The notes below the pieces were generated by a model. It was given only the letters and a program-made list of their open reading frames with translations. It made no database searches and was not told the DNA's origin. Shown in pieces: positions 1-64,000 of a DNA stretch of 64,000 bases (positions are counted from its first letter, which is position 1; each line of letters starts with the position of its first letter). This DNA comes from Xiphydria camelus. Its lineage: Eukaryota > Arthropoda > Insecta > Hymenoptera > Xiphydriidae. Made by a program: the position numbers and the translations under genes. The stretch lies in assembly GCA_963678675.1 (NCBI GenBank), contig OY783193.1:34138430-34202429 (forward strand), written 5' to 3'.

Positions 1-1
1 A

Positions 2-2083
2 AAGACGACAAATGCAACTACAGGGAAACGTCAGCGGAATAGAAAAATTGCAAAAGCTGTCGAAAATGCATTACATGAAATAAAACAGGAAAGTAATAGA
101 ATTCAAGTAACGAAGGAGTCTATTGCACATAATCATAAAAGCGAAAATGTATATAGAAGCGATTGTGATAGCAATGTTTCACCGCTACTTCAAAATAGTA
201 CCCACATGAATCGCGTATTTTTGAATGACAGTGCTACCACATCAGAATTAGTCTATAACAATGATACTTTTGAAATGCTTTCCGATAGTAGCAGTACGAT
301 TGAAACACCTGATCTCTCTCAGAAGCTGAGACTTTGGGCAATAACTAGGAATGTACCTCGCTCGACAGTTAATGATCTATTACACATTCTTTCGCCCTAT
401 CATCCAGATTTACCGCTTGATTCACGAAGTTTATTAGTAACTAAATTAAATATAGACACTAAGAAACTAGAAAACGGGGAATACTGCCACTTGGGTTTAT
501 TGAATGGAATTAAAAAAGTAATTTCCCCATATCTGAAGGATATTTCTAGTAATGTAATAGAAATAAGTTTCAATGTTGATGGTTTGCCCTTATTTGCAAG
601 TTCGAAAACGCAGTTGTGGCCTATTTTGGGGTTAATAAAAAAAATAAAATGTCAACCTTTTGTTGTTGGAATTTTTTGTGGCAACGGCAAACCAAAGCCA
701 CTAACCGAGTTTTTAGAAAATTTTGTAAATGATCTTAGTCATTTATTGGAAAATGGCATTAAACTTGATAACAAAAAATATATTGTCACTTTACATAGCT
801 TCGTTTGCGATGCTCCAGCTAGGGCATACTTAAAATGTATAAAATCTCATGGCGGATACTCTTCTTGTGAAAAATGTACAGAATCTGGCGAGTATGTCGA
901 TGGAAGAGTTACATTGCAAGGTATTCATGCGCCTAAGAGAACTGATACTTCATTCTCTCTACAAATAGATAGCGACCACCACTTAGGCGTTTCACCTTTA
1001 TCGAAAATTCCAACAATAGGATTAGTGTCAAATTTCCCCATAGATTATATGCATAATGTATGTTTAGGTGTTGCTAAAAAGTTATTAAATACTTGGATTT
1101 CTGGTTCTTTACAAGTCCGCCTAGGCAGTAGATCAGTTCATCTATTATCAGAACGCTTATTGTCATCGCGATTTTACATTCCTGTAGAGTTTAACCGCAA
1201 ACCCCGCAGCTTGGAAGAATTGCCACGCTGGAAAGCAACAGAATTTAGAACTTTTGTATTATACCTAGGTCCGATTGTATTAAGAAATATCGTAGATCCC
1301 TCGATATATGAACATTTCTTGCTCTTTCATTCTGCTATTACTATTCTGATTTCATACAAACACATTTCCACATTCGGCTGCAGGACTGCTGGCAATGTTT
1401 TAAACGTATTTGTTAAGCATTGTGAAAAATTGTATGGCAAACAATTTTTAATTCATAATATTCATATGTTATCTCACCTCAGCGATGATGCAGAAATGTA
1501 TGGACCTTTGGATAATTTCTCAGCGTTTGTTTTCGAAAACTTTTTAGGACAAATTAAACGCTTAGTGAAGTCACCTAATAGACCACTACAGCAAATTTGC
1601 CGCCGTATAAGTGAAATTGAAAGTGCATTTATTAATGAAAATATCAAATTAAAAGGACCAATAATTCCTAAATTTGAATATAACTGTGGCCCTCTTCCTA
1701 CAAATATTATTTTCAGAAACAGTAAACAATTTAAACAACTACGCTTGCAGAATTTCCAGATTTCTGTCCATGCATATTCTAAAGCTGATTCGTATTGCCT
1801 TATAAAAGAATCTAGATCAGTTGTGCAAATTCATAATATTTTGATGGATCACAACAATTCTTTTACGATAGTCGGGAAACGATTTTCATTTCATACATCA
1901 TTATATTGTAATCCAATAGATTCTAAAGAATTAGATATTTATGTCATCACAGGAATTTCAAATGATTATGAAACATGGCCTATCAACGTTATTACTGCTA
2001 AATGTCTAGTTCTACCTATTACTCAAAAGAATGATAAAGATTGTTGGGTTTCGTTGCCTTTAATACACTCGATTTATACTTAG
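2..2083 (+). CDS. DDE transposase, Tnp2/CACTA-like, 5' end beyond window
   Basis: The reading frame is open from base 2, so the protein starts outside the window; the first internal ATG is at 206, and residues are numbered from it. It ends at TAG 2081-2083. Visible motifs are NVDGLPLF (D125), FVCDAPARA (D202), a CxxC pair (C221, C224), DYMHNVCLG (D280) and, near the C-terminus, HMLSHLSDDAEMYGPL followed by FENFLG (E444). This order resembles the Tnp2 (Transposase_21) and DUF4218 parts of plant En/Spm (CACTA) transposases and many uncharacterised animal homologues. The expected role is cutting and strand transfer of the element's own ends in the nucleus. D125, D202 or D280, and E444 are my candidate catalytic acids by inference. 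No frameshift or stop is seen over about 690 codons, so the copy may be young. The superfamily name is less certain than the call transposase. Confidence 0.8.
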   Translation, partial: KTTNATTGKRQRNRKIAKAVENALHEIKQESNRIQVTKESIAHNHKSENVYRSDCDSNVSPLLQNSTHMNRVFLNDSATTSELVYNNDTFEMLSDSSSTIETPDLSQKLRLWAITRNVPRSTVNDLLHILSPYHPDLPLDSRSLLVTKLNIDTKKLENGEYCHLGLLNGIKKVISPYLKDISSNVIEISFNVDGLPLFASSKTQLWPILGLIKKIKCQPFVVGIFCGNGKPKPLTEFLENFVNDLSHLLENGIKLDNKKYIVTLHSFVCDAPARAYLKCIKSHGGYSSCEKCTESGEYVDGRVTLQGIHAPKRTDTSFSLQIDSDHHLGVSPLSKIPTIGLVSNFPIDYMHNVCLGVAKKLLNTWISGSLQVRLGSRSVHLLSERLLSSRFYIPVEFNRKPRSLEELPRWKATEFRTFVLYLGPIVLRNIVDPSIYEHFLLFHSAITILISYKHISTFGCRTAGNVLNVFVKHCEKLYGKQFLIHNIHMLSHLSDDAEMYGPLDNFSAFVFENFLGQIKRLVKSPNRPLQQICRRISEIESAFINENIKLKGPIIPKFEYNCGPLPTNIIFRNSKQFKQLRLQNFQISVHAYSKADSYCLIKESRSVVQIHNILMDHNNSFTIVGKRFSFHTSLYCNPIDSKELDIYVITGISNDYETWPINVITAKCLVLPITQKNDKDCWVSLPLIHSIYT

Positions 2084-2130
2084 GAATAATTAATGTATAA
2101 TATCCTTCAATAGTACCGAAATACATAACA

Positions 2131-2170
2131 CGTACGTTAGAAGTTATACACATACCGTACGTTAGAAGTT
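2131..2170. repeat. 15-bp direct repeat downstream of transposase
   Basis: CGTACGTTAGAAGTT occurs at 2131-2145 and again at 2156-2170, just after the transposase stop. It is probably part of the element's 3' non-coding region. No function can be assigned. Confidence 0.6.
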
Positions 2171-2414
2171 TTAACATACAATATGTATTACGTACATATA
2201 TATGTATATTCTCAAATATATGTAGATGTTATTTCTCGAATATGCAATTGTGTATTAATATTTTTCAATGCCTATTATTGTAATTCTAATGATCATATTT
2301 CACTGTTTAACAATATTGCGACTAGAGCTTTACTTACATTTTTTACACTCTTCTTTAAAATTTCCTTGAGTTTAAATAATATTGCAAAGCTTTTCACTGA
2401 GAATAAGATTTTAA

Positions 2415-2646
2415 AGTGTGACGTCTTTAGGATGGCATTATCACGTAACTTTTAACGTCAATATGACGACCCGAATCAATAAAAACGAACGTAAATAAAA
2501 CGTGACTATAGTGACGACATATTGACGTCGAAGTATGACGTCTCTTTAACGAGACATAATCACGTCATTTATGACGACATTATAACCGAACTAATCACGT
2601 TATTTCGACGAATCGAGTGACGAAATATTGACGTGAGTTTGACGTG
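2415..2646. repeat. Subterminal TGACG/CGTCA motif cluster of the transposon
   Basis: About eleven TGACG or CGTCA pentamers, in both orientations, are packed into some 230 bp next to the candidate right end. Dense short subterminal motifs that bind transposon proteins are typical of CACTA elements, which supports placing this region inside the same element as the transposase. Binding itself is inference. Confidence 0.6.
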
Positions 2647-2661
2647 CCACTGCTACCTGGG
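2647..2661. mobile_element. Candidate right terminus of the transposase element
   Basis: CCACTGCTACCTGGG directly follows the last TGACGTG motif, and after it the sequence changes to GC-rich unique DNA. Read outward-in, the end begins CCCAGGTAGC. The matching left end lies outside the window, so neither the inverted repeat nor a target duplication can be confirmed. Confidence 0.4.
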
Positions 2662-3330
2662 CACCAGACAGGTTTCGATTGCATCACGCAATACTCGTCA
2701 GTGAAAGCCGCTTCATTGTTCCGTTGTACGTATGCTTCGAGCGAGCAAACGGCTCCACGCGCGAATGATATCGCCGAAGATTCCGCCGCGTCGGAAACGT
2801 CGGATAGGACTTATTTCGAAAGTAACGCGGGAACTTCACCTTTCGCCTGTGGCCGAGTCTCGCTTCGGCGCTTCGGTGGGCTTCTACTCTTGCGCGAGTT
2901 TCCATACGCGCGAATGGGTTATTTTTCTTTTCATGCTAGCATTATTTCTATACACCGAGAGAGAAATAATCTCTGCTGTAAAAAGAAGTAGAGTTCTTAT
3001 CAGGACATGATCTGGCTTAGCTGAGGCCCTCATCAGGTAACCCTGATAAGTAAAATGAAAAAGTAAGTAAAATAAACGTCAAAATAAAATTTTCAGACGA
3101 GACAAAAGAATGTGTTCCCGACGAGGACCCAATGGTGTAGCCTTACTGAACTTTACGTTTGAACGTAAAGTTTTTTAACGAGGCAAAAAGAACATGATCC
3201 TAATGAGGACCTGATCATGTAAACCTTGCAGACTTTTATCAATGAGGATCTCATCGGGCACGCTTGAGTAGGGTATGCCTTAGGAATACCCGATCGGGTC
3301 CTTGTGGGACATCGGTATAATTTCCAGTCG
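2662..3330. other. Non-coding stretch with degenerate GATGAG-type units
   Basis: 2662-2930 is CpG-rich, with overlapping short ORFs in several frames but no recognisable domain. From about 3000 to 3310 a loosely repeated phrase (GAGGACCTGATCATGTA and variants) recurs about four times, suggesting a decayed tandem array. A small palindrome, AACTTTACGTTTGAACGTAAAGTT, lies near 3150. No gene is supported. Confidence 0.4.
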
Positions 3331-3590
3331 GAATTGCTGGTGCTAAAAAGTTTATTTCTTCAATCAAACAGCATGACATAATTCCTGGATCAAGCTATAG
3401 TCTTCTTCGTGCAAGAAAATATATGATAGGTTAGAGTAATCATTTTTTTTCGCACAGGAAAAATTTCTTATCCCGACGAAGGTAGTTTTGGGTCAAAAAT
3501 ATAGGTTCTTCGACCAAGAATCTTTATTCTTAAAAAGTTTTAAGATCATATATTCTTGAGATTCAAGAGATACTTATTTGACAGTGTAAA
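3331..3590. mobile_element. MITE family E, decayed copy
   Basis: It aligns by eye with the copies at 39477 and 46197: shared phrases are CTTCAATCAAA, AATTCCTGGATC, a TATTCTTAAAAA stretch and a distal ATTCTTGAGATTCAAGA. Its right terminus is lost where it meets the family A copy. Confidence 0.6.
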
Positions 3591-3806
3591 CTGAGAAAAA
3601 TAATTGCGCTGAAATGACAAAACACGTCTAGTCAAACGCGTTTAGTTATTCTAATCAAAATACTGGTCAGATGAGCCAAATATTTAGTTATTCTAAGCAA
3701 AAAGTCGTCAGTTTAATCAAATATATGAGGGATCCATATTTCATCAAATGGTTAGATCATCGTCTCCAGGACTTTGGTTAAATTGACCAAATTACTTTTC
3801 TTAATA
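3591..3806. mobile_element. MITE family A copy
   Basis: It starts CTGAGAAAAATAATT and carries the family A core (GACAAAACACGTCTAG, GTTATTCTAA, GGATCCATATTTCA). The right end is eroded. Confidence 0.7.
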
Positions 3807-3852
3807 TACAATGAAAGAATGATAACAATCTTATTATATATACATCCGTGAC

Positions 3853-3955
3853 GGGACGCGTGTTTATCTTAATTTCAAGTGATAATTTCACAATATTTTG
3901 ATATCTTCTTAATTTTAAAGCACAACTTCTTACAGAAATCCATGGTCCATCCCGA
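3853..3955. repeat. 103-bp block identical to 50075-50177
   Basis: It begins GGGACGCGTGTTTATC and ends CCATGGTCCATCCCGA. Base by base it matches the block at 50075-50177, 46 kb away. It overlaps the first six bases of a family L copy here, as it does at the other location. Confidence 0.85.
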
Positions 3956-4304
3956 GTCAAAATTTTACCCCTACTTTGATGCTTTTAATGCTCCATTAAC
4001 CCTATCATTGCCCTACTCAGCCTATAAGCTTTTATTTCGAACCTAAAATTGGCGAAATATTCACTAAATGGACCATTTTAGGCTTAACCTAGGGTTTCCC
4101 CTTACGAAAGAAAAACTATGTTGAGAGAATCAAATTACTACAGGGAACTACTGAAATCCAGTAATTATTACTACTAAAATCTTATAATTGCCTGTAGTAC
4201 CTAATATTGTTCTTTCAGTGGCATTTTTCTACAAAGGTCATTACAATGGAAAATCGACCTGGTATAAACCTAAAAGAGTACCTATGTCTAAAATTTCGAC
4301 TCAT
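3950..4304. mobile_element. MITE family L copy with inner insertion
   Basis: The left end is TCCCGAGTCAAAATTTTA and the right end TCTAAAATTTCGACTCA, an inverted pair shared by five copies in this window. Compared with the copy at 50172, about 140 bp at 4098-4239 is extra and contains a short CTACAGG/CCTGTAG hairpin, so it is probably a nested insertion. Confidence 0.65.
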
Positions 4305-4346
4305 GTTTCTCGGTACACTGAACTTTTTTAACAAGGATAATTCATA

Positions 4347-4625
4347 CTGCGAGAAATAATTTTTCAAAATGCCGCAATCAATTGCAGAAAGCGTGGGGGG
4401 AGAACTTGAGGTAAGGAATCTATAGTAGTACATAATAGCGTAGTTATATGAATTCGGTTAAATACCATACTCCATAAAACTTACTTTCGTCAAGCGAAAT
4501 ATAAATATAGTATAGTATTTACTAAATTCGTAACTGTCCCATCACTACATTCCTTGCCTGGAGTTTTTCCTCCATACTTTCTGGGATTGATTGCTACATT
4601 ATGAAGCACTCTTGTCCTCACAGTG
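4347..4625. mobile_element. MITE family J copy
   Basis: The left arm (GCAATCAATTGCAGAAAG) and right arm (CTTTCTGGGATTGATTGC) are inverted, the right end reads CTCACAGTG, and TA flanks both sides. The same arms occur at 34526-35257, and the right arm alone at 37587-37696. Confidence 0.7.
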
Positions 4626-5506
4626 TACTTACAGAGAAACACGCGTACGAAATGATTTCTCTACTCACTATACACCAAGGGGATCAACGCGGGACGCAAA
4701 TAAGGTCCAGCGTCACGCGGCGCATATCATCCTCGCGCCGATCTTATCCGTCCCGACATTTCAGATCCTCCGCGCGGCTCGACGGGCTGCAGATAATTCC
4801 GAGGATGAGATCCCGGCAGCTGCTCGGATGGAATGTTAAGTGCGTCTCGCCGCGAGGACGCGCCTAACGTTTCCGTCGTGTCGCGTTAACTAGGAGCGAA
4901 CTCGAAGGCGCAATCGAACCGAATATGTACCGATCGCATGTACACACACGTGCTATACTCAGTATTCGACGAATATACAGTCGCGACCCTCTGGAAGCTG
5001 CGCCGCGATTGGAGTACCTCCGGATCGTTCGAAATCGTGACGCGCTCGCGGCTACACCGAGAACGGAAGAGACTCGCGACGAGATTGCGAGCGAAGCGCG
5101 AGTAAACGTCTATTAGTCATGCTCGTCAAATGTGGGACAGATACGACGTCGAGATAATAAGCCGTTCTCGCGTGAGACGCGCGCTTGCGACGCCGGTGTT
5201 ACGAGTCCGAAGCCGAGTTCACCTTCCAGGGAAATTCACTGTCGAGGTCGAACTCGGAGGCTCCAGGCACGTAACGAGGGTGTCCGGGCTACGGGGTTTC
5301 GTCTAAATTAACCAATTAAGTCGTTTCTCAGAATGGGATGTAGACTTCGAGAGACGCTGGGATTGTGGAACTCGGGAAGGGAGGCGTCGTTATACGAGTA
5401 GGTACAGTGAGAAAAAGGTGCTCCAAAAATGTTAACATCCTCTTTTCTCGTTGTAGATATATCTTGGTGGTTTCACAGAGAAGAGGTTCAACGGGGCATA
5501 ATTTTA
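4626..5506. other. GC-rich unique DNA, no gene seen
   Basis: Up to about 5300 it is strongly CpG-rich. ORFs of 60-90 codons overlap in several frames, which is expected by chance at this composition. I see no splice-framed exon, tRNA or repeat. Confidence 0.4.
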
Positions 5507-6165
5507 TTGGGAAGTGTCTTATGGGCGGAGCAAACATTAATATGGCGGCTTTAAAAGTGCAGGTTCAATGTATTTCAATGGGTTAAGAGTAGTTTTTACG
5601 TAAAATATGATTAACATTAATTAAATTTGCCTGTGGGCGAATACAAAACCGGGTAATAGGAACTTCCTTGAAGGGGAGCGTGTTTTAAAATCCCTTGGAA
5701 GCTGAAACATCTGAAGAATAACTATTTTGGAGCAAACATTTAGGTTAAGCATGTACATGCATAGGCAACGGAAATATAATCAGCACTCGAAAAATGATGC
5801 TAATACACTTTGACATACGGCGTAACTGATTTTATTTTTAATATTATCATCCACTTTTCTAAAAATCGATTTTTTCTAAATTTCCAAACGCGTCTGGAGT
5901 GTACACGAAGCGTTTGCCCGGCTTTGGAAAATAATAGAAAGACACGTCGTCTTTATTTAAACGACTTTGACAGCCAGGAACGTAGCAAAGAAGTCTACCT
6001 TTCGATTTCACTGGTGGTTTTAAGAATTCGGACGTCATTTTGTGAAAAAATAAATTATTATGTGCACTCTCCTATTCTAATGCATTGCTAAGCTCCAAAA
6101 CTGCAATCTAAAACTAGTTTGTTTTTTCGCCGCCAGAGGTCATATCGCCATAAGACACTTCCCAA
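5507..6165. mobile_element. Possible element bounded by an 18-bp inverted repeat
   Basis: TTGGGAAGTGTCTTATGG at 5507-5524 is exactly inverted at 6148-6165. The interior has no recognisable ORF. No target duplication is clear, so this could also be two independent repeat ends. Confidence 0.45.
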
Positions 6166-6205
6166 TTGAATTTTTCTTCAGGTGAGATCAATTAGTCGAC
6201 GTAAG

Positions 6206-6585
6206 TACCGTATGTATCATGCCAAATTAAACAAGCAGATATACCGACACTGCCGAAACTTTACCGACGGTCAAGAATTTTATAGTTAGAGTTGGCTTGA
6301 GAAGAGTGCGCTGTGTGTGCTGCGTGAGAGCGAAAAGTGTCAAACGTCTGATTTCCCGATAGCTGTTAATTCAAGAGATCGAAGTGTTTCGTCTATTATT
6401 CAATACTTCGATTTTCCGAATTGACAGCTATCGGGAAATCAGACGTTTGACACTTTTCGCTCTCACGCAGCACACACAGCGCACTCTTCTTAAGCCAACT
6501 CTAACTATAAAATTCTTGACCGTCGGTAAAGTTTCGGCAATGTCGGTATATCATGCTTGTTTAATTCGGGATGATACATACGGTA
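6206..6585. repeat. Long near-perfect hairpin, arms about 180 bp
   Basis: The left arm (from TACCGTATGTATCAT) and right arm (to ATGATACATACGGTA) are inverted copies with roughly ten differences and only a short spacer near 6390-6400. A diverged single arm recurs at 9020-9185, so this is a repeat family. The ORF reading through the right arm is not a gene. Confidence 0.85.
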
Positions 6586-7595
6586 TACATTACAATAGTA
6601 TATTGTGCAACAAGTGGCGGAAATTGAGGATTGCCCGCGTGTGCGAAAATTGCAGCCCGAGCCGAATATTTTTTGTAACTCCTGCAGGCAAAAGTACGTC
6701 TTTCCGTGCTTTTAAATTCTGCGAAGCCCCCAATTACGAACAAAAATATCATAAGTATTTTTTGAAGGAAAAAGAAATAAATAAACAAACAATCAAAAAC
6801 AGTGCAGGGACATTTAAAGTAACCTCACCATTGTCATTGTCATCTGAAGATTGTTCTGGCGTTTCAGGAATTATATGTGCATGCGTGGCGTTGGACACAC
6901 TGGCTGTGCCAACTTCAAGGTAATAATCGCAGTGATTTCTCGAGTGTGCGACTTAATTTCACGCACTCTGTGAAGTTATTTCATGCACCGCGCAGGTTAT
7001 TTCACGCACTGCGCAACTTTTCACGAATTGGTGTGTGAAAGGTGATTTCACATGCGTTGCGGATGCCCATGAAACCGAGTATTTGGCACTAAGTGACAAA
7101 AAAATAATTGCACCTGTGAAAAAATAAATACGCATGCTAAGCAGTGAGACAAAAGTGGATCTCATCAGCATGCAAACTTTAGTATTTTATGAAAATGTTC
7201 TCACGTGTGTGTGCGCGCGCGCGCGTGCGTGTGTGTGCGTGTGTGTGTGTGTGTGAAATAATTCATGAGTTTGAGCACGATTTATAAGCATGAAAAAATG
7301 TACTTTTTCGACATAGGTGTTGCTTTCGTAGACAAGTGTTTCAAATGCATTCACTTACAGGAATTCGTTAAAATTATAGAAAATTAGTGAATAGTTACTG
7401 AAATCTAATAAATAAAGAATTGCTAGAATTATAGTGATTCTGTACGTTTACTAAAACTTTTCTGCAGGTCGTTATTGAGAAGAGAGTTAAGGAGGAGGGG
7501 TGTGCCCACCTCCGCTCTAACATAATCGAAACTCTTCCGAGGTCATTAAATAAACGAAACACCTCACGAAAAGTCATAAACGTGACATTTCATAA
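6586..7595. other. Non-coding stretch with microsatellite
   Basis: 6940-7030 has a few direct repeats of TTTCACGCACT. A GT/GC dinucleotide microsatellite runs from 7203 to 7256. The rest is AT-rich, without a recognised element or gene. Confidence 0.5.
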
Positions 7596-7785
7596 TATAT
7601 CGCCCATACACAAGAAAAGTGACACAACTCAAAAATTCACTTTTCTCGATTTAGATACAAAAACTTGTGCTGAATGCCACTTAAAGCTAGGGTAGGGTTT
7701 AATAGTTTTGTGAAAACTTTAAAGGCTTCTTATGTAAAAACATCAATTTTGAATTGTATCACTTTTCTTGTGTATAGGCGATATA
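7596..7785. mobile_element. MITE with 31-bp inverted repeats
   Basis: The left end is TATATCGCCCATACACAAG and AAAAGTGACAC; the right end is the near-exact inverse, finishing at GGCGATATA. Length is 190 bp. No second copy was seen in the window. Confidence 0.7.
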
Positions 7786-7870
7786 CCGAGGCTTTTCATG
7801 AAAACCCGTATATTACACCATGAGCCTCTACGATATTATATCTACATTGACCTTCAGTTATTGACCGTCA

Positions 7871-8715
7871 GTACATTAATTGTAACACGCGCTTCCCGTT
7901 TCAACTATTCCAGCGTTAAATGACTTGTACTTCTTTGAAGCTATTTACCTTCCACGAATTGTTTATCTGTAGGGGCAGCGAGCGATGATTGCGACTGATC
8001 GTAAACAAGTTCGCCTATTAAAACTGAAAGGTAATTCAGTGCGTCGAACTATTACTGCAATTAGGTATATGACTAGTTGCAATGTATGAACCATTAGCAA
8101 GTGAATTTACAGCATCCGATGTTGGTGTTTTATATCAATTTTATCTCTTTTGGAATAATTATCATCCAAGCAGAGCCATGATTATGTGCGATAGTGGTTC
8201 CAAAAGAGGTAGAGTTGATGTAAAACATCGGACGCTGTGAACTGGCTTGCAGTGGTGCATACTTTGCAACAGTCATATTATCGGAGCAATAGTTTGATAT
8301 ACTGAATTGCCTTTGAGTTCCAATAAGAGCGAACTTGTCTATGATTAGTTGCAATCATCATTCGCTATCCTCTGCGATGAACAATTCGTGGAAGGTAAAT
8401 AGCTTGAAAGAAGTAAAAGTTATTTAACGTTGGAATAGTCGAAATTGGAAACGCGTATTGCAATTGAGGACCTTGGAATAAAAGGGATACAAGTGACTTT
8501 TCTTATATATGGATTTAAGTGCAGATTTAGGTTATTTGGATTTAAAAAATTCAGGATCTATGCATGTGATCTAATGTGATAGATGGAGCTCAAAGGAGGA
8601 AACCCTTTTGTACTAAATAAATCGGCACATAAGGTACCTAAATCTACACTTAAGTCCATATATAAGAAAAGTCACTTGTATCCCTTTTATTCCAAAAGGC
8701 CCTCAATTAATGTAC
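7871..8715. mobile_element. Foldback element of about 600 bp, split by a family D MITE
   Basis: Arms starting GTACATTAAT and ending ATTAATGTAC are imperfect inverted copies through to a centre near 8170 (for example CAGCATCCGATG against CATCGGACGCTG). The outermost right-arm bases are separated from the rest by the insertion at 8466-8704, so the foldback is older than that insertion. Confidence 0.75.
8466..8704. mobile_element. MITE family D copy 1, AATT target duplication
   Basis: The ends are GAGGACCTTGGAATAAAAG and CTTTTATTCCAAAAGGCCCTC, flanked by AATT at 8462-8465 and 8705-8708. Removing the element restores the foldback arm it interrupts. A second copy is at 63719-63963. Confidence 0.85.
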
Positions 8716-9275
8716 CGTAGGTGATAGGCGCTCGGCGACAAGTCTGACATTATTTGATATCCATCGAGTCATCTTCTTCAGGATAGGACATATGAGTTAG
8801 ATCCTCTCCATTTGTACCTGTGGAAGATGACATGTAAGAAAACCGTCTGGGACGTCATGAAAATCTTCTAACCCACTCGTTATGCAGTAACACTTAATAT
8901 CAGTGGAAGGAAAAGCAAAAGTTATTGGTAAATCGGATACCGATTTGTAATAACGGTTTTTAAACACTTGGGGAATTTCTTCGAAGAGACCCGAATGCTT
9001 ATTTCTTGTCACTTCTACAAATTATTCGCTATTATTCAAAACTTCACGATTTCAAGGTTAGATGTTCAGCTTCGATCTCCTGAATTGACAGTTATCGGGA
9101 AATCAGACTTCAAACTTTTCGCTCTTACGCAGCGCACCCTTGCAAATCTAACTCTAACTATAAATGACTCGAGCACCGTCCAAATACTGCTGAAGTCAAA
9201 TTTCAGGGAAACTCAGGTCTCAGCTCCTGCTCAGTTTCCCACGCGACATTTGGTATAGGTTCACACCGGTGTGAA
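8716..9275. other. Mixed DNA with single-arm copy of the 6206 hairpin
   Basis: 9020-9185 matches one arm of the hairpin at 6206-6585 (GACAGTTATCGGGAAATCAG, TTTTCGCTCTTACGCAGC). A 16-bp palindrome, TTCACACCGGTGTGAA, lies at about 9260-9275. No gene is supported. Confidence 0.55.
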
Positions 9276-9442
9276 ATGGTGTTAAAAATTAACACAACTT
9301 TTTTACTGTGTATGATGCTATTCTGTAGAAAACTGTAAGCTCTGTAAGATGCTATATTCTATAAAGTTACACGACTTTCTTATGTAACTTTATAGAACGT
9401 AGTACCTTATAGAGCTTACAGTTTCGTACTGAATAACACCAT
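9276..9442. repeat. Inverted repeat element, 167 bp
   Basis: ATGGTGTTA at the left and TAACACCAT at the right bound arms that pair over CTGTAAGCTCT and TCTATAAAGTTACA, with an 11-base loop. It looks like a decayed MITE. Confidence 0.55.
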
Positions 9443-11212
9443 TAAAGAATAAATTAAAAATGTAAATATGTGGTTCGGACATGCAGAAATCATCTGGTAA
9501 AAATCGTAGACCGTTATAAAAGAATCCGTCGTGAGCCTAATAAGGCCACGGTTCCTATAAAGCAACGCTTAAACGTTAATCAGAGCCTGTCCAGAGCCTA
9601 AATTCATTATTGTACCATTAGTGCCTAGAAATAGATTTCCCCGCTACTCTGTACAACCTCTCTCGAATACCGCGCGTCGACGAACGATATCACCAGGAAT
9701 GGGCGAGCAATTATGAAGCCACTAATAAATCCGAGACCTTATTAATTAAGCGCGCGAGGAGCAAACAGTTGTTGCACGCGGCAGTCGAGAAAGGAGGGTT
9801 CGTATCTCCTGCTGCGAAACGAATCGGATTCCGAAATTGCCCCGGCGTCTAGATACCGGGGCATTTAAAGGTGGAACCAATTCGACGTCGACGATACAGG
9901 CGCGCATCGCGACCCACGCAACCTCGCATATAAGAAAGCCTGTCATTACAATAGTGCCAATAGTTACCAATCATGGGCCAAGAACTGGCTTAGCATCGGA
10001 CCATCTCGGGTGGATTTCCGCGCACCCGTTATTTTTTTATAAAGTAATGGAAATCGATAATCGGCTGTACTTGAGCCTATAACTGTTAATAACTAATAGT
10101 TCATCATCAGAATATAACTTTGGTCGATGGAATGAACGATTGCCAATCTTCCACCGTTAAAGGACCATTTTTAAATACCCAATTTAAATGTCACATGCTA
10201 CACGTCTTGAAGATATTCTGTTTTGTCCTTCAAATATTTTATTAAAACCCGATATTTTGAGCTAATTCAATGTACGAATTTATTATTGGGTTATGGTTCG
10301 GTCAAATTCATATAATGAATGGCAGATTTCCATACCATTGCTCTACCTAATATTTACCATGGTTGGACCAATATAATTCGCCATGTCTGACCGTTTATCG
10401 ACACCCAATATTGGTCCGAAACCATCATCCCAGCGTTCGTCCGTTATTGAGCCAGTCATGGCTGTCATTATGGCGCCACTGCAGGTCGTATGGCAGCCTG
10501 TAATAGTCCAGCGTTGGGCCAGTTGAAGATTTCTATATGGGCTTCTGGTACGCCCATATATTCGCCCTGGTACGGAAGAGCGCGGCATTCTTCTGGCTTT
10601 TCACATGCCGCGCCCGGAACAACACGGTCGACCGCGTGCGTTTTCGAAACCGAAGAACTGCACTGAATTAATTAGCCGCGCGGAGCGAAGCGGTCTCGAG
10701 CGGTTCAAAACAAACACGCGCATAGCAGTCGAGGTTGATGTCGACGGTTGGTCTCCCTCTCCCACGCACGTGACCCCGCTGAGTTTAATGTATTCACCCC
10801 CCTCCATCTCTACCTCTACTTCTTCGCTCGTCGGCGGAGAGTCGACTCTGCGAGCGCATGCTGATTGCCTCTCGCATATGGGGGATGCAGTGCAGGGATT
10901 CCTCGTGGCAGAGAGGCATCACGACCCTTCAGGAATATTCTTCTTCGAGCTACGGCTCTGGATGAGACCACACGCGATTCTTTTGCTCTCACTAGCTTGT
11001 TTTTGCTTCCTCTCCATTATACGCCCACGATAATTGATTCCGGTATTAGACGAGTTTCTGAATTCATTTATCATTGCAACCGCTAATGAAATTATAATTT
11101 ACCAGCGCAGTTCGATATGAGATATTCGACTGGAATTCGTTCATTGTTTTAGGATTTATAATCGAATCGAGTTTCCATTCAAACATTAATTTGATTAATC
11201 CTTAGATGCATA
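9443..11212. other. Unique DNA with two CpG-rich islands
   Basis: CpG-rich islands lie at about 9640-9980 and 10340-11000, separated by AT-rich DNA. The longest ORF (10605-11033, 142 codons) has low-complexity composition, no domain and no splice context, so I treat it as chance. No RNA gene or repeat was recognised. Confidence 0.4.
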
Positions 11213-11455
11213 CTGAGAAAAATAACTTGGTCGATTTAACTCAAATCCTACAGACGGTGACCAAACCGTTTGGTGAGATATGGATCCTCTGTTTGTTTAG
11301 TTAAACCAAGCACTTGTTAGTTAAAATGGCTAAACGTTTAGTTCGAATAATTAAACATTGGTTAGAATAACTTGATATTTGGTTCGGCTGACTAGTATTT
11401 TGATTATAATAACTAAACCAGATTTTATCATTTTAACCTAATTATTTTTCTCAGT
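11213..11455. mobile_element. MITE family A copy, 243 bp
   Basis: It runs from CTGAGAAAAATAACTTGG to TTATTTTTCTCAGTG and is preceded by TA. The core holds ACCAAACCGTTTGGT, GGATCCTC and GTTAGAATAACT, the family signature. Confidence 0.8.
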
Positions 11456-11682
11456 GCATGCATGAAAAGTTGCACTCCTGTGCATAAGGCAGGTCTCCCA
11501 GATCCGCTACAAAGAGTAATATAAATTGTATTTTTGTTATAAAACGTAATGTTTTTTTTTAGCAAAGAATATAACGTTAGATATTATACATGCTTTTTCA
11601 TATTGCACTACTCGTAAACATGTGTATCATCGGAAAATTAAAATAAACGTAAATCAATCGACCGCATGTATTACGAGTTATA

Positions 11683-12469
11683 CACGCTCAAAAAAGACAT
11701 ATCGTAAGTGGAAACCATTTGCGACAAGAGGACATTCTTCTCAATTCACAACTCTAATAGAATTATTCTACTTGTAGAAAGACTAAAATCGTCTCCATAC
11801 ATAATCCACTTGCGGTAAGCAAAGTGTCAATTTCACGTAATCAGACAAATATGCAGGCTTTGCATCAGAAGTCTTCCCCCCTTGAGGTAAGAATATTTTT
11901 CCTCTCAATTCAAGAAGACATCTTCTCATAGCCAAAACTAACCTAGCTACTTCGTTATTAGAATAAGAAACGTGGTTTCACATTCAACGTGGATATACAA
12001 AACATATATGATATTTTTAGCCCTATAAACTAATACAAATCTATAAGTCTCTTTTATTTACTACAATTTTAGTTTATAGATACCCGGCATAGATGCTTGT
12101 TCACAGTCGTACACGGAATGACACGAGCTGCAGTGATGCGAGGTTATAGACCAGGGTAAGATAGCACTGTCAGCCTAAATACGAGCAGACTACATGTTCG
12201 CAGCAAGCGGATTCTTTTATCTGTTTCGAGAAACTGTAATATACTTCCATCAAATGGAAAAGTCACATTCGAGAGAAATGTTTTTTTCTTATGTCAAGCA
12301 GATACCATACCATGGAAGAAAATGAATTTTCCTTTTGATGTGCAAGAATTAAATTAAAAGCCAGAACCTATCTTTTTATAGCAAGAAAAATTCTTCCTGT
12401 ATTATATAATATAGAAATCTTATAAATAGAGCGATCCGTTTGCGGAAATCTGTTTTTTTTTTGAGTGTG
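11683..12469. mobile_element. Possible 787-bp element with CTCAAAAAA ends
   Basis: The left end is CACGCTCAAAAAAGACAT and the right end, inverted, CACACTCAAAAAAAAAACAG; TA flanks both sides. The interior is AT-rich and non-coding. The inverted repeats are short, so the call is tentative. Confidence 0.4.
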
Positions 12470-13043
12470 TAGTATTTCTACTTACTGCCGAGGCTCGCAG
12501 ACCCGGTCTATACGTCTAGGAGTTAAAAATAATGATAGAGATCGTATAAAAGGCGACATTATTACAATAATATTTAGAACTCGATTCGACATTTTTTTTT
12601 TCCTTGAACAAGCTCGGCCTTATCAAAGATACGTTCATTCCTACTCGCGACGTGTTTCAAAACACGCGTTACATTTGTCACTAACAAGCCACGCGCACTG
12701 CTCGCGGTGCAAGAACCATTAAATCAGCTTGCGTTGGAATATTTACCGAAGGATAAAACCTCCGTGGGCCGTTGCGGATTTATCGCGTGCTATTTATCCG
12801 CCTTGATTTATATCGCGACGTTACATACCCTCACCGGTTGGTCGCGGAGGGTTTGGAGTTCCTTGGCGCGCGCCCCGTTATTCGCGCACAGACGTTGTAT
12901 AATAGATAGGGAAACTGCGATGAGGACCGCGATAATTCTGACGATGTCAAGTGGCGTCCCTATTTGCTTCGCAATTTCGTTGGTCCATCGAAAGCTTTCT
13001 CTCGAGAACTTCCGAGTTAATCAAAACGTCGATAAAAAGTATA
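12470..13043. other. Unique CpG-rich stretch, no gene seen
   Basis: An ORF of 133 codons at 12707-13108 runs into the next MITE and shows no known domain. Nothing else was recognised. Confidence 0.4.
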
Positions 13044-13102
13044 GTGAGAAAAAGATTTACTTCATCGAAATTAACGTGTTTTTGGGTAGTCGTAAGAGCA
13101 AC

Positions 13103-14193
13103 CACTGAGAAAAAAATGTGCCACATTTAATTACAGTGAGGTTGAATACGGCGAACCTCGTGGTATGGTCGTTTCAATATTAGAGGAGGGGAACCAAACC
13201 TGACATAGTCCCCCAAACCCGTCTCACACCGTTATTATTTCGACCATGTGGTGCTGCACTTTGCCACCAACTACGTAAACTTAATCGTTTCGATGCATAG
13301 ATAGCTTGCCTGTACAGTAACATTGCCTCTGGCGTTTGTTTTCGTAGTTGTGCGTCGATAATTTGAAAAGTTACAGATTTACAATCATCAACATTTTTGA
13401 ATGTGTGAAAACGGGCGGCTGTAGACACGAATAACTAGTGGTGAGTAGTTTTTTTTTGTATTTTGGTGTTATTCAGGAGGAAACACATAAGGTAGAACAA
13501 ATTTGTTCAGTTTTATTTCTAACATCATTCTTTCGCTGTAGCTCTTCTGCTGTAGTTTTGAAAGCTTCATGAGCGTTATGAGTATTTGAGGCTGATTCTG
13601 CCGTTTTTGTTCACAGATGTCTTCTACGAAGATTATACTTTTTAGCTTTGATAATTTTGGAATAAATTTGTTTTCTTTTAACATTTTGAGTGTAAATGTT
13701 TGTTTTTCAACTTATTTTCCTTCGAAAACATATTTAAATAATAGTTATTGATGTTAGAAACGCCTTACAGAGTTAAACAAAATTTAGGACTGAAATTTTT
13801 AGTTTCAAACTTTACTTAAACCAGATATGTCGGGTTTGGTACCCTTTTGCTCAGGAGCTATTTTTGACTTGATTTGCGATTTTTTCATTTTTTTCAATGT
13901 ACAATATTTCATTTTTAACCTAATGCTGATTTTTTTAAGGTAAGAGTCCTACCTACACGCTGGTATGCAGTTTCTCAAGTTTGACTAATTCTCGGCTGAG
14001 TTTTGGCCAAAAAAACAAAGTGGTATGTCGGGTTTGGTTCCCTTCCTCTGTAAGACTGTAAGGACAAATACGTAGAATTGAGACAACCAATCAGAAGTTG
14101 AAACAAATAGATATTTACTTGAAACAAATTACATCGTGAAGTTCGCCGTATTCAATATCACCGTGGTTGAATGTAGCACTTTTTTTTTGAGTG
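13103..14193. mobile_element. MITE family P copy, nested in family B
   Basis: The ends are CACTGAGAAAAAAATGTGCC and the inverse finishing TTTTTTTTGAGTG. The subterminal GGTTGAATACGGCGAACCTC is inverted at 14131-14165. A second copy is at 56776-57204. It is interrupted by element Q. Confidence 0.75.
13183..14048. mobile_element. Element Q, G-rich pogo-like ends, 866 bp
   Basis: The inverted ends are GAGGAGGGGAACCAAACC and GAGGAAGGGAACCAAACC. TA precedes it, and a mutated TG follows. A third copy of the end motif (GTCGGGTTTGGTACCC) lies inside near 13830. Two short minus-strand ORFs (13180-13428, 13469-13684) show no domain that I recognise. This is probably a non-autonomous relative of pogo/Tigger elements. 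Confidence 0.65.
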
Positions 14194-14259
14194 CATTTAT
14201 TTGATTCAAATAAATACCAATTTGATCTAAATAATATTCAATTAAATCGATATTCATTA

Positions 14260-14804
14260 TCCATACTGATATTATAAACGCGAAAGTGAGTTTGTCTGCA
14301 TGGTTGTTACGTCTTCACAGCTCAACTATCGAACCGATTTTGATGACATTTGGCAGAGAGGTAACTTATTATAAAACCCGGAGAAGGATATGGGATATGT
14401 GACGGCATCATAAATTCAATATGTTGTATACATTAAGATGACGGGATTCAATGAAACCCTGCAGGAAACATTAGCGATGCGCGGTTCATTGAAAGAAACA
14501 TGTAGTAAATTTGATTAAATCGGGGGTTACGGGTGGGGGATTGCAGATTGATTTACTTAGACTAATTATTGACTCGAATGGACAATAACCCGTTTCCTTC
14601 AAATAGCAGTTAATCGTTATAACTGATTTTATTAGTCGGAGCAACTAATTCTGCACTCCCCCACCCGTAAACGCAGATTTAATTGAATATATCATTTTTC
14701 CCCTCAGTGTTGAGTGGGTCAATGCGTATTGATATTCATCAATTAAAAAAACTCAATATAATAAATAAATTTCCACGCGGGCGAAATCGCGATTAACAGC
14801 TAGT
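14260..14804. mobile_element. Helitron, non-autonomous, nested in family B
   Basis: The 5' end is TCCATACTGATATTATAAAC, matching arthropod Helitron starts. The 3' end has the short CGCG...CGCG hairpin (14776-14791) then CTAGT, fitting the CTRRT rule. The flanks are A before and T after, the exact Helitron target, with no duplication. Without the inserted MITE it is about 322 bp and has no Rep/helicase ORF. Confidence 0.8.
14487..14709. mobile_element. MITE family C copy, nested in the Helitron
   Basis: It runs from CATTGAAAGAAACATG to TTTCCCCTCAGTG with inner inverted GGGTTACGGGTGGGGG and CCCCCACCCGTAA. It aligns along its length with the copy at 21265-21497. Confidence 0.75.
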
Positions 14805-14884
14805 TTAATCTAATAAATATAGATACTCTTAGGAGACTATCCGAAAACACGTTAATATCGACGAAGCAAATTTTTTTCTCAGCG

Positions 14885-15260
14885 TATATATGACCTGCTT
14901 CAAGTTTCTCCCTCTGTGCGTCGCGTGAAACGTCGCGTGGTAGAAATTTATAATGTGGAAACGTCGGTACCGTATGCAATTACCGCGAAGAACGACCTAA
15001 TTGCACGTTCCAGCGAGACCAGCAACGCGCACATGTCCTTGCTTTCACGAAATTTCTCCGACTTGATCGAATAACGATGTCGATCTGTATAATATTACCT
15101 ACTACTTTTTTACTTTACGTATGTATACGAGATACTTTTTTGTTATGTATCATTGAACGATGAGACGTGCCGGCGACTTTGACACGAAGAAATGATTTCT
15201 CTTTGCGTCAGAATAACCCGTTAGAAAATTTACCCGTGTGGTTGAAGAGAAATTTATTTA
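14885..15260. other. Unique mixed-composition DNA
   Basis: It lies between two mobile elements and contains a CpG-rich first half. I see no exon, RNA gene or repeat. Confidence 0.4.
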
Positions 15261-15847
15261 TACAGGGTGTTCGGAAAAAGCACCGACACAGAAATAGGGG
15301 TGATAGGTTACGTCATTACAAGTATTTTGATATAAGGGACCTATACCCGCAAGCGCCCCCCCTTCTGGAGATATCAACATTTCAAGTTTATAACGACCGA
15401 GGTTGATCAAAGTAGAATAATATTGAGTTTTTTGTCTACCTGTACAATTGAAAAACAAATGAAAACTCCTTGTATCCGCATCATCTTCGAAAAGTACAAG
15501 GACTTGAGCAAAGCGGTTATCCTTTCCGCAAGCAGTTTGCGCAGTGGCACATCTATCCAGAATCGTTTCCGATGTTGCATGGACATGGGTGGCCGTCATT
15601 TTGAGCATTTGCTGTAGTACATTGTTTTTGTATCTCGTAAAATTAAATATTCGTTACCATCTTGATACGTTTCTTATTATTCTACTTTGATCAACCTCGG
15701 TCGTTATAAACTTGAAAAGTTGATATCTCCAGAAGGGGGGGGGGGGGGGGCGCGCTTGCGGGTATAGGTCCCTTATATCAAAATACTTGTAATGACGTAA
15801 CCTATCACCCCTATTTCTGTGTCGGTGTTTTTTCCGAACACCCTGTA
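15261..15847. mobile_element. Foldback element, 587 bp, arms about 160 bp
   Basis: It starts TACAGGGTGTTCGG and ends in the inverse. The arms 15261-15422 and 15676-15847 are almost identical; the main difference is the homopolymer, seven C in the left arm against a much longer G run (from about 15735) in the right arm. The outer TA probably belongs to the target duplication. Confidence 0.85.
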
Positions 15848-16440
15848 TAGGGAGATATTAAGTCTAGAAAATTGAACTTCAAATATACCAGTTCCCTTTG
15901 ATACTCGCAATTCCATGAAGTCAAGGGCCAACTACCAAGTGTCAAGCACCCAGTGTACACTGGAACGAAAGTACGAATCACACAAACGGATTATTCAGCT
16001 GTGTCAGCTATACTTTGTAACTATCTTATATTTAGTTAAGAAGTATTGCTGTCATAGTAATAGGTGTTATAGTAGCTATTGCTGTTAAAATGCCGTGGTG
16101 GTGTGTGTGTGTGGGGACAGCTGTATAACCAAAAGTTTGTAAAACTATCAACCCTATTGCTATAAAAAAGGAATAAATAGTTATATTTGCAATATCGTGG
16201 TGCTGTGTTAGACGATATTAGTAACAGAACTGAATATTGCTGATTTAAGTTTTCGTTTTTATGCATGGAATACGTTTTCTCAATCTTTCCATTATATCGC
16301 TGCAGGATTCATACTTTTTTTTTCAGCGTACCCTTCTAGGGTGAATTAATGGAAAGTCGATGTTCTCTCAAATTGACTGGGAAAATTGGTTTATCAACAA
16401 AAAAATTTTGTTTTTGGTTCCAGGTAAATGAAATCCTAAA
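15848..16440. other. AT-rich unique DNA
   Basis: A short GT-rich tract lies near 16098-16114. No gene or element was recognised. Confidence 0.4.
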
Positions 16441-16687
16441 GGAAAGACAGGTACAATAAGTTTCACTAAGAGTTTACAATAAAAAAGGTACACATAAAAA
16501 TGTGTGGATATTTCTACTGTACCGAAATGAATTATTCTTTAGAAATTAGTAAAAGGTGGTGTAAACCATCACAATTTAATGTTTTCGAAATAAAACTTAC
16601 TCTGTCGCTCTGTAAAAATATCCGGAATCCTCTATATGCACCTCTCTTACTGTAAACAAAATAAAATTTATTGTATCAGTTTTTCTA
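16441..16687. mobile_element. MITE family G copy
   Basis: Inverted ends contain GGTACAATAAGTTTCACT and GATACAATAAATTTTATT. Inner segments are AATAAAAAAGGTACAC and TTTCTACTGTACC. It is related to the cleaner copy at 62700-62955. Confidence 0.6.
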
Positions 16688-17466
16688 TGATCATTCATTT
16701 CTTGTTAGAAACCTTGACGCAAGACTATCGAGTCTCTCGAGAGAGATGATAGGTATACCTATTTTCCGCTAATAAATTGCCTAGTGCACTCGTAGGTCAG
16801 TAAATCACTTGCCAAAATTTACGACTCTTCAGATTTCGGCAGCGAAGACGTTGCCCAATCGACTGGAAACCACGAAGCGTTAAAACTTTCCCATCGAGAC
16901 GCGATAAAGTATGTTTCGACGCGGGATTGAAGCCAATGAAATAATATTTTCTCCGCAGTTATATCATATATCGCCGCGGGCCCTTTGTAACGAATCCTAT
17001 ACACCATCAATCAGAAGAATCTTTTCGACGATACCAACGGAATATATAATTATCCCATCGTCTGGTTGAAGTCTACCTACATACGTAGGTACACGCCTAT
17101 GCGAGTCGTTCCATTAGACATAGCTTTCAAACGGACTGCGAACCCTATATAATGGTTTCAAACCAGATTCATCAACACGATATAGCAATCAACGATCGGG
17201 GAAGAGTATCCGCAACACGCGACAATCCGCGCATCATCGTCTCGTATATTATCAACGTCTCCCATATAACTAAGTAGCCAGGCAATCAAAACGCTTGCGA
17301 ATAAAATCAGCGCGAAGGAGAGAAAACATTCTTCTTCCCGTCAACGATTAATCATCACTTTTCTCACGTTGGGAAATATAAAGTCAAAGTCAGATTGCGA
17401 ATCCTTTGGATAGTTTCTAACTTGAGTTTGAAGAGAGCGTGAATACATATTAAGTTTGACCACCTC
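16688..17466. other. Unique DNA, partly GC-rich
   Basis: 16800-17290 is richer in CpG and codes for nothing recognisable in any frame. No tRNA or repeat was seen. Confidence 0.4.
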
Positions 17467-17785
17467 TTTCGAGTCGAAACTTTTGACCTTTCCTTTTAGG
17501 CTTATAGTAGGTCTAGTTTCCATTGTATTGAAACCCTATGTTAAGCTTAAAATGGTCCATTAGTGAACATTTAACCAATTTCAGATTGAAAATAAGAGCT
17601 TACAGGTTAAGTAGACTAATGGTAAGTTGAATGGAGTATTAAAAGCATCAAAGAGTGGGGGTAAAATTTCGACTCGGATGGTGGGTCGATTTTTCATCGT
17701 ATTTAAACCCTACGCTGAGCCTAAAATGGTCCGTGGAAGTGAACATTTCACCAACTTTAGGTTCACCAACATTGCGCATGTATCA
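17467..17785. mobile_element. MITE family L copy (inverted) plus partial second copy
   Basis: 17467-17680 runs from TTCGAGTCGAAACTTTTGACC to GGTAAAATTTCGACTCGG. 17684-17785 repeats the left half (GGGTCGATTTTTCATCG, GCCTAAAATGGTCCG), so one copy is followed head-to-tail by a truncated one. Confidence 0.65.
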
Positions 17786-17884
17786 AAGACACATGCCTAA
17801 AATGCACTTTGTTTTCTCCCATATTCAAAGGTGTATAAAACTGACAAAAATTAACGTATCGTAACTAATTTTTTTTTCCAAATA

Positions 17885-18276
17885 GAGTAAACTACCAAGT
17901 GATTGGACACCTTGAAGTTATCGGACAGTCTGATTTAAATAAATAAAAACAAGATTCCTAGATTTTACTTTAATAAGTATTATCAAAACCCGTACCTGGC
18001 TTATTGATTCTCGACTGTCCAATTACTGGATTGAGTATTTCCAGAAAATAAGAACACTGTCCAATAACTAAGTTTTTCGACTTTATCCCAGTTTTTTATT
18101 GTTGAAAATTATATTCTTTCCAACTTAAAACTGCAAGGTACTAGAATGTAAAGCCAATATATTTTCAATCTCAAAACAAGCCACCACTCATATCTCTCTA
18201 GGTAGAAAAATATCTTTTTAACACGCTCTCAAATCTTGTAAAATGCTTAAGTGTCCAATAACTGGATGGTTTACCC
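17885..18276. mobile_element. Pogo-like MITE with GTCCAATAACT subterminal repeats
   Basis: The ends are GAGTAAACTACCAAGTGATT and, inverted, GGGTAAACCATCCAGTTATT; TA lies on both sides. The motif TGTCCAATAACT or its inverse occurs about five times inside. Confidence 0.75.
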
Positions 18277-18302
18277 TATGCCTGAAGTACCGTCTTTTAC
18301 GA

Positions 18303-18526
18303 TATGTACACCCGGGGACACGGCATCTGTCGCTGGTGACTTTTTTTAAACGTTATTTTTAAACGTACTAACCAATAATTAATAATCCTCATGCTTTCAT
18401 TAACGAGAGTAGATGCCACCGTAGCTAATGAGCGCATGAGAATTAATTATTCATTGGTTAGTACGTTTAAAAATAACGTTTAAAAAAAGTCACCAGCGAC
18501 AGATGCCGTGTCCCCGGGTGTACATA
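18303..18526. repeat. Hairpin, arms about 100 bp, outer 74 bp identical
   Basis: TATGTACACCCGGGGACACG begins the left arm and its inverse ends the right. About 74 outer bases pair without a mismatch, then the arms diverge around a 20-30 base centre. It could be a young MITE or a local inverted duplication. Confidence 0.85.
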
Positions 18527-18613
18527 CGTATCGTCACCCCAATATAGGTTTGTTCAATGTGCCATTCCCAAAAGGAGGATATTGAACAAACCTATATTGA
18601 GGTGACGGTATGT
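18526..18613. mobile_element. Very small MITE, 88 bp
   Basis: The inverted ends are ACGTATCGTCACCCCAATA and ACATACCGTCACCTCAATA, continuing through TAGGTTTGTTCAAT. A 75-bp relative is at 37420-37494. It abuts the preceding hairpin directly. Confidence 0.75.
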
Positions 18614-19595
18614 CATTTGTTTTCAATCGTTCAGATATATTCAGACCTGTCCTTACGCCACCTACCAAAAATCGGCACGAACTTTCCGGACAATCCAATA
18701 GTTCTTTCAACCAGATTTTTCTCTGAGTGCACTCTTATAAGCAGAGTCTGTCTGGATAATGAATATCAGGTGGTGTCACTGAGAGAATATAGATTCCATT
18801 CTCATTTCGTTGATGAACTAGTGTTTCCGGTAAAAAAGACTATCAAATTATTACACGTGGTCTCCATTTTTTATGATAAACTAATGTAGTCCAGTAATCA
18901 ATGATTTGTTCATTCTGGCAAGTGCCAGGGACTTCTTGTTAAGTTACGTTCTAATTTCAGAAACATTTATCAACAAAACTCTAAGACCATGTGTAACAAT
19001 TTGAAAGTCTCCTTTATCAGAGAAGTCATGATTCATCAGCAAAACATTCTTTATCCGGAAATGAGAGAATGGATCTAAAATGTAGGACAAAACGTGGCGA
19101 ATTCCCTAATAAATCCACCTACAGCACAGAATCCTTAAGTTCAAAATCTCGACTCGGGATAATTTTATTCGATTCGCAAGAAGCGAACGTAACGCTCACC
19201 ACGGCGCGTGGGATAGGTCATCGTCGAGGATCCACGTGGAACCCCGCGGTTCGGTTCCAGGGTCGAGAACGGCGAGTGATACTCTCGCGGGATCGCTCGG
19301 CCGCGGCCGTATCTCGACGTGGACTTCTCATTGGCCGCAGAACCGAGCGAGCATTACTCCTCTCCCAAGCCTCGGGCGACGAACGGAGCGTACCTTGCGT
19401 GTATTTTTACAAGGAAATCTGCAGTCGTTAATCGGCGCGCACACCTTTTCCGCGTACTTTCCAGTTTCTTTGTATTCGTTATTGCTATCTGTCGCATACA
19501 TCCGCCGTCAGGTCGGAACGACTCAGTGAATCGGACGGACGGTAGCCGAGCGTGGCGTCCTCGCAGAATTAGCGATCGCCTGTGAGTGATGCATC
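18614..19595. other. Upstream region of the CLIP gene
   Basis: 18614-19070 is AT-rich and unremarkable. 19140-19160 carries a solo family L end (TCGACTCGGGATA). 19180-19590 is a CpG-rich island leading into the promoter. A partial NF-kappaB-like site, GGGAATTCGCC on minus, lies near 19095; one mismatch and 500 bp distance make it weak. Confidence 0.4.
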
Positions 19596-19625
19596 TATAA
19601 ATATAGACGGTGGGCCAGCTCAATT
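19596..19625 (+). promoter_or_regulatory. Core promoter of the CLIP gene: TATA box plus initiator
   Basis: TATAAATA at 19596-19603 is followed 26 bp later by TCAATT (19620-19625), close to the insect initiator TCAKTY. Transcription would start at A19622 and leave a 25-nt leader before the ATG. Spacing and motif quality are both good. Confidence 0.7.
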
Positions 19626-19646
19626 TCCAGTTTGGACTTCGCCACC

Positions 19647-22600
19647 ATGAATCGCGGAAGCAACGCGCCGATCTCGCTAATTTTGCTGCTCGCGATCGTC
19701 GCTGCTTCGTGTAAGTGTGTCCGAACGATCGACGATGAGAGAGAGAGATGCTGTATGTATATATAAAGCGGACTCTGTTGGAAAAATAACATAGATTCGC
19801 ATAGATTCTCATAGAAAATTTGTAAAAATCCCATAGAGTCTCCACATGGGAGTTTGTTGTGCTTTTAACACAGCAATTCTCCGGATAGCCACCGATAAAA
19901 ATCTGAAAGGGTTGAATGAAAATGTATTGAATTCTATGTGTATCTTTAGAAGCAAGTAAAATATTGGACTGTTCTATTAGTAATAATTACTAATGAACCG
20001 ACAATAATTATTACGAATAAAACGACATGTACAGGTCTTCATTTTTTTTTACAGAATATTACTTGTATTTGCGGATACATATATAATACAATTCAGTAAA
20101 TTCTTATTTATCACAACTCAGATATACACACACTGAAAAAAATAATCTGGTAAATTTAACCAAAATTTAGGAGACTATAACCGAACCGTTTGGTTGAATA
20201 TCGATCCTCCATCTGTTTGGTTAAGCTAACCATTTTTTCTGGTTAGAATAACTACACGGAGAAAATTGAACAGTAACGATCACCAGCCAGAATAGTAAAT
20301 AGGTGACAACTTAGACAATATCGTATTGAATAATCCACAGCATAGCAATAAGGATGATTCGAGCAGTGATATGATTACTATTCTGCAGATCATTCAACAC
20401 GACATTGTGAAGCCGTCACCTATTAACTACTCTGCATGATGATCAATTACCGTTTAATTTTCTCCATGTAGTTAGAATAACTGAAAATGTTGTTAGAATG
20501 ACTAAATATTTGGTTCAATTTACTACTATTTTGGTTAGAATAACTAAACTCTTTTAACTAAATGCATTTTATCATTTTAATTAAGTTATTTTTCTGAGTG
20601 CATAGAATCCAATGAACTTCTTTTCAATGAGTCAAAAGCACATCAGATTCTCATCAAAATTATCTATGGGAATCTATGGGACCTTTTCAATGGAGATGAG
20701 AAACGCGACTGATAGATTTGAAACGGTCGTTCGCGCCTCAATTATGATAGCGGTCGTCTGTGAGATGTCGATAAGAATCTTTCAAGATGGCTTGTCCGCG
20801 GTTGAATGAGCCACGAACGATGATGACGCGTCGACTTAACGATCCGCATATTTTACCGTCATTTAACGTCGTCTTTACAGAGAGACAAAGTGAAACAGAC
20901 GTCGCATGGCGCGAACGATGTCCTTTCCTCTCTGCCACGTGGGAAAAGGATTTCACTCGTTGTATATATAAATTCAAAACTCGCTCATCCGTCAATCTTC
21001 GATGTAGAAACTCGACATTATTAACGAAAGTCGTCGCAACGATTAAATACACTTTTAAGCAAAAAACACTGTTAAAAGGGTTTTTAAATTTACTACGCAT
21101 TTTTCATAGAAAAGTATTATAAAGTTGCAGGCTAGGCGCAGTAATATGACTCATTCTGAATTATTTGCAATTATCAAAAAGAGTTTTTAATTTTACAACT
21201 TTTGCTGGAAAGGTATTTCATTTTTGGTATATTTAAAGTGATTTTGTAGTAAATTTAAATTATTCACTGAGATAAAAGTGCAGTAGATTTTGACTAAATC
21301 GGAGGTTACGGGTGGGCGAATGCAGATTTAATTACTTACAATTAGATTAATAATTGACTTGAATTAACTACAGTCTGTTTCCTTCAAAAAGCCGTTAATC
21401 ATTATAACTGATTTTATAAGTCGAAACAACTAATTCTGCATTTCCCCACCTGTAAATGTTGATTTAATTGAGAATATACGCATCATTTTTTCTCACACGG
21501 AGAAAAATAGACTTGGACATTCTGGCACTGAGTATCTAGATTCTGGCATTTTATGTGATCGACGGTGTCACTGGAGTGATAACTAGAGTTTTTTTATTAT
21601 AAGGCCATGCAAAATAGCATTTCATTCCTCTTATATGGCAAAAATTGATACAATGTAGTATATTATAAAATAATTTAGCACTTTTGGCAATACAGCTACC
21701 GTGTGGAGGAAAGAAGCCTAATATAAAGATAATCCCTAATATGAGACCCCTCACTATCTCCAGAATGACTGAGCTTCATCTGTTGGCATTTGCATTTGCA
21801 GACAGCTTATTATGCATTTCATTAAAGTGTATACCATGCAAAAATTGTTGAATCTATCGTCCAAGAAACGAAATAATCCTGAAGTTAAATGTGTGTGAGA
21901 CCCGTTGCCTCTTACAGACGAAGTTACATATGATTGTGTGCGTTTTTATTTAAAAAAAAAGAGAAAGGGTATCTCATATTACGCTCCTTTCCTCTATACA
22001 GAGGAAAGTAAAGTACTGTTTTTCTTATTTTTCAATTCCTATTTCTTATTTTTCTCCATCTATCCGTTGGCTGTATTGCCAAAAAAATACCAATTTATTT
22101 TAAAATGTGCTATATTGTGCAAATTTTTGGTATATAAGAGGAATGAAGTACTATATGTTTGGCAATATTTTGCAAAAACTCGAATCGTCACTCCAGTGCT
22201 ACACAGTCGATCATGTAACGCCAGAATCTGTGTACTCAGTGCCAGAATGTGGGCATTCAGTGCTCTTCACTTCAAATCCATTTTTCTCCTTACAATGTAT
22301 ATCTTCTAAATTACATTTTTTTAATCGCACAGGTATAGTAATTCGAACGGAAAATCTTCTATGATAAATACTTCATTTTACACATAAAGTGTACGATAAA
22401 AACTTTTAACAGTGTAACTGAATGGTAATTGAATATTCCTGTGTTGATGGCATAATTATTTGATTCGAATGAATATCAATTCGATTCAATCAATGATATT
22501 TATACACATAATATGATAAGTTAAATCGACATTCATTCGAATCAAATAAGTGTGCTATTAGGAATATCTTCAATTACCTTGATTATTTGAAACAAGCAGA

Positions 22601-23045
22601 GTTTTTTTTCAGAATAAATTTATACGTATAAATGGCAATAAGCCGAGTAGAGCATCTACAACGTCGGCGGTGAAAGCGTCGTTTTTCCGTGGCGTTTAAT
22701 CACCTCGAACGCGCTTTTCCCTCGTCGCATAGCCTCGCAAACTGAATATCAATGCGCTCGCAACTCCGAAGCCTGTAAACGCGTCCCTCACACGATTCCA
22801 AGGTATCCTCATGTACGCGACGCGCTTTTCTTGCAGGTACCGCGCCAAATTGCACCGCGCCGACTGGCTTGACCGGATACTGCGTTTCCTTCCAAGACTG
22901 TCCGCCGCTGATCAGACTGATCCAATCGGTACCGCTCCGACCGGTCGACAAAGAGTACATACTCGCGTCCCGATGCGGCTCGACCGCGAGCGGCATGCCG
23001 AAGGTCTGTTGCGTTCCCGATTTCGCGTCGTTTCCTCGAAGCTGA
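19647..23045 (+). CDS. Secreted CLIP-domain peptide, two exons, 90 aa
   Basis: Exon 1 (19647-19710) has a strong start context (GCCACCATGA) and encodes a signal peptide, MNRGSN then ISLILLLAIVAAS, ending at donor GTAAGT. The intron is 19711-22836, with acceptor TTTTCTTGCAG. Exon 2 starts at 22837 and its stop is TGA 23043-23045. The joined codon is TGT (Cys22). Six cysteines, C27, C37, C43, C68, C79 and C80, fit the CLIP fold (C-x9-C-x5-C-x24-C-x10-CC), including GYCVSFQDCPPL and PKVCC. CLIP domains sit in front of insect clotting and melanisation serine proteases, where they control activation in hemolymph. No protease domain follows: the frame stops ten residues after the last cysteine and no good donor precedes the stop. 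It may be a stand-alone CLIP peptide, a truncated gene, or a gene whose protease exons use a donor I cannot see. Confidence 0.7.
20131..20600. mobile_element. MITE family A copy in the CLIP intron
   Basis: It runs from CACTGAAAAAAATAATCTGG to GTTATTTTTCTGAGTG, with the family core split by a nested element at 20265-20468. Without that insert it is about 265 bp. Confidence 0.75.
20265..20468. mobile_element. MITE nested in family A, 204 bp
   Basis: The inverted ends are CACGGAGAAAATTGAACAG and the inverse finishing AATTTTCTCCATG; TA lies on both sides. The interior is an imperfect palindrome (for example CTATTCT and ACACGACATT arms). Confidence 0.75.
21265..21497. mobile_element. MITE family C copy in the CLIP intron
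   Basis: It starts CACTGAGATAAAAGTGCAG. Inner GGAGGTTACGGGTGGG and CCCCACCTGTAAATG are inverted. It is the same family as 14487-14709. The right end abuts the next element. Confidence 0.7.
21496..22291. mobile_element. Large foldback element in the CLIP intron
   Basis: The left end (CACGGAGAAAAATAG, then GACATTCTGGCACTGAG) is inverted at 22200-22291 (CTCAGTGCCAGAATGTG). Inner blocks such as CCTCTTATATGG and TATATAAGAGG also pair, so most of the 800 bp folds back. No ORF of note. Confidence 0.7.
22430..22610. mobile_element. Diverged family B-like MITE in the CLIP intron
   Basis: Arms GGTAATTGAATATTCC and GGAATATCTTCAATTACC are inverted. The inner TTATTTGATTCGAATGAATA pairs with TTCATTCGAATCAAATAA, the family B interior. 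The ends are eroded. Confidence 0.55.
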
Positions 23046-23513
23046 GAATATCTCAACGACGCTGATCATCGCATGACGCGCGAAGAAAACTGAGATGCGA
23101 GAGACGCAGAAATGAAACGGTTAGGAACTTAACTTAACAATGAATGCATTGAGAACAAAAATGTACTCGAGTCAAATAATTAAACGTGTTTTTGAATAGT
23201 CGTAAAAACATGTTTATTCGATCAGACTGAATATTGATTGAGTATATGTAGGGGAATGTCGTCAGGGTCGGCCTGTCGTCTAAGTCGGCCATTTGCGATA
23301 TTTCAGCTTATAAAACTAGTTTCGCAACTATCTGGAAGCGCGGTAAAACTTCTATTGATAACAGCAAACTTTTCGCGGCAACACGGAGTTTGAAGCGTGA
23401 AATTAAAACGTGTTATGTACTCGGCGGTATGGGAAAGACGAACAAAGCTTTCCAGTATCAGTGAATACGGTACCAGAACTTGAAGCTAAAACTTGCAATC
23501 GTCAAAGTAAGCA

Positions 23514-23740
23514 TACAGGGTGTCCCAGAAAATACACGCCAAACGATTATCAAACTATACGGAGCGTCTGTCGCATTCACCACTATTGAGATGATCGATG
23601 TCTTTCGGACTGGAACGTCTATTCGGTTCGTGTCTGGGCTGTCGGTATTACCACCGAATTTTAGAGAACCATCTTGGATCGGGTGCGTCTACCGATATGC
23701 AACCCGCTACGCTGGCGTGTATTTTCTGGGACACCCTGTA
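23514..23740. mobile_element. MITE with perfect 28-bp inverted repeat, 227 bp
   Basis: It starts TACAGGGTGTCCCAG and AAAATACACGCCA and ends in the exact inverse, 28 of 28 bases matching. The outer TA is probably the target duplication. The ORF spanning it is not a gene. Confidence 0.85.
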
Positions 23741-23947
23741 TAAGTGTGTCATGTGGTTATCCTTTAGGAATGAACCAAGAGGATAATTCAATTTGATAAC
23801 CCGTTTGGTTGCGGTGTGATGCGATGCGGTCCTAGTGTTTGTCGTCAAGGTTGGACCATTTGTGTAGTCAGGGTTGGCCACCGTGATTTTTTTTCTTGTC
23901 GGGGTAATAACAACACTTCGTCATTTTTTGATGCTACGAAACGTTAA

Positions 23948-24154
23948 AAACGTGGGCGTCCGCCCAAAAAAGTGCAGAAAAAGCCCTCTTCGGATGAAGA
24001 CGAGGACTTTTTCCTCATCTGCTTGGAAGCGATGCCTCATCGCTTGAATAGTAACAATTCCGTTGCATGCATTGAATGCAAAAGAGAAGTGCATTTGAAG
24101 TGCGTAAAAATGAGGACCAGTTACTTCATTTGTCAAAACTGCGATTCAGAATAA
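23948..24154 (+). pseudogene. C-terminal fragment of a pogo-type transposase: AT-hook plus zinc finger
   Basis: After a TAA at 23945 the frame reads KRGRPPKK, an acidic patch (SSDEDEDFF), then paired metal ligands in PHD-like order: a single C, CIEC, HLKC and CQNC, followed by a stop. Such basic tails with a PHD-like finger are found at the C-terminus of insect pogo/Tigger transposases. The DDE core and the HTH are missing, so this is a remnant and not an active enzyme. Confidence 0.6.
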
Positions 24155-24794
24155 TTTAGCGCCTACATTTCGTCGATTTTCAGCGGCTGGCCAACCTGGA
24201 CAGCACTGGCCAACCTTGACAGTATTTCTAATTTTTTAAAAATACCCATTACTTTTTTATTTTTCATCCAATCAATTCGTAATACCTCGGAAAAGTTGTC
24301 TTTTTTCCGGACCTTTCTAAGAATGCGCAGTACCTAATTATAAGAATTCTTTTTTACGTGGAAATTATGGGCAAAAGTCAAAACTATGGCCAACCCTCAC
24401 GACATTCCCCTAAATATAATTGATTTAATTGAATATCCATTTGAATCAAATCGGTATTCATTCATGGCGAAAAAGAATTAATTGGATCTACTTAAAATTA
24501 CTTGCAGGTTCGCAAGTAATTATTTATTTACAGCAATTTAATCGTTCTTCATATTAATTTGATATTTCTTCCTTGCAATCACATACTATTTAAAATGATT
24601 GTAGGGAATAAATATTTAATTGATGTATTAAAAAATGTCATTGATATAAATAAATAATTACTTGCGACTCCGCAAGTAATCTTCAGTAGATCTAACTAAT
24701 TATATCTCTCTGCATTAAAATCAAATAAATGTGCTCTTAAAACTATCCAAAAACACATTTACTTTGATCAAGCAAATTTTTTTCTTACTTTAGA

Positions 24795-25388
24795 CATAGA
24801 AAAGGTTGATTGCGATTTATCAACGGAATATTTGCAAGATCGCGGATAATTATTTATTTACAAATAATTTGTCGTCGAATCAAATCGATATTTCTTGCAA
24901 CAGTCATTGGAGTCTTGTCATTAACAAGTACCCACTTCCATTATTGATGTGTGATTACGAAGAAGAACTATCTAATTTCAAATCATTTCGAATAATTATT
25001 CGTTTCCTTCCACAAATGATTCCGTAATTAGGTTTAATTGATTTCTTTTCTCTGCGTAATAAAGTTCAATTTTTGAATTGCCGTTTTGTATACGCAGGTG
25101 ATAACTCTGCGAAGTCGTTCAAGTGACAAAGAATTAGAGCTCGAGTTATATGCACTTTAAAGAAATTGCAGCACTATATCAACAGAACAGTGTCCACTGC
25201 ACATGCGCTGCAACTTGCAGTCAAGCGCGGATTGATCGACACTCTACATCAGGATCTGTCAATTCAGTCAACATGCATAAATACAAAGTTTTGAATAACA
25301 GAAATTATTCAAACTCATTTCGTAAATGATGTATAGATATTTATATAATCTTATATCGCTCTTATCAATTATTAGTATCAATTATTAC
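24795..25388. other. AT-rich stretch with fragment of the neighbouring hairpin repeat
   Basis: 24830-24870 repeats the phrase ATAATTATTTATTTACA found in the hairpin near 24510. 25061-25388 is unique, with no gene. Confidence 0.4.
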
Positions 25389-25595
25389 GTGTACAACTTT
25401 GCTTCCGCCGTCTTTCCGAAATGCGAGGCTTTATTGTAGAAAACTGGTTATACATTTATGATTCAAAGTATTGTCCATATCGCTGGCCATTATTTTTTCC
25501 CACCTTTCGGACGGCATACGAATCCCGCGTTGAAAAATCTGACCATCTTTTGAAGCGATCCACGAATCGAAAACGGCGGAAGCAAAGTTGTACAC
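25389..25595. mobile_element. MITE with 23-bp perfect inverted repeat, 207 bp
   Basis: GTGTACAACTTTGCTTCCGC at the left is exactly inverted at the right (through CCGT). No second copy in the window. Confidence 0.75.
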
Positions 25596-25860
25596 CTAAT
25601 ATCCTATCTAATAAAATCCAGCACGATATAATCGAAAGTCGTGGTCACTTATCCCTATTGGTTAGTTGATAATCGATATCGATAATCGAAAGTCGTGGTC
25701 ACCTATCCCCATTAGTTAGTTGATAATCGATATCGATATAGTATTCGATAGTTAAAGCGGGGAAATTCAATTTGATAAAATTAGTGTTGAAGTAAATGTA
25801 AATGTCGTTATGAAATACGTTTTAGGCGCGCGCTTGCGCATGCAAATGGTCTAGTAACTA
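25596..25860. repeat. Repeat K with two 54-bp tandem units, copy 1
   Basis: It begins ATCCTATCTAATAAAATCCA. The unit starting ATAATCGAAAGTCGTGGTCA recurs at 25628 and 25682, each ending in ATAATCGATATCG. It ends in GCTTGCGCATGCAAATGGTC. A shorter copy with the same 54-bp period is at 29276-29406. Confidence 0.75.
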
Positions 25861-26407
25861 TTATAAGATAATTTAAGTTTCTCGTTAATTCGATATTCAT
25901 CTCAATAAAAGCAATTTTACGAAAATCTGAGACATATTCGTTTGACTTTCGCAATATTTGATTATACTCTGTTCAAGCCTTTTTACTTTTGTAATAAATG
26001 CGCACAGAGAGTACAAAAATTGTAACAATATTACGATTTCTCATTTTTTTTCCATTTATTGTACAGTAGATATGATTATCATATGAAATTCAGATCATGT
26101 TTCGAGCAGATAAGGCTATATTTTCATTATTCTCACCGCGCAGGCTCCAATCTGGAGTTATTAAACAATACCATTGTTCATTCGTCATATTGTTTATTAT
26201 ACAACCTTCGTAACTCCATCGAGATTAAGATTAATAATCACCCGAAGAGTTTCTCTAGACGCAAACGAGATTAAAAGTCTCCGTAAGAGAGAGAGGATAC
26301 GAATTTATTCGCAGGACCAAATCCGATACACCTCTATCCTAGAAACACGTCAGTCGGGCCCTGATGGGCTCTAGGGTGTGGTCTAAACAATTCCTGCTCG
26401 GATATCG
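25861..26407. other. AT-rich DNA upstream of the tRNA
   Basis: No repeat family or gene recognised. ORFs of 66-71 codons are within chance. Confidence 0.4.
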
Positions 26408-26480
26408 GACCGTGTGGCCTAACGGATAAGGCGTCGGACTTCGGATCCGAAGATTGCAGGTTCGAATCCTGTCACGGTCG
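26408..26480 (+). tRNA. tRNA-Arg, anticodon TCG
   Basis: All four arms fold: acceptor GACCGTG with CACGGTC plus discriminator G, D arm GCCT...AGGC, anticodon arm TCGGA-CTTCGGA-TCCGA with anticodon TCG at 26441-26443, and T arm GCAGG-TTCGAAT-CCTGT with the B box GGTTCGAATCC. It is 73 nt with no intron, and no CCA is encoded, as expected for a eukaryote. It reads CGN arginine codons. A run of seven T follows at 26486-26492. Confidence 0.97.
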
Positions 26481-26485
26481 TATAC

Positions 26486-26492
26486 TTTTTTT
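26486..26492 (+). terminator. Pol III terminator of the tRNA
   Basis: A T7 run starts six bases after the tRNA 3' end, the usual RNA polymerase III stop. Confidence 0.85.
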
Positions 26493-27204
26493 CCATTATC
26501 CTCGACGTCATCTCGATGACATTACACCACATCCACGTTAATCCAACCTCTGACTGCATACAGGCAGTCACGACTAATGCAACAATTAGATATATATGTA
26601 CTCATTTCGGATCGTATTTCCTTCATAAAATAAGACATTCCTTCAAATCCTCGTTAAATAACGGGAGCTTTATATTTTTTACCGAATAATCGCCAGAATG
26701 ACGAGGTGCGGTTGACTTTTAATCAGCGAGAAGTCGCTCGCCCGAATGAAAAGTACCAAATTAAGAGCTATTCGCTCGAATCCATTACACCAAAGCTACA
26801 TACGTTTTTCCGGGAAGACGATATTCGAAGATCGATAAATCGCCGTATTTCCGGTACCGCCAGTTTTTTGCGCGAGGCTCGTGGAATGGTAAAAGGTGCG
26901 CGTCGCGCATCGCGCACACGAATCGCGACGCCACGCCCGCGCGCGACGGTAAGGCAAGAACCGAAACCTCGATGAACATTTCTTCTTCGATACCTGACGT
27001 CTGCTGTGTTTGTTCTACGATCGATATCGCGCGGTCATAGAACAACGAACTCGTCGACTGAAAGAAAAACCGTTATGCGGGCTTTACACGGGTCGATTTC
27101 TGCCGCACGACTAGACCGCACGGTAAAAAATCGACTGTGTAGGTAAATGGCAAATCGACTGCACGGAAGGTGACTAAAATCGAAAACGCCAAAGTTGGTA
27201 CCTA
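26493..27204. other. Unique DNA, CpG-rich second half
   Basis: 26700-27060 is CpG-rich, with ORFs on both strands but no domain. Near 27060-27190 the phrase AATCGACT recurs loosely. No gene is supported. Confidence 0.4.
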
Positions 27205-27364
27205 CACTCAAAAAAATGTGGCCACAACTAGAAAAAATTATAGTAATTGCAGTGATAATTTTCTTCGCAATAGCAAGAATTCTTGATACGCTAGCATGTA
27301 TTTTTCTAGTTGTGTCTGAGGCAGCCAGAAATATAGCTGGATTAGCTAAATACTTTTTTCAGTG
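27205..27364. mobile_element. MITE family W copy 1, 160 bp
   Basis: It runs from CACTCAAAAAAATGTGGCC to TACTTTTTTCAGTG, TA on both sides. Nearly the whole element is palindromic around GAATTCTTG. The second copy, in inverted orientation, is at 61226-61382. Confidence 0.8.
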
Positions 27365-27885
27365 TAGTCTTCCAATTTTTGGTCATGCGACTTTTGGCCG
27401 CAGGCGGCGGGTGACTAAAATCGACCGTGAAAATGCTTAGTCGCAGGTGATCGCAGTACGTACAGATATTTTGCTTGTAGAAATTAAGTATGGATAAAAA
27501 TAATATAATACCATACTCTCTTTTTGGAATGCTATGAAAGGCATCCATGCTTATGGAACCCAAGAGAACGAGATTATAAGAGGAATGTGGTGTTCGTTTA
27601 GCGGCTCTCAAGTTTATTATTCAAGAAATGCATCTTACCATATCAGTAGAAGAGCTTATATAAATTGAAGATAAAACATTTACAAACCGCATATAACAGG
27701 GAGGCCACCAAGATAGCAAATTCAAAATGGAGTGGTGCGGGTGGGAGTTCTGCTCTACGTTTTCGAAGAAAATGACTTAGTCGCTTGCGATAAGCGACCA
27801 GCCGCACGGTGAAAATCGACCCGTTTAATACCCCGTTAGTTAGCTCTCGACTTTTCAAACGCAAAACGGATCGTTACCTCGAGCT
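27365..27885. other. Unique DNA
   Basis: No gene or repeat recognised apart from loose AATCGACCG-type phrases shared with 27060-27190. Confidence 0.4.
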
Positions 27886-28162
27886 TCGAGACGAGATTTT
27901 GAACCAACTATTTTAAGTTCACATCAGGTCGATTTTCTATTGCATTGAAACCCTACGTTAAGCCTAAAATAGTTCGTTAGTGAACATTTCACGAACTTTG
28001 GGTTCAAAAAAGAGGCTTAAAAGTTGAGCAGGCCAATATAACAGGTCAAATCCCGTGTAGAAATTTTAATAGATATTCAGTAGGATTCTTATAAGGAATC
28101 TCATCGAGATGATTTGGAAATGGAATGAAAAGCATCAAAGTAGGGGTAAAATTTCAACTCGA
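27886..28162. mobile_element. MITE family L copy, inverted
   Basis: It runs from TTCGAGACGAGATTTTGAACC to GGGGTAAAATTTCAACTCG with the core AAACCCTACGTTAAGCC. An inserted-looking stretch near 28040-28110 is absent from other copies. Confidence 0.6.
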
Positions 28163-28731
28163 CAAAAAGAGAAATAACAATCTCGTCGCGACGCCGTGGT
28201 CTTTTGTCGTCTCCCGTGCAAAGGATCGGACAAAATAGGAAAACCTCTGTGATGCAGTCGGGAGCGCGCGGCGCGCCACGATCTACGTGCGCGATGCGCT
28301 CGGCGCGGGGATGAGAGGCGGCGAGAACGCGGTTCTAGTTGACCCATGACCGGAAGCGTACGTGCCGGCTCGCGTAGATGCGAGGGGGAAATAACATCGG
28401 TCGTGGTGATGAGGAAAACGAGGGGCGCGAGACAGCAGATAGGGGGAAAGGGAGAGGGCGCGATAAATCAGTGCATGTGGACGTCGCGTGTCTACCTCAG
28501 GACGCTGCGCTTCCGATCGCTCGCGTGTGCGAGTACTTAACGTGACCGAAACGTGTCACCGTTCGTTTTCCGATTCGGATAAGCCTGCGATAAGGATCTT
28601 ATGCTCAGACACTCAACTTATCCGTGTGCGATGTTGTGCGGTTGTTGTGTGCGGTTGTGTGCCGAATAAATTTTTTGGCGCTTCGAAAAAGTTTAAAGTG
28701 AAATATAAAACCATAGATAAGACCGTATCTA
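28163..28731. other. CpG-rich island, possible promoter or 5' exon
   Basis: This is one of the most GC- and CpG-rich stretches of the window. It ends in a GTGCGGTTGTTGTGTGCGGTT phrase typical of untranslated leaders. Reading frames are long only because stops are rare at this composition. No TATA box, donor site or protein domain supports a gene outright. Confidence 0.25.
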
Positions 28732-28981
28732 CGTTGAAAAAAACAACTCGGTTAAAATGATAAAACGCATCTAGTTAAACGCATTAAGTCAAGTTATTCT
28801 AACCAAAATACTAGTCAGTTTAACCAAATATCAAGTTATTCCGATTAAATGTTTATCTATCTTAACCAAACGTTTAGTTATTCTAACCAAAAATTGGTCA
28901 ATCAAGACAAACAGATAGAGGATCCATATTTCACCAAGCGGCTTGGTTATGGTCAAATTGAACAGGTTATTTTTCATAGTG
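28732..28981. mobile_element. MITE family A copy, 250 bp
   Basis: It starts CGTTGAAAAAAACAACTCGG and ends GGTTATTTTTCATAGTG with TA on both sides. The core reads in the opposite orientation to the copy at 11213. Confidence 0.8.
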
Positions 28982-29118
28982 TATAGAGATAAACGAGAGA
29001 AGAATCAGAAACTCTACATGTGGCGATTATCATCGCTTCTATATCAATAAAAAGTTCGTTTAATTTTATCCGAGAAACTGGCCTGCATAGGATTAAATGT
29101 AACGCATCGTAAGATAGA

Positions 29119-29494
29119 CTATATATAAAAAAAAAACTGTATTTTTAATATACTTTTATTGAAAGCTTTTTTCCAATATGCGATTATGAAAATTAATATA
29201 ATATAAGTAGGTACTCCGTAATTATGAAAGTTAATACAATTCTTTGTGAAATTCCCCTTATAAATTTTATAATAATCCTATCTAATAAAATCCAACACGA
29301 TATAATCGAAAGTCGTGGTCACCTATCACCATTGGTTAGTTGACAATCGATATCGATAATCGAAAATCGTGGTCACCTAGACGCTTGCGCGTGCAAATGG
29401 TCTCTAGTGGAGTATATTAACTTTCATAATCACGTATTGGATAAAAGTTTTATCCTCTACAATTATATTAAGTGTAATACAATTTTGTATAGTG
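29119..29494. mobile_element. MITE family I copy with repeat K inserted
   Basis: The left half (AAAACTGTATTTTTAATAT, GATTATGAAAATT) and right half (ACTTTCATAATCACG, TACAATTTTGTATAGTG) are inverted. Between them, 29276-29406 is a copy of repeat K with its 54-bp unit. Other family I copies are at 34779-34948 and about 46528-46860. Confidence 0.65.
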
Positions 29495-30889
29495 CAAAAC
29501 CAATAGATGGAAATTGCGTGCAATATATTATATATTGATATATCGACTGAATATACAGTGTGTCCGGTAGAATGTGTGATAGATATACGGGTTGCCTGCT
29601 TTCAGGAGCAGCTGTGCGTCAATGTCGTCCATCGAGAGATTGAGAGGGGTTCTCCAAGACTCTCAGGATCAGTTGATAGATCCGACGAGAGAGCAGGCAA
29701 TATGTATATCGATTGTACATTCTCTCGAACACGTTGTATATTCGCACTCGGAGAAAAGTTCACTTGAATACGAATTTATTTACAAGAAGTAAACAGAAGT
29801 TTGAAATAAATAAACGTTCTGCGATGTACACAAGCGTTTGTTTTATTCAAATGAATCTTTGTTCCACATGAAAAAATTCCTATTTGCAATTAACAAACTT
29901 TCTAATATAGGTCTGTATTTAAATTAACTCTTCTCTCATTGTGTGAGTGCATTACAGACCCATAGAAAATATGAGGCGCAGTTTCTGATTACTTTCTTTG
30001 CACGAGCTTTCCAATCGATAAATTACCCGAAACCCTGCCTCCTACGTTCTTCGCGGAATCATCTACCTGCAATTCCAAACCCCCAAAAATCGACATTCAC
30101 GAGGAACCCTGGTATGACGAAAAATTTACCCGACTCGTCTCCACGCCTGTCCCGTAATAACTCGCATCCTGAAAACGTCTTCGCCGCCTCAGCCTGAGAT
30201 CGAGATCCCGCGTTTCTATTGCAATAGGCTTCGAGGTAGCGAGTCTCCTGGAAACCTCCCGGCAAAAAACAACCGACCGATCGATCGATCTCGGAGTTTT
30301 CAGGTAGTACCTCGGCACGACGTGAGCGAGACGAAAGGGGCGCGCAGCACCGGCGGTGACAAAGAAAAGCTGACGGCGACTCGAGGAAAACCTGTCGTCG
30401 CTACTCGTCGCTCGTGTTTACCCCGCTTATCTATAGATGGCGTCCGCGTGTAGGCCTCGCGCGTCGCCGTCGGGACGGTCGGCTGCCCGCTCTAACGCCG
30501 TAATTCTCCGGCAGAGTGGATAAGAGCCACCGCGCTATTACCGCGAGGATATATTATAAATAATACGTATAAGCGTCGCGCGCGCATCGCCTACCGCGCG
30601 TGGTTCGCTCTAATGCGCGATGCACCGCGAGCGAATCCTCTTATTACGCGGACGAGGAACATTTAGTCTGGCTCGCGATCTGAAAATTACAATCATATCC
30701 CGGCAAATTACACGCGGGATGGCAGGAATACCGCGGGCATCGGCGGCATCGATTAAGCTCACGCGAGGCTTACATACGTCGCGCTCGAGTGAGACATTTG
30801 ACGCGATGATATGTATCGCGATGCGATGTCCTGAATGCGTTGGGTGTGGAGGGAGTCGACGAGGGCTTGGAGCCCACGATAGACTTGTA
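29495..30889. other. Unique DNA with strong CpG-rich island
   Basis: 30000-30880 is very CpG-rich. I looked for splice-framed exons and known motifs on both strands and found none. 29495-30000 is AT-rich without recognised repeats. Confidence 0.4.
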
Positions 30890-32230
30890 CACTGAGAAAA
30901 ATGAATGGCTCAAGTATTCTGCCGTGCTAAGACAAAATGTCGTTTCTGCGCTTTAAGGGGTTAGGGTCCACTTGTCAGGGTCGGGAGAATCGAAAAATTT
31001 TTTCTTGCATATTCGCGTTAATAATAAGCCTTCAAGAATATGCCGACCAAATTTTATAATGATGAGAGCATTAGAACCGGAGTTATTAGCATTTATAGCG
31101 CGTCGCCCCGCCGCTCGGCCGCGCAGCTCAAAACTTTAAACGCGATTATCTCAGAATCATGTTTTTCAAAAAACACCTTTGCGGTGGACACGATTACTCA
31201 AAATCTAGTACGTCGATCACCAAATTTTTTTCTGCTTGTTTGTCATGATAATAGCTTGTGCTTGAACGAAGGATTTTCATTGTTTGTGGACAAATTTCTT
31301 TTAGACCGAAAAAACCGATAATTGAAGACCTTTAAAAATGTAACTTTTTGTAGAAAGTGCTGCCATTTTTCAAAAAATCATAATTTTGACAAATCCTCCG
31401 TTCAAGCACAAGCCAATACAATATACTAATCAAATCTCTTTCAAATTTTGATTTGGGATGAACTGTTTACGGGTTACTATGTCCACCGCCACTGATGCTC
31501 AAAAAAAGGCACTTCCGGAAAACAGCTGCAGCTCCGTCATTTTGAAATCTTTTTTGTTATGAAAAAATGTGTACAAGTACTTGAAAGCATGTACTAATCG
31601 ACAGTATTAATCGTTTTCAAATAAATATGTATTATGCTGCCAACAAAAATGGAGAAAATCTCGTACATTCGCTTGCCACAAGTGGACATGTTTTTTTATT
31701 ATAGGAATAATTATTGTCGTGCGAGAAACACGCATTGCTGCGAAAGAGATACCGCTTAGTTACCGATGCATTTGTTATCGCAACAACGTGAGAAAACCCT
31801 TGGAGAGATACGTTTCGGTTACTGGAGGCATTTTTTTGAACCGGTGCAGTAACTAACTCGTTGTTAGTACAGCTATACGCACGAATGCAGGAACCACGCG
31901 TACACTTACATCTGTGCTCAAGTCAGTCATAAATAGCATTGCTGTGGCAATGTACCTATCCATCGAAGAGAGAAAGAAATTTAAACAAAAGGAAGACGGC
32001 GTTTGGCGATTGTACTTTTTTTACATATGTAATGCGAAACCGATTACTTAACATACCTATTGAACATTGCATGGCTGCTAGAAGTTATCCGTCGTTCAGT
32101 TCCCTTGCAAGCGAAATGCGTCCGGTGAAAAACGTTCGATTCTCGTAACCAGGCGGCACTAATGTTATGCCAAAAGACTCGCTCTAAGAGCCAAAAATTT
32201 AGTAGGCAGAGCCGCTTATTTTTCTCAGTG
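30890..32230. mobile_element. TA-flanked MITE with large inner insertions, 1341 bp
   Basis: The ends are CACTGAGAAAAATGAATGG and, inverted, CACTGAGAAAAATAAGCGG, continuing GCTC...TGCC; TA lies on both sides. Its inside is occupied mainly by the foldback element at 30957-31693 and further unassigned DNA. Confidence 0.65.
30957..31693. mobile_element. Imperfect foldback element nested in the 30890 MITE
   Basis: GGGTCCACTTGTCAGG near the left and CCACAAGTGGACATG near the right are inverted. Inner pairs include GCGGTGGACA with TGTCCACCGC, and TGCTTGAACGAAGGATTT with its inverse. The 93-codon ORF inside is not conserved-looking. Confidence 0.6.
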
Positions 32231-33344
32231 TATGATTGTTACGACGTTTGTATATGAACTGCACTGAGAAAGAAATTTAGTTAAAAGATTTAGTTGGTTT
32301 AAATTCATCTGAACAACAGCATTGTCAATTAAATTAAGGAAATCGTATTTTTATTTCGATACTCTTTTATTTGCAACAAGTATAAGCATAGTCAATGTGA
32401 GCAGATATTAGTCACATTACAAAATATTTCGTCCAATTGCACATAAATAGTCATACGTGGCGGAGTAAATACATAGCAATCACAATGCGTAATAAACCGG
32501 TGAAACATTTGTCTCTCTTCCTCCTTTCTTTCCCGTGATCATGACCGACCAAGTACATTCATTCGCGGCACAAGCTCGATGCGGAAGCGTCGGAAAAACG
32601 AGTCTGCGAAAATAGCGTCGGTTCGCGTGGGATTGGCGCGGCGATACGTGCCTAATCGAATCGCGAGGGGATAATAAGGAGCGCGCGGACGATTCGACTT
32701 CCTGGAGAGCGCGTCACTGCAGCCGCGGCGAGCACCGCGGTAAATATAGCCGCGCAGGCAATCAAACGCAATCAGCGTCTCGTCTTATTTGCATGCGTAT
32801 GGCGTCGGTAACGAACGTAGTAGCGCGGCGCGAGCGATGTACGTCTCCTCGATCGTTCGGGAGGAACCGTAAATCGTAGGTGAGACTCGTAAAACGACTC
32901 GGGACGTTTTAATACCCCTCGAACGATATAAGTGGAGCGGATTAAACGTTTAACGACGGTTACCTCTCTCTGGGACCTATTTTTCTCCCCTCGGCGCTAC
33001 GAATAAGGAGCTATATTGTTTCGGGTAACAAAGGGAAACATTTTCCGTGGAATTCCATTTGTGAATTCAATCCTAGACATCGTTAGATCCAAAGAAAAAT
33101 GAAAAATCAGGGTTAATAAATATTCCATTATAGGCTCATATTTAAGTTAAGAAGCATCGCGAAGAATTTCAATTCTCTGAACTATTATACGACATAAAAA
33201 AATCTTATAATTCCAAATGGACTTTTATTACTTCCAATATACAATAGTAGATATACAGAGTCTACCACTGGACCTGCAACATAGCAAATGTAACGTCTAC
33301 GATTTCTGGAACTATGCGGATGATGAACGTCCTCGTTGATTGGC
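32231..33344. other. Unique DNA, CpG-rich 32540-33000
   Basis: A single CACTGAGAAAGAAATTTAG end at about 32262 may be a truncated MITE. The GC-rich part holds an octamer ATTTGCAT (32787-32794), a POU-factor type site of unknown use. No exon was recognised. Confidence 0.35.
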
Positions 33345-33480
33345 CGTGGTGAATAGGAGAGGTTGAGCAGGACCGGCAACTGTAATGATGAAACTCTTCA
33401 GGAGGTCGTATCAATAATAGAATTAAAAGAGTTTCATTATCGGTAGTCGCCAATCCTGCTTAACCTCTCTTACCCACCTC
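33345..33480. repeat. Inverted repeat, arms about 50 bp
   Basis: GGAGAGGTTGAGCAGGA and TGATGAAACTCTT in the left arm pair with AAGAGTTTCATTAT and TCCTGCTTAACCTCTC in the right. It is imperfect, probably an old MITE. Confidence 0.6.
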
Positions 33481-33589
33481 GACCGATGATACTCGATGAT
33501 ACTTATCGTAAAGTCGTACACGTTAAATTTCGTATGTTGCTGATCCAAGTCCGGGCTCTCTGTAGGGTATCAGAAACACTAGACTCCAC

Positions 33590-33735
33590 TTTATCTACAA
33601 TTATCTCGTTACCAGTGAACTTTTAGAGTACATTGCTATAAAACTTTTTGTAGATCATATCGTGCTCTTAAAAAGATGTCATACCAACTTCTGCCTAAAG
33701 TCAATAGGTAACGAGCTAATCGCAATTGAAGCGAA
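33590..33735. mobile_element. MITE family R, diverged copy
   Basis: ACAATTATCTCGTTACC and GGTAACGAGCTAATCGC are inverted, with inner GAACTTTTAG and CTAAAGTC. It is related to the better copy at 52521-52700. Confidence 0.55.
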
Positions 33736-34496
33736 ACTCTGATTCCGACATCTCGTCCAGTCTTTCCCAAAAAGTACACAAATAAGTGCATCAGTTGTCC
33801 GAGACCCTTCCGACGATTCTGTCGAGTATCTCCGTCATTTCTACAGAGCTCCGCCGGATCTCCACGAACGAGAGAAAGGGCGGAAGATCGAGCCGAGAGG
33901 AGAATGCCATCCCGCAACGAGATAACGCGGTAAATTGTACCGAAGTCGTGACTCTCGGGGAGGTTGTTCTCGAGATGCATCATCTCGAGGGATCCGGCAC
34001 GAGTTCTGCTCCGATCTACCAGGCCATTCTCTCCCGCGATCGGGGGTCGTCGGGTCGGGATTATAATTGCTTATTAAAGGAGATTAGCTCTGGGATACGG
34101 TCCGCTAATTACGGCGCGGGGTCGCGGTAAGCACGGGGAAAGGGGTGATCGGGTGGCGACTTCTCGAACCCGATTGTATTACGGGAAAATTTCAGCGTAA
34201 ATTGAAAAGAATCGGTTACGAGATGATAAGCTAGCTATACGATTGACGATACGAATAAATTCCTTTTGCGTCGCAAAGGAATAATATCCTTGAGATCGGA
34301 TGAACGTTATTTATTTTCCCGCTATCTATCAATCGTTCAGTCGACTAGACCGAAATTTTATTCCAGTCAAATACATTTTTAATAAATATATTTGGCGTAT
34401 ATTTGAAATAAATGAATTTACTTAAAATCGATCGAATAAATTATTTCGTTCGAATGGAAACAACTTCTTTCCGGTAGTGGACTGAGGAAAATTCGT

Positions 34497-34497
<1 letters not shown>
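33736..34497. other. Unique CpG-rich DNA then AT-rich spacer
   Basis: ORFs of about 115 codons exist on both strands at 33636-34130, but they overlap and show no domain. No gene is supported. Confidence 0.35.

Positions 34498-34529
<32 letters not shown>
34498..34529. repeat. (CT)n microsatellite
   Basis: A pure CT run of about 16 units directly abuts a MITE left end that reads CTCTGAGAAAAATG. Confidence 0.9.
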
Positions 34530-34532
<3 letters not shown>

Positions 34533-34778
34533 AAAAATGATGTTTCAAACTATAGCAATCAATCCCAGAAAGTACATATAGGAAAAAATCTTCAGGAAGA
34601 AATCAATTGATAGTGCAATTATGAATTCGGATAAATACTATAGGTACTGTATAAAATGTACTTCTGCAGTAAAACGTCAATTTCAATCCTATACAGTCGT
34701 ATTACAGTACATATAAGTCCTGTACAGTACAGTATTTAACCAAATTTATAACTGTCCCATCACTATATTTCTTACCTA

Positions 34779-34948
34779 CTTTGTAAAAAAAAGTTTGTAT
34801 TTTTAATATACTTTTACATATACCTTCTTTCCAATACGTGATTATGAAAATTGATATATTTTGTCATGAAATTTCCCTTGTACACAATTGATAAAAGCTT
34901 TATACACAATTGTATAATATTAAATGTAGTGCAATTTTTTTTACAATG
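34779..34948. mobile_element. MITE family I copy, 170 bp
   Basis: CTTTGTAAAAAAAAG at the left and TTTTTTTTACAATG at the right are inverted; TA precedes it and a mutated TG follows. The core GATTATGAAAATTGATAT is shared with 29119-29494. Confidence 0.65.
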
Positions 34949-34965
34949 TGCAGTTTTCCCCCATA

Positions 34966-35206
34966 CTCTGAAAACAATAACCTGATCAATTTAACCAAAA
35001 TCTTGAAGATCATAACCAAACCGTTTGGTACAATATGGATCCTCCATCTATTTGATTAAACTGACCATTTTCTGGTTAGAATAACTAGACATGTAGTTGG
35101 AATAACTAAATATTCGGTTCAACTCAATACTCTATTTCGGTTAAAATAGCTAAATTCATTTAACCAGATGCGTTTTGTCATTTTAACCAAGTTATTTTGC
35201 TCAGTG
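34966..35206. mobile_element. MITE family A copy, clean TA target duplication
   Basis: It runs from CTCTGAAAACAATAACC to TTATTTTGCTCAGTG, 241 bp. Removing it and one TA rejoins the family J phrase CCATACTTTCTAGG, so the TA duplication is directly visible. Confidence 0.9.
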
Positions 35207-35257
35207 TACTTTCTAGGATTGATATTGCTACATTTTGAAACATCCTTTCACTCAGTG

Positions 35258-35571
35258 TGGCATTCCTGCAATCGCAAGCCAGGACTACACGCGATATAAA
35301 TTTATACGCAACCTAACACATATGAATATTTTATGCCGACGACCACGCGGTGCATCAGACGCAATCGCGAGCTGGCGAGCATCGCGGAGTATCCAAACGA
35401 CACGAGCGCGTCCTTATCGATACCGAATCACGACGGTGTTGAATTCTAATTAAACCGGTAGTTTGATTTATCGCGAATAAACGTCTAGGATATCCTTCGC
35501 ATCGATCGGGGGCGCTTCGATGGACCGATATTTAAAGCGATATGAATCGCCCGGGCTGAATCGTATATTTA
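35258..35571. other. Unique CpG-rich DNA
   Basis: No gene or repeat recognised. Confidence 0.4.
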
Positions 35572-36158
35572 TACCCGGTGATTCTTTAATATTTCGACAA
35601 ACTTCAAGGACGGATGCCTTGGATGAAAATAAGAAAAAAAAGTTCCTATGAATATGGGTCCGGAAACGCTGAGTTTCGGAGAAACAGGGTGTTCATTTTC
35701 ATACAAATTTTCTATATACTAATAATAGAAAGTATATTTTTGCGTTCGCCAATCAATGCATCGCAGAACAGAAGCATGTATTACTGTTGACGGTGGCCAC
35801 TTTGAACAACTTTTGTAACCGTCTTTCGTGTTCCTATTTCGTTCGTTTCCTATATTTTCGTTTGTATAAATACCTTTCTTTTCATTAATTTCTTCTAGTA
35901 ATTTATTTTCTTGCTTCACTGTGCATTTTTCTCAGCTTGGTGTATCATCTATTATTACAAATGAACATATTTATTTCCAATTAAATTAAACAACTTTGTA
36001 CCGTTTGTTTATGGAGGAGAATTTGTATAGAAATCCAACACCCTGTTTCTGCGAAATTCAGCGTTTCCGGATCCAGGTTTATAGGAACTCTTTTTCTTAT
36101 TTTCATCCAAAAAAACCCATCCTTGAAGTTGGTCGCAATATCAAAGAGTCACCCGGTA
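35572..36158. mobile_element. Foldback element, 587 bp, arms about 145 bp
   Basis: The ends are TACCCGGTGATTCTTT and, inverted, TACCGGGTGACTCTTT. The arms share TGGATGAAAATAAGAAAAA and CCGGAAACGCTGA and extend to AAACAGGGTGTT. No transposase ORF. Confidence 0.85.
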
Positions 36159-36659
36159 TAGCGGCGGGAAATTCGAGGACGAGCATGTATATCCCGTATA
36201 GATACATGTTCATATATGCATATCAGTAGGTGTACACGACTCGGCAGGGCGCGTGAAATCTTTACGAACGGCGAGGAAAGGAGAATCCGGGGATTAATGT
36301 ACGCGAAAATTAGATACGATCTATCTCGGCGACGAATGGCGTTAAAAATATGAATTTACTTACGTCGGTTTTGCCGCGCGTGAATCAACGTTTCGTACAT
36401 TTGTAGTCGTGTATGTACTTACATGCGTAGGTATGTATGTAGGTACCTATATTCGCATGGAACATCGCTCAGACATATTTCTCGGTAGTGGCATTTAAAG
36501 GCGAGCTGATGAAGTACCCGCCGCGCCGCAAAACGCATCCTAAGATTACCCCTAGATGCTCGTCTCTTCTTACTTCAGTATATTTCCTACTTCGTTTACT
36601 TTTTCACTGACTCTTCTTATTCTCGCGTTTCTCCTGCTTCATTTACGGCACTCCTTATA
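36159..36659. other. Unique DNA, partly CpG-rich
   Basis: It contains a short GTAGGTATG-like direct repetition near 36420-36450. No gene was seen. Confidence 0.4.
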
Positions 36660-36905
36660 CTGAGAAGAAATAATTAGTAATGTTAACTAAACTTTGGTTG
36701 ATATGGGAACAACGAAATATTTGTATTGCGACAACAAATGTTTGGCTGTGACAAACAAATATTTGTTGTCACGATACAAATATTACGTTGTCACAACCAA
36801 CATTTATTTGTCGTAACCAAAAGTTATTATATTATATGTTGTCTTGATAACAATATTTCGTTGTTCCCATATCAACCAGTCTGGTTAACATTATTACACT
36901 CTCAG
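36660..36905. mobile_element. MITE, 246 bp, palindromic
   Basis: GGTTGATATGGGAACAACG and CGTTGTTCCCATATCAACC are exact inverses near the two ends. The outer ends are CTGAGAAGAAATAAT and ATTACACTCTCAG. Inner ACAAATATT blocks alternate orientation. Confidence 0.8.
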
Positions 36906-37292
36906 AGAAAAATCTGTTTGGAAGAACCATAGTTTGACCAGAAATCATGATCGATTTTGACGCTAACCATAATTTCATAATTATTCTAAGCAGTCAAATT
37001 CTGGTTATAGTAACAAGAGATTAGGATTGCTGCAACCAGGTCCTAAATTTCCCTATAACCTCTTTTTATATAGTTTTCACTACCATGTAGTAATATTATT
37101 GATTTACTTCTGTGGTTAATGTAACCATGGAGCATAGGTATCACAAACTATAACCTTGTTGCGCTATCATAACCATGCAACAAAAGTTATTTCGACTGCC
37201 TTTATGGTTTGCTTAATCATAGATATGGTACTAGCTAGGAAAATTCAATCTTACGATTATAATATTGATTTCACTACCCACTTTTCTCTCGG
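36902..37292. mobile_element. Possible MITE adjoining the previous one
   Basis: It starts TCAGAGAAAAATC and could end at TTTTCTCTCGG before TA. Inner GGTTATAGT and ACTATAACC repeats occur in both orientations. The ends are weak. Confidence 0.35.
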
Positions 37293-37419
37293 TATGATCA
37301 TTTTTCTCAATTTATACTCACTTCTATTTAATTTTCTCACATTATACCCCAAGATCTAAACCATTGATAAGTACACGTTCCACGTTCGAATTCCATAAGA
37401 TGAAAGGTGATTCGCATCT

Positions 37420-37494
37420 ACGTATCGTCACCTCAATATAGGTTTGTTCACTATCCTAGGTTGGCGGTAATTGTTATATTGAGGTGACGGTATG
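37420..37494. mobile_element. Very small MITE, 75 bp, copy 2
   Basis: ACGTATCGTCACCTCAATA at the left and TATTGAGGTGACGGTATGT at the right are inverted. It is related to 18526-18613; the right arm here is shorter. Confidence 0.75.
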
Positions 37495-37586
37495 TAATCG
37501 TATATCCAACATACTTACGTGTGTTCCACATTTACAGGAGCTAAGATGAAATAAGCTAAGCACGGCGTACTTTCTTTTTACGCGAG

Positions 37587-37696
37587 AGTATTTAACCAAA
37601 TTCATAACTGCACCATCACTAGATTTCTTACCTGGAGTTTTTTCCCCATACTTTCTAAGATTAATCGTTACATTATGAAACATCATTTTTTCAGTG
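37587..37696. mobile_element. MITE family J, right half only
   Basis: GTATTTAACCAAATTCATAA to ATGAAACATCATTTTTTCAGTG matches the right half of the other J copies. The left half is absent. Confidence 0.65.
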
Positions 37697-38165
37697 AAAA
37701 TTTCGCTGCCGATCAAAGCGACGGATTCGAACGAATTGGCGCGCTCGCATAACAACGACCGAGAAACACGAGCCTCTCCATCTCGCGCCCTACGCATATA
37801 TCGATTTCGCGTGCACGCGCCGCGCGCCTAGGATGCACAGCCGTACGTGAGGTCGACCTCCGTGCGCGGCGAGCGAACGCCGCTGGGGCAGAGACTACAA
37901 GGAGACACGGATATAGGTAGCACTGCTATTTATTAACGAAGACGTTAATGCTAGAGCTGATTTATCATTACAACGACCCCGGCCCGGTGTACGCCGCGGC
38001 GTTGCGCCTTTGTATGTTTCCATCCCGGTTTGAATTCTTGCGCGGCCCCTTAGTAGTGACCGATTGCTTTCGAGCACGCGATACTGCAGTTGTTGTTTCG
38101 ATGCATCGGGAATATTGAACTTCAATTAGGCCTACATTGGGTGAACCTTAACATACCTATGTCTA
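37697..38165. other. Unique CpG-rich DNA
   Basis: ORFs of up to about 100 codons on minus have no recognisable domain. No gene is supported. Confidence 0.4.
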
Positions 38166-38735
38166 CCATGTGAGGCTAAACTTACTCGCCAGGAAAGAAA
38201 CTTCAATCGTTATTATCTCATTACCTACCTGTGAGCTTTTGGCTCATATTTATATAATATTGTACTTTCTTGAAGATTATGCGTTTTTATTTATAATAAA
38301 GTTTTATATCGATATAGGCCAGAAATTCATAAATAATGAGACAATACTCAGCTAACAATTTCATGTTCTATACAAATCGTAAGAACGTTTCCAGAGGAAA
38401 TTTTAGGCATGTTTATAGAGCATGTTTGTTCTAAGAATATTTTCAAAACGTTCTTACAACACTTATATAGGGCTACATTAGCAGTTATCTTATAAATGCT
38501 CTATAAATTATGCTCTAAGAGCGTTCTTGCAATAAATTTAAAAAGCAATTCAGTTTCTGAAGGCAAAATAGTCTCATGTGCCACATTAATGCAACAATTC
38601 AGTGTTCTAGATACAACTATAAAACATTAACAGAATATAAAACTGCTATTACTCTAAATTTATAGAACTACTTTGCTAGCTGTGGGTAGTAATTGAAGTT
38701 TCTTTCCTGGCGAGTAAGTTTAGCCTCAGATGGTA
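38166..38735. mobile_element. Element S, 570 bp, 41-bp inverted repeats
   Basis: CCATGTGAGGCTAAACTTAC continuing through CTCGCCAGGAAAGAAACTTC is inverted at the right end with one mismatch. The interior is AT-rich and non-coding. A lone end is found at 48554-48592. Confidence 0.8.
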
Positions 38736-38777
38736 TGTATTAATGGTTGTATGATTAAAGGGGCAAGTAAATAAGTA

Positions 38778-39430
38778 GGGTAAAGTGGGGTGATGTGAAC
38801 CGTGGGGTAACGTGAACCACGCCGATTTTTCCTATTTAAAATTGACACCCGCGCCATCAGTTGAATTTGTGATTAACTTTTTTGTGGTGAATAGTTCGAG
38901 TGTCCACAACTGTTCAAGTCTTTATACCGGACACGGCCGAAAAAATTTGTCACGAAAGTTTTGACAAGTGCTCAAAGAAGACGTGTTCTTGAGTTAATTC
39001 TCGTCGCTTTTTCAAGGCAACTATATATATAATGTTGGTTTCATTGATGGGTTTTATAATCCGAAGAGATTTACTGATTTGCTTACATTGTGTTAATGTG
39101 GCGTCCTTCCGACATATTACCATTTGTTACTGTATAAAAATCTTAATCGAACATTACCAACGATTTTTATTGATATATATACGTTTTACAACGGAATTTC
39201 AGTGGTGGTTCACATCACCCCACCATTTTTTGAAATTGAGAAAAAACGTCTATAGCGAGAAATGGAAATTTTTTAACAAAAAATGGATACTTTTAAGTCA
39301 AACTGTACCAAAACGTACTATGCCACTCTCTCTCTCTAAAGGATATTGACAGCAGATTTGCAAAAAAAGAAATTTTTGTCAGTTATAGTGGACTTCTTAA
39401 AAATATGGTTCACATCACCCCACTTTACCC
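38778..39430. mobile_element. Element T, G-rich pogo-like ends, 653 bp
   Basis: GGGTAAAGTGGGGTGATGTG plus AACC is perfectly inverted at the right end (24 bp); TA lies on both sides. The subterminal CGTGGGGTAACGTGAACC and TGGTTCACATCACCCC repeat the end motif. The 105-codon ORF inside shows no domain. Confidence 0.85.
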
Positions 39431-39476
39431 TACGTTTTTCATCTGCTATTCGTTTCTTTTTTATAAAGCTGTTGTA

Positions 39477-39945
39477 CATTGAGAGAAATAATTGTTAGTG
39501 CCGAGAAAATGTCTCCTTCAATCAAAACACGATATAATTTCAGGATCCAGCCGTGCAAAAAAAAATAGTTGTTAGGCTCGAGTCATTGTTTTTTTCGCGC
39601 AGAAAGAACTTTTTTTTTTCAACGAAGATGTTCTTGAATCAAGAAAATATATTCTTCGGCCGAGAATCTGTATTCTTAAAAATTTGTAAGATAATACCGA
39701 CCGGTAGCAGAAAAAAAGCAAGTATCTTTCCACTATCATTATAGAACATCGCAACTCGTGGCTATGCAGGAAAAAGTCGTAAGTCACATCGATGACGACA
39801 AGGACTTACGATATTTCCTCGCGTAGCAACGGTTTACGACGCTTCTCAGTGATAGTGAAAAGCTACGCGCTTTTCTCTGGTACCGTTAGATATGTTCTTG
39901 ATTCAAGATATATTTTTTGACACTAGCAATTGTTCCTTTAAGTGT
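39477..39945. mobile_element. MITE family E copy with nested MITE
   Basis: It runs from CATTGAGAGAAATAATTG to CTAGCAATTGTTCCTTTAAGTG with TA on both sides. The family core is interrupted at 39703-39884. Confidence 0.75.
39703..39884. mobile_element. MITE nested in family E, 182 bp
   Basis: GGTAGCAGAAAAAAAGC and the inverse of GGTACCAGAGAAAAGC bound arms that also share TTTCCACTATCA. It accounts for most of the extra length of this family E copy. Confidence 0.65.
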
Positions 39946-41066
39946 AAAGGTAATCTTCCCTGACGCGCTCATTCAAGTAGACTTCGTACTTCTCCGGTAT
40001 TAATTTCTTATGTTCAGGTCAGGCCTTCTATTCCATCAACATATCCAAAAACGTATATGATACTTATTTATTTGCCCCTTCGATCATGCAACCATTAATA
40101 CATAGACGTATGCTAAGGTTCACTATATACACAGATATGTGAATACCAGTACTTATACCAATATCAGTGTATCTATACAGAAAAGTATTAAAATATAAAC
40201 CGACTGTCAGCACTAAGATAAGTATGTTTATCGCGAAGTAATAAAAATCTCGTACTCGTTATTGCAAAATTTATTACGCTTATTGCGCACTTATCGCGCA
40301 ATTTTATCGTTCGGTATTTATTAACGCGTCATCGAAATAAAATATTTATCGCTCCACAAATACCACAAACCGTTCTCGATAAATTATTCCCCCCCGGTGC
40401 GTTTAAGCGAAGCGACTGACCGATCGAAATGAACGGGACTCCGGCGAGTAACTGGGACGCATTCTGGATCTCGTAAAATGCAGCGAAAGTCGCGCCGCGA
40501 ACGCCTAGCATCTCGTGTATTTTCACGTTGAATTTATAGCATCGAGGTGTAGTAAAAAAAAAGAACTATCTCGCGCGTATAATCACCCGCGATGTCGGGG
40601 CCGATATGAACGTAGATTGCTTTCGAAAGGATTTTGACCGGCGGCGCTAAATCTGCATTCGGTAGCCCTTCTATGGCTTCGCGCGCGTAACAAGCGCGAC
40701 ATTTAATTGACCCACGCGGTAGAGAGAAAGCGTCGTCTCGCGCGTCCTTTTAAATGGCTATAGCGAACTCGGGGGGGGGGGTTTGCTGTGAATACTTTTC
40801 CTATACGATTTTATAATCGAGGGATGATTTTCTTACGGGGATGAACGAGGTTACTGGTCTTCCGCTTCGTTAATTACAGGTTACCATTATTCACCATTAC
40901 AGTAAGCGATTAATGTAGGTTTGAAATGGGATTAATTAAACGCCTTGATTGAAGCACAAGTTTAGAGCCGATTATTTCAAAAACGGTGAGAGATCGAAAA
41001 AAAAAGTTTAAATGAGAAAGGTTCGTGTATCTTTTTATTATTGAAAAGCTAAATTTCATTTTTAAC
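39946..41066. other. Unique DNA with CpG-rich island
   Basis: 40330-40770 is CpG-rich and ends in a ten-base G run (about 40770-40779). No exon, RNA gene or repeat family was recognised. Confidence 0.4.
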
Positions 41067-41308
41067 ATATCGCTGCTTCTCGAGAATAATGACACTCTAT
41101 TGAAAAATCTATATTTTTCAGGAAACGCATTTGTAATAATTATAAATGTATAACCCTTAATATCTCAAAGACACTGTGAAACTACTGTTTAAATTTCTGA
41201 CAGTACCTTTGAGATTTTAAGGGTTATACATTTATAATTATTACAAATGCGTTTCCTGAAAAATGTGGATTTTTGAATAGTGTCATTATTCTCGAGAAGC
41301 AGCGATAT
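41067..41308. repeat. Hairpin, arms about 100 bp
   Basis: ATATCGCTGCTTCTCGAGAA begins the left arm and its inverse ends the right. The inner TCAGGAAACGCATTTGTAAT and its inverse match exactly, and the centre is 30-40 bases. It is probably a MITE. Confidence 0.85.
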
Positions 41309-41429
41309 CTCCGCAGTATTTCACGATAATTGCGTTTACAGCTAAACGGAAACCAGGGCGTTATTTTTACCATAAAGATTTTCGAATTACATCTTTCATC
41401 CCATATGTATAGTGACTTGATTGCCTTAA

Positions 41430-41888
41430 TCCGAGTCAAAATTTTAGCCTTTTACTTTGATGCTTTTAATACTCCATTTGTGTGGCCTACGATTGGCCTA
41501 CTCAGCCTATGAGTTCCTACGTTGAACCTAAGGTTGGTGAAATGTCCATTAACGGACCATTTTAGGTTTAATATACACTGAGAAAAAAATCTTAATCAAT
41601 TTAACCAAATCCTGGAAATCATAACCAAACGGTTTGGTGAAATATTGATGTTCCATCTGTTTGGTTAAACGGATCATTTTCTGTTTAGAATAAATAGACA
41701 TGTAGTTGGAATAACTAAATATTTTGTTCAATTCACTAGTATTTTGGGTAAAATAACTAAACTTGTTTAATCAGAAGCGTTTTGTCATTTTAACCAAGTT
41801 ATTTTGCTCAGTGCAGAGTTTCGATACAATGGAAAGTGTCAATCTACTGTAAGCCTAAGAGTATTAGATTTAAAATTTCCACTCAGAA
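41430..41888. mobile_element. MITE family L copy split by family A
   Basis: It runs from TCCGAGTCAAAATTTTAGCC to TTTAAAATTTCCACTCAG. Family A at 41576-41813 interrupts the phrase TAGGTTTAATA...GAGTTTCGATACAATGG. Confidence 0.7.
41576..41813. mobile_element. MITE family A copy nested in family L
   Basis: It runs from CACTGAGAAAAAAATCTT to TTATTTTGCTCAGTG, 238 bp, preceded by TA. Confidence 0.85.
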
Positions 41889-42979
41889 AACGTTAATGAT
41901 TTTTCGGCTCGTAAAGCAGTCGGTTACACGCGATAACGCTATATAACCAACGATTTTTCCTTTAACTCTTGCTGCGAATCAGAGATTTATTCTCATATCA
42001 GTCACAGCCAAGCCCGAATAACTCAATGATGCGAGTACAACGGATACGCAGGACGATTTAGAAATCCATTGGTAGCGGATTCGTCGATTCCAGAAGCAAC
42101 CACGCCGCTGTATTACAACCGCGGCGCGATATCTCACGTAAGACGTCATGCGTGTAACGACGTTCGCGACGCGGGTGTACACACCCGTTTCACGGTGCGT
42201 GACAAATTGCGCGCAGAGTTTAGCCGGTGATTAGTATGCAGCGCTCATTTGCGTAAGCAATATCCATTGGTCGGGCCGAGGAGATTGATCGTTTCATTAA
42301 AGTAGTCCGCTGTACTAATTACTCTGCGCGACACCCGGAATCGTTTATCGGCGCGAACTTGTGCAATTTTATTGATTTCTGCGCGCGAGCGGAATTTATG
42401 TCGGTAATGATATCCGATAAAAGCAAAGTGCACGGACCCATTAGGCGTCGAATGAGATAATACTGGACACTTCACTTTCCAGGAGAATAATGAATCATTG
42501 TTAATAATCATTGCAATGTACCTACATATCGCGTGTTTCTTTCAATACACACGGAGAAACTTAAACAGTAAATTTGACCGTATTCTCACTTCGTTCTTGT
42601 AACGCTGCAGCTATATTAGCTGAACTCTCGAACGGATTTATTATTATTTTTCTTAACCTTCTTTGTCTACCAGCCACAATTTTTTTTAACGGCTACATTG
42701 TCCCACGGGTAGATAAAAGTACCGGAGTTTATAAACCTTTAGAAAATTTATTGAACGAATACTAGTGACTTGGAATACCAACGATCCTTTTGATTTAAAA
42801 AAAAGAAACTGTTTTTTTCGTACACTACCAATACCCAAATAAATACAAAAAGTTCGTATTTTGGAATTTCTTTTGTGAATATTTCCTTGCTTGGTATTTG
42901 AGAAGGGTTGCAAAATAATGTACTTATAGGTACCATCGGTATACAAAGGGTTAAAATGAAACGAACGTCTTGATTGCCC
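41889..42979. other. Unique DNA, CpG-rich 41900-42470
   Basis: A single CACGGAGAAACTTAAACAG end at about 42550 may be a truncated MITE. No gene was recognised. Confidence 0.4.
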
Positions 42980-43283
42980 AGTTTAGGAAACTCGAAACAT
43001 ACGACAGATACAATCCGCGAATGGTTAATTTATAATACTCTCTCTTCATATTAGATACACCTCTAGAATCTCAAGATATCAACCCCATAGAGAATGTGTA
43101 GGACAAATTTGATTAGCGCATTCGAAAGCATTCTATATTAAACAAAAATGATTCGAAAACGTCGCCGATACTAGAATGCAACAAAATTTACTCAAATTTG
43201 GCCAACACGTTAACAGCTTCGGTGCCAAAACAATTAGCGGCTATTATTAACCTCAACAAATACCTTACCGAGTATTGGCTTTG
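42980..43283 (+). pseudogene. Tc1-type transposase fossil, C-terminal part
   Basis: The fragment SKHTTDTIREWLIYN matches the Tc1 block around the second catalytic Asp. After a frameshift, SQDINPIENV then a TAG in place of Trp, then RIRKHSILNKND, matches the third catalytic block (normally SPDLNPIENVW) and the C-terminal tail. At least one frameshift and two stops make it inactive. Confidence 0.75.
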
Positions 43284-43543
43284 CTATTTTATTTGTATGT
43301 TCTCGAAAATACCAAGTGTATGAATACTTTTTTCTCCGCCTCATTTGACACTTGCCAAAAGAAATGTCTTATATTTTGTAGTATACATTTTGTCTTCAAT
43401 AAAATATATATCATTTGATAGCTGAAACTACAAGCTGTATTTTGATGCCAAAAAAGATATTAATTTATTTTAACTATTTGCAAGTGAATCGTAGTTGAAC
43501 GGTGCCTCACCACATGGAGTATGAATACTTTTTTCCGCCACTG
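43284..43543 (+). mobile_element. 3' end of the Tc1 element
   Basis: Downstream of the fossil the sequence ends GTATGAATACTTTTTTCCGC then CACTG before TA, the usual Tc1 terminal repeat. The same phrase occurs internally near 43316-43340. The 5' terminus is missing, so the element is 5'-truncated. Confidence 0.7.
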
Positions 43544-43720
43544 TACGTATCCGGTATGTGATAACATCTTACCGATGATAACACTCAGTGCCCTATCGGT
43601 ATGTAAACCACTCTTCTCTGAACGCAACCTCGCAAACCCCCGGCCAGGTGCGCCATTTGGGAGAGTCTTCTGTATTATGAAACGTAACCGTTTAGCTGCA
43701 TTTACTACGATGCACCGTTA

Positions 43721-44436
43721 AGGGGGGGGTCTAACGCGTGGAAAATAACTCTATTTTTACGATTTTTTTTAGAGCTATTGTAGATATATTCTAATGTTTC
43801 GCATGTTACAAAGCATCATTCGAACAACATTTTGTAATTTTTTTGTAGAAAAATATTGAGAAATAAGCCGGTGACGAAGCATTTTCGAGAACGCCTTTTA
43901 GAAAAGATGATTTGCGGTGAACACTATATTTCAGCGTAGAATTATCTCAAATCAAAAAATCGAAGCAATTTAGTTAAAACGGATGTTTTTCTAGACCCCT
44001 ACGATTTTTTTTATTTTCTTTTCATTTTTAAATGTTTGGTGGTTGTTTGAAGTAAAAATTCCGATTTATCATGAAAAAATCCGTCATTTTGTTGCTGTAA
44101 AATCCTCTTAATGTAACAAAAAAAGAAAAAGAAAAACGTAGGGGTCTGGCATTTTATATGTAGAAAGTGTGTACAAAAGTTGAAAAGAATCGGTGCAGTA
44201 GTTTTTAAATGACGATGTCCACGGACTTTTAAAACTTGGTTTTGAGAAACAAGCGTTTAAAGCGCCGAGTTCTTGCCGCTCCGCAGTAGGTATTAGAGGA
44301 GCGGAGACTTAAAGGTCTATGACTGAAAGTTTTGCTCGGATTGACTTGAAATTTGGACACAACATTCTTTAAATGTTTTACTAGAAGAAAAGGCAATTAA
44401 AAAAAAATTAATTTGTAGACCCCCCCCCCCCCCCCC
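43721..44436. mobile_element. Possible element with G/C-tract ends, about 716 bp
   Basis: AGGGGGGGGTCTAA at the left and TTTGTAGACCCCCC with a long C run at the right are inverted. The interior is non-coding. Homopolymer ends make exact limits uncertain. Confidence 0.5.
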
Positions 44437-45055
44437 AAAGTTATTCAATTTCTGGGAGTCCAATATGCTAAGAATGTCGAGCGAGCATATTTTTGTCCGC
44501 TTGGATTACTTCAATGAGAAGTTTAACAGTCATTTGAACCACTTTAAAGTAACCGTATCCAACCGAAAACATTTTCTCAACGCGCATCCATCCGCTTTGT
44601 CGCGGCGCGAATCGCCCATAAAGTTGCGTCGTAAAAGTGACTGCACTACATCGACCCGATTTATAAGCATACATACGATCCAAGCGGAACCGAGATACCG
44701 GTACACGTCGTGGTTCTCGACTCGGAAACTCGTTATATCCGCGATATCTTATCCCCTACATCGACACGCCTAATAAGCTCGCGTCTCGTCCAATGATACG
44801 AACCCGCTTCCTCTACTCGTCGTCAGCACGCGCACGTGCGAACGCTAGACGCTTAATTTGCCTTATAAATAGATAAAGAGACGCCAGCGCGCGGCGCGAT
44901 TATGCGGAAAGGTAGCGAGATGTGATAACGAACAGTATTCCGAGCGGGAGGCGAACGGAACAGCCAGTCGAATATAACGAGATATTCGCAGTGAAAGAAA
45001 CGATCTTCAGCCCTGTTGTTATTTCGATGCACGCGCTCTTGACGACGATGTGAAA
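44437..45055. other. Unique CpG-rich DNA
   Basis: A 102-codon ORF on plus (44465-44773) has no domain. No repeat or RNA gene was seen. Confidence 0.4.
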
Positions 45056-45290
45056 TCGCACATCCCCTTCAAAACTGTAGTAACTCGAGAAACACGTCAA
45101 AAAGCTCCGAGGTAGGATTTCTTCCATGGCATGAATAAAAGCCTTCAAGTGCCTTCAATATTTAAAGAAACCGATTCAGTTTCTTTATTTTAGTCACCAT
45201 GAGGACAAAAATCAATATTGAAATTTTCTTTTGGCTCTCCTGTAAAATTTACTTTTTTCGAGTTACTACAGTTTTGAAGGGGATGTGCGA
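45056..45290. mobile_element. MITE with perfect 33-bp inverted repeat, 235 bp
   Basis: TCGCACATCCCCTTCAAAAC continuing to TGTAGTAACTCGA is exactly inverted at 45258-45290. The interior is AT-rich and non-coding. Confidence 0.85.
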
Positions 45291-45324
45291 AATGTATCAC
45301 CTCGTGGCCGAACAAGCCACACTC

Positions 45325-45673
45325 AGGGTGGATACCTACAGAAACTTGATTATAAAATTTCTCGACTATTCCCTGATTTTTTCCGGTATTTTCCTAATTT
45401 TTCCATGACTATTTCAGATAGAGTTGTAAGTGTTTCTGATATTTTTTGTTCACACCACACAGGAACTTTGGATAATGAAATTAACAAAACTATGAATAAA
45501 CACAACACAAGAACATGTGGTTGCAAAGAGGTTTATACGCTAAGAAAGTAACATGGATTTTAGAGACCCTAATGCTGGTCGATGGAGACAGAATTCTCTA
45601 ACTTTTCCCTGACTTTTTCCCGAGGGATCAAATTCCCTAACATTTCACGGTTTTCCAGGTTTCTAGCCACCCT
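45325..45673. mobile_element. MITE with AGGGTGG ends, 349 bp
   Basis: AGGGTGGATACC at the left and GGTTTCTAGCCACCCT at the right bound subterminal copies of TTCCCTGATTTTTTCC and TTTCCCTGACTTTTTCCC. Similar AGGGTGGCTAG...CCTGGAAAA elements are, from memory, widespread in arthropods. Confidence 0.6.
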
Positions 45674-45707
45674 ACACACAGTAAGAAAAATTCGTATTTC
45701 TGATATA

Positions 45708-46527
45708 GGGGAGACTAGGACAAAACGATCCCTCGGAGTAAAATGGTCCCTCGTGATTTTGACGTCAATAAAGACGAAAACTACCGGACTGGTAGTTCTC
45801 GAATAACTCGTGTAACGTAGCACAGCGCCCACTAAAACATCTTCATCGTTCAATAATTAAATAAAATTCTTTCTTTTCGTAACCTGACATAAGGTAAACG
45901 CTTTGTTTATTTAATTCTATTATTTAATTCTACTACAATCTCATCATGCGGCAATGTTGTGAATAGACAGTAAAAATCAGTTTTCTCATTTACTTTATAC
46001 ACAGGGGATCATTTTGCCCCACCCAGTGAGATAAAACCATGCATTTACACTCTTTTACAACTTAAACTATGACTTTGTTTTGACGGAATGAAAAGTTTTT
46101 AAAAAACATACTGTAACTGAATGATAGAACTAGATATGTGCATAATTGGAGATTTTTATCTTCCTCCGTGACTAAGCTCTATTGATTTGAATCTTACACT
46201 GAGAGAAATAATTGCTAGTGTCAAAAAAATGACTTCAATCAAGAACATATTTTATAAATTTAGAAGATCTTACCAATTGTTAAGAATACGGATTATTGGA
46301 AGAAGAATATATTATGTATATACTTGATTGAGGAATATCTTTGTTGGAAAAAAATTCTTTCTGCGCGAAAGAAAAACAATTACTCGAGCCTGTAAAACAT
46401 GTTCTTACATAGAGAAAATCACGTCTTGATTCTGGAATTGTACCATGTTTTTGATTGAAGAAAACAATTTTTTGTACCAGCAATTGTTTCTCTCAATGTA
46501 GGGGGATCATTTTGTCCCGATCTCCCC
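45708..46527. mobile_element. Element N copy 1, G-rich pogo-like ends
   Basis: GGGGAGACTAGGACAAAAC and the inverse of GGGGAGATCGGGACAAAAT lie at the ends, with TA on both sides. Inner GATCATTTTGCCCCACC repeats the end motif. Family E at 46197-46498 is inserted near the right end. A second copy is at 53432-53700. Confidence 0.8.
46197..46498. mobile_element. MITE family E copy nested in element N, 302 bp
   Basis: It runs from CACTGAGAGAAATAATTGC to GCAATTGTTTCTCTCAATG with TA on both sides. It is the best-preserved copy of family E in the window. Confidence 0.85.
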
Positions 46528-46860
46528 TACTTTCAGTAGGACTTTTTTAGAATTCATATAATCATGAAAATTAGTATACTCTCTCTCTCTTATGAAATTT
46601 GTATTAGATATTTACTAAACTTAATATACAATTATATTAAATTGAATATAAAATTCTTAACGGAGTATATTAACTTTCATAATTATGTACCTATTAGACA
46701 AAAACTTTATATAGATACAATTATATTAACCCTCCGAGGGCCCCATCCTGGGTTTGTAGCCACTCATAGTAGTTTTTACGGATTTACCGCTATTCGAGAG
46801 AGTTACCATATAAGGAAGTGGCCCTCAACGGATTAAGTTTATAATACAATTTTTTTACAG
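46528..46860. mobile_element. MITE family I copy with TTAA-flanked insertion
   Basis: TCATGAAAATTAGTATACTC and GGAGTATATTAACTTTCATA are inverted, as in the other copies. It ends AATACAATTTTTTTACAG. A 103-bp element at 46730-46832 interrupts it. Confidence 0.6.
46730..46832. mobile_element. Small piggyBac-type MITE, TTAA duplication
   Basis: It begins CCCTCCGAGGGCC and ends GGCCCTCAACGGA, directly flanked by TTAA at 46726-46729 and 46833-46836. The inverted ends match in 10 of 13 positions. TTAA is the piggyBac target. Confidence 0.65.
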
Positions 46861-46862
46861 TA

Positions 46863-47400
46863 GATATACGAAATGATCCAAATTTCCCTCAGCCGGATAT
46901 TTCCCCGATTTATTCCCAAATTCAAATTACCAACGACCGGCTTATTAAGACGCGAGTTTACGAGTTAAATTACGACTCGAATTAAACGGCGCGCCGAGGG
47001 AGATTATCGTCCCTTCGGCTTTTAATTGGCGCTCGAAAAAAAGTAGCAAGCGCGCGGGCACTTCGAAGAAGCGCCGCCAGTTAAACGCTGGACGTACATA
47101 TCTGACGAACGCACGCGTGCGGAGTGAATCTACTGCGGTATCGCGCGAAGCTCACCGCGGAAACGATTTCACATGGGAATCCGACAAATCGATTCGCAAT
47201 GACCGGGTAATTGATCGCGTGGACGTATCCGACCTCTTTTCTTACTCGGAAGTAACGATTACGACCTCCGCTCGCGCGCATACCATGTTTCGCCACTGCA
47301 CTGCAGTACGCGGGTGAATCGCTGTAGTCTAGGCGTCCTCTGAAGGTCTAAAATCAGTCGATGCTTCGAATAATTCCTAGTAATTTAAATAGATAAATAT
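46863..47400. other. Unique CpG-rich DNA
   Basis: No gene or repeat recognised in 46900-47340. Confidence 0.4.
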
Positions 47401-47907
47401 CCAAAATGTGGGCACCAAAATTCGGTCTGGAATATATTATTTAAACAAATGAATGGGTAGATTTTAGTGTTTTTTGCACATATGTATCTCCGAAAATATT
47501 CATTCTACGAAAAAATGGTGACGAACTAAATTGTTCGGCACTAAATTCTCCACAAAAAAGTATCTACCTTTTTTTCAATCGGAGCAATAGTTTCAAAGAT
47601 GCGAACCATAACAATGCGAAAGGCCGCTTGTACGACTCGGTAACTCTCGCGCCGCGTGGGCACCGAAACTTACGCTACAAATTTCCTCTCTTTCGCAGTG
47701 TTATATTTTTAAAACTATTGCTCCGATTGAAAAAGATGCACATACCTTTTTTTTGTGGAGAATTTAGTATTGAACAATTTAGTTCCTTATAATATTCCCG
47801 TAGAATGAATATTTTCGGAGATACTACAAAAACAATAAAATTCCCCCTTCCATTTGTTTAAACAATATGTTTCGGACCGAATTTTGGTGCCCATTTTTTA
47901 TATTTGG
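47401..47907. mobile_element. Foldback element, 507 bp, arms about 200 bp
   Basis: CCAAAATGTGGGCACCAAAA to the left and TTTTGGTGCCCATTTTTTAT to the right; the arms also share CCGAAAATATTCATTCTACG and AATCGGAGCAATAGTTT. The centre is GC-rich. Confidence 0.8.
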
Positions 47908-47938
47908 CTAACAGAATATCGTCGGCTAAATGTGTTAA

Positions 47939-48156
47939 CCTGCTAACTCCACATTTTACGATTTCAAGATGCTTTGATACTCGGCAACTTCATGGCTAGA
48001 CTAGACTAAATAATTTACATACATTTGATTTCAAAGAAGGTTAGACAAATACTGACAACTATTGTGTTAAAATCCGTTGTCATATAAGAACTTTTGTATT
48101 GATCAAGACAGTTTTTGTCTCGCTCCTGAAAATCTAACTTGATGTGAGTTAGCAGG
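47939..48156. mobile_element. piggyBac-type MITE, TTAA duplication, 218 bp
   Basis: CCTGCTAACTCCACAT at the left and ATGTGAGTTAGCAGG at the right are inverted with a one-base gap; TTAA flanks directly at 47935-47938 and 48157-48160. Confidence 0.75.
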
Positions 48157-48176
48157 TTAACATATTGACATAACGA

Positions 48177-48403
48177 TGTGCAAAGAAGCAATACCAAATA
48201 AAAACATCGGCGGAGCGTTTCATCCCGGAGTCGGCCTGTGGACTCGTCAGTAAGGCTAGGCCGACTCCTGCTTTAGACGCTCCGTGAAGAACGGGCAGTT
48301 GCGCTCTTGTATATGTACTTGTACCGTTGTCGGATACTACCGAGAGCCGAGAGGGATCGGCGCCACCTGGTGTCGGGCCGCCACAGCGTGACGGGTTGCT
48401 ACA
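48177..48403 (-). mobile_element. Retrozyme-like LTR, copy 1, carrying a hammerhead
   Basis: On minus it begins TGTAGCAACCCGTCAC at 48403 and ends TTTGCACA at 48177. It aligns with the element at 53045-53318 through GGCGCCGA, CCTCTCGGC, ACTGCCCGT and the ribozyme, but is about 47 bases shorter. The bases flanking my proposed ends do not form a duplication, so its limits rest on alignment with the better copy. The TATA box of the other copy is degraded here. Confidence 0.65.
48212..48283 (-). ncRNA. Hammerhead ribozyme, type III, copy 1
   Basis: On minus, stem III is GGAGCGT with ACGCTCC (7 bp, no mismatch) and the cleavage triplet is GTC, cutting after C48276. Stem I is TAAAGC with GCCTTA (one mismatch). 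The core is CTGACGA (48250-48244). Stem II is GTCC with GGAT (one G-U pair), then GAAA. Loop I GGAGTCGGCC and loop II GGCCGACTCC are fully complementary over 10 nt. Every invariant core base is present. Confidence 0.85.
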
Positions 48404-49098
48404 AAACAGTTCATTATTTTAAAGCGTCACGTGATGTAAAATTCAAAATTGTGATTCTCTCTTCGCCGTCTTGCGAATTTCCTCACTTTCTAACGCTATC
48501 TCTAATTTCAGCCTGAGAATCTCATTGTAGATATTTGATAAGTCAAAGAAACATACAAGGATAAACTTATTCACCAGGAAAGGAACTTCAATAGAGTAGG
48601 CTCCTCCACCCCCTCCCCTCGAACGCCTCGCTACGCGCCGATTCGCTTTGCCCCTTTTGCCGGGGAAGACGTGTAATCGATCGCTCGCGCCGCGGAGTAA
48701 ATTAACATTCATTTTTCCACGTCGCGCGGTCGTTATGACATGCCCGATTCGTCGATAGGGATCGCGAGCTTCTCGATCTCAAAGGAGAGCACTCCCTTCG
48801 CGTTATACACGCTAATCCCGCGGCGCGGACAATGGGTCTTTAATGGGACCTCGCGCGGGTAATCTGCCGGCTGCGATCGGGAGCAACGCGCTCCCGATGA
48901 AAGAAACGCATTATTTACGTCGGGGTCGCGAGGGAACGAGCTCGTCGAACGCGGCTTTATACGGTGGTATAGCGAGCGTGTGAGGTATAAACTCAGCCTG
49001 TCGATGATGCTTCGTTAGTTAACGAGGACGATATACAGTCACTAAAGCTTTATCGAAGGCTGCTATCCCAGGCGGAAAAGTTCTGCATGGTTCGTATA
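48404..49098. other. Unique DNA, CpG-rich 48600-49020, lone element S end
   Basis: 48554-48592 matches one end of element S (ATAAACTTATTCACCAGGAA). The remainder has no recognised gene. Confidence 0.4.
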
Positions 49099-49728
49099 AG
49101 GTATAAAAAGGGGCAAACATTGACACCACTTTACTTACTGATTTAAAATATATTGCAAACTGAAGTTTTCAGATTTGATAATGTATGCATAAGCAAGCCT
49201 GACTCTCTATTTATATGATATAAGATGCATTTTGTTTTACTACTTACCGTTCTTGAATAATCATTTTAAAAAAAATTAAGTCAGATGTCAATCTTACCCT
49301 ATATTCTGTTTAAGATTGACAGCTGTTAAAATTTTCGTCCATACTGCATGCAATCGGCTAAAAATCTCAATTTTTGTTTATTACATTCCAAAATTGACAT
49401 CAGTAGGTGATTTTGTATAGAGATTAAATTACAATAGTCATTTTATTTATTAATTTTTGCCACTTTAAAAAGGCCTAAAGTACAACGATATTTCTAAAAG
49501 TTTTCTTTGTCGAAAATAGGACATGCACGTCCACGTGAAAACTTAATGACACTGAATTGGGTGATCATTATAAAAGCGCTGATATTCACGTGCGGCGTCA
49601 GGTGTGGTCCATATGCGGTATTTATAAAGGTAGACAAGAATAGTATTATACGAGTTATTAGCAGAAAGTAATAAGATTTAGAAAATGTGTCAATGTTAAC
49701 CCAGTGTCAATGTCGGTCCGCGTTACCC
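49099..49728. mobile_element. Element U copy 1, pogo-like ends, 630 bp
   Basis: The ends are AGGTATAAAAAGGGGCAAAC and, inverted, GGGTAACGCGGACCGAC, both continuing into ATTGACAC; TA lies on both sides. It is non-coding. Copy 2, in opposite orientation, is at 54236-54843 and aligns along its full length. Confidence 0.85.
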
Positions 49729-49772
49729 TAGAGTCCATACCGTGTGATTTCGAGGATGGTAATCATAGGCGT

Positions 49773-50040
49773 ATTGCACCCTATTGGATGAAGAAGCAAT
49801 TCGAACTTGAGCTCATTGATTTTGGCCATTGCGATAACGAATGTGTGAACTGATGCATTATCTTGATGAAACAACACTTCGTTCACTATCGATGGTTGCC
49901 AAACAAATACTAAACAACGTAGCGTCTTCAAACTTGAAACATAAGCTTTATAAGGTGGATACTTTCTAACATAGTAATTTTTGTCAAAAAACTACCGCCA
50001 TTTATACGTCAGGTCGGGTACTTCTGGGACTACCCTCGTA
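49773..50040 (-). pseudogene. Mariner remnant: 5' end plus transposase fragment
   Basis: On minus the remnant begins with the mariner-type end ACGAGGGTAGTCCCAGAAGT (from 50040, next to TA) and runs into a frame reading VLFHQDNASVHT and AMAKINELKFELLLHP. This is the block around the second catalytic Asp of mariner transposases. Between the terminus and this block most of the gene is missing, and the frame loses similarity right after LLLHP. It is internally deleted and inactive. Element U abuts its 3' side. Confidence 0.75.
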
Positions 50041-50074
50041 CCTCAAATTCGTAAAATTGTACTCTTCATTTTAA

Positions 50075-50177
50075 GGGACGCGTGTTTATCTTAATTTCAA
50101 GTGATAATTTCACAATATTTTGATATCTTCTTAATTTTAAAGCACAACTTCTTACAGAAATCCATGGTCCATCCCGA
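50075..50177. repeat. 103-bp block identical to 3853-3955
   Basis: Same sequence as the first block, without a difference, then continuing into a family L copy whose interior is clearly diverged from the one at 3950. Confidence 0.85.
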
Positions 50178-50393
50178 TTCGAAAATGTTACCCCTAATTT
50201 GATGCTTTTAATGCTCCCTCCGAACTACCATTGGGTTACTGAGCCTATAAGCTCCTATTTTAAACCTAAAGTTGGTGAAATGTTTACTACCGAACTATTT
50301 TAGACTCACACACAATATGTATAAGATTTCAATACAATGAAAAATCGACCTACTACAAGCCTGAACGAGTAGGTCTAAAATTTCGACTCGGGA
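50172..50393. mobile_element. MITE family L copy, 222 bp
   Basis: It runs from TCCCGATTCGAAAATGTTAC to TCTAAAATTTCGACTCGGGA. The palindromic core has GCCTATAAGCTCCTATTTTA and CTACAAGCCTGAACGAGTAG. It is the most complete copy of this family. Confidence 0.75.
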
Positions 50394-51353
50394 TATGACG
50401 CTTTTCCGCATTCCAAGGAAAGTGTAGTGCCATATGATATTTGCGATACGTTTCCCTTTGATAAGAATTTCAGTATTTTCTTGAAGTTTCAGCTAAACAT
50501 TTTTGACAACGAATCTCACGGATTCCACAAATAAACGAATAAAATTTCACGAGTGGATGATTCCTCTTCCTCTTCGCGAGGAATGAGAAAGAATCGCGAG
50601 AATCTGGTCCTCATTTTTCTAATTAATTCGACGCTTCTGATTCGACGAAGTGTTACAGGAGCGCGGATAAGGGTTAAAGACTTTCGCGCGGCGAGACGAC
50701 GGTGTTGGGTATCTTTGTCGCCGCATCTTCGAACGGACCCCGACTGCGATCCCATCAGCCATGTAATACCTTGCACCGCGGGCGCATCCAACGCGCTTAT
50801 AATATCCGACGTGTAACTCGGTTTTTAGATATGCCACGAGATCGCGTCTCTCGAATTTCTATACACGCTACCTGTTTTTCGAACGCTGGAGGAAGGTACG
50901 CTCGCGGGGAGTCACCCCTTCGACCTGCCAGATGATTGATCTCTGAGAATTTAAATTCTATGAAGAGCCTTCCGCATACAGTGTCCAGCGAAACAGGAAA
51001 GTGAAATTCCTTGTGTTTTTCTACAAGTCCTATTCTAAAATTATATAAGCATGGGTGTAACAAATTATCTCTGATACTTATAAGTAGAAGGCCCGTGCGG
51101 ATATTCCGCAGACGACAGAAGATGGAGAACGTAAATACAAAAGATATGGAATGGTTATAGATTATATGTTATTTTGGCTAAAAGTCAATTTTTACCTAGG
51201 ATCTTTAAAGAAATGATACAATTTGCAATTGTAAACTAAGAATTTGTCAATAGCGGAGAACTTGATGTTTAAAATCATACCTCATTTACTGTATTTGGGT
51301 TTCATATGAAGAAAGAAAAAGGGTTAGTTACGAAAAAAATCACCTTTTAAATA
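50394..51353. other. Unique DNA, CpG-rich 50510-50940
   Basis: ORFs on both strands overlap without a domain. No gene is supported. Confidence 0.4.
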
Positions 51354-51741
51354 TACGGAGTGTTCTCAAACCTTTGACCCAGAGGAAAACCCTATGCTCA
51401 TTAATAAATTACGAGCATAACGCAAATGATTTTATTGAAATCCGTGAAGAATTTACGGAGAAATTAATTATTAAAAAGTAATTAATATTTTGAATTTATT
51501 CGGCATTGATGACGTCATATAGGAGATAATCGCAATTGCCATCGTTATTATAAACATTATCTTCATGAGCCTTGATATAACGTCACCAATGCCGAATAAA
51601 TTCAAAATATTAATTACTTCATAATAATTAATTTCTCCGTAAATTCTTAATGGATTTCAAAAAAAGCAATTGCATTATGTCCGTAATTTTTTAATGAACA
51701 TAAGATTTTCCTCTAGGTCAGAGGTTTGAGAACACCCAGTA
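51354..51741. mobile_element. Foldback element, 388 bp, arms about 170 bp
   Basis: The ends are TACGGAGTGTTCTCAAACC and, inverted, TACTGGGTGTTCTCAAACC. The inner arms share AATTTACGGAGAAATTAATT and TTTGAATTTATTCGGCATT, so almost the whole element folds back. Confidence 0.85.
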
Positions 51742-52520
51742 TACGTAATATGCGAGTATAACCGAAAAACTTGTGGAAAATCAACTGTAACTTTGATGCC
51801 TTTAGCCGAAGGGTTTCCAAGACAGATTACTAATAAAACCTAGCTTTCACATTAAAAAAGGGAACAAAATTTGGGTACAAAATGATTAAAGATATTCAAT
51901 AGTACCAAAAAACGCATTTCAGTTTGTTTTGCTAGTTACGGTCTTTCTCCATATTTGGGCGGTATAGATCGAAATGAGCAGATTAACGAAATTAATAAAG
52001 TTATTTAGATTTATTTAACTGAGTTATTTCAGAAAATTATTTAATTTCCCTAACCCCTTCGATAGCCCACACACTCTATCTGATCATTCTGGGTTTCCCA
52101 GAATTCCCAGGCACCCTAAACCCATCAAAAATTACTCCATCGGACTCTTTAAACGGAACTTAAACGCGACCGCGAAGCGAGTGAAATTCTCGTCACGAGA
52201 CTATCAGGTGCGAAGTTTCGCGTCTCTTTAGAAATATATGCTTCGGTAAACTGGCGAAGCGACGTTACCCACTGACATACAGGACGAAGCGTCGTGCCTA
52301 CACCTGTCCTTACACATAGGCGTACGTACACCCTGCATATGTATAGATACCTGCATACGTTCGAAGAGGAGGGAAGGTTCGACGAACAGGTGCCGAGAAC
52401 GCGTACACGTAAGTATATATGCAATGACTTTGTCTCGTTTGCACTACGGTACGAGTCTCTGGAGACCTCGTATGTGTACATACGCGTAGCGGTATACGTG
52501 CATCGACTGTAGGATAGAGT
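51742..52520. other. Unique DNA, CpG-rich after 52140
   Basis: The 162-codon minus ORF at 52149-52637 overlaps others in both strands and runs into a MITE, so it is not credible as a gene. Nothing else was recognised. Confidence 0.4.
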
Positions 52521-52700
52521 GGTGCTATTCCGATCAGCTTCAATCATTATTATCTCGTTATCTGTGAACTTTAGGGCTAAGTTGGTATAACATATTTTGG
52601 AGATCATGTTTCGATGTACAGAAAAGTATGATACCAACGTAAGCTAAAGTCTATATGTTACGAGATAATCGTGGTTGAAGTTCATCGAATTAGTAGCACC
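52521..52700. mobile_element. MITE family R copy, 180 bp
   Basis: GGTGCTATTCCGATCAGCTT and its imperfect inverse ending AGTAGCACC bound arms with CAATCATTATTATCTCGTTA and TTACGAGATAATCGTGGTTG. Nearly the whole element is a hairpin. Confidence 0.75.
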
Positions 52701-53170
52701 CTGCCTATGCGTGTGCTTTACGCGCATATATGTGTATCTATATACATTACTAAATCAGCAATAACTGTACTTATACAGGAAGCATCTGGGCACACCGTCA
52801 GTCGATCCAATATCGAATGAGTTAAATAAGAAGTTGAAAACACGAGTACCCACTAAATACAGTATAGTGCACTGAGAAGTAAATAATTAGTATTATATAA
52901 AGTGACAAAACGCATTTAGTTTGAAGTGTTTAGTTATTCTAATAAAAATACTGGTCAGCTGAACCAAACATTTAGTTATCCCAACCAAATGTTTAATTGT
53001 TCCAGCGAAACGTTTAGTTATTCTAACCAAAAATTGATTAGTTTTGTGGCGACCCGTCACAGTACGACGGCCTGCCGCCAGATGGCGCCGACCCTCTCGG
53101 CCATCGACTCCGCGGCTCCCGGCCCATGGCTCTCGGCTTCTCGTTAGTGGTCCAACAACGGGCAAGTTAC

Positions 53171-53178
53171 TATATAAG
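53171..53178 (+). promoter_or_regulatory. TATA box inside the retrozyme-like LTR
   Basis: TATATAAG lies 41 bases before the ribozyme. A start about 30 bases downstream, near 53200, would place the hammerhead at the very 5' end of the transcript. Promoter activity is inference. Confidence 0.55.
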
Positions 53179-53211
53179 ATCCTAACTGCCCGTATCTCAC
53201 GGAGGACTACA

Positions 53212-53281
53212 GAGCGTCTAAGGCAGGAGTCGGCCTAGCCTTACTGACGAGTCCACGGGCCGACTCCAGGACGAAACGCTC
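53212..53281 (+). ncRNA. Hammerhead ribozyme, type III, copy 2
   Basis: Stem III is GAGCGT (53212-53217) with ACGCTC (53276-53281). The cleavage triplet is GTC, cutting after C53218. Stem I is TAAGGC (53219-53224) with GCCTTA (53238-53243), perfect. The core is CTGACGA (53244-53250). Stem II is GTCC (53251-53254) with GGAC (53269-53272), perfect, then GAAA (53273-53276). Loop I 53226-53235 (GGAGTCGGCC) and loop II 53258-53267 (GGCCGACTCC) are exact complements, a 10-nt kissing contact of the kind that speeds natural hammerheads. The open stem is III, so it is type III. Confidence 0.93.
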
Positions 53282-53431
53282 CGCCACGAGTTGGCGAACT
53301 CACTTTTCGTTTGCCACAGTTTAACCAAACAGATGGAGAGTCCATGTTTCACTAAACGATATTGTTACTATTTCCAGGATTTTGGTTTGATTGACCACGT
53401 CTTTTCCTCCGTGTAATAAAACGTGTAATTA

Positions 53432-53700
53432 GGGGAGACCAGGGCAAAATGATCCCTTTTTAAAGTTCAAATCGATAGAGTTTCATCACGGGGGAAGATA
53501 GAAATCTGCAATTTTTTACATACATCTAGTTCTGTCATTCAGTTATATTGTGTTTTTTTTCAACTTTTTGTTCGATCAAATAAAATTATACTTAAAATTA
53601 TAAATTAGTGTAAGGGATCGTTTTGTCCCACCGGATGGGGAAAGTGAATAAAAAAATTAAAATAAAATAAATGAGAAAACCGATTTGCCCCAGTCTCCCC
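53432..53700. mobile_element. Element N copy 2, 269 bp
   Basis: The ends are GGGGAGACCAGGGCAAAAT and, inverted, GGGGAGACTGGGGCAAATC; TA precedes, a mutated TG follows. Inner GGATCGTTTTGTCCCACC repeats the end motif. Confidence 0.8.
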
Positions 53701-53704
53701 TGTA

Positions 53705-53934
53705 CAGGGAAAAAAATTAATCTTAACATTTACAAAATTTGTGATAAATTTCAGAACAAAGCTAATTTCTTGTTAAAGTAACTGCAATTTTAGTAAAAAT
53801 GACAAAAAACGCTTGCAACTTCTACAAGTTCTACTATAATTTTTACTAAAATTATCGTTAATCAAACAATAAATTGGTTTTATTCCAAAATGTAGCACAA
53901 ACTTTATAAATGCCACGATATATTTTGTTTCGTG
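53705..53934. mobile_element. MITE family H copy 1, 230 bp
   Basis: It runs from CAGGGAAAAAAATTAATC to ATATTTTGTTTCGTG, TA on both sides. The palindromic core AATTTTAGTAAAAATGAC and ATAATTTTTACTAAAATTAT is shared with 60430-60642. Confidence 0.7.
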
Positions 53935-54235
53935 TAGCTGTGAAGATAACTTATACCGCCATGTACTCGTCCAATAAAGAAAACTAACGATACACCGCAG
54001 TCCCTTCGATTAAATCAAAAAGAAACAAATCAAACGACCATCCGTTTTCTCGTCCCTCGAACGCCAAGACATTCCATTAGCAGGTGAGCGCGTAAGCCTG
54101 GAATTTTCATAAAGGCCGCACCATGTCCGTGTAGCGATCCATGAGCGATCCTCGTTATTAAATCACATCAAGCCTGCAATTAGAGCAGACGATTCCTCGC
54201 GCGCGATGCCAGGAATTATCCTATAGGGTAACGCG
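53935..54235. other. Unique DNA
   Basis: No gene or repeat recognised. Confidence 0.4.
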
Positions 54236-54843
54236 GACCAACATTGATACTGGGTTAACATTGACACATTTTCTGAATCTTTCTGCTGATAACTCGTATA
54301 ATACTGTTCTTGTCTACCTTAATAAATACCGCATATGGACCTCCACCTGACGTCGCACGTGAATATCAGCGCTTTCATAATGATCACCCAATTCAGTGTC
54401 GTTAAGTTTTCACGTGGACGTGCATGTCCTATTTTCGACAAAGAAAACTTTTAGAAATATCGTTGTACTCTTTAGGTCTTTTTAAAGTGGCAAAAATTAA
54501 TAAATAAAATGACTATTATAATTTAATCTCTATACAAAATCACCTACTGATGCCAATGTTGGAATGTAATAAACAAAAATTGAGATTTTTAGCCGATTGC
54601 ATGCAGTATAGACGAACATTTTAACAGGTGTCAATCTTAAACAGAATATAGGGTAAGATGGACATCTGACTTTATTTTTTTTAAATCGTTCAAAAACGAT
54701 AAGTATGTAGCAAAATAAAATGCGTCTTACATAAAGAGAGAGTCAGGCTTGCTTATCCATACATTATCAAATCTGATAACTTCAGTTTGCAATATATTTT
54801 AGACCAGTAAGTATAGTGGTGTCAATGTATGCCCCTTTTACCT
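54236..54843. mobile_element. Element U copy 2, pogo-like ends, 608 bp
   Basis: The ends are GGGTAACGCGGACCAACATT and, inverted, AGGTAAAAGGGGCATAC, TA on both sides. It is the inverted relative of 49099-49728, with few differences along its length by eye. Confidence 0.85.
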
Positions 54844-55307
54844 TATATGCACACTTTCCCGAGCGTCGCGAGACGCGATGCTCACCACTCTGTTCTCCGC
54901 TCTTCTCGCTCGCTACGATCGACTTTCCCGTGCGTTCGCCGCGCGACTCGAACCCCTCCGCTACACTCTCCGGCGTACACGCGCGGGTAAACGAACGGAG
55001 GAATTACTTTATACCTATAAAGAGGTTTCCAGTTCTTGCGCGTTCCCGAGACGAGCATCACGAGTCGCGGGTAATCGGCGTCGATTATCCTCACCCGGTG
55101 CACGATACCGGCGCATGACGAAAGTTTAATTACCTATCTCGGTACGCGCGAATGGACGTACCTACCCCCGGCTTAATGAGCGCCAACGTGTCGCCAGTCT
55201 CGTTACGCGTCTTGAGGTCTTACCGCCGCGGAGATGATCGAGGAAATCATGAGATCTCGTCGAATGATTTAACAAAAATTATGTCCAATAATACGAATGA
55301 ACAATCG
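54844..55307. other. Unique CpG-rich DNA
   Basis: An ORF of 100 codons (54816-55118) overlaps others in two frames and starts inside element U. No gene is supported. Confidence 0.4.
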
Positions 55308-55520
55308 CGTCAATGATGAGGAAGAATATTGTTAAAAAATACCCAGATATACTTATTTGATCGTCACGACGTCACTTCAATGATAAGGAAGAATGTTGTT
55401 GGAAAATATCCAAATAGACTTATGTGATTGTCACGACGTCACATTTCAATGACAAGGGAGAGAAAAGTATTGTTAAAAATACTCACAATCAGATAGACTC
55501 AGGTTATCATTACGACGTTT
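55308..55520. repeat. Degenerate minisatellite, three units of 67-69 bp
   Basis: Units begin TCAATGAT(A/G)AGGAAGAAT at 55310, 55377 and 55446 and end near CGTCACGACGTCAC. The third unit is the most diverged. Confidence 0.75.
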
Positions 55521-56775
55521 ATGCAAACTACAATAATCGATTTATCTCAAGTCTACATTTATTTTGCGTATGTAATACGTATATAATGTTAGTTTTTTGA
55601 ATGTATACGTAACTTATCTCCAATTATTATTCGTTTAAAAGATGTACCTATACACCTGCAATAGGCAGTTTTTATAGAAATGCTCAATATATGTTTAACT
55701 GAGGAACCTTTTTTCAAAATAAACGTAGCGGATATGATATATTTGTACGTATATTATACGGATGGGTGTTTATTGGGTATTCGCTGATGGCCAGTCATTC
55801 TGATTGTTTCGGATTTACAGTTTCGGGCACTCATAAAAAACGCACAATCTTGATGCATTTGAAAACCCCTATGAGTTAAATTTACTGTACAATTTATATA
55901 CATTAGTAACAACGTGTACACGCTTCACGCGCAATTTTCTTTTATTTGTCATTATTTAATCACCTAGATTTCTATATTTTGACGATTGGCGAACGTCACT
56001 CACTCATGCTTTTAAAATTCTAGATTCAAAATACCGAATTCGCCTAATAAAATGTACGGAAAAGTGAGATTCATTGTGACGTGTCATTTGATAATTAGCA
56101 AACGACATTTACGTTTTGAAAATGACTTTTAACATTTTTCATATAGCATGTATCGATATGAAGTTGGCCAATAAGATTCACGGAAAAGTGCTTTCACTTT
56201 TCGTGAATATCAGCCAATGACAACGTCGGAAAGGGTTTTACGTGACATACCCTTTTTACGAATGTATTGGCCTATCTGGGTAATACAAAGTCTTCTCGTA
56301 ATAAAATAACACGTCATTTTTCAATAAATATTACTAACATATTTAAAAAAGAAGTGAGCTCTTTCCGGAAACCTCAAATTGCAGTGAATCAATAACTACC
56401 CCATTATCGATCACCTCCTGCATATTTAAACACACGATGCCACATGCACGTCAACCGTACAGCCACCAGAAGTTCCCGAGTTCCAAGCTGGCGGTATCCG
56501 CAGCCCGGCAGGTTACAATTTGCATTTTAGAGAGTAGGGGTTGTCGGGTTGACGTAAATAGACAGTTATCCGCTGTGTTCGACGCGTGCGAGTAGCTACG
56601 TAGGTATAGGTACGCGCGTGCACGTAATATCAGTTAAGCAAGGAGGTACCTGTACTTAACGATCTTTTCTTTATAACGTCAGGCAAGAGTATTGGACTCT
56701 GATTTCACTCAACGCAAGGGTTCATTGAAATCGACGATGTATTGCCCCTGTATCGTCGGAAGAGAAATTTAATCG
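55521..56775. other. AT-rich then mixed unique DNA
   Basis: A small perfect hairpin, TTCACGGAAAAGTG...CACTTTTCGTGAA, lies at about 56177-56207. 56430-56640 is CpG-rich. No gene or family repeat was recognised. Confidence 0.4.
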
Positions 56776-57204
56776 CATTGTGTGAAAAAAAAAGTGCTTC
56801 ATTCAACTATCGATGAGGTGGAATACCATAAGACTGTAAGGATAAATACATAGAATTAAGGCAACCAATTTGAAGTTGAAACAAGTGAATATCTAAAATT
56901 GTAGGCTTTCGCGGCCATTGTCATTATAGTTATGGGTATTACTACTCCTTGCTTCCGAGTGGTAACCGCGCCCAAAAATATTATTATTTTGCCGACCGCC
57001 TTCCTGGTATCAGAAGGTCATCAGCCCTGATGAAGCAAACTGGAATGTTTGCGAAGCGTTAGCAAAATGATATTTTTGGACGCGGTTACCACCCGGAAGC
57101 AAAGAGTAGTCATAATCATAACTATAAATAAATATCTACTTCGAACAATTACACCGTGAGGTTCGCCGTATGATTGAATAAAGTAAATTTCTTTTTTTTC
57201 AGTG
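56776..57204. mobile_element. MITE family P copy 2 with inserted foldback
   Basis: The ends are CATTGTGTGAAAAAAAAAGTGC and CTTTTTTTTCAGTG. The subterminal GAGGTTCGCCGTATGATTG matches the copy at 13103-14193. A 230-bp foldback sits in the middle. Confidence 0.7.
56896..57126. mobile_element. Foldback resembling a Penelope-type end, nested in family P
   Basis: Arms TAACCGCGCCCAAAAATAT and ATATTTTTGGACGCGGTTA, together with TTGCTTCCGAGTGG and CCACCCGGAAGCAA, are inverted. The centre has CTGATGA, a GCAAAC...GTTTGC hairpin, then GCGAAGCGT. From memory, such CTGATGAAGC...GCGAAACGT phrases recur in Penelope-like elements. That link is inference. Confidence 0.4.
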
Positions 57205-57770
57205 CGTGTACACTAATTCGAAGACAATGGGAAAATCTATCGTCGATAGTTCGCAATAACTGCCTCGCGGTATTTAATTGCCACGGTTCTTTCGCCTTCC
57301 CTGAACCAGAAGCCTCCAGAGATGCGGGTTATCCGCGAACGTGAGAAACATTAAACCCTCGGGGCCCCTTAAGTGCGCGCCCCGGGGGCCTGTTCTAGGA
57401 CGGCGTCTGCAGTCTCTCGGCTTGTCTGTGGGACAGGTTTTACCCGCATCGGCGGCGAGAGCTCAGCAGCAACGCTGCGCTTATGTACGACCGTCGGGTA
57501 AGTGCACTCACTGACCGAAGCGCGGTATTCGGTGCAGCAACTGCTGTTCTACTTGTGTACGCGCGTATGCCTACATGGGGTTGAACTCTGTAGGTTAATC
57601 TAGCCGCCGAGTGCGTCATTATTTAATTCAAATGGTGCTGATACGCGTGGAGGCAGATTTCACATGCTTATTCCGCTAGGCCCTTTCGGTTGGTACACCT
57701 GTTTAGCATGTATGGTGTCTAGTGAGATCGAAAAGCAAAATTCTTTGGCCTTTTCAGGTTTTTTAGGCCG
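57205..57770. other. CpG-rich island with a possible 5' exon end
   Basis: At 57407-57495 a GC-rich leader-like stretch runs into GGGTAAGTGC, a good donor consensus, preceded by an ATG (MYDRR). There is no partner exon, so this is only a candidate. A GGGGCCCC-type palindromic cluster lies near 57360-57390. Confidence 0.25.
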
Positions 57771-58096
57771 CACTGAGACAAATGTCAATTTATTGAAAAT
57801 CCTGGAGACGCTGAGCAAATCGTTTGGTAAAATATGAATCATCCAACTATATATATTTGGTTAAACTGACTACAATTTGGATAGAAGAACTAAACATTTG
57901 ATTGAAATAACTAAACATCTTGCTCAACCGACCAGTATTTTCATTAGAATAACTAAACGCGTTTAACCAGATGCGTTTCGCCATTTTAATTAAATAACTA
58001 AATATTTTATTCCACCGACCAGTATTTTCATTAGAATAACTAAACACGTTTAACCAGATGCGTTTCGCCATTTTAATTAAGTTATTTTTTTCACTG
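57771..58096. mobile_element. MITE family A copy with internal 87-bp duplication
   Basis: It starts CACTGAGACAAATGTC and ends GTTATTTTTTTCACTG. The segment with ACCGACCAGTATTTTCATTA occurs twice, offset by 87 bp (57927 and 58014), lengthening the element from about 240 to 326 bp. Confidence 0.85.
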
Positions 58097-58163
58097 CGAG
58101 ATAACTTCCCTAAACCTCTCATTGATATGTATGCATTTTATGAGTCGTGAAAAATTGTCTATA

Positions 58164-58394
58164 TACAGAGTGAGTTGCCTAAGTGAGAGAATCGGTGTAC
58201 GACCTAATGTGACTAATATATCGAGCTATTTCATTTCTTCCCATTGCTTGATCAACTTTCTCTTCACGGCGAATATAATAGCCCTCGATATAATGAGAAA
58301 CTTGACCAAGTAGGGAAAAAACAATGGAATATCCCAACATTATAGTCGCTTCAAGCCACACACCAATCCTATCTCTTAGGCAACTCACCCTGTA
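58164..58394. mobile_element. Foldback MITE, 231 bp, TACAGAGTG ends
   Basis: The ends are TACAGAGTGAGTTGCCTAAG and, inverted, TACAGGGTGAGTTGCCTAAG. The inner AATATCGAGCTATTTCATT region pairs imperfectly across the centre. Confidence 0.8.
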
Positions 58395-60429
58395 TACATA
58401 ATACGCATAAAATTACTAATACCTACTTTATAATTCATTCAAGGCATTGATACGATTATTGTGACTTTTGGAATCACTGATACAGTAAATTTTTCTACGT
58501 TTATAATAAAAGAGGTACACTCTTATGTGTTTTCAGATGTTCCTACTGTGTTGAAGAACAATTTTTCCTTTGAACCTAGTGAATTATGAAGTAAACTATT
58601 ATCACGATTTAATGCCTTCGAAAAAAGAATTACTCTATACACACACACAGCATTGTGAAAGCAGCTGAAAATCTTTGTACACTTTTTTTACTATGTGCGC
58701 CGTAAAATTTATTGTGCATGGAAAAACACATACCTACTTTTCGGAATTTTCCAAAAAATGGAAAATCTATGAAATATCGATTAGCCAACTGTCATATCTT
58801 ATGTTTTGTTCTTCGATTTTTCGAGAAAAAGAAATTAAATCTCCAATAAAAATAACTCCTCCGTGATATATAAAATTCATTAAAAAAGTTTCAAGCTTTT
58901 GAGAATTTACTTCAAATCATTAGACACCGTGTTATCATAATAAATAAGCTTCCCGAAGGGTCAACCGAAGATTCACTCGAGTCATTGCATCCGGAAGTTC
59001 CACTGCACCGACTGAAAAGCATTGCTCGTGAACGCTAGCTTCGACTTGGTCACATTTTTACGTCAAAAACTATATTATTCCCGTCGAAAGTTTCACTTAT
59101 ACCAAAGTCCAGGGTAAAACTCTGCTCCGAGAGCTATTACTCACTCTAGAATTATCGAATGTCGTGTCCGATAAGCATCTAATCATAGATTGCTCCCCCT
59201 AACGAGGTGGATAGATTAAGCCATTAAATCCCAGGAAGTCGAGAACCTATCGTGGGATATCAAATTAATTAGGTGCCTTCTCGGTAATAGGTAAACCAGT
59301 AGCAGAAAATCTGAAATTGTTATCTCTCGATAACGGTGTGTTGATTTTTTTAAATATTATTTTTTTCGGTGGGGTTATTGATGCCGGACTACACGAAAGA
59401 TTATTAATGGGGGAGTGACGACACGAACGGCTTTTAGCAGAGGTTTCTCGAGGCGTTATTTTCCCATTAAGTCGCGGCGTGCGAGGTGAGATGCGAGATG
59501 AAAAAAAATAGCGATATGCAATCAGAGAGAACAGTAACGTGGTAGTCGAGCGGAGAAGCAGGCTGTACAATGCCGCCCATCGCAAAGCAATTTTTTGCAA
59601 GCTTATGATCTGCAATTTTTTCAGCAGAACAATAACTAATATCTCGCCCACCTATAGACGGAATATACTCCATCGAAGAGTGCTTTTTGCCTCGCCTCTG
59701 CGCTCGTCCGTCTGTCGTTCATAGCGACGCCTCGTGTACCGTTGCGTAGTTACATCGTCACGCACCTTTCTCGTCAAGATTTTCCTTATGCAGAGACAAC
59801 AGCGCACTTATTTGTACATATTTTCCTTCAGCATACTTTTCCTCCGAGAAATTTTCCATTACCTATTATTTAAACAGGTTTTTAGTTCCGTAATACACCT
59901 GTTCCTCACTTCGTTGTATTTTCAAGTGACGCTAAGAGTCTCGATGTTATGCGTAAGAGCATAGGGATCTTTTTTCTAATGCAAATTAATTGACGGACCC
60001 GCTCTTGTTCAGGAGGTTCTCTCGATAATAGAATTTACAGAAGGATTTTGACCAAATTCGGTAAATCGACAAATACGAGTATTAGGACCCTTCGGTTAAA
60101 TTTTTATGATGATTCACTAACTTGTATAAAACGTATAATGTAAATAAATTAATGTCCATTTGGCATAGAATCTTATGAGAGAGAGAGAAGCAATATATTC
60201 ATTTCTTTTATTTCTGAATCGATATACAAAAGTGTTGGGACCCTCCAGTAAAGTTTGTATTATGATTCCTTGGCTATATAATTATTTATGTTATATTTAT
60301 TATACAAGGTGGTAAATCGTCCCACCTTAACCGGAGGGTCTCATGTAATACACCATGAATGTCTAGCAAAATTTGGAATTAAAATTCCCTTACATTTTTC
60401 GAGACTCTCCAGTACGAAGTAACCACATA
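58395..60429. other. Largely unique DNA with one decayed family G copy
   Basis: 58459-58690 resembles family G (CTGATACAGTAAATTTTTC, TAAAAGAGGTACAC). 60090-60350 holds a loose direct and inverted repetition of GGACCCTTCGGTTAAA and GGGACCCTCCAGTAAAG. ORFs on either strand near 59265-59725 overlap and show no domain. No gene is supported. Confidence 0.4.
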
Positions 60430-60642
60430 TATAAAGATAAATTGCAGCGTTTACAAAATTTTTAGTAAATTTCGGGACAATCCAATTTATTATCACAACT
60501 ACAATTTTAGTAAAAATTACAGCAGCTTATACAAATTTCATTATAATTTTTACTAAAATGATAGTTATCGTAACAATAAATTTGCCTTTTCCCGAAATTT
60601 ACCACACATTTCGTAAATGCTGCGATTTATTTTATTCCGTGT
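60430..60642. mobile_element. MITE family H copy 2, 213 bp
   Basis: GCAGCGTTTACAAAATTTT and AATGCTGCGATTTATTTTAT are inverted around AATTTTAGTAAAAATTAC and its inverse. The right end is TTCCGTG before TA. Confidence 0.7.
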
Positions 60643-61225
60643 ATTTTTTCTCAACATTTACAAGCTATGTATATTAAAATTAGAAAAATAAATGAAATAC
60701 TATGAAATTGTAAGACAATTTTTCAATTTCCCCGACCTTTCCATGACCCAAAAATTATCCTTTAAGCGACCCGTAACATTTTTCGTTTACCGATGCACTT
60801 CGGAACCAAGCGAGCGGCATACGAGGTAACGTACGGGTGCATCGATGGCGTATAGTGTAGCATACGCGGTAAAGGTACTGGTCGGATATGGTGGGAGAAG
60901 CACACCAGTCAAACTGGTATCATTGTTCCAAACATATATACCTACGCACACACATACACACACACACACATATATGCATAAGGCCGTGCATCCACGGTAC
61001 AGTCTATGCGGAAAGTCTATCCAGACATTTGAAAATGTCACGTCACACCCCATATATGACAATCCCATTGGAATTAATTGCTTTAGCGAGTAACGAGCCC
61101 AAGTCGCCATACTCGCAGTATCAATTCTGTGGCTTGCTTCTAAAAGGGCCAAAGTCATAAAATGCACATTTTCTCAAATCTATTTTAAAATAATGCCCTA
61201 AGTTTTTGAAGGCGTTTTTAAACTT
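60643..61225. other. Unique DNA with CA microsatellite
   Basis: A CA-rich run lies at about 60948-60970. Overlapping ORFs on both strands at 60787-61167 cross it and are not credible genes. Confidence 0.4.
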
Positions 61226-61382
61226 CACTGAAAAAAGTATTTAGCTAATACAGCTATATTTCTGGCTGCCTCAGACACAACTAGAAAAATATTGCTAGCG
61301 TAGCAAGAATTCTTGCTATCGCGAAGAAAATTATCACTGCAATTACTACAATTTTCTAGTTGTGGCCACATTTTTTTGAGTG
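61226..61382. mobile_element. MITE family W copy 2, 157 bp, inverted
   Basis: CACTGAAAAAAGTATTTAGC to GGCCACATTTTTTTGAGTG is the reverse orientation of 27205-27364 and very close to it in sequence. Confidence 0.8.
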
Positions 61383-62080
61383 TGTATACTATTAAATATC
61401 TTAGTTTCAAATTTTTATAGCACGATTGTTATTCCAAGTACACATTGACCCTTTCTGCATTTAAAGGTTCCCTTCATATACAGTTTGATTATGCACTTTA
61501 ACCCAAATCTCGAAAAATTGACATCGGCCCTTTTACAACCAAGCCACAGAATTATATGCACAAAACGAATCCGCCGAATCGACTGAAACGGTAGAAACAC
61601 GCGATGCGGATCGACTGGAAATAATTTATCACCGATAATTACACAAACTCCAGCTGTCCCTGCGATCGTGCAGTCCCGTTATATCACGCCGCGTTATATC
61701 GCCAGGGTAACGCGCGATGTGACGTAGAGAGATGACTTCGAGAACCAGATGCAGGAATAAAAGTGTAGGTAAACTCTCCCACCGCGACTGTATCCGCGGT
61801 TCACGTTATCGCGCATTGGTAGAGGGGCTACATAAATTCGGTAGGAGCGGGTTCGTGGAGAATCGTTTGCATAAATATCGAATTAAAGTGCCTTATGAAA
61901 GAAATTCCAAGCGATGTCTCAATTTCGACGTACGCGTACCTATTACATATGTACATAGGGCTCCAGTGTACTATACAAGCGTAGCTTCTGTTTGGCACAT
62001 GCGCGTATATACAGGATTTATATTCCAGTTTTTTGCCAAGAAACTCGGTTTGGCGGCGCTGCTTTCCGTATGCATATTTA
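61383..62080. other. Unique DNA, CpG-rich in part
   Basis: The ORF at 61732-62124 (130 codons) reads into the following foldback and shows no domain. No gene is supported. Confidence 0.4.
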
Positions 62081-62402
62081 CACGGAGGAAAAGGATTAGT
62101 GATTTTTGCAGTGAATTCCAGTAACAGGGTCCCTCGAAGTGAAAAATTGAATTTTTTAATAGACACCGCGTACTTTTTACAGTTTGTAATAATATTAAAC
62201 TGTAAACACCCGTCATATAATAACGGAAGATTGGTAAGTTTTACCGTGTAAACTGATATTTATACTATTACGAACTGTAAAACGTACGCTGTGTCTGTTA
62301 AAAAATGTAATGTTGCACCACGAGAAGCCCTGTTACTCGAATGACTGCAGAAATTCATGGGTTTTCCCGTGATTTTTTTTTTAATAATCCTTTTTCTCCG
62401 TG
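62081..62402. mobile_element. Foldback MITE, 322 bp, CACGGAG ends
   Basis: CACGGAGGAAAAGGATTA at the left and the inverse of CACGGAGAAAAAGGATTA at the right. Inner CCAGTAACAGGG and CCCTGTTACTCG pair, as do CAGTTTGTAATAAT-type arms. TA precedes it. Confidence 0.8.
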
Positions 62403-62699
62403 ACTGATAGCAGTAAATTTTACTGTACTTATTTACGTTAAAAGAGATGCACATGAGGATTTTTAGATATTTTTAAAGTGTGGTACAGTTAATTTTTCCT
62501 TAAGCCAAAAGATACAAAGCGATCAATTAAAATAACACAAATTGAATATTGCTTTAACACGGAAAAACTGTTCAATTTCTGTTAAATATTTTAAATAATT
62601 CTTGTGTTACTTTTTGACGCAGAAGCCTTTAGTTAAATTAACACAAATATTTGTGTGGACCACTTAGGAGGTGTAAAACAAAATTTTCAACTTTCTATA
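62403..62699. other. Decayed family G-like MITE and AT-rich DNA
   Basis: ACTGATAGCAGTAAATTTTAC at 62402-62422 and AAAAGAGATGCACATGAGG resemble family G. The far end is not clear. Confidence 0.4.
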
Positions 62700-62955
62700 C
62701 ACAGAAAGACTGATACCAGTAAGTCTTATTGTACTTACAATAAAAAAGGTATATGTGAGTGTATTCGAATGTTTTTATAGTGCGGTACAGTAATTTTTCG
62801 TTTGAAAACATCAAATCACGATAGATTTACATTACAATTTACTAGATTCCAAGGAAAAATTTTCCCTCAGCACAGTAGGAATATCCGAAAACCGTTACAT
62901 GTACCTTTCTTATTGTAAATATAGTGAAATTCACTGGTATCAGTCTTTCCGTGTG
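62700..62955. mobile_element. MITE family G copy, 256 bp
   Basis: CACAGAAAGACTGATACCAG to CTGGTATCAGTCTTTCCGTGTG, with TA on both sides. The palindromic arms continue through AATAAAAAAGGTA. Confidence 0.85.
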
Positions 62956-63701
62956 TAGACATTCATATATTTGATAGTATATGTAAGCGAGATACACTAT
63001 AATAGTGCCCTATAGAATCGCGGGATGGAGTAGCGCCCAAAATACTCTCCCTAGACGCCTAGGTATCTACGAATTTCCATAAATCATATATCGAACACCT
63101 GGTCGGTGCGCGAGACACGTTAAACAGTAACTTCCTCTTCTCTTGCTTTTTTTCTAAGGATCGTTAAGAACTATCCATCACGCGCCACCGGTTGGACGAT
63201 CGGTTAATAACAGAGAGAGCCTATCGTGAATAAATAGTCGGGCGGAGCGTAATTAGGACTTACAATTAGTAAGCGGTGTACGTATATGCGTGTACACGTA
63301 CACACCCGGATACGCGCTTGCAGTGCATATACGCGATCGGCGATACGTATGGGTTCGTGCTTGGGCGCGCGGTTTGATATTGGATAAGGTGAGCGCGATT
63401 GTGCCTCGTATACGTACGTAGATTTAATGGAGGAGTAACCGCGGTACCGAGACGGGGCCTACCTGTATTTAATCTCCACTGGAGGGTATAATTACGGAGA
63501 AAGTTCGACAGCAAAACGGCTCGATCTCCATCTCTTATGGACGCATGTACTACTTACCAAACGTGAGCAATTGGCGATCGAGACGGAAAGTTGGAATTTT
63601 GAAAAAATACAGGCAACGGCTCTATTAATTTATGCGCTCGAGTAAAAGTCTTCGTGTTGAGTTCTTCCTAATTTTGTACTCGGTTATCTTCGATTGCTTT
63701 A
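62956..63701. other. Unique DNA, CpG-rich 63040-63560
   Basis: A short minus ORF at 63266-63514 has no domain. Alternating ACGTATATGCGTGTACACGT-type runs near 63280-63310 are simple-sequence-like. No gene is supported. Confidence 0.4.
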
Positions 63702-64000
63702 CACTGAACGAAATAATTGAGTGCCTTGGAATAAAAGGAATGCAAGTGACTTTTCTTATATATGGAGTTAAGTGCCGATTTAGGTAACTTATGTATGTGC
63801 CAATTTATTTAGTATAACAAGGTTTCCTGCTTTGAGCTTCATCTGTCACATGAGATCACATGCATAGATCCTGAATTTTTAAAATCCAAATAACCTAAAT
63901 CTGCACTTAAGTCCATATATGTATGAGAAAAGTCACTTGTATCCCTTTTATTCTAAGGCCCTCAATTGTTAGATATTGGACATTTTTAGGAATACAGATT
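63702..64000. mobile_element. MITE family E copy, cut by window end
   Basis: It starts CACTGAACGAAATAATTG after TA and resumes AATTGTTAGATATTGGACA after the nested family D element, continuing past the window edge. Confidence 0.7.
63719..63963. mobile_element. MITE family D copy 2, AATT target duplication
   Basis: The ends are GAGTGCCTTGGAATAAAAGG and CTTTTATTCTAAGGCCCTC, flanked by AATT at 63715-63718 and 63964-63967. It splits a family E copy. Confidence 0.85.

Follow-up and report, generated by a model that had tools for sequence, protein, structure and literature searches.

A predicted type III hammerhead ribozyme in a solo LTR of a family of small retrotransposons in an insect genome

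The stretch of DNA analysed here (64,000 nucleotides, hereafter the window) contains a short segment with the bases of a complete type III hammerhead ribozyme, and thereby poses two questions: whether this segment is a hammerhead at all, and what kind of element would carry such a motif in an animal genome. Plant LTR retrozymes, described in the cited sections of the relevant papers from Jatropha, Citrus and other plants, carry a type III hammerhead in each LTR, a 4-bp target site duplication (TSD), a primer site, a polypurine tract and a non-coding centre (PMC4918200, PMC7761336). Their ribozymes lie 600-1000 nt apart, and solo LTRs and some multimers occur (PMC4918200, PMC7761336, PMC11722881). 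The retrozymes described from animals are non-LTR elements that carry type I hammerheads and have neither LTR, primer site nor polypurine tract, their TSDs, if any, being longer than 4 bp (PMC7229834). In the sections cited here, a 2024 review records complete LTR retrozymes only from dicots and describes metazoan retrozymes as non-LTR elements with type I ribozymes (PMC11722881). As represented by these sources, the literature is split between LTR elements with type III hammerheads in dicot plants and non-LTR elements with type I hammerheads in animals, a split into which an insect family that has two LTRs and type III cores does not fit.

Here, we describe a computational analysis of the window motif, its copies in the host genome and their two-LTR relatives. 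In all likelihood, the motif is a type III hammerhead, and the R region in which it lies is part of a solo LTR from a family of small LTR retrotransposons, built like plant LTR retrozymes, in an insect. The host is taken to be an insect, and a plant disfavoured, from its gene content: PF02949, an odorant receptor family not known outside insects, has 128 exon-level matches in the host genome and 0 in 14 control genomes.

A hammerhead layout with complementary loops

An earlier note on this DNA had proposed a type III hammerhead with all core bases at 53212-53281, loops I and II that are exact 10-nt complements, and an assembly of features unlikely to arise by chance. Direct reading of the full layout confirmed the motif and its coordinates (Table 1). 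The invariant core CUGANGA...GAAA, a UH at the cleavage site and three helices, with helix III open, are all present, and the segments GGAGTCGGCC of loop I and GGCCGACTCC of loop II are complementary at all ten positions. A search of both strands for this layout (stems III and I of 5 bp, stem II of 4 bp, loops of at most 20 nt) recovered it once on the + strand of the window, with the core starting at 53244, and 0 times on the - strand; of 400 first-order Markov windows searched on the + strand, 0 contained it. By its layout the motif is a type III hammerhead, and it would be expected to cleave itself.

Table 1. Window coordinates of the LTR copies, the hammerhead motif and its parts
Feature	Position	Strand	Basis
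Left target site duplication GTTT	53041-53044	+	identical to 53319-53322
Solo LTR, TGTGGCGA...TTTGCCACA, 274 bp	53045-53318	+	similarity to 20 other loci confined to unit; 4-bp duplications
TATA-like box TATATAAG, 41 nt 5' of ribozyme	53171-53178	+	read from sequence
Type III hammerhead ribozyme (predicted)	53212-53281	+	read from sequence; layout search
Stem III, GAGCGT/ACGCTC	53212-53217 with 53276-53281	+	read directly
Cleavage nucleotide C53218, predicted cut C53218/T53219	53218-53219	+	place in hammerhead core
Stem I, TAAGGC/GCCTTA	53219-53224 with 53238-53243	+	read directly
Loop I arm of loop-loop helix	53226-53235	+	read directly
Core CTGACGA	53244-53250	+	read directly
Stem II, GTCC/GGAC	53251-53254 with 53269-53272	+	read directly
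Loop II arm of loop-loop helix	53258-53267	+	read directly
GAAA	53273-53276	+	read directly
Right target site duplication GTTT	53319-53322	+	identical to 53041-53044
Second LTR copy, TG end 48403 to ribozyme end	48213-48403	-	self-comparison; similarity stops soon past ribozyme
Second-copy hammerhead, one A-C mismatch in stem I	48213-48282	-	alignment to first copy

A significant match to the Rfam hammerhead models, which the earlier note had proposed as a check, was not obtained over the window, where the sole match at the gathering score was to a tRNA and none was to a hammerhead. On a 501-base stretch RF00008 aligned in a shifted register and reached 22.4 bits (gathering score 48.5, E 0.026), a low score that probably reflects the much shorter loop I expected by the model; in eight loci with related copies no Rfam hammerhead match was found at E up to 1. 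With a covariance model (R1), weak matches of 29.9 and 26.7 bits were also obtained on the reverse strand of the two window copies, probably because the loops are near-palindromic.

The nested hammerhead fold was computed at -15.9 kcal/mol. The minimum-energy nested fold, at -31.2 kcal/mol, is a rival hairpin in which loop I pairs with loop II, and the two loops taken as a duplex give -24.6 kcal/mol. Stem I forms in prefixes of 33-50 nt, in some of them with extra mispairs, and the rival hairpin is best in prefixes of 55 nt or more. If the loops form a pseudoknot in addition to the hammerhead pairing, the hammerhead would be expected to prevail, and the loop-loop helix of 10-11 nt is probably the tertiary contact by which the active fold is stabilized. 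Nine or ten of the ten loop-loop pairs are kept in 44/44 aligned copies of the family. Paired cells across the family stood at 96.0% as against 96.0% after shuffling, with a two-sided change in one cell; variation within the family is too slight to make covariation informative, and this measure was dropped as support.

The solo LTR and its copies in the host genome

When the host genome (357 Mb, 38 contigs) was searched with window positions 53180-53290, 1453 candidates were obtained, and the 40 that were scored, the window included, all showed at least 94% identity. Comparison of 8.1-kb stretches around 20 of these 40 places with the window limited the similarity to one short unit, spanning TGTGGCGACC to TTCGCCACA, that has TG...CA ends and 8-bp inverted ends. 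An exact 4-bp repeat was present at the exact ends of 10/31 solo copies, as against 7/930 mismatched pairings, in a count confined to solo copies with both ends and excluding single-ended or heavily inserted ones; repeats of 3, 5 and 6 bp were found in 0, 1 and 0 of the same 31 copies. The TATAAG motif is kept in 13/17 aligned rows, as counted by eye. No primer site common to the 3' ends of the window subfamily was seen among the places listed (108 in all). The window copy is a solo LTR, and the window subfamily is known here from single LTRs.

Between the first copy in the window and the second, on the opposite strand, U3 has diverged further than the ribozyme: differences affect 4/70 ribozyme positions and 29/120 aligned U3 positions (Fisher P 0.0012), a comparison in which 47 further upstream positions fall in gaps and 37 post-ribozyme positions were excluded, the second copy ending there. 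The flank that precedes the second copy (48404-48423, - strand; ..AACTGTTT) recurs near-identically before LTR copies at C1:39040844 and C1:39083015, and the second window copy may therefore sit within a larger repeat.

Throughout the genome, the pattern CTGANGA + 22 bases + GAAACG occurs at 814 places, compared with 21 for the reversed pattern. Among 100 matches listed, all on contig C1, there are 17 same-strand core pairs with spacings of 629-868 bp (743 on average); when the cores were placed at random, 0.05 pairs were obtained on average and at most 2 in any of 2000 trials. These pairs are defined by core positions, LTR ends having been checked for a minority. Relatives sought with one exact pattern in prokaryote and in viral contigs numbered 0 in each.

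The integrity of the motif was assessed in 44 aligned rows drawn from 67 copies, 23 copies that were split, partial or derived from a multiplied old insertion having been excluded. A rule covering core, GAAA, UH and stems was passed by 34/44 rows, a proportion that is biased upwards because 24 of the 44 come from loci fetched by the exact 28-nt core; of the 15 rows whose loci were retrieved on overall similarity, 14 pass it. A fairer sample is provided by 14 places on C1 found by the 5' end alone and situated within the part of the contig that the listed core-pattern matches span, in which the core pattern is kept in seven (one split by other sequence; hand comparison), and in 6/9 of those with unique flanks. 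Mutation of the core in nearly all genomic copies, which the earlier note had named as a sign against a ribozyme, is thus not what the genome holds. In the TTTAGACGC subfamily the aligned stem I, with a bulge and a mismatch, still keeps 4 or 5 of its 6 pairs, so that the ribozyme of this subfamily, at first a candidate for a dead one, was classed as weakened only.

These counts bear on another account of the locus, namely that it belongs to an ordinary TRIM-type LTR retrotransposon in which a structured LTR hairpin keeps a hammerhead-like core by chance and the RNA remains uncut. Such an account would accommodate both the greater stability of the rival hairpin in nested folding and the absent covariation signal. 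We nevertheless consider it unlikely, given the joint presence of core, GAAA, UH and three stems in most copies of the biased sample, the number of core-plus-spacing matches in the genome, and the preservation of the ribozyme between the two window copies against a diverging U3.

Two-LTR relatives and comparison with known retrozymes

A search with the 5' end of the window subfamily yielded 149 places, and among the first hundred or so, which were listed, a few have G-rich tracts directly 5' of the LTR. Two of these, read as sequence (L075, L076), proceed from a common upstream sequence through a G-rich tract and TAC into the LTR. A 15-nt word taken from this upstream sequence occurs at 25 places in the genome, and three further such places (L077-L079) run, in 3/3 cases, via GGGGGGGAGTAC into a related LTR, designated LTR-B. 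A G-rich purine tract ending in TAC therefore stands directly before the LTR TG in the five loci read, but L011 is a counter-example, possessing the same internal or upstream sequence without purine tract or LTR start, as judged by eye.

The first 75 bases of LTR-B gave 316 candidates; the 40 places scored are all 100% identical over 74-75 matched bases and include 10 direct pairs spaced 811-819 bp. The 13-mer TTCGCCACATTGG, composed of the LTR end, a T and the TGG that a tRNA primer site would begin with, was found at 84 places as against 3 for the reversed word. This word, which holds the TTGG start of the primer site, lies 3' of 10/10 5' LTRs and of 1/10 3' LTRs in the LTR-B pairs, and the lone 3' LTR that has it may be part of a longer tandem. 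In seven more LTR-B copies a 5' LTR was placed by the occurrence of TTCGCCACATTGG at 813-817 bp. The two-LTR anatomy is known here from positions and short matches, the primer-site test covering TGG only; so measured, LTR-B has an LTR of ~251 bp, a centre of ~560 bp, which could not accommodate gag and pol, and a total length of ~1.06 kb, as at C1:26024563-26025626. On C1, as tested on core and spacing only, the ribozyme core lies at +177 nt in 7/8 LTR-B copies and in both LTRs of 2/3 LTR-B pairs, 813 bp apart, the third pair (C1:21604431) having the core pattern in its first LTR only.

The family combines two direct LTRs around a short centre with a primer site, a polypurine tract, a 4-bp duplication (in solo copies) and a ribozyme core in both LTRs. 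On the anatomical features tested, the family falls within the definition of an LTR retrozyme, for which a circular RNA would be expected. The hint at a retrozyme in the earlier note is accordingly supported by an LTR that has two-LTR relatives, with LTR-B pairs, a primer-site start and a purine tract.

The same anatomy weighs on two further readings. Ginger-like DNA transposons have 4-bp duplications and TGT ends, and a short cut-and-paste DNA transposon of this or a similar kind, bearing a ribozyme, would fit the 8-bp inverted ends, the 4-bp duplications and the finding that copies fetched whole are single units. This reading is rendered highly improbable by the LTR-B copies that lie in direct pairs, by the start of a primer site 3' of the 5' LTR and by the purine tract 5' of the 3' LTR. 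A non-LTR animal retrozyme or a Penelope-like pseudo-LTR would be in line with the sources used here, in which animal hammerheads are mostly those of non-LTR retrozymes and Penelope-like elements. We give it very little credence, as the window hammerhead is type III, not type I, the duplications are of 4 bp, and LTR pairs, a primer-site start and a purine tract are all found.

At C24:14579675, 14580285 and 14580916, three words joining LTR end and primer site lie in tandem, 610 and 631 bp apart, which suggests a multimeric element as in plant retrozymes.

Compared by anatomy, not by sequence, with plant LTR retrozymes as described in the cited sections, the LTR retrozyme-like family shares the type III core in the LTRs, the 4-bp TSD, the primer site, the polypurine tract, the short centre, a ribozyme spacing within 600-1000 nt, the solo LTRs and, it seems, some multimers. 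It differs from them in its insect host, in an LTR of ~251-274 bp as against 300-400 bp in plants, and in a loop-loop complement of 10-11 nt between loops of 13 and 14 nt. Its likeness to animal non-LTR retrozymes, as far as the cited part of their description extends, lies in the animal genome, the high-copy hammerhead repeats and the small units (PMC7229834); the type I tandem repeats free of LTR, primer site and polypurine tract by which those elements are recognized are not what the insect family presents. The PbTRIM element of ants, in the cited part of its description, is a small non-coding LTR element with an LTR of 152-184 bp, a 4-bp TSD, a TATA box and many solo LTRs, and apart from its shorter LTR it shares these traits of size, duplication, TATA box and solo LTRs with the insect family, from which it is set apart by description, not by sequence; the text of that paper contains 0 occurrences of 'hammerhead' or 'ribozyme' (PMC3532108). 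TRIM elements are defined as non-coding, less than 1000 bp long and equipped with primer site and polypurine tract (PMC10886601), a length that LTR-B slightly exceeds.

Type III hammerheads with loop pseudoknots have been described, in the cited sections of one study, from termite and toad HDV-like RNAs, from D. pseudoobscura and from other dipterans (PMC7936874), and the occurrence in insects of a type III hammerhead whose loops pair is therefore no novelty as such. These published motifs resemble ours in being type III, in having insects among their hosts and in the Watson-Crick or wobble contact between the loops of helices I and II. The HDV-like hammerheads differ in that their helix I is long and contains an internal loop and that their loops make contact over ~4 nt (GCCR/YGGC), and the termite genomic hammerheads are isolated motifs, unlike the insect LTR family; by that study's own search, in the portion cited, none of its hammerhead type was found in hymenopterans (PMC7936874). 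Work on type III hammerheads of insects is mentioned as 'in preparation' in the cited parts of PMC7761336 and PMC7936874, and may since be in print. We found no open-access paper presenting itself as a description of an insect LTR retrozyme, in a search that had preprints outside its scope and was mostly judged from listings; the 'hammerhead' of PMC12465672 refers to sharks.

On balance we lean towards the view that the insect elements are young LTR retrozymes with type III hammerheads, a kind otherwise regarded as peculiar to flowering plants, and are probably active to this day; that they move via circular RNAs of 0.63-0.87 kb; and that their hammerhead is a variant locked by a kissing helix of 10-11 bp, the plant and insect forms having arisen independently or one lineage having received the element of the other. 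In the life cycle proposed for the family, RNA polymerase II would start after the LTR TATA box, a host RNA ligase of the RtcB type would close the RNA into a circle, and the enzymes of an autonomous Gypsy-like element would copy the RNA from the tRNA-primed site and then integrate the copy. The family offers an animal system in which the supply of circular RNA templates to LTR retrotransposition can be tested and bears on the origin of viroid-like type III ribozymes, and its long loop-loop complement is a clean object for structural work on hammerheads.

Interrupted copies, rejected candidates and the surroundings of the window copy

A flank common to about half of the listed 3' ends of the window subfamily, as judged by eye, was read at 13 loci (L059-L071), seven of which also share their upstream flank and have GACA on both sides. 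Common flanks on both sides together with the GACA duplication indicate an old insertion that was multiplied with its surroundings, and the common 3' flank was for this reason set aside. Part of stem III is absent from 13/13 of these loci and the core reads CTGTCGA in 10/13, so that the ribozyme is broken.

Three candidates for two-LTR elements with partners 2 kb away (L072-L074) were likewise rejected. L072 and L074 each consist of one LTR interrupted by other sequence, the 4-bp flanks matching in both (GATC and TTAC), and L073 is one split LTR with a second, truncated LTR piece. At L073 the split LTR is followed by ~80 bp and then by the second piece, which starts inside stem I, and the outer flanks are ATAAT on both sides. 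The two copies at L049, considered as an LTR pair, differ from each other and have neither primer-site start nor purine tract, so that they were treated as probably independent.

Other elements are inserted in the LTR at L010, L012, L014, L031, L056, L057 and L072, several of them at the TATA box (three with CAGGGTG ends) or at TTAA near the cleavage site. The last 600 bases of the minus strand of L059 resemble, by eye, the endonuclease domain of a non-LTR retrotransposon. Within the window, the LTR adjoins a dispersed AT-rich repeat (52928-53044) that recurs at 11303-11418, 28753-28896 and 57853-58007. A pair of 0.64-kb inverted repeats, 90.6% identical and ~4.5 kb apart, occupies 49095-49733 and 54221-54847, and a tRNA-Arg gene with the anticodon TCG lies at 26408-26480.
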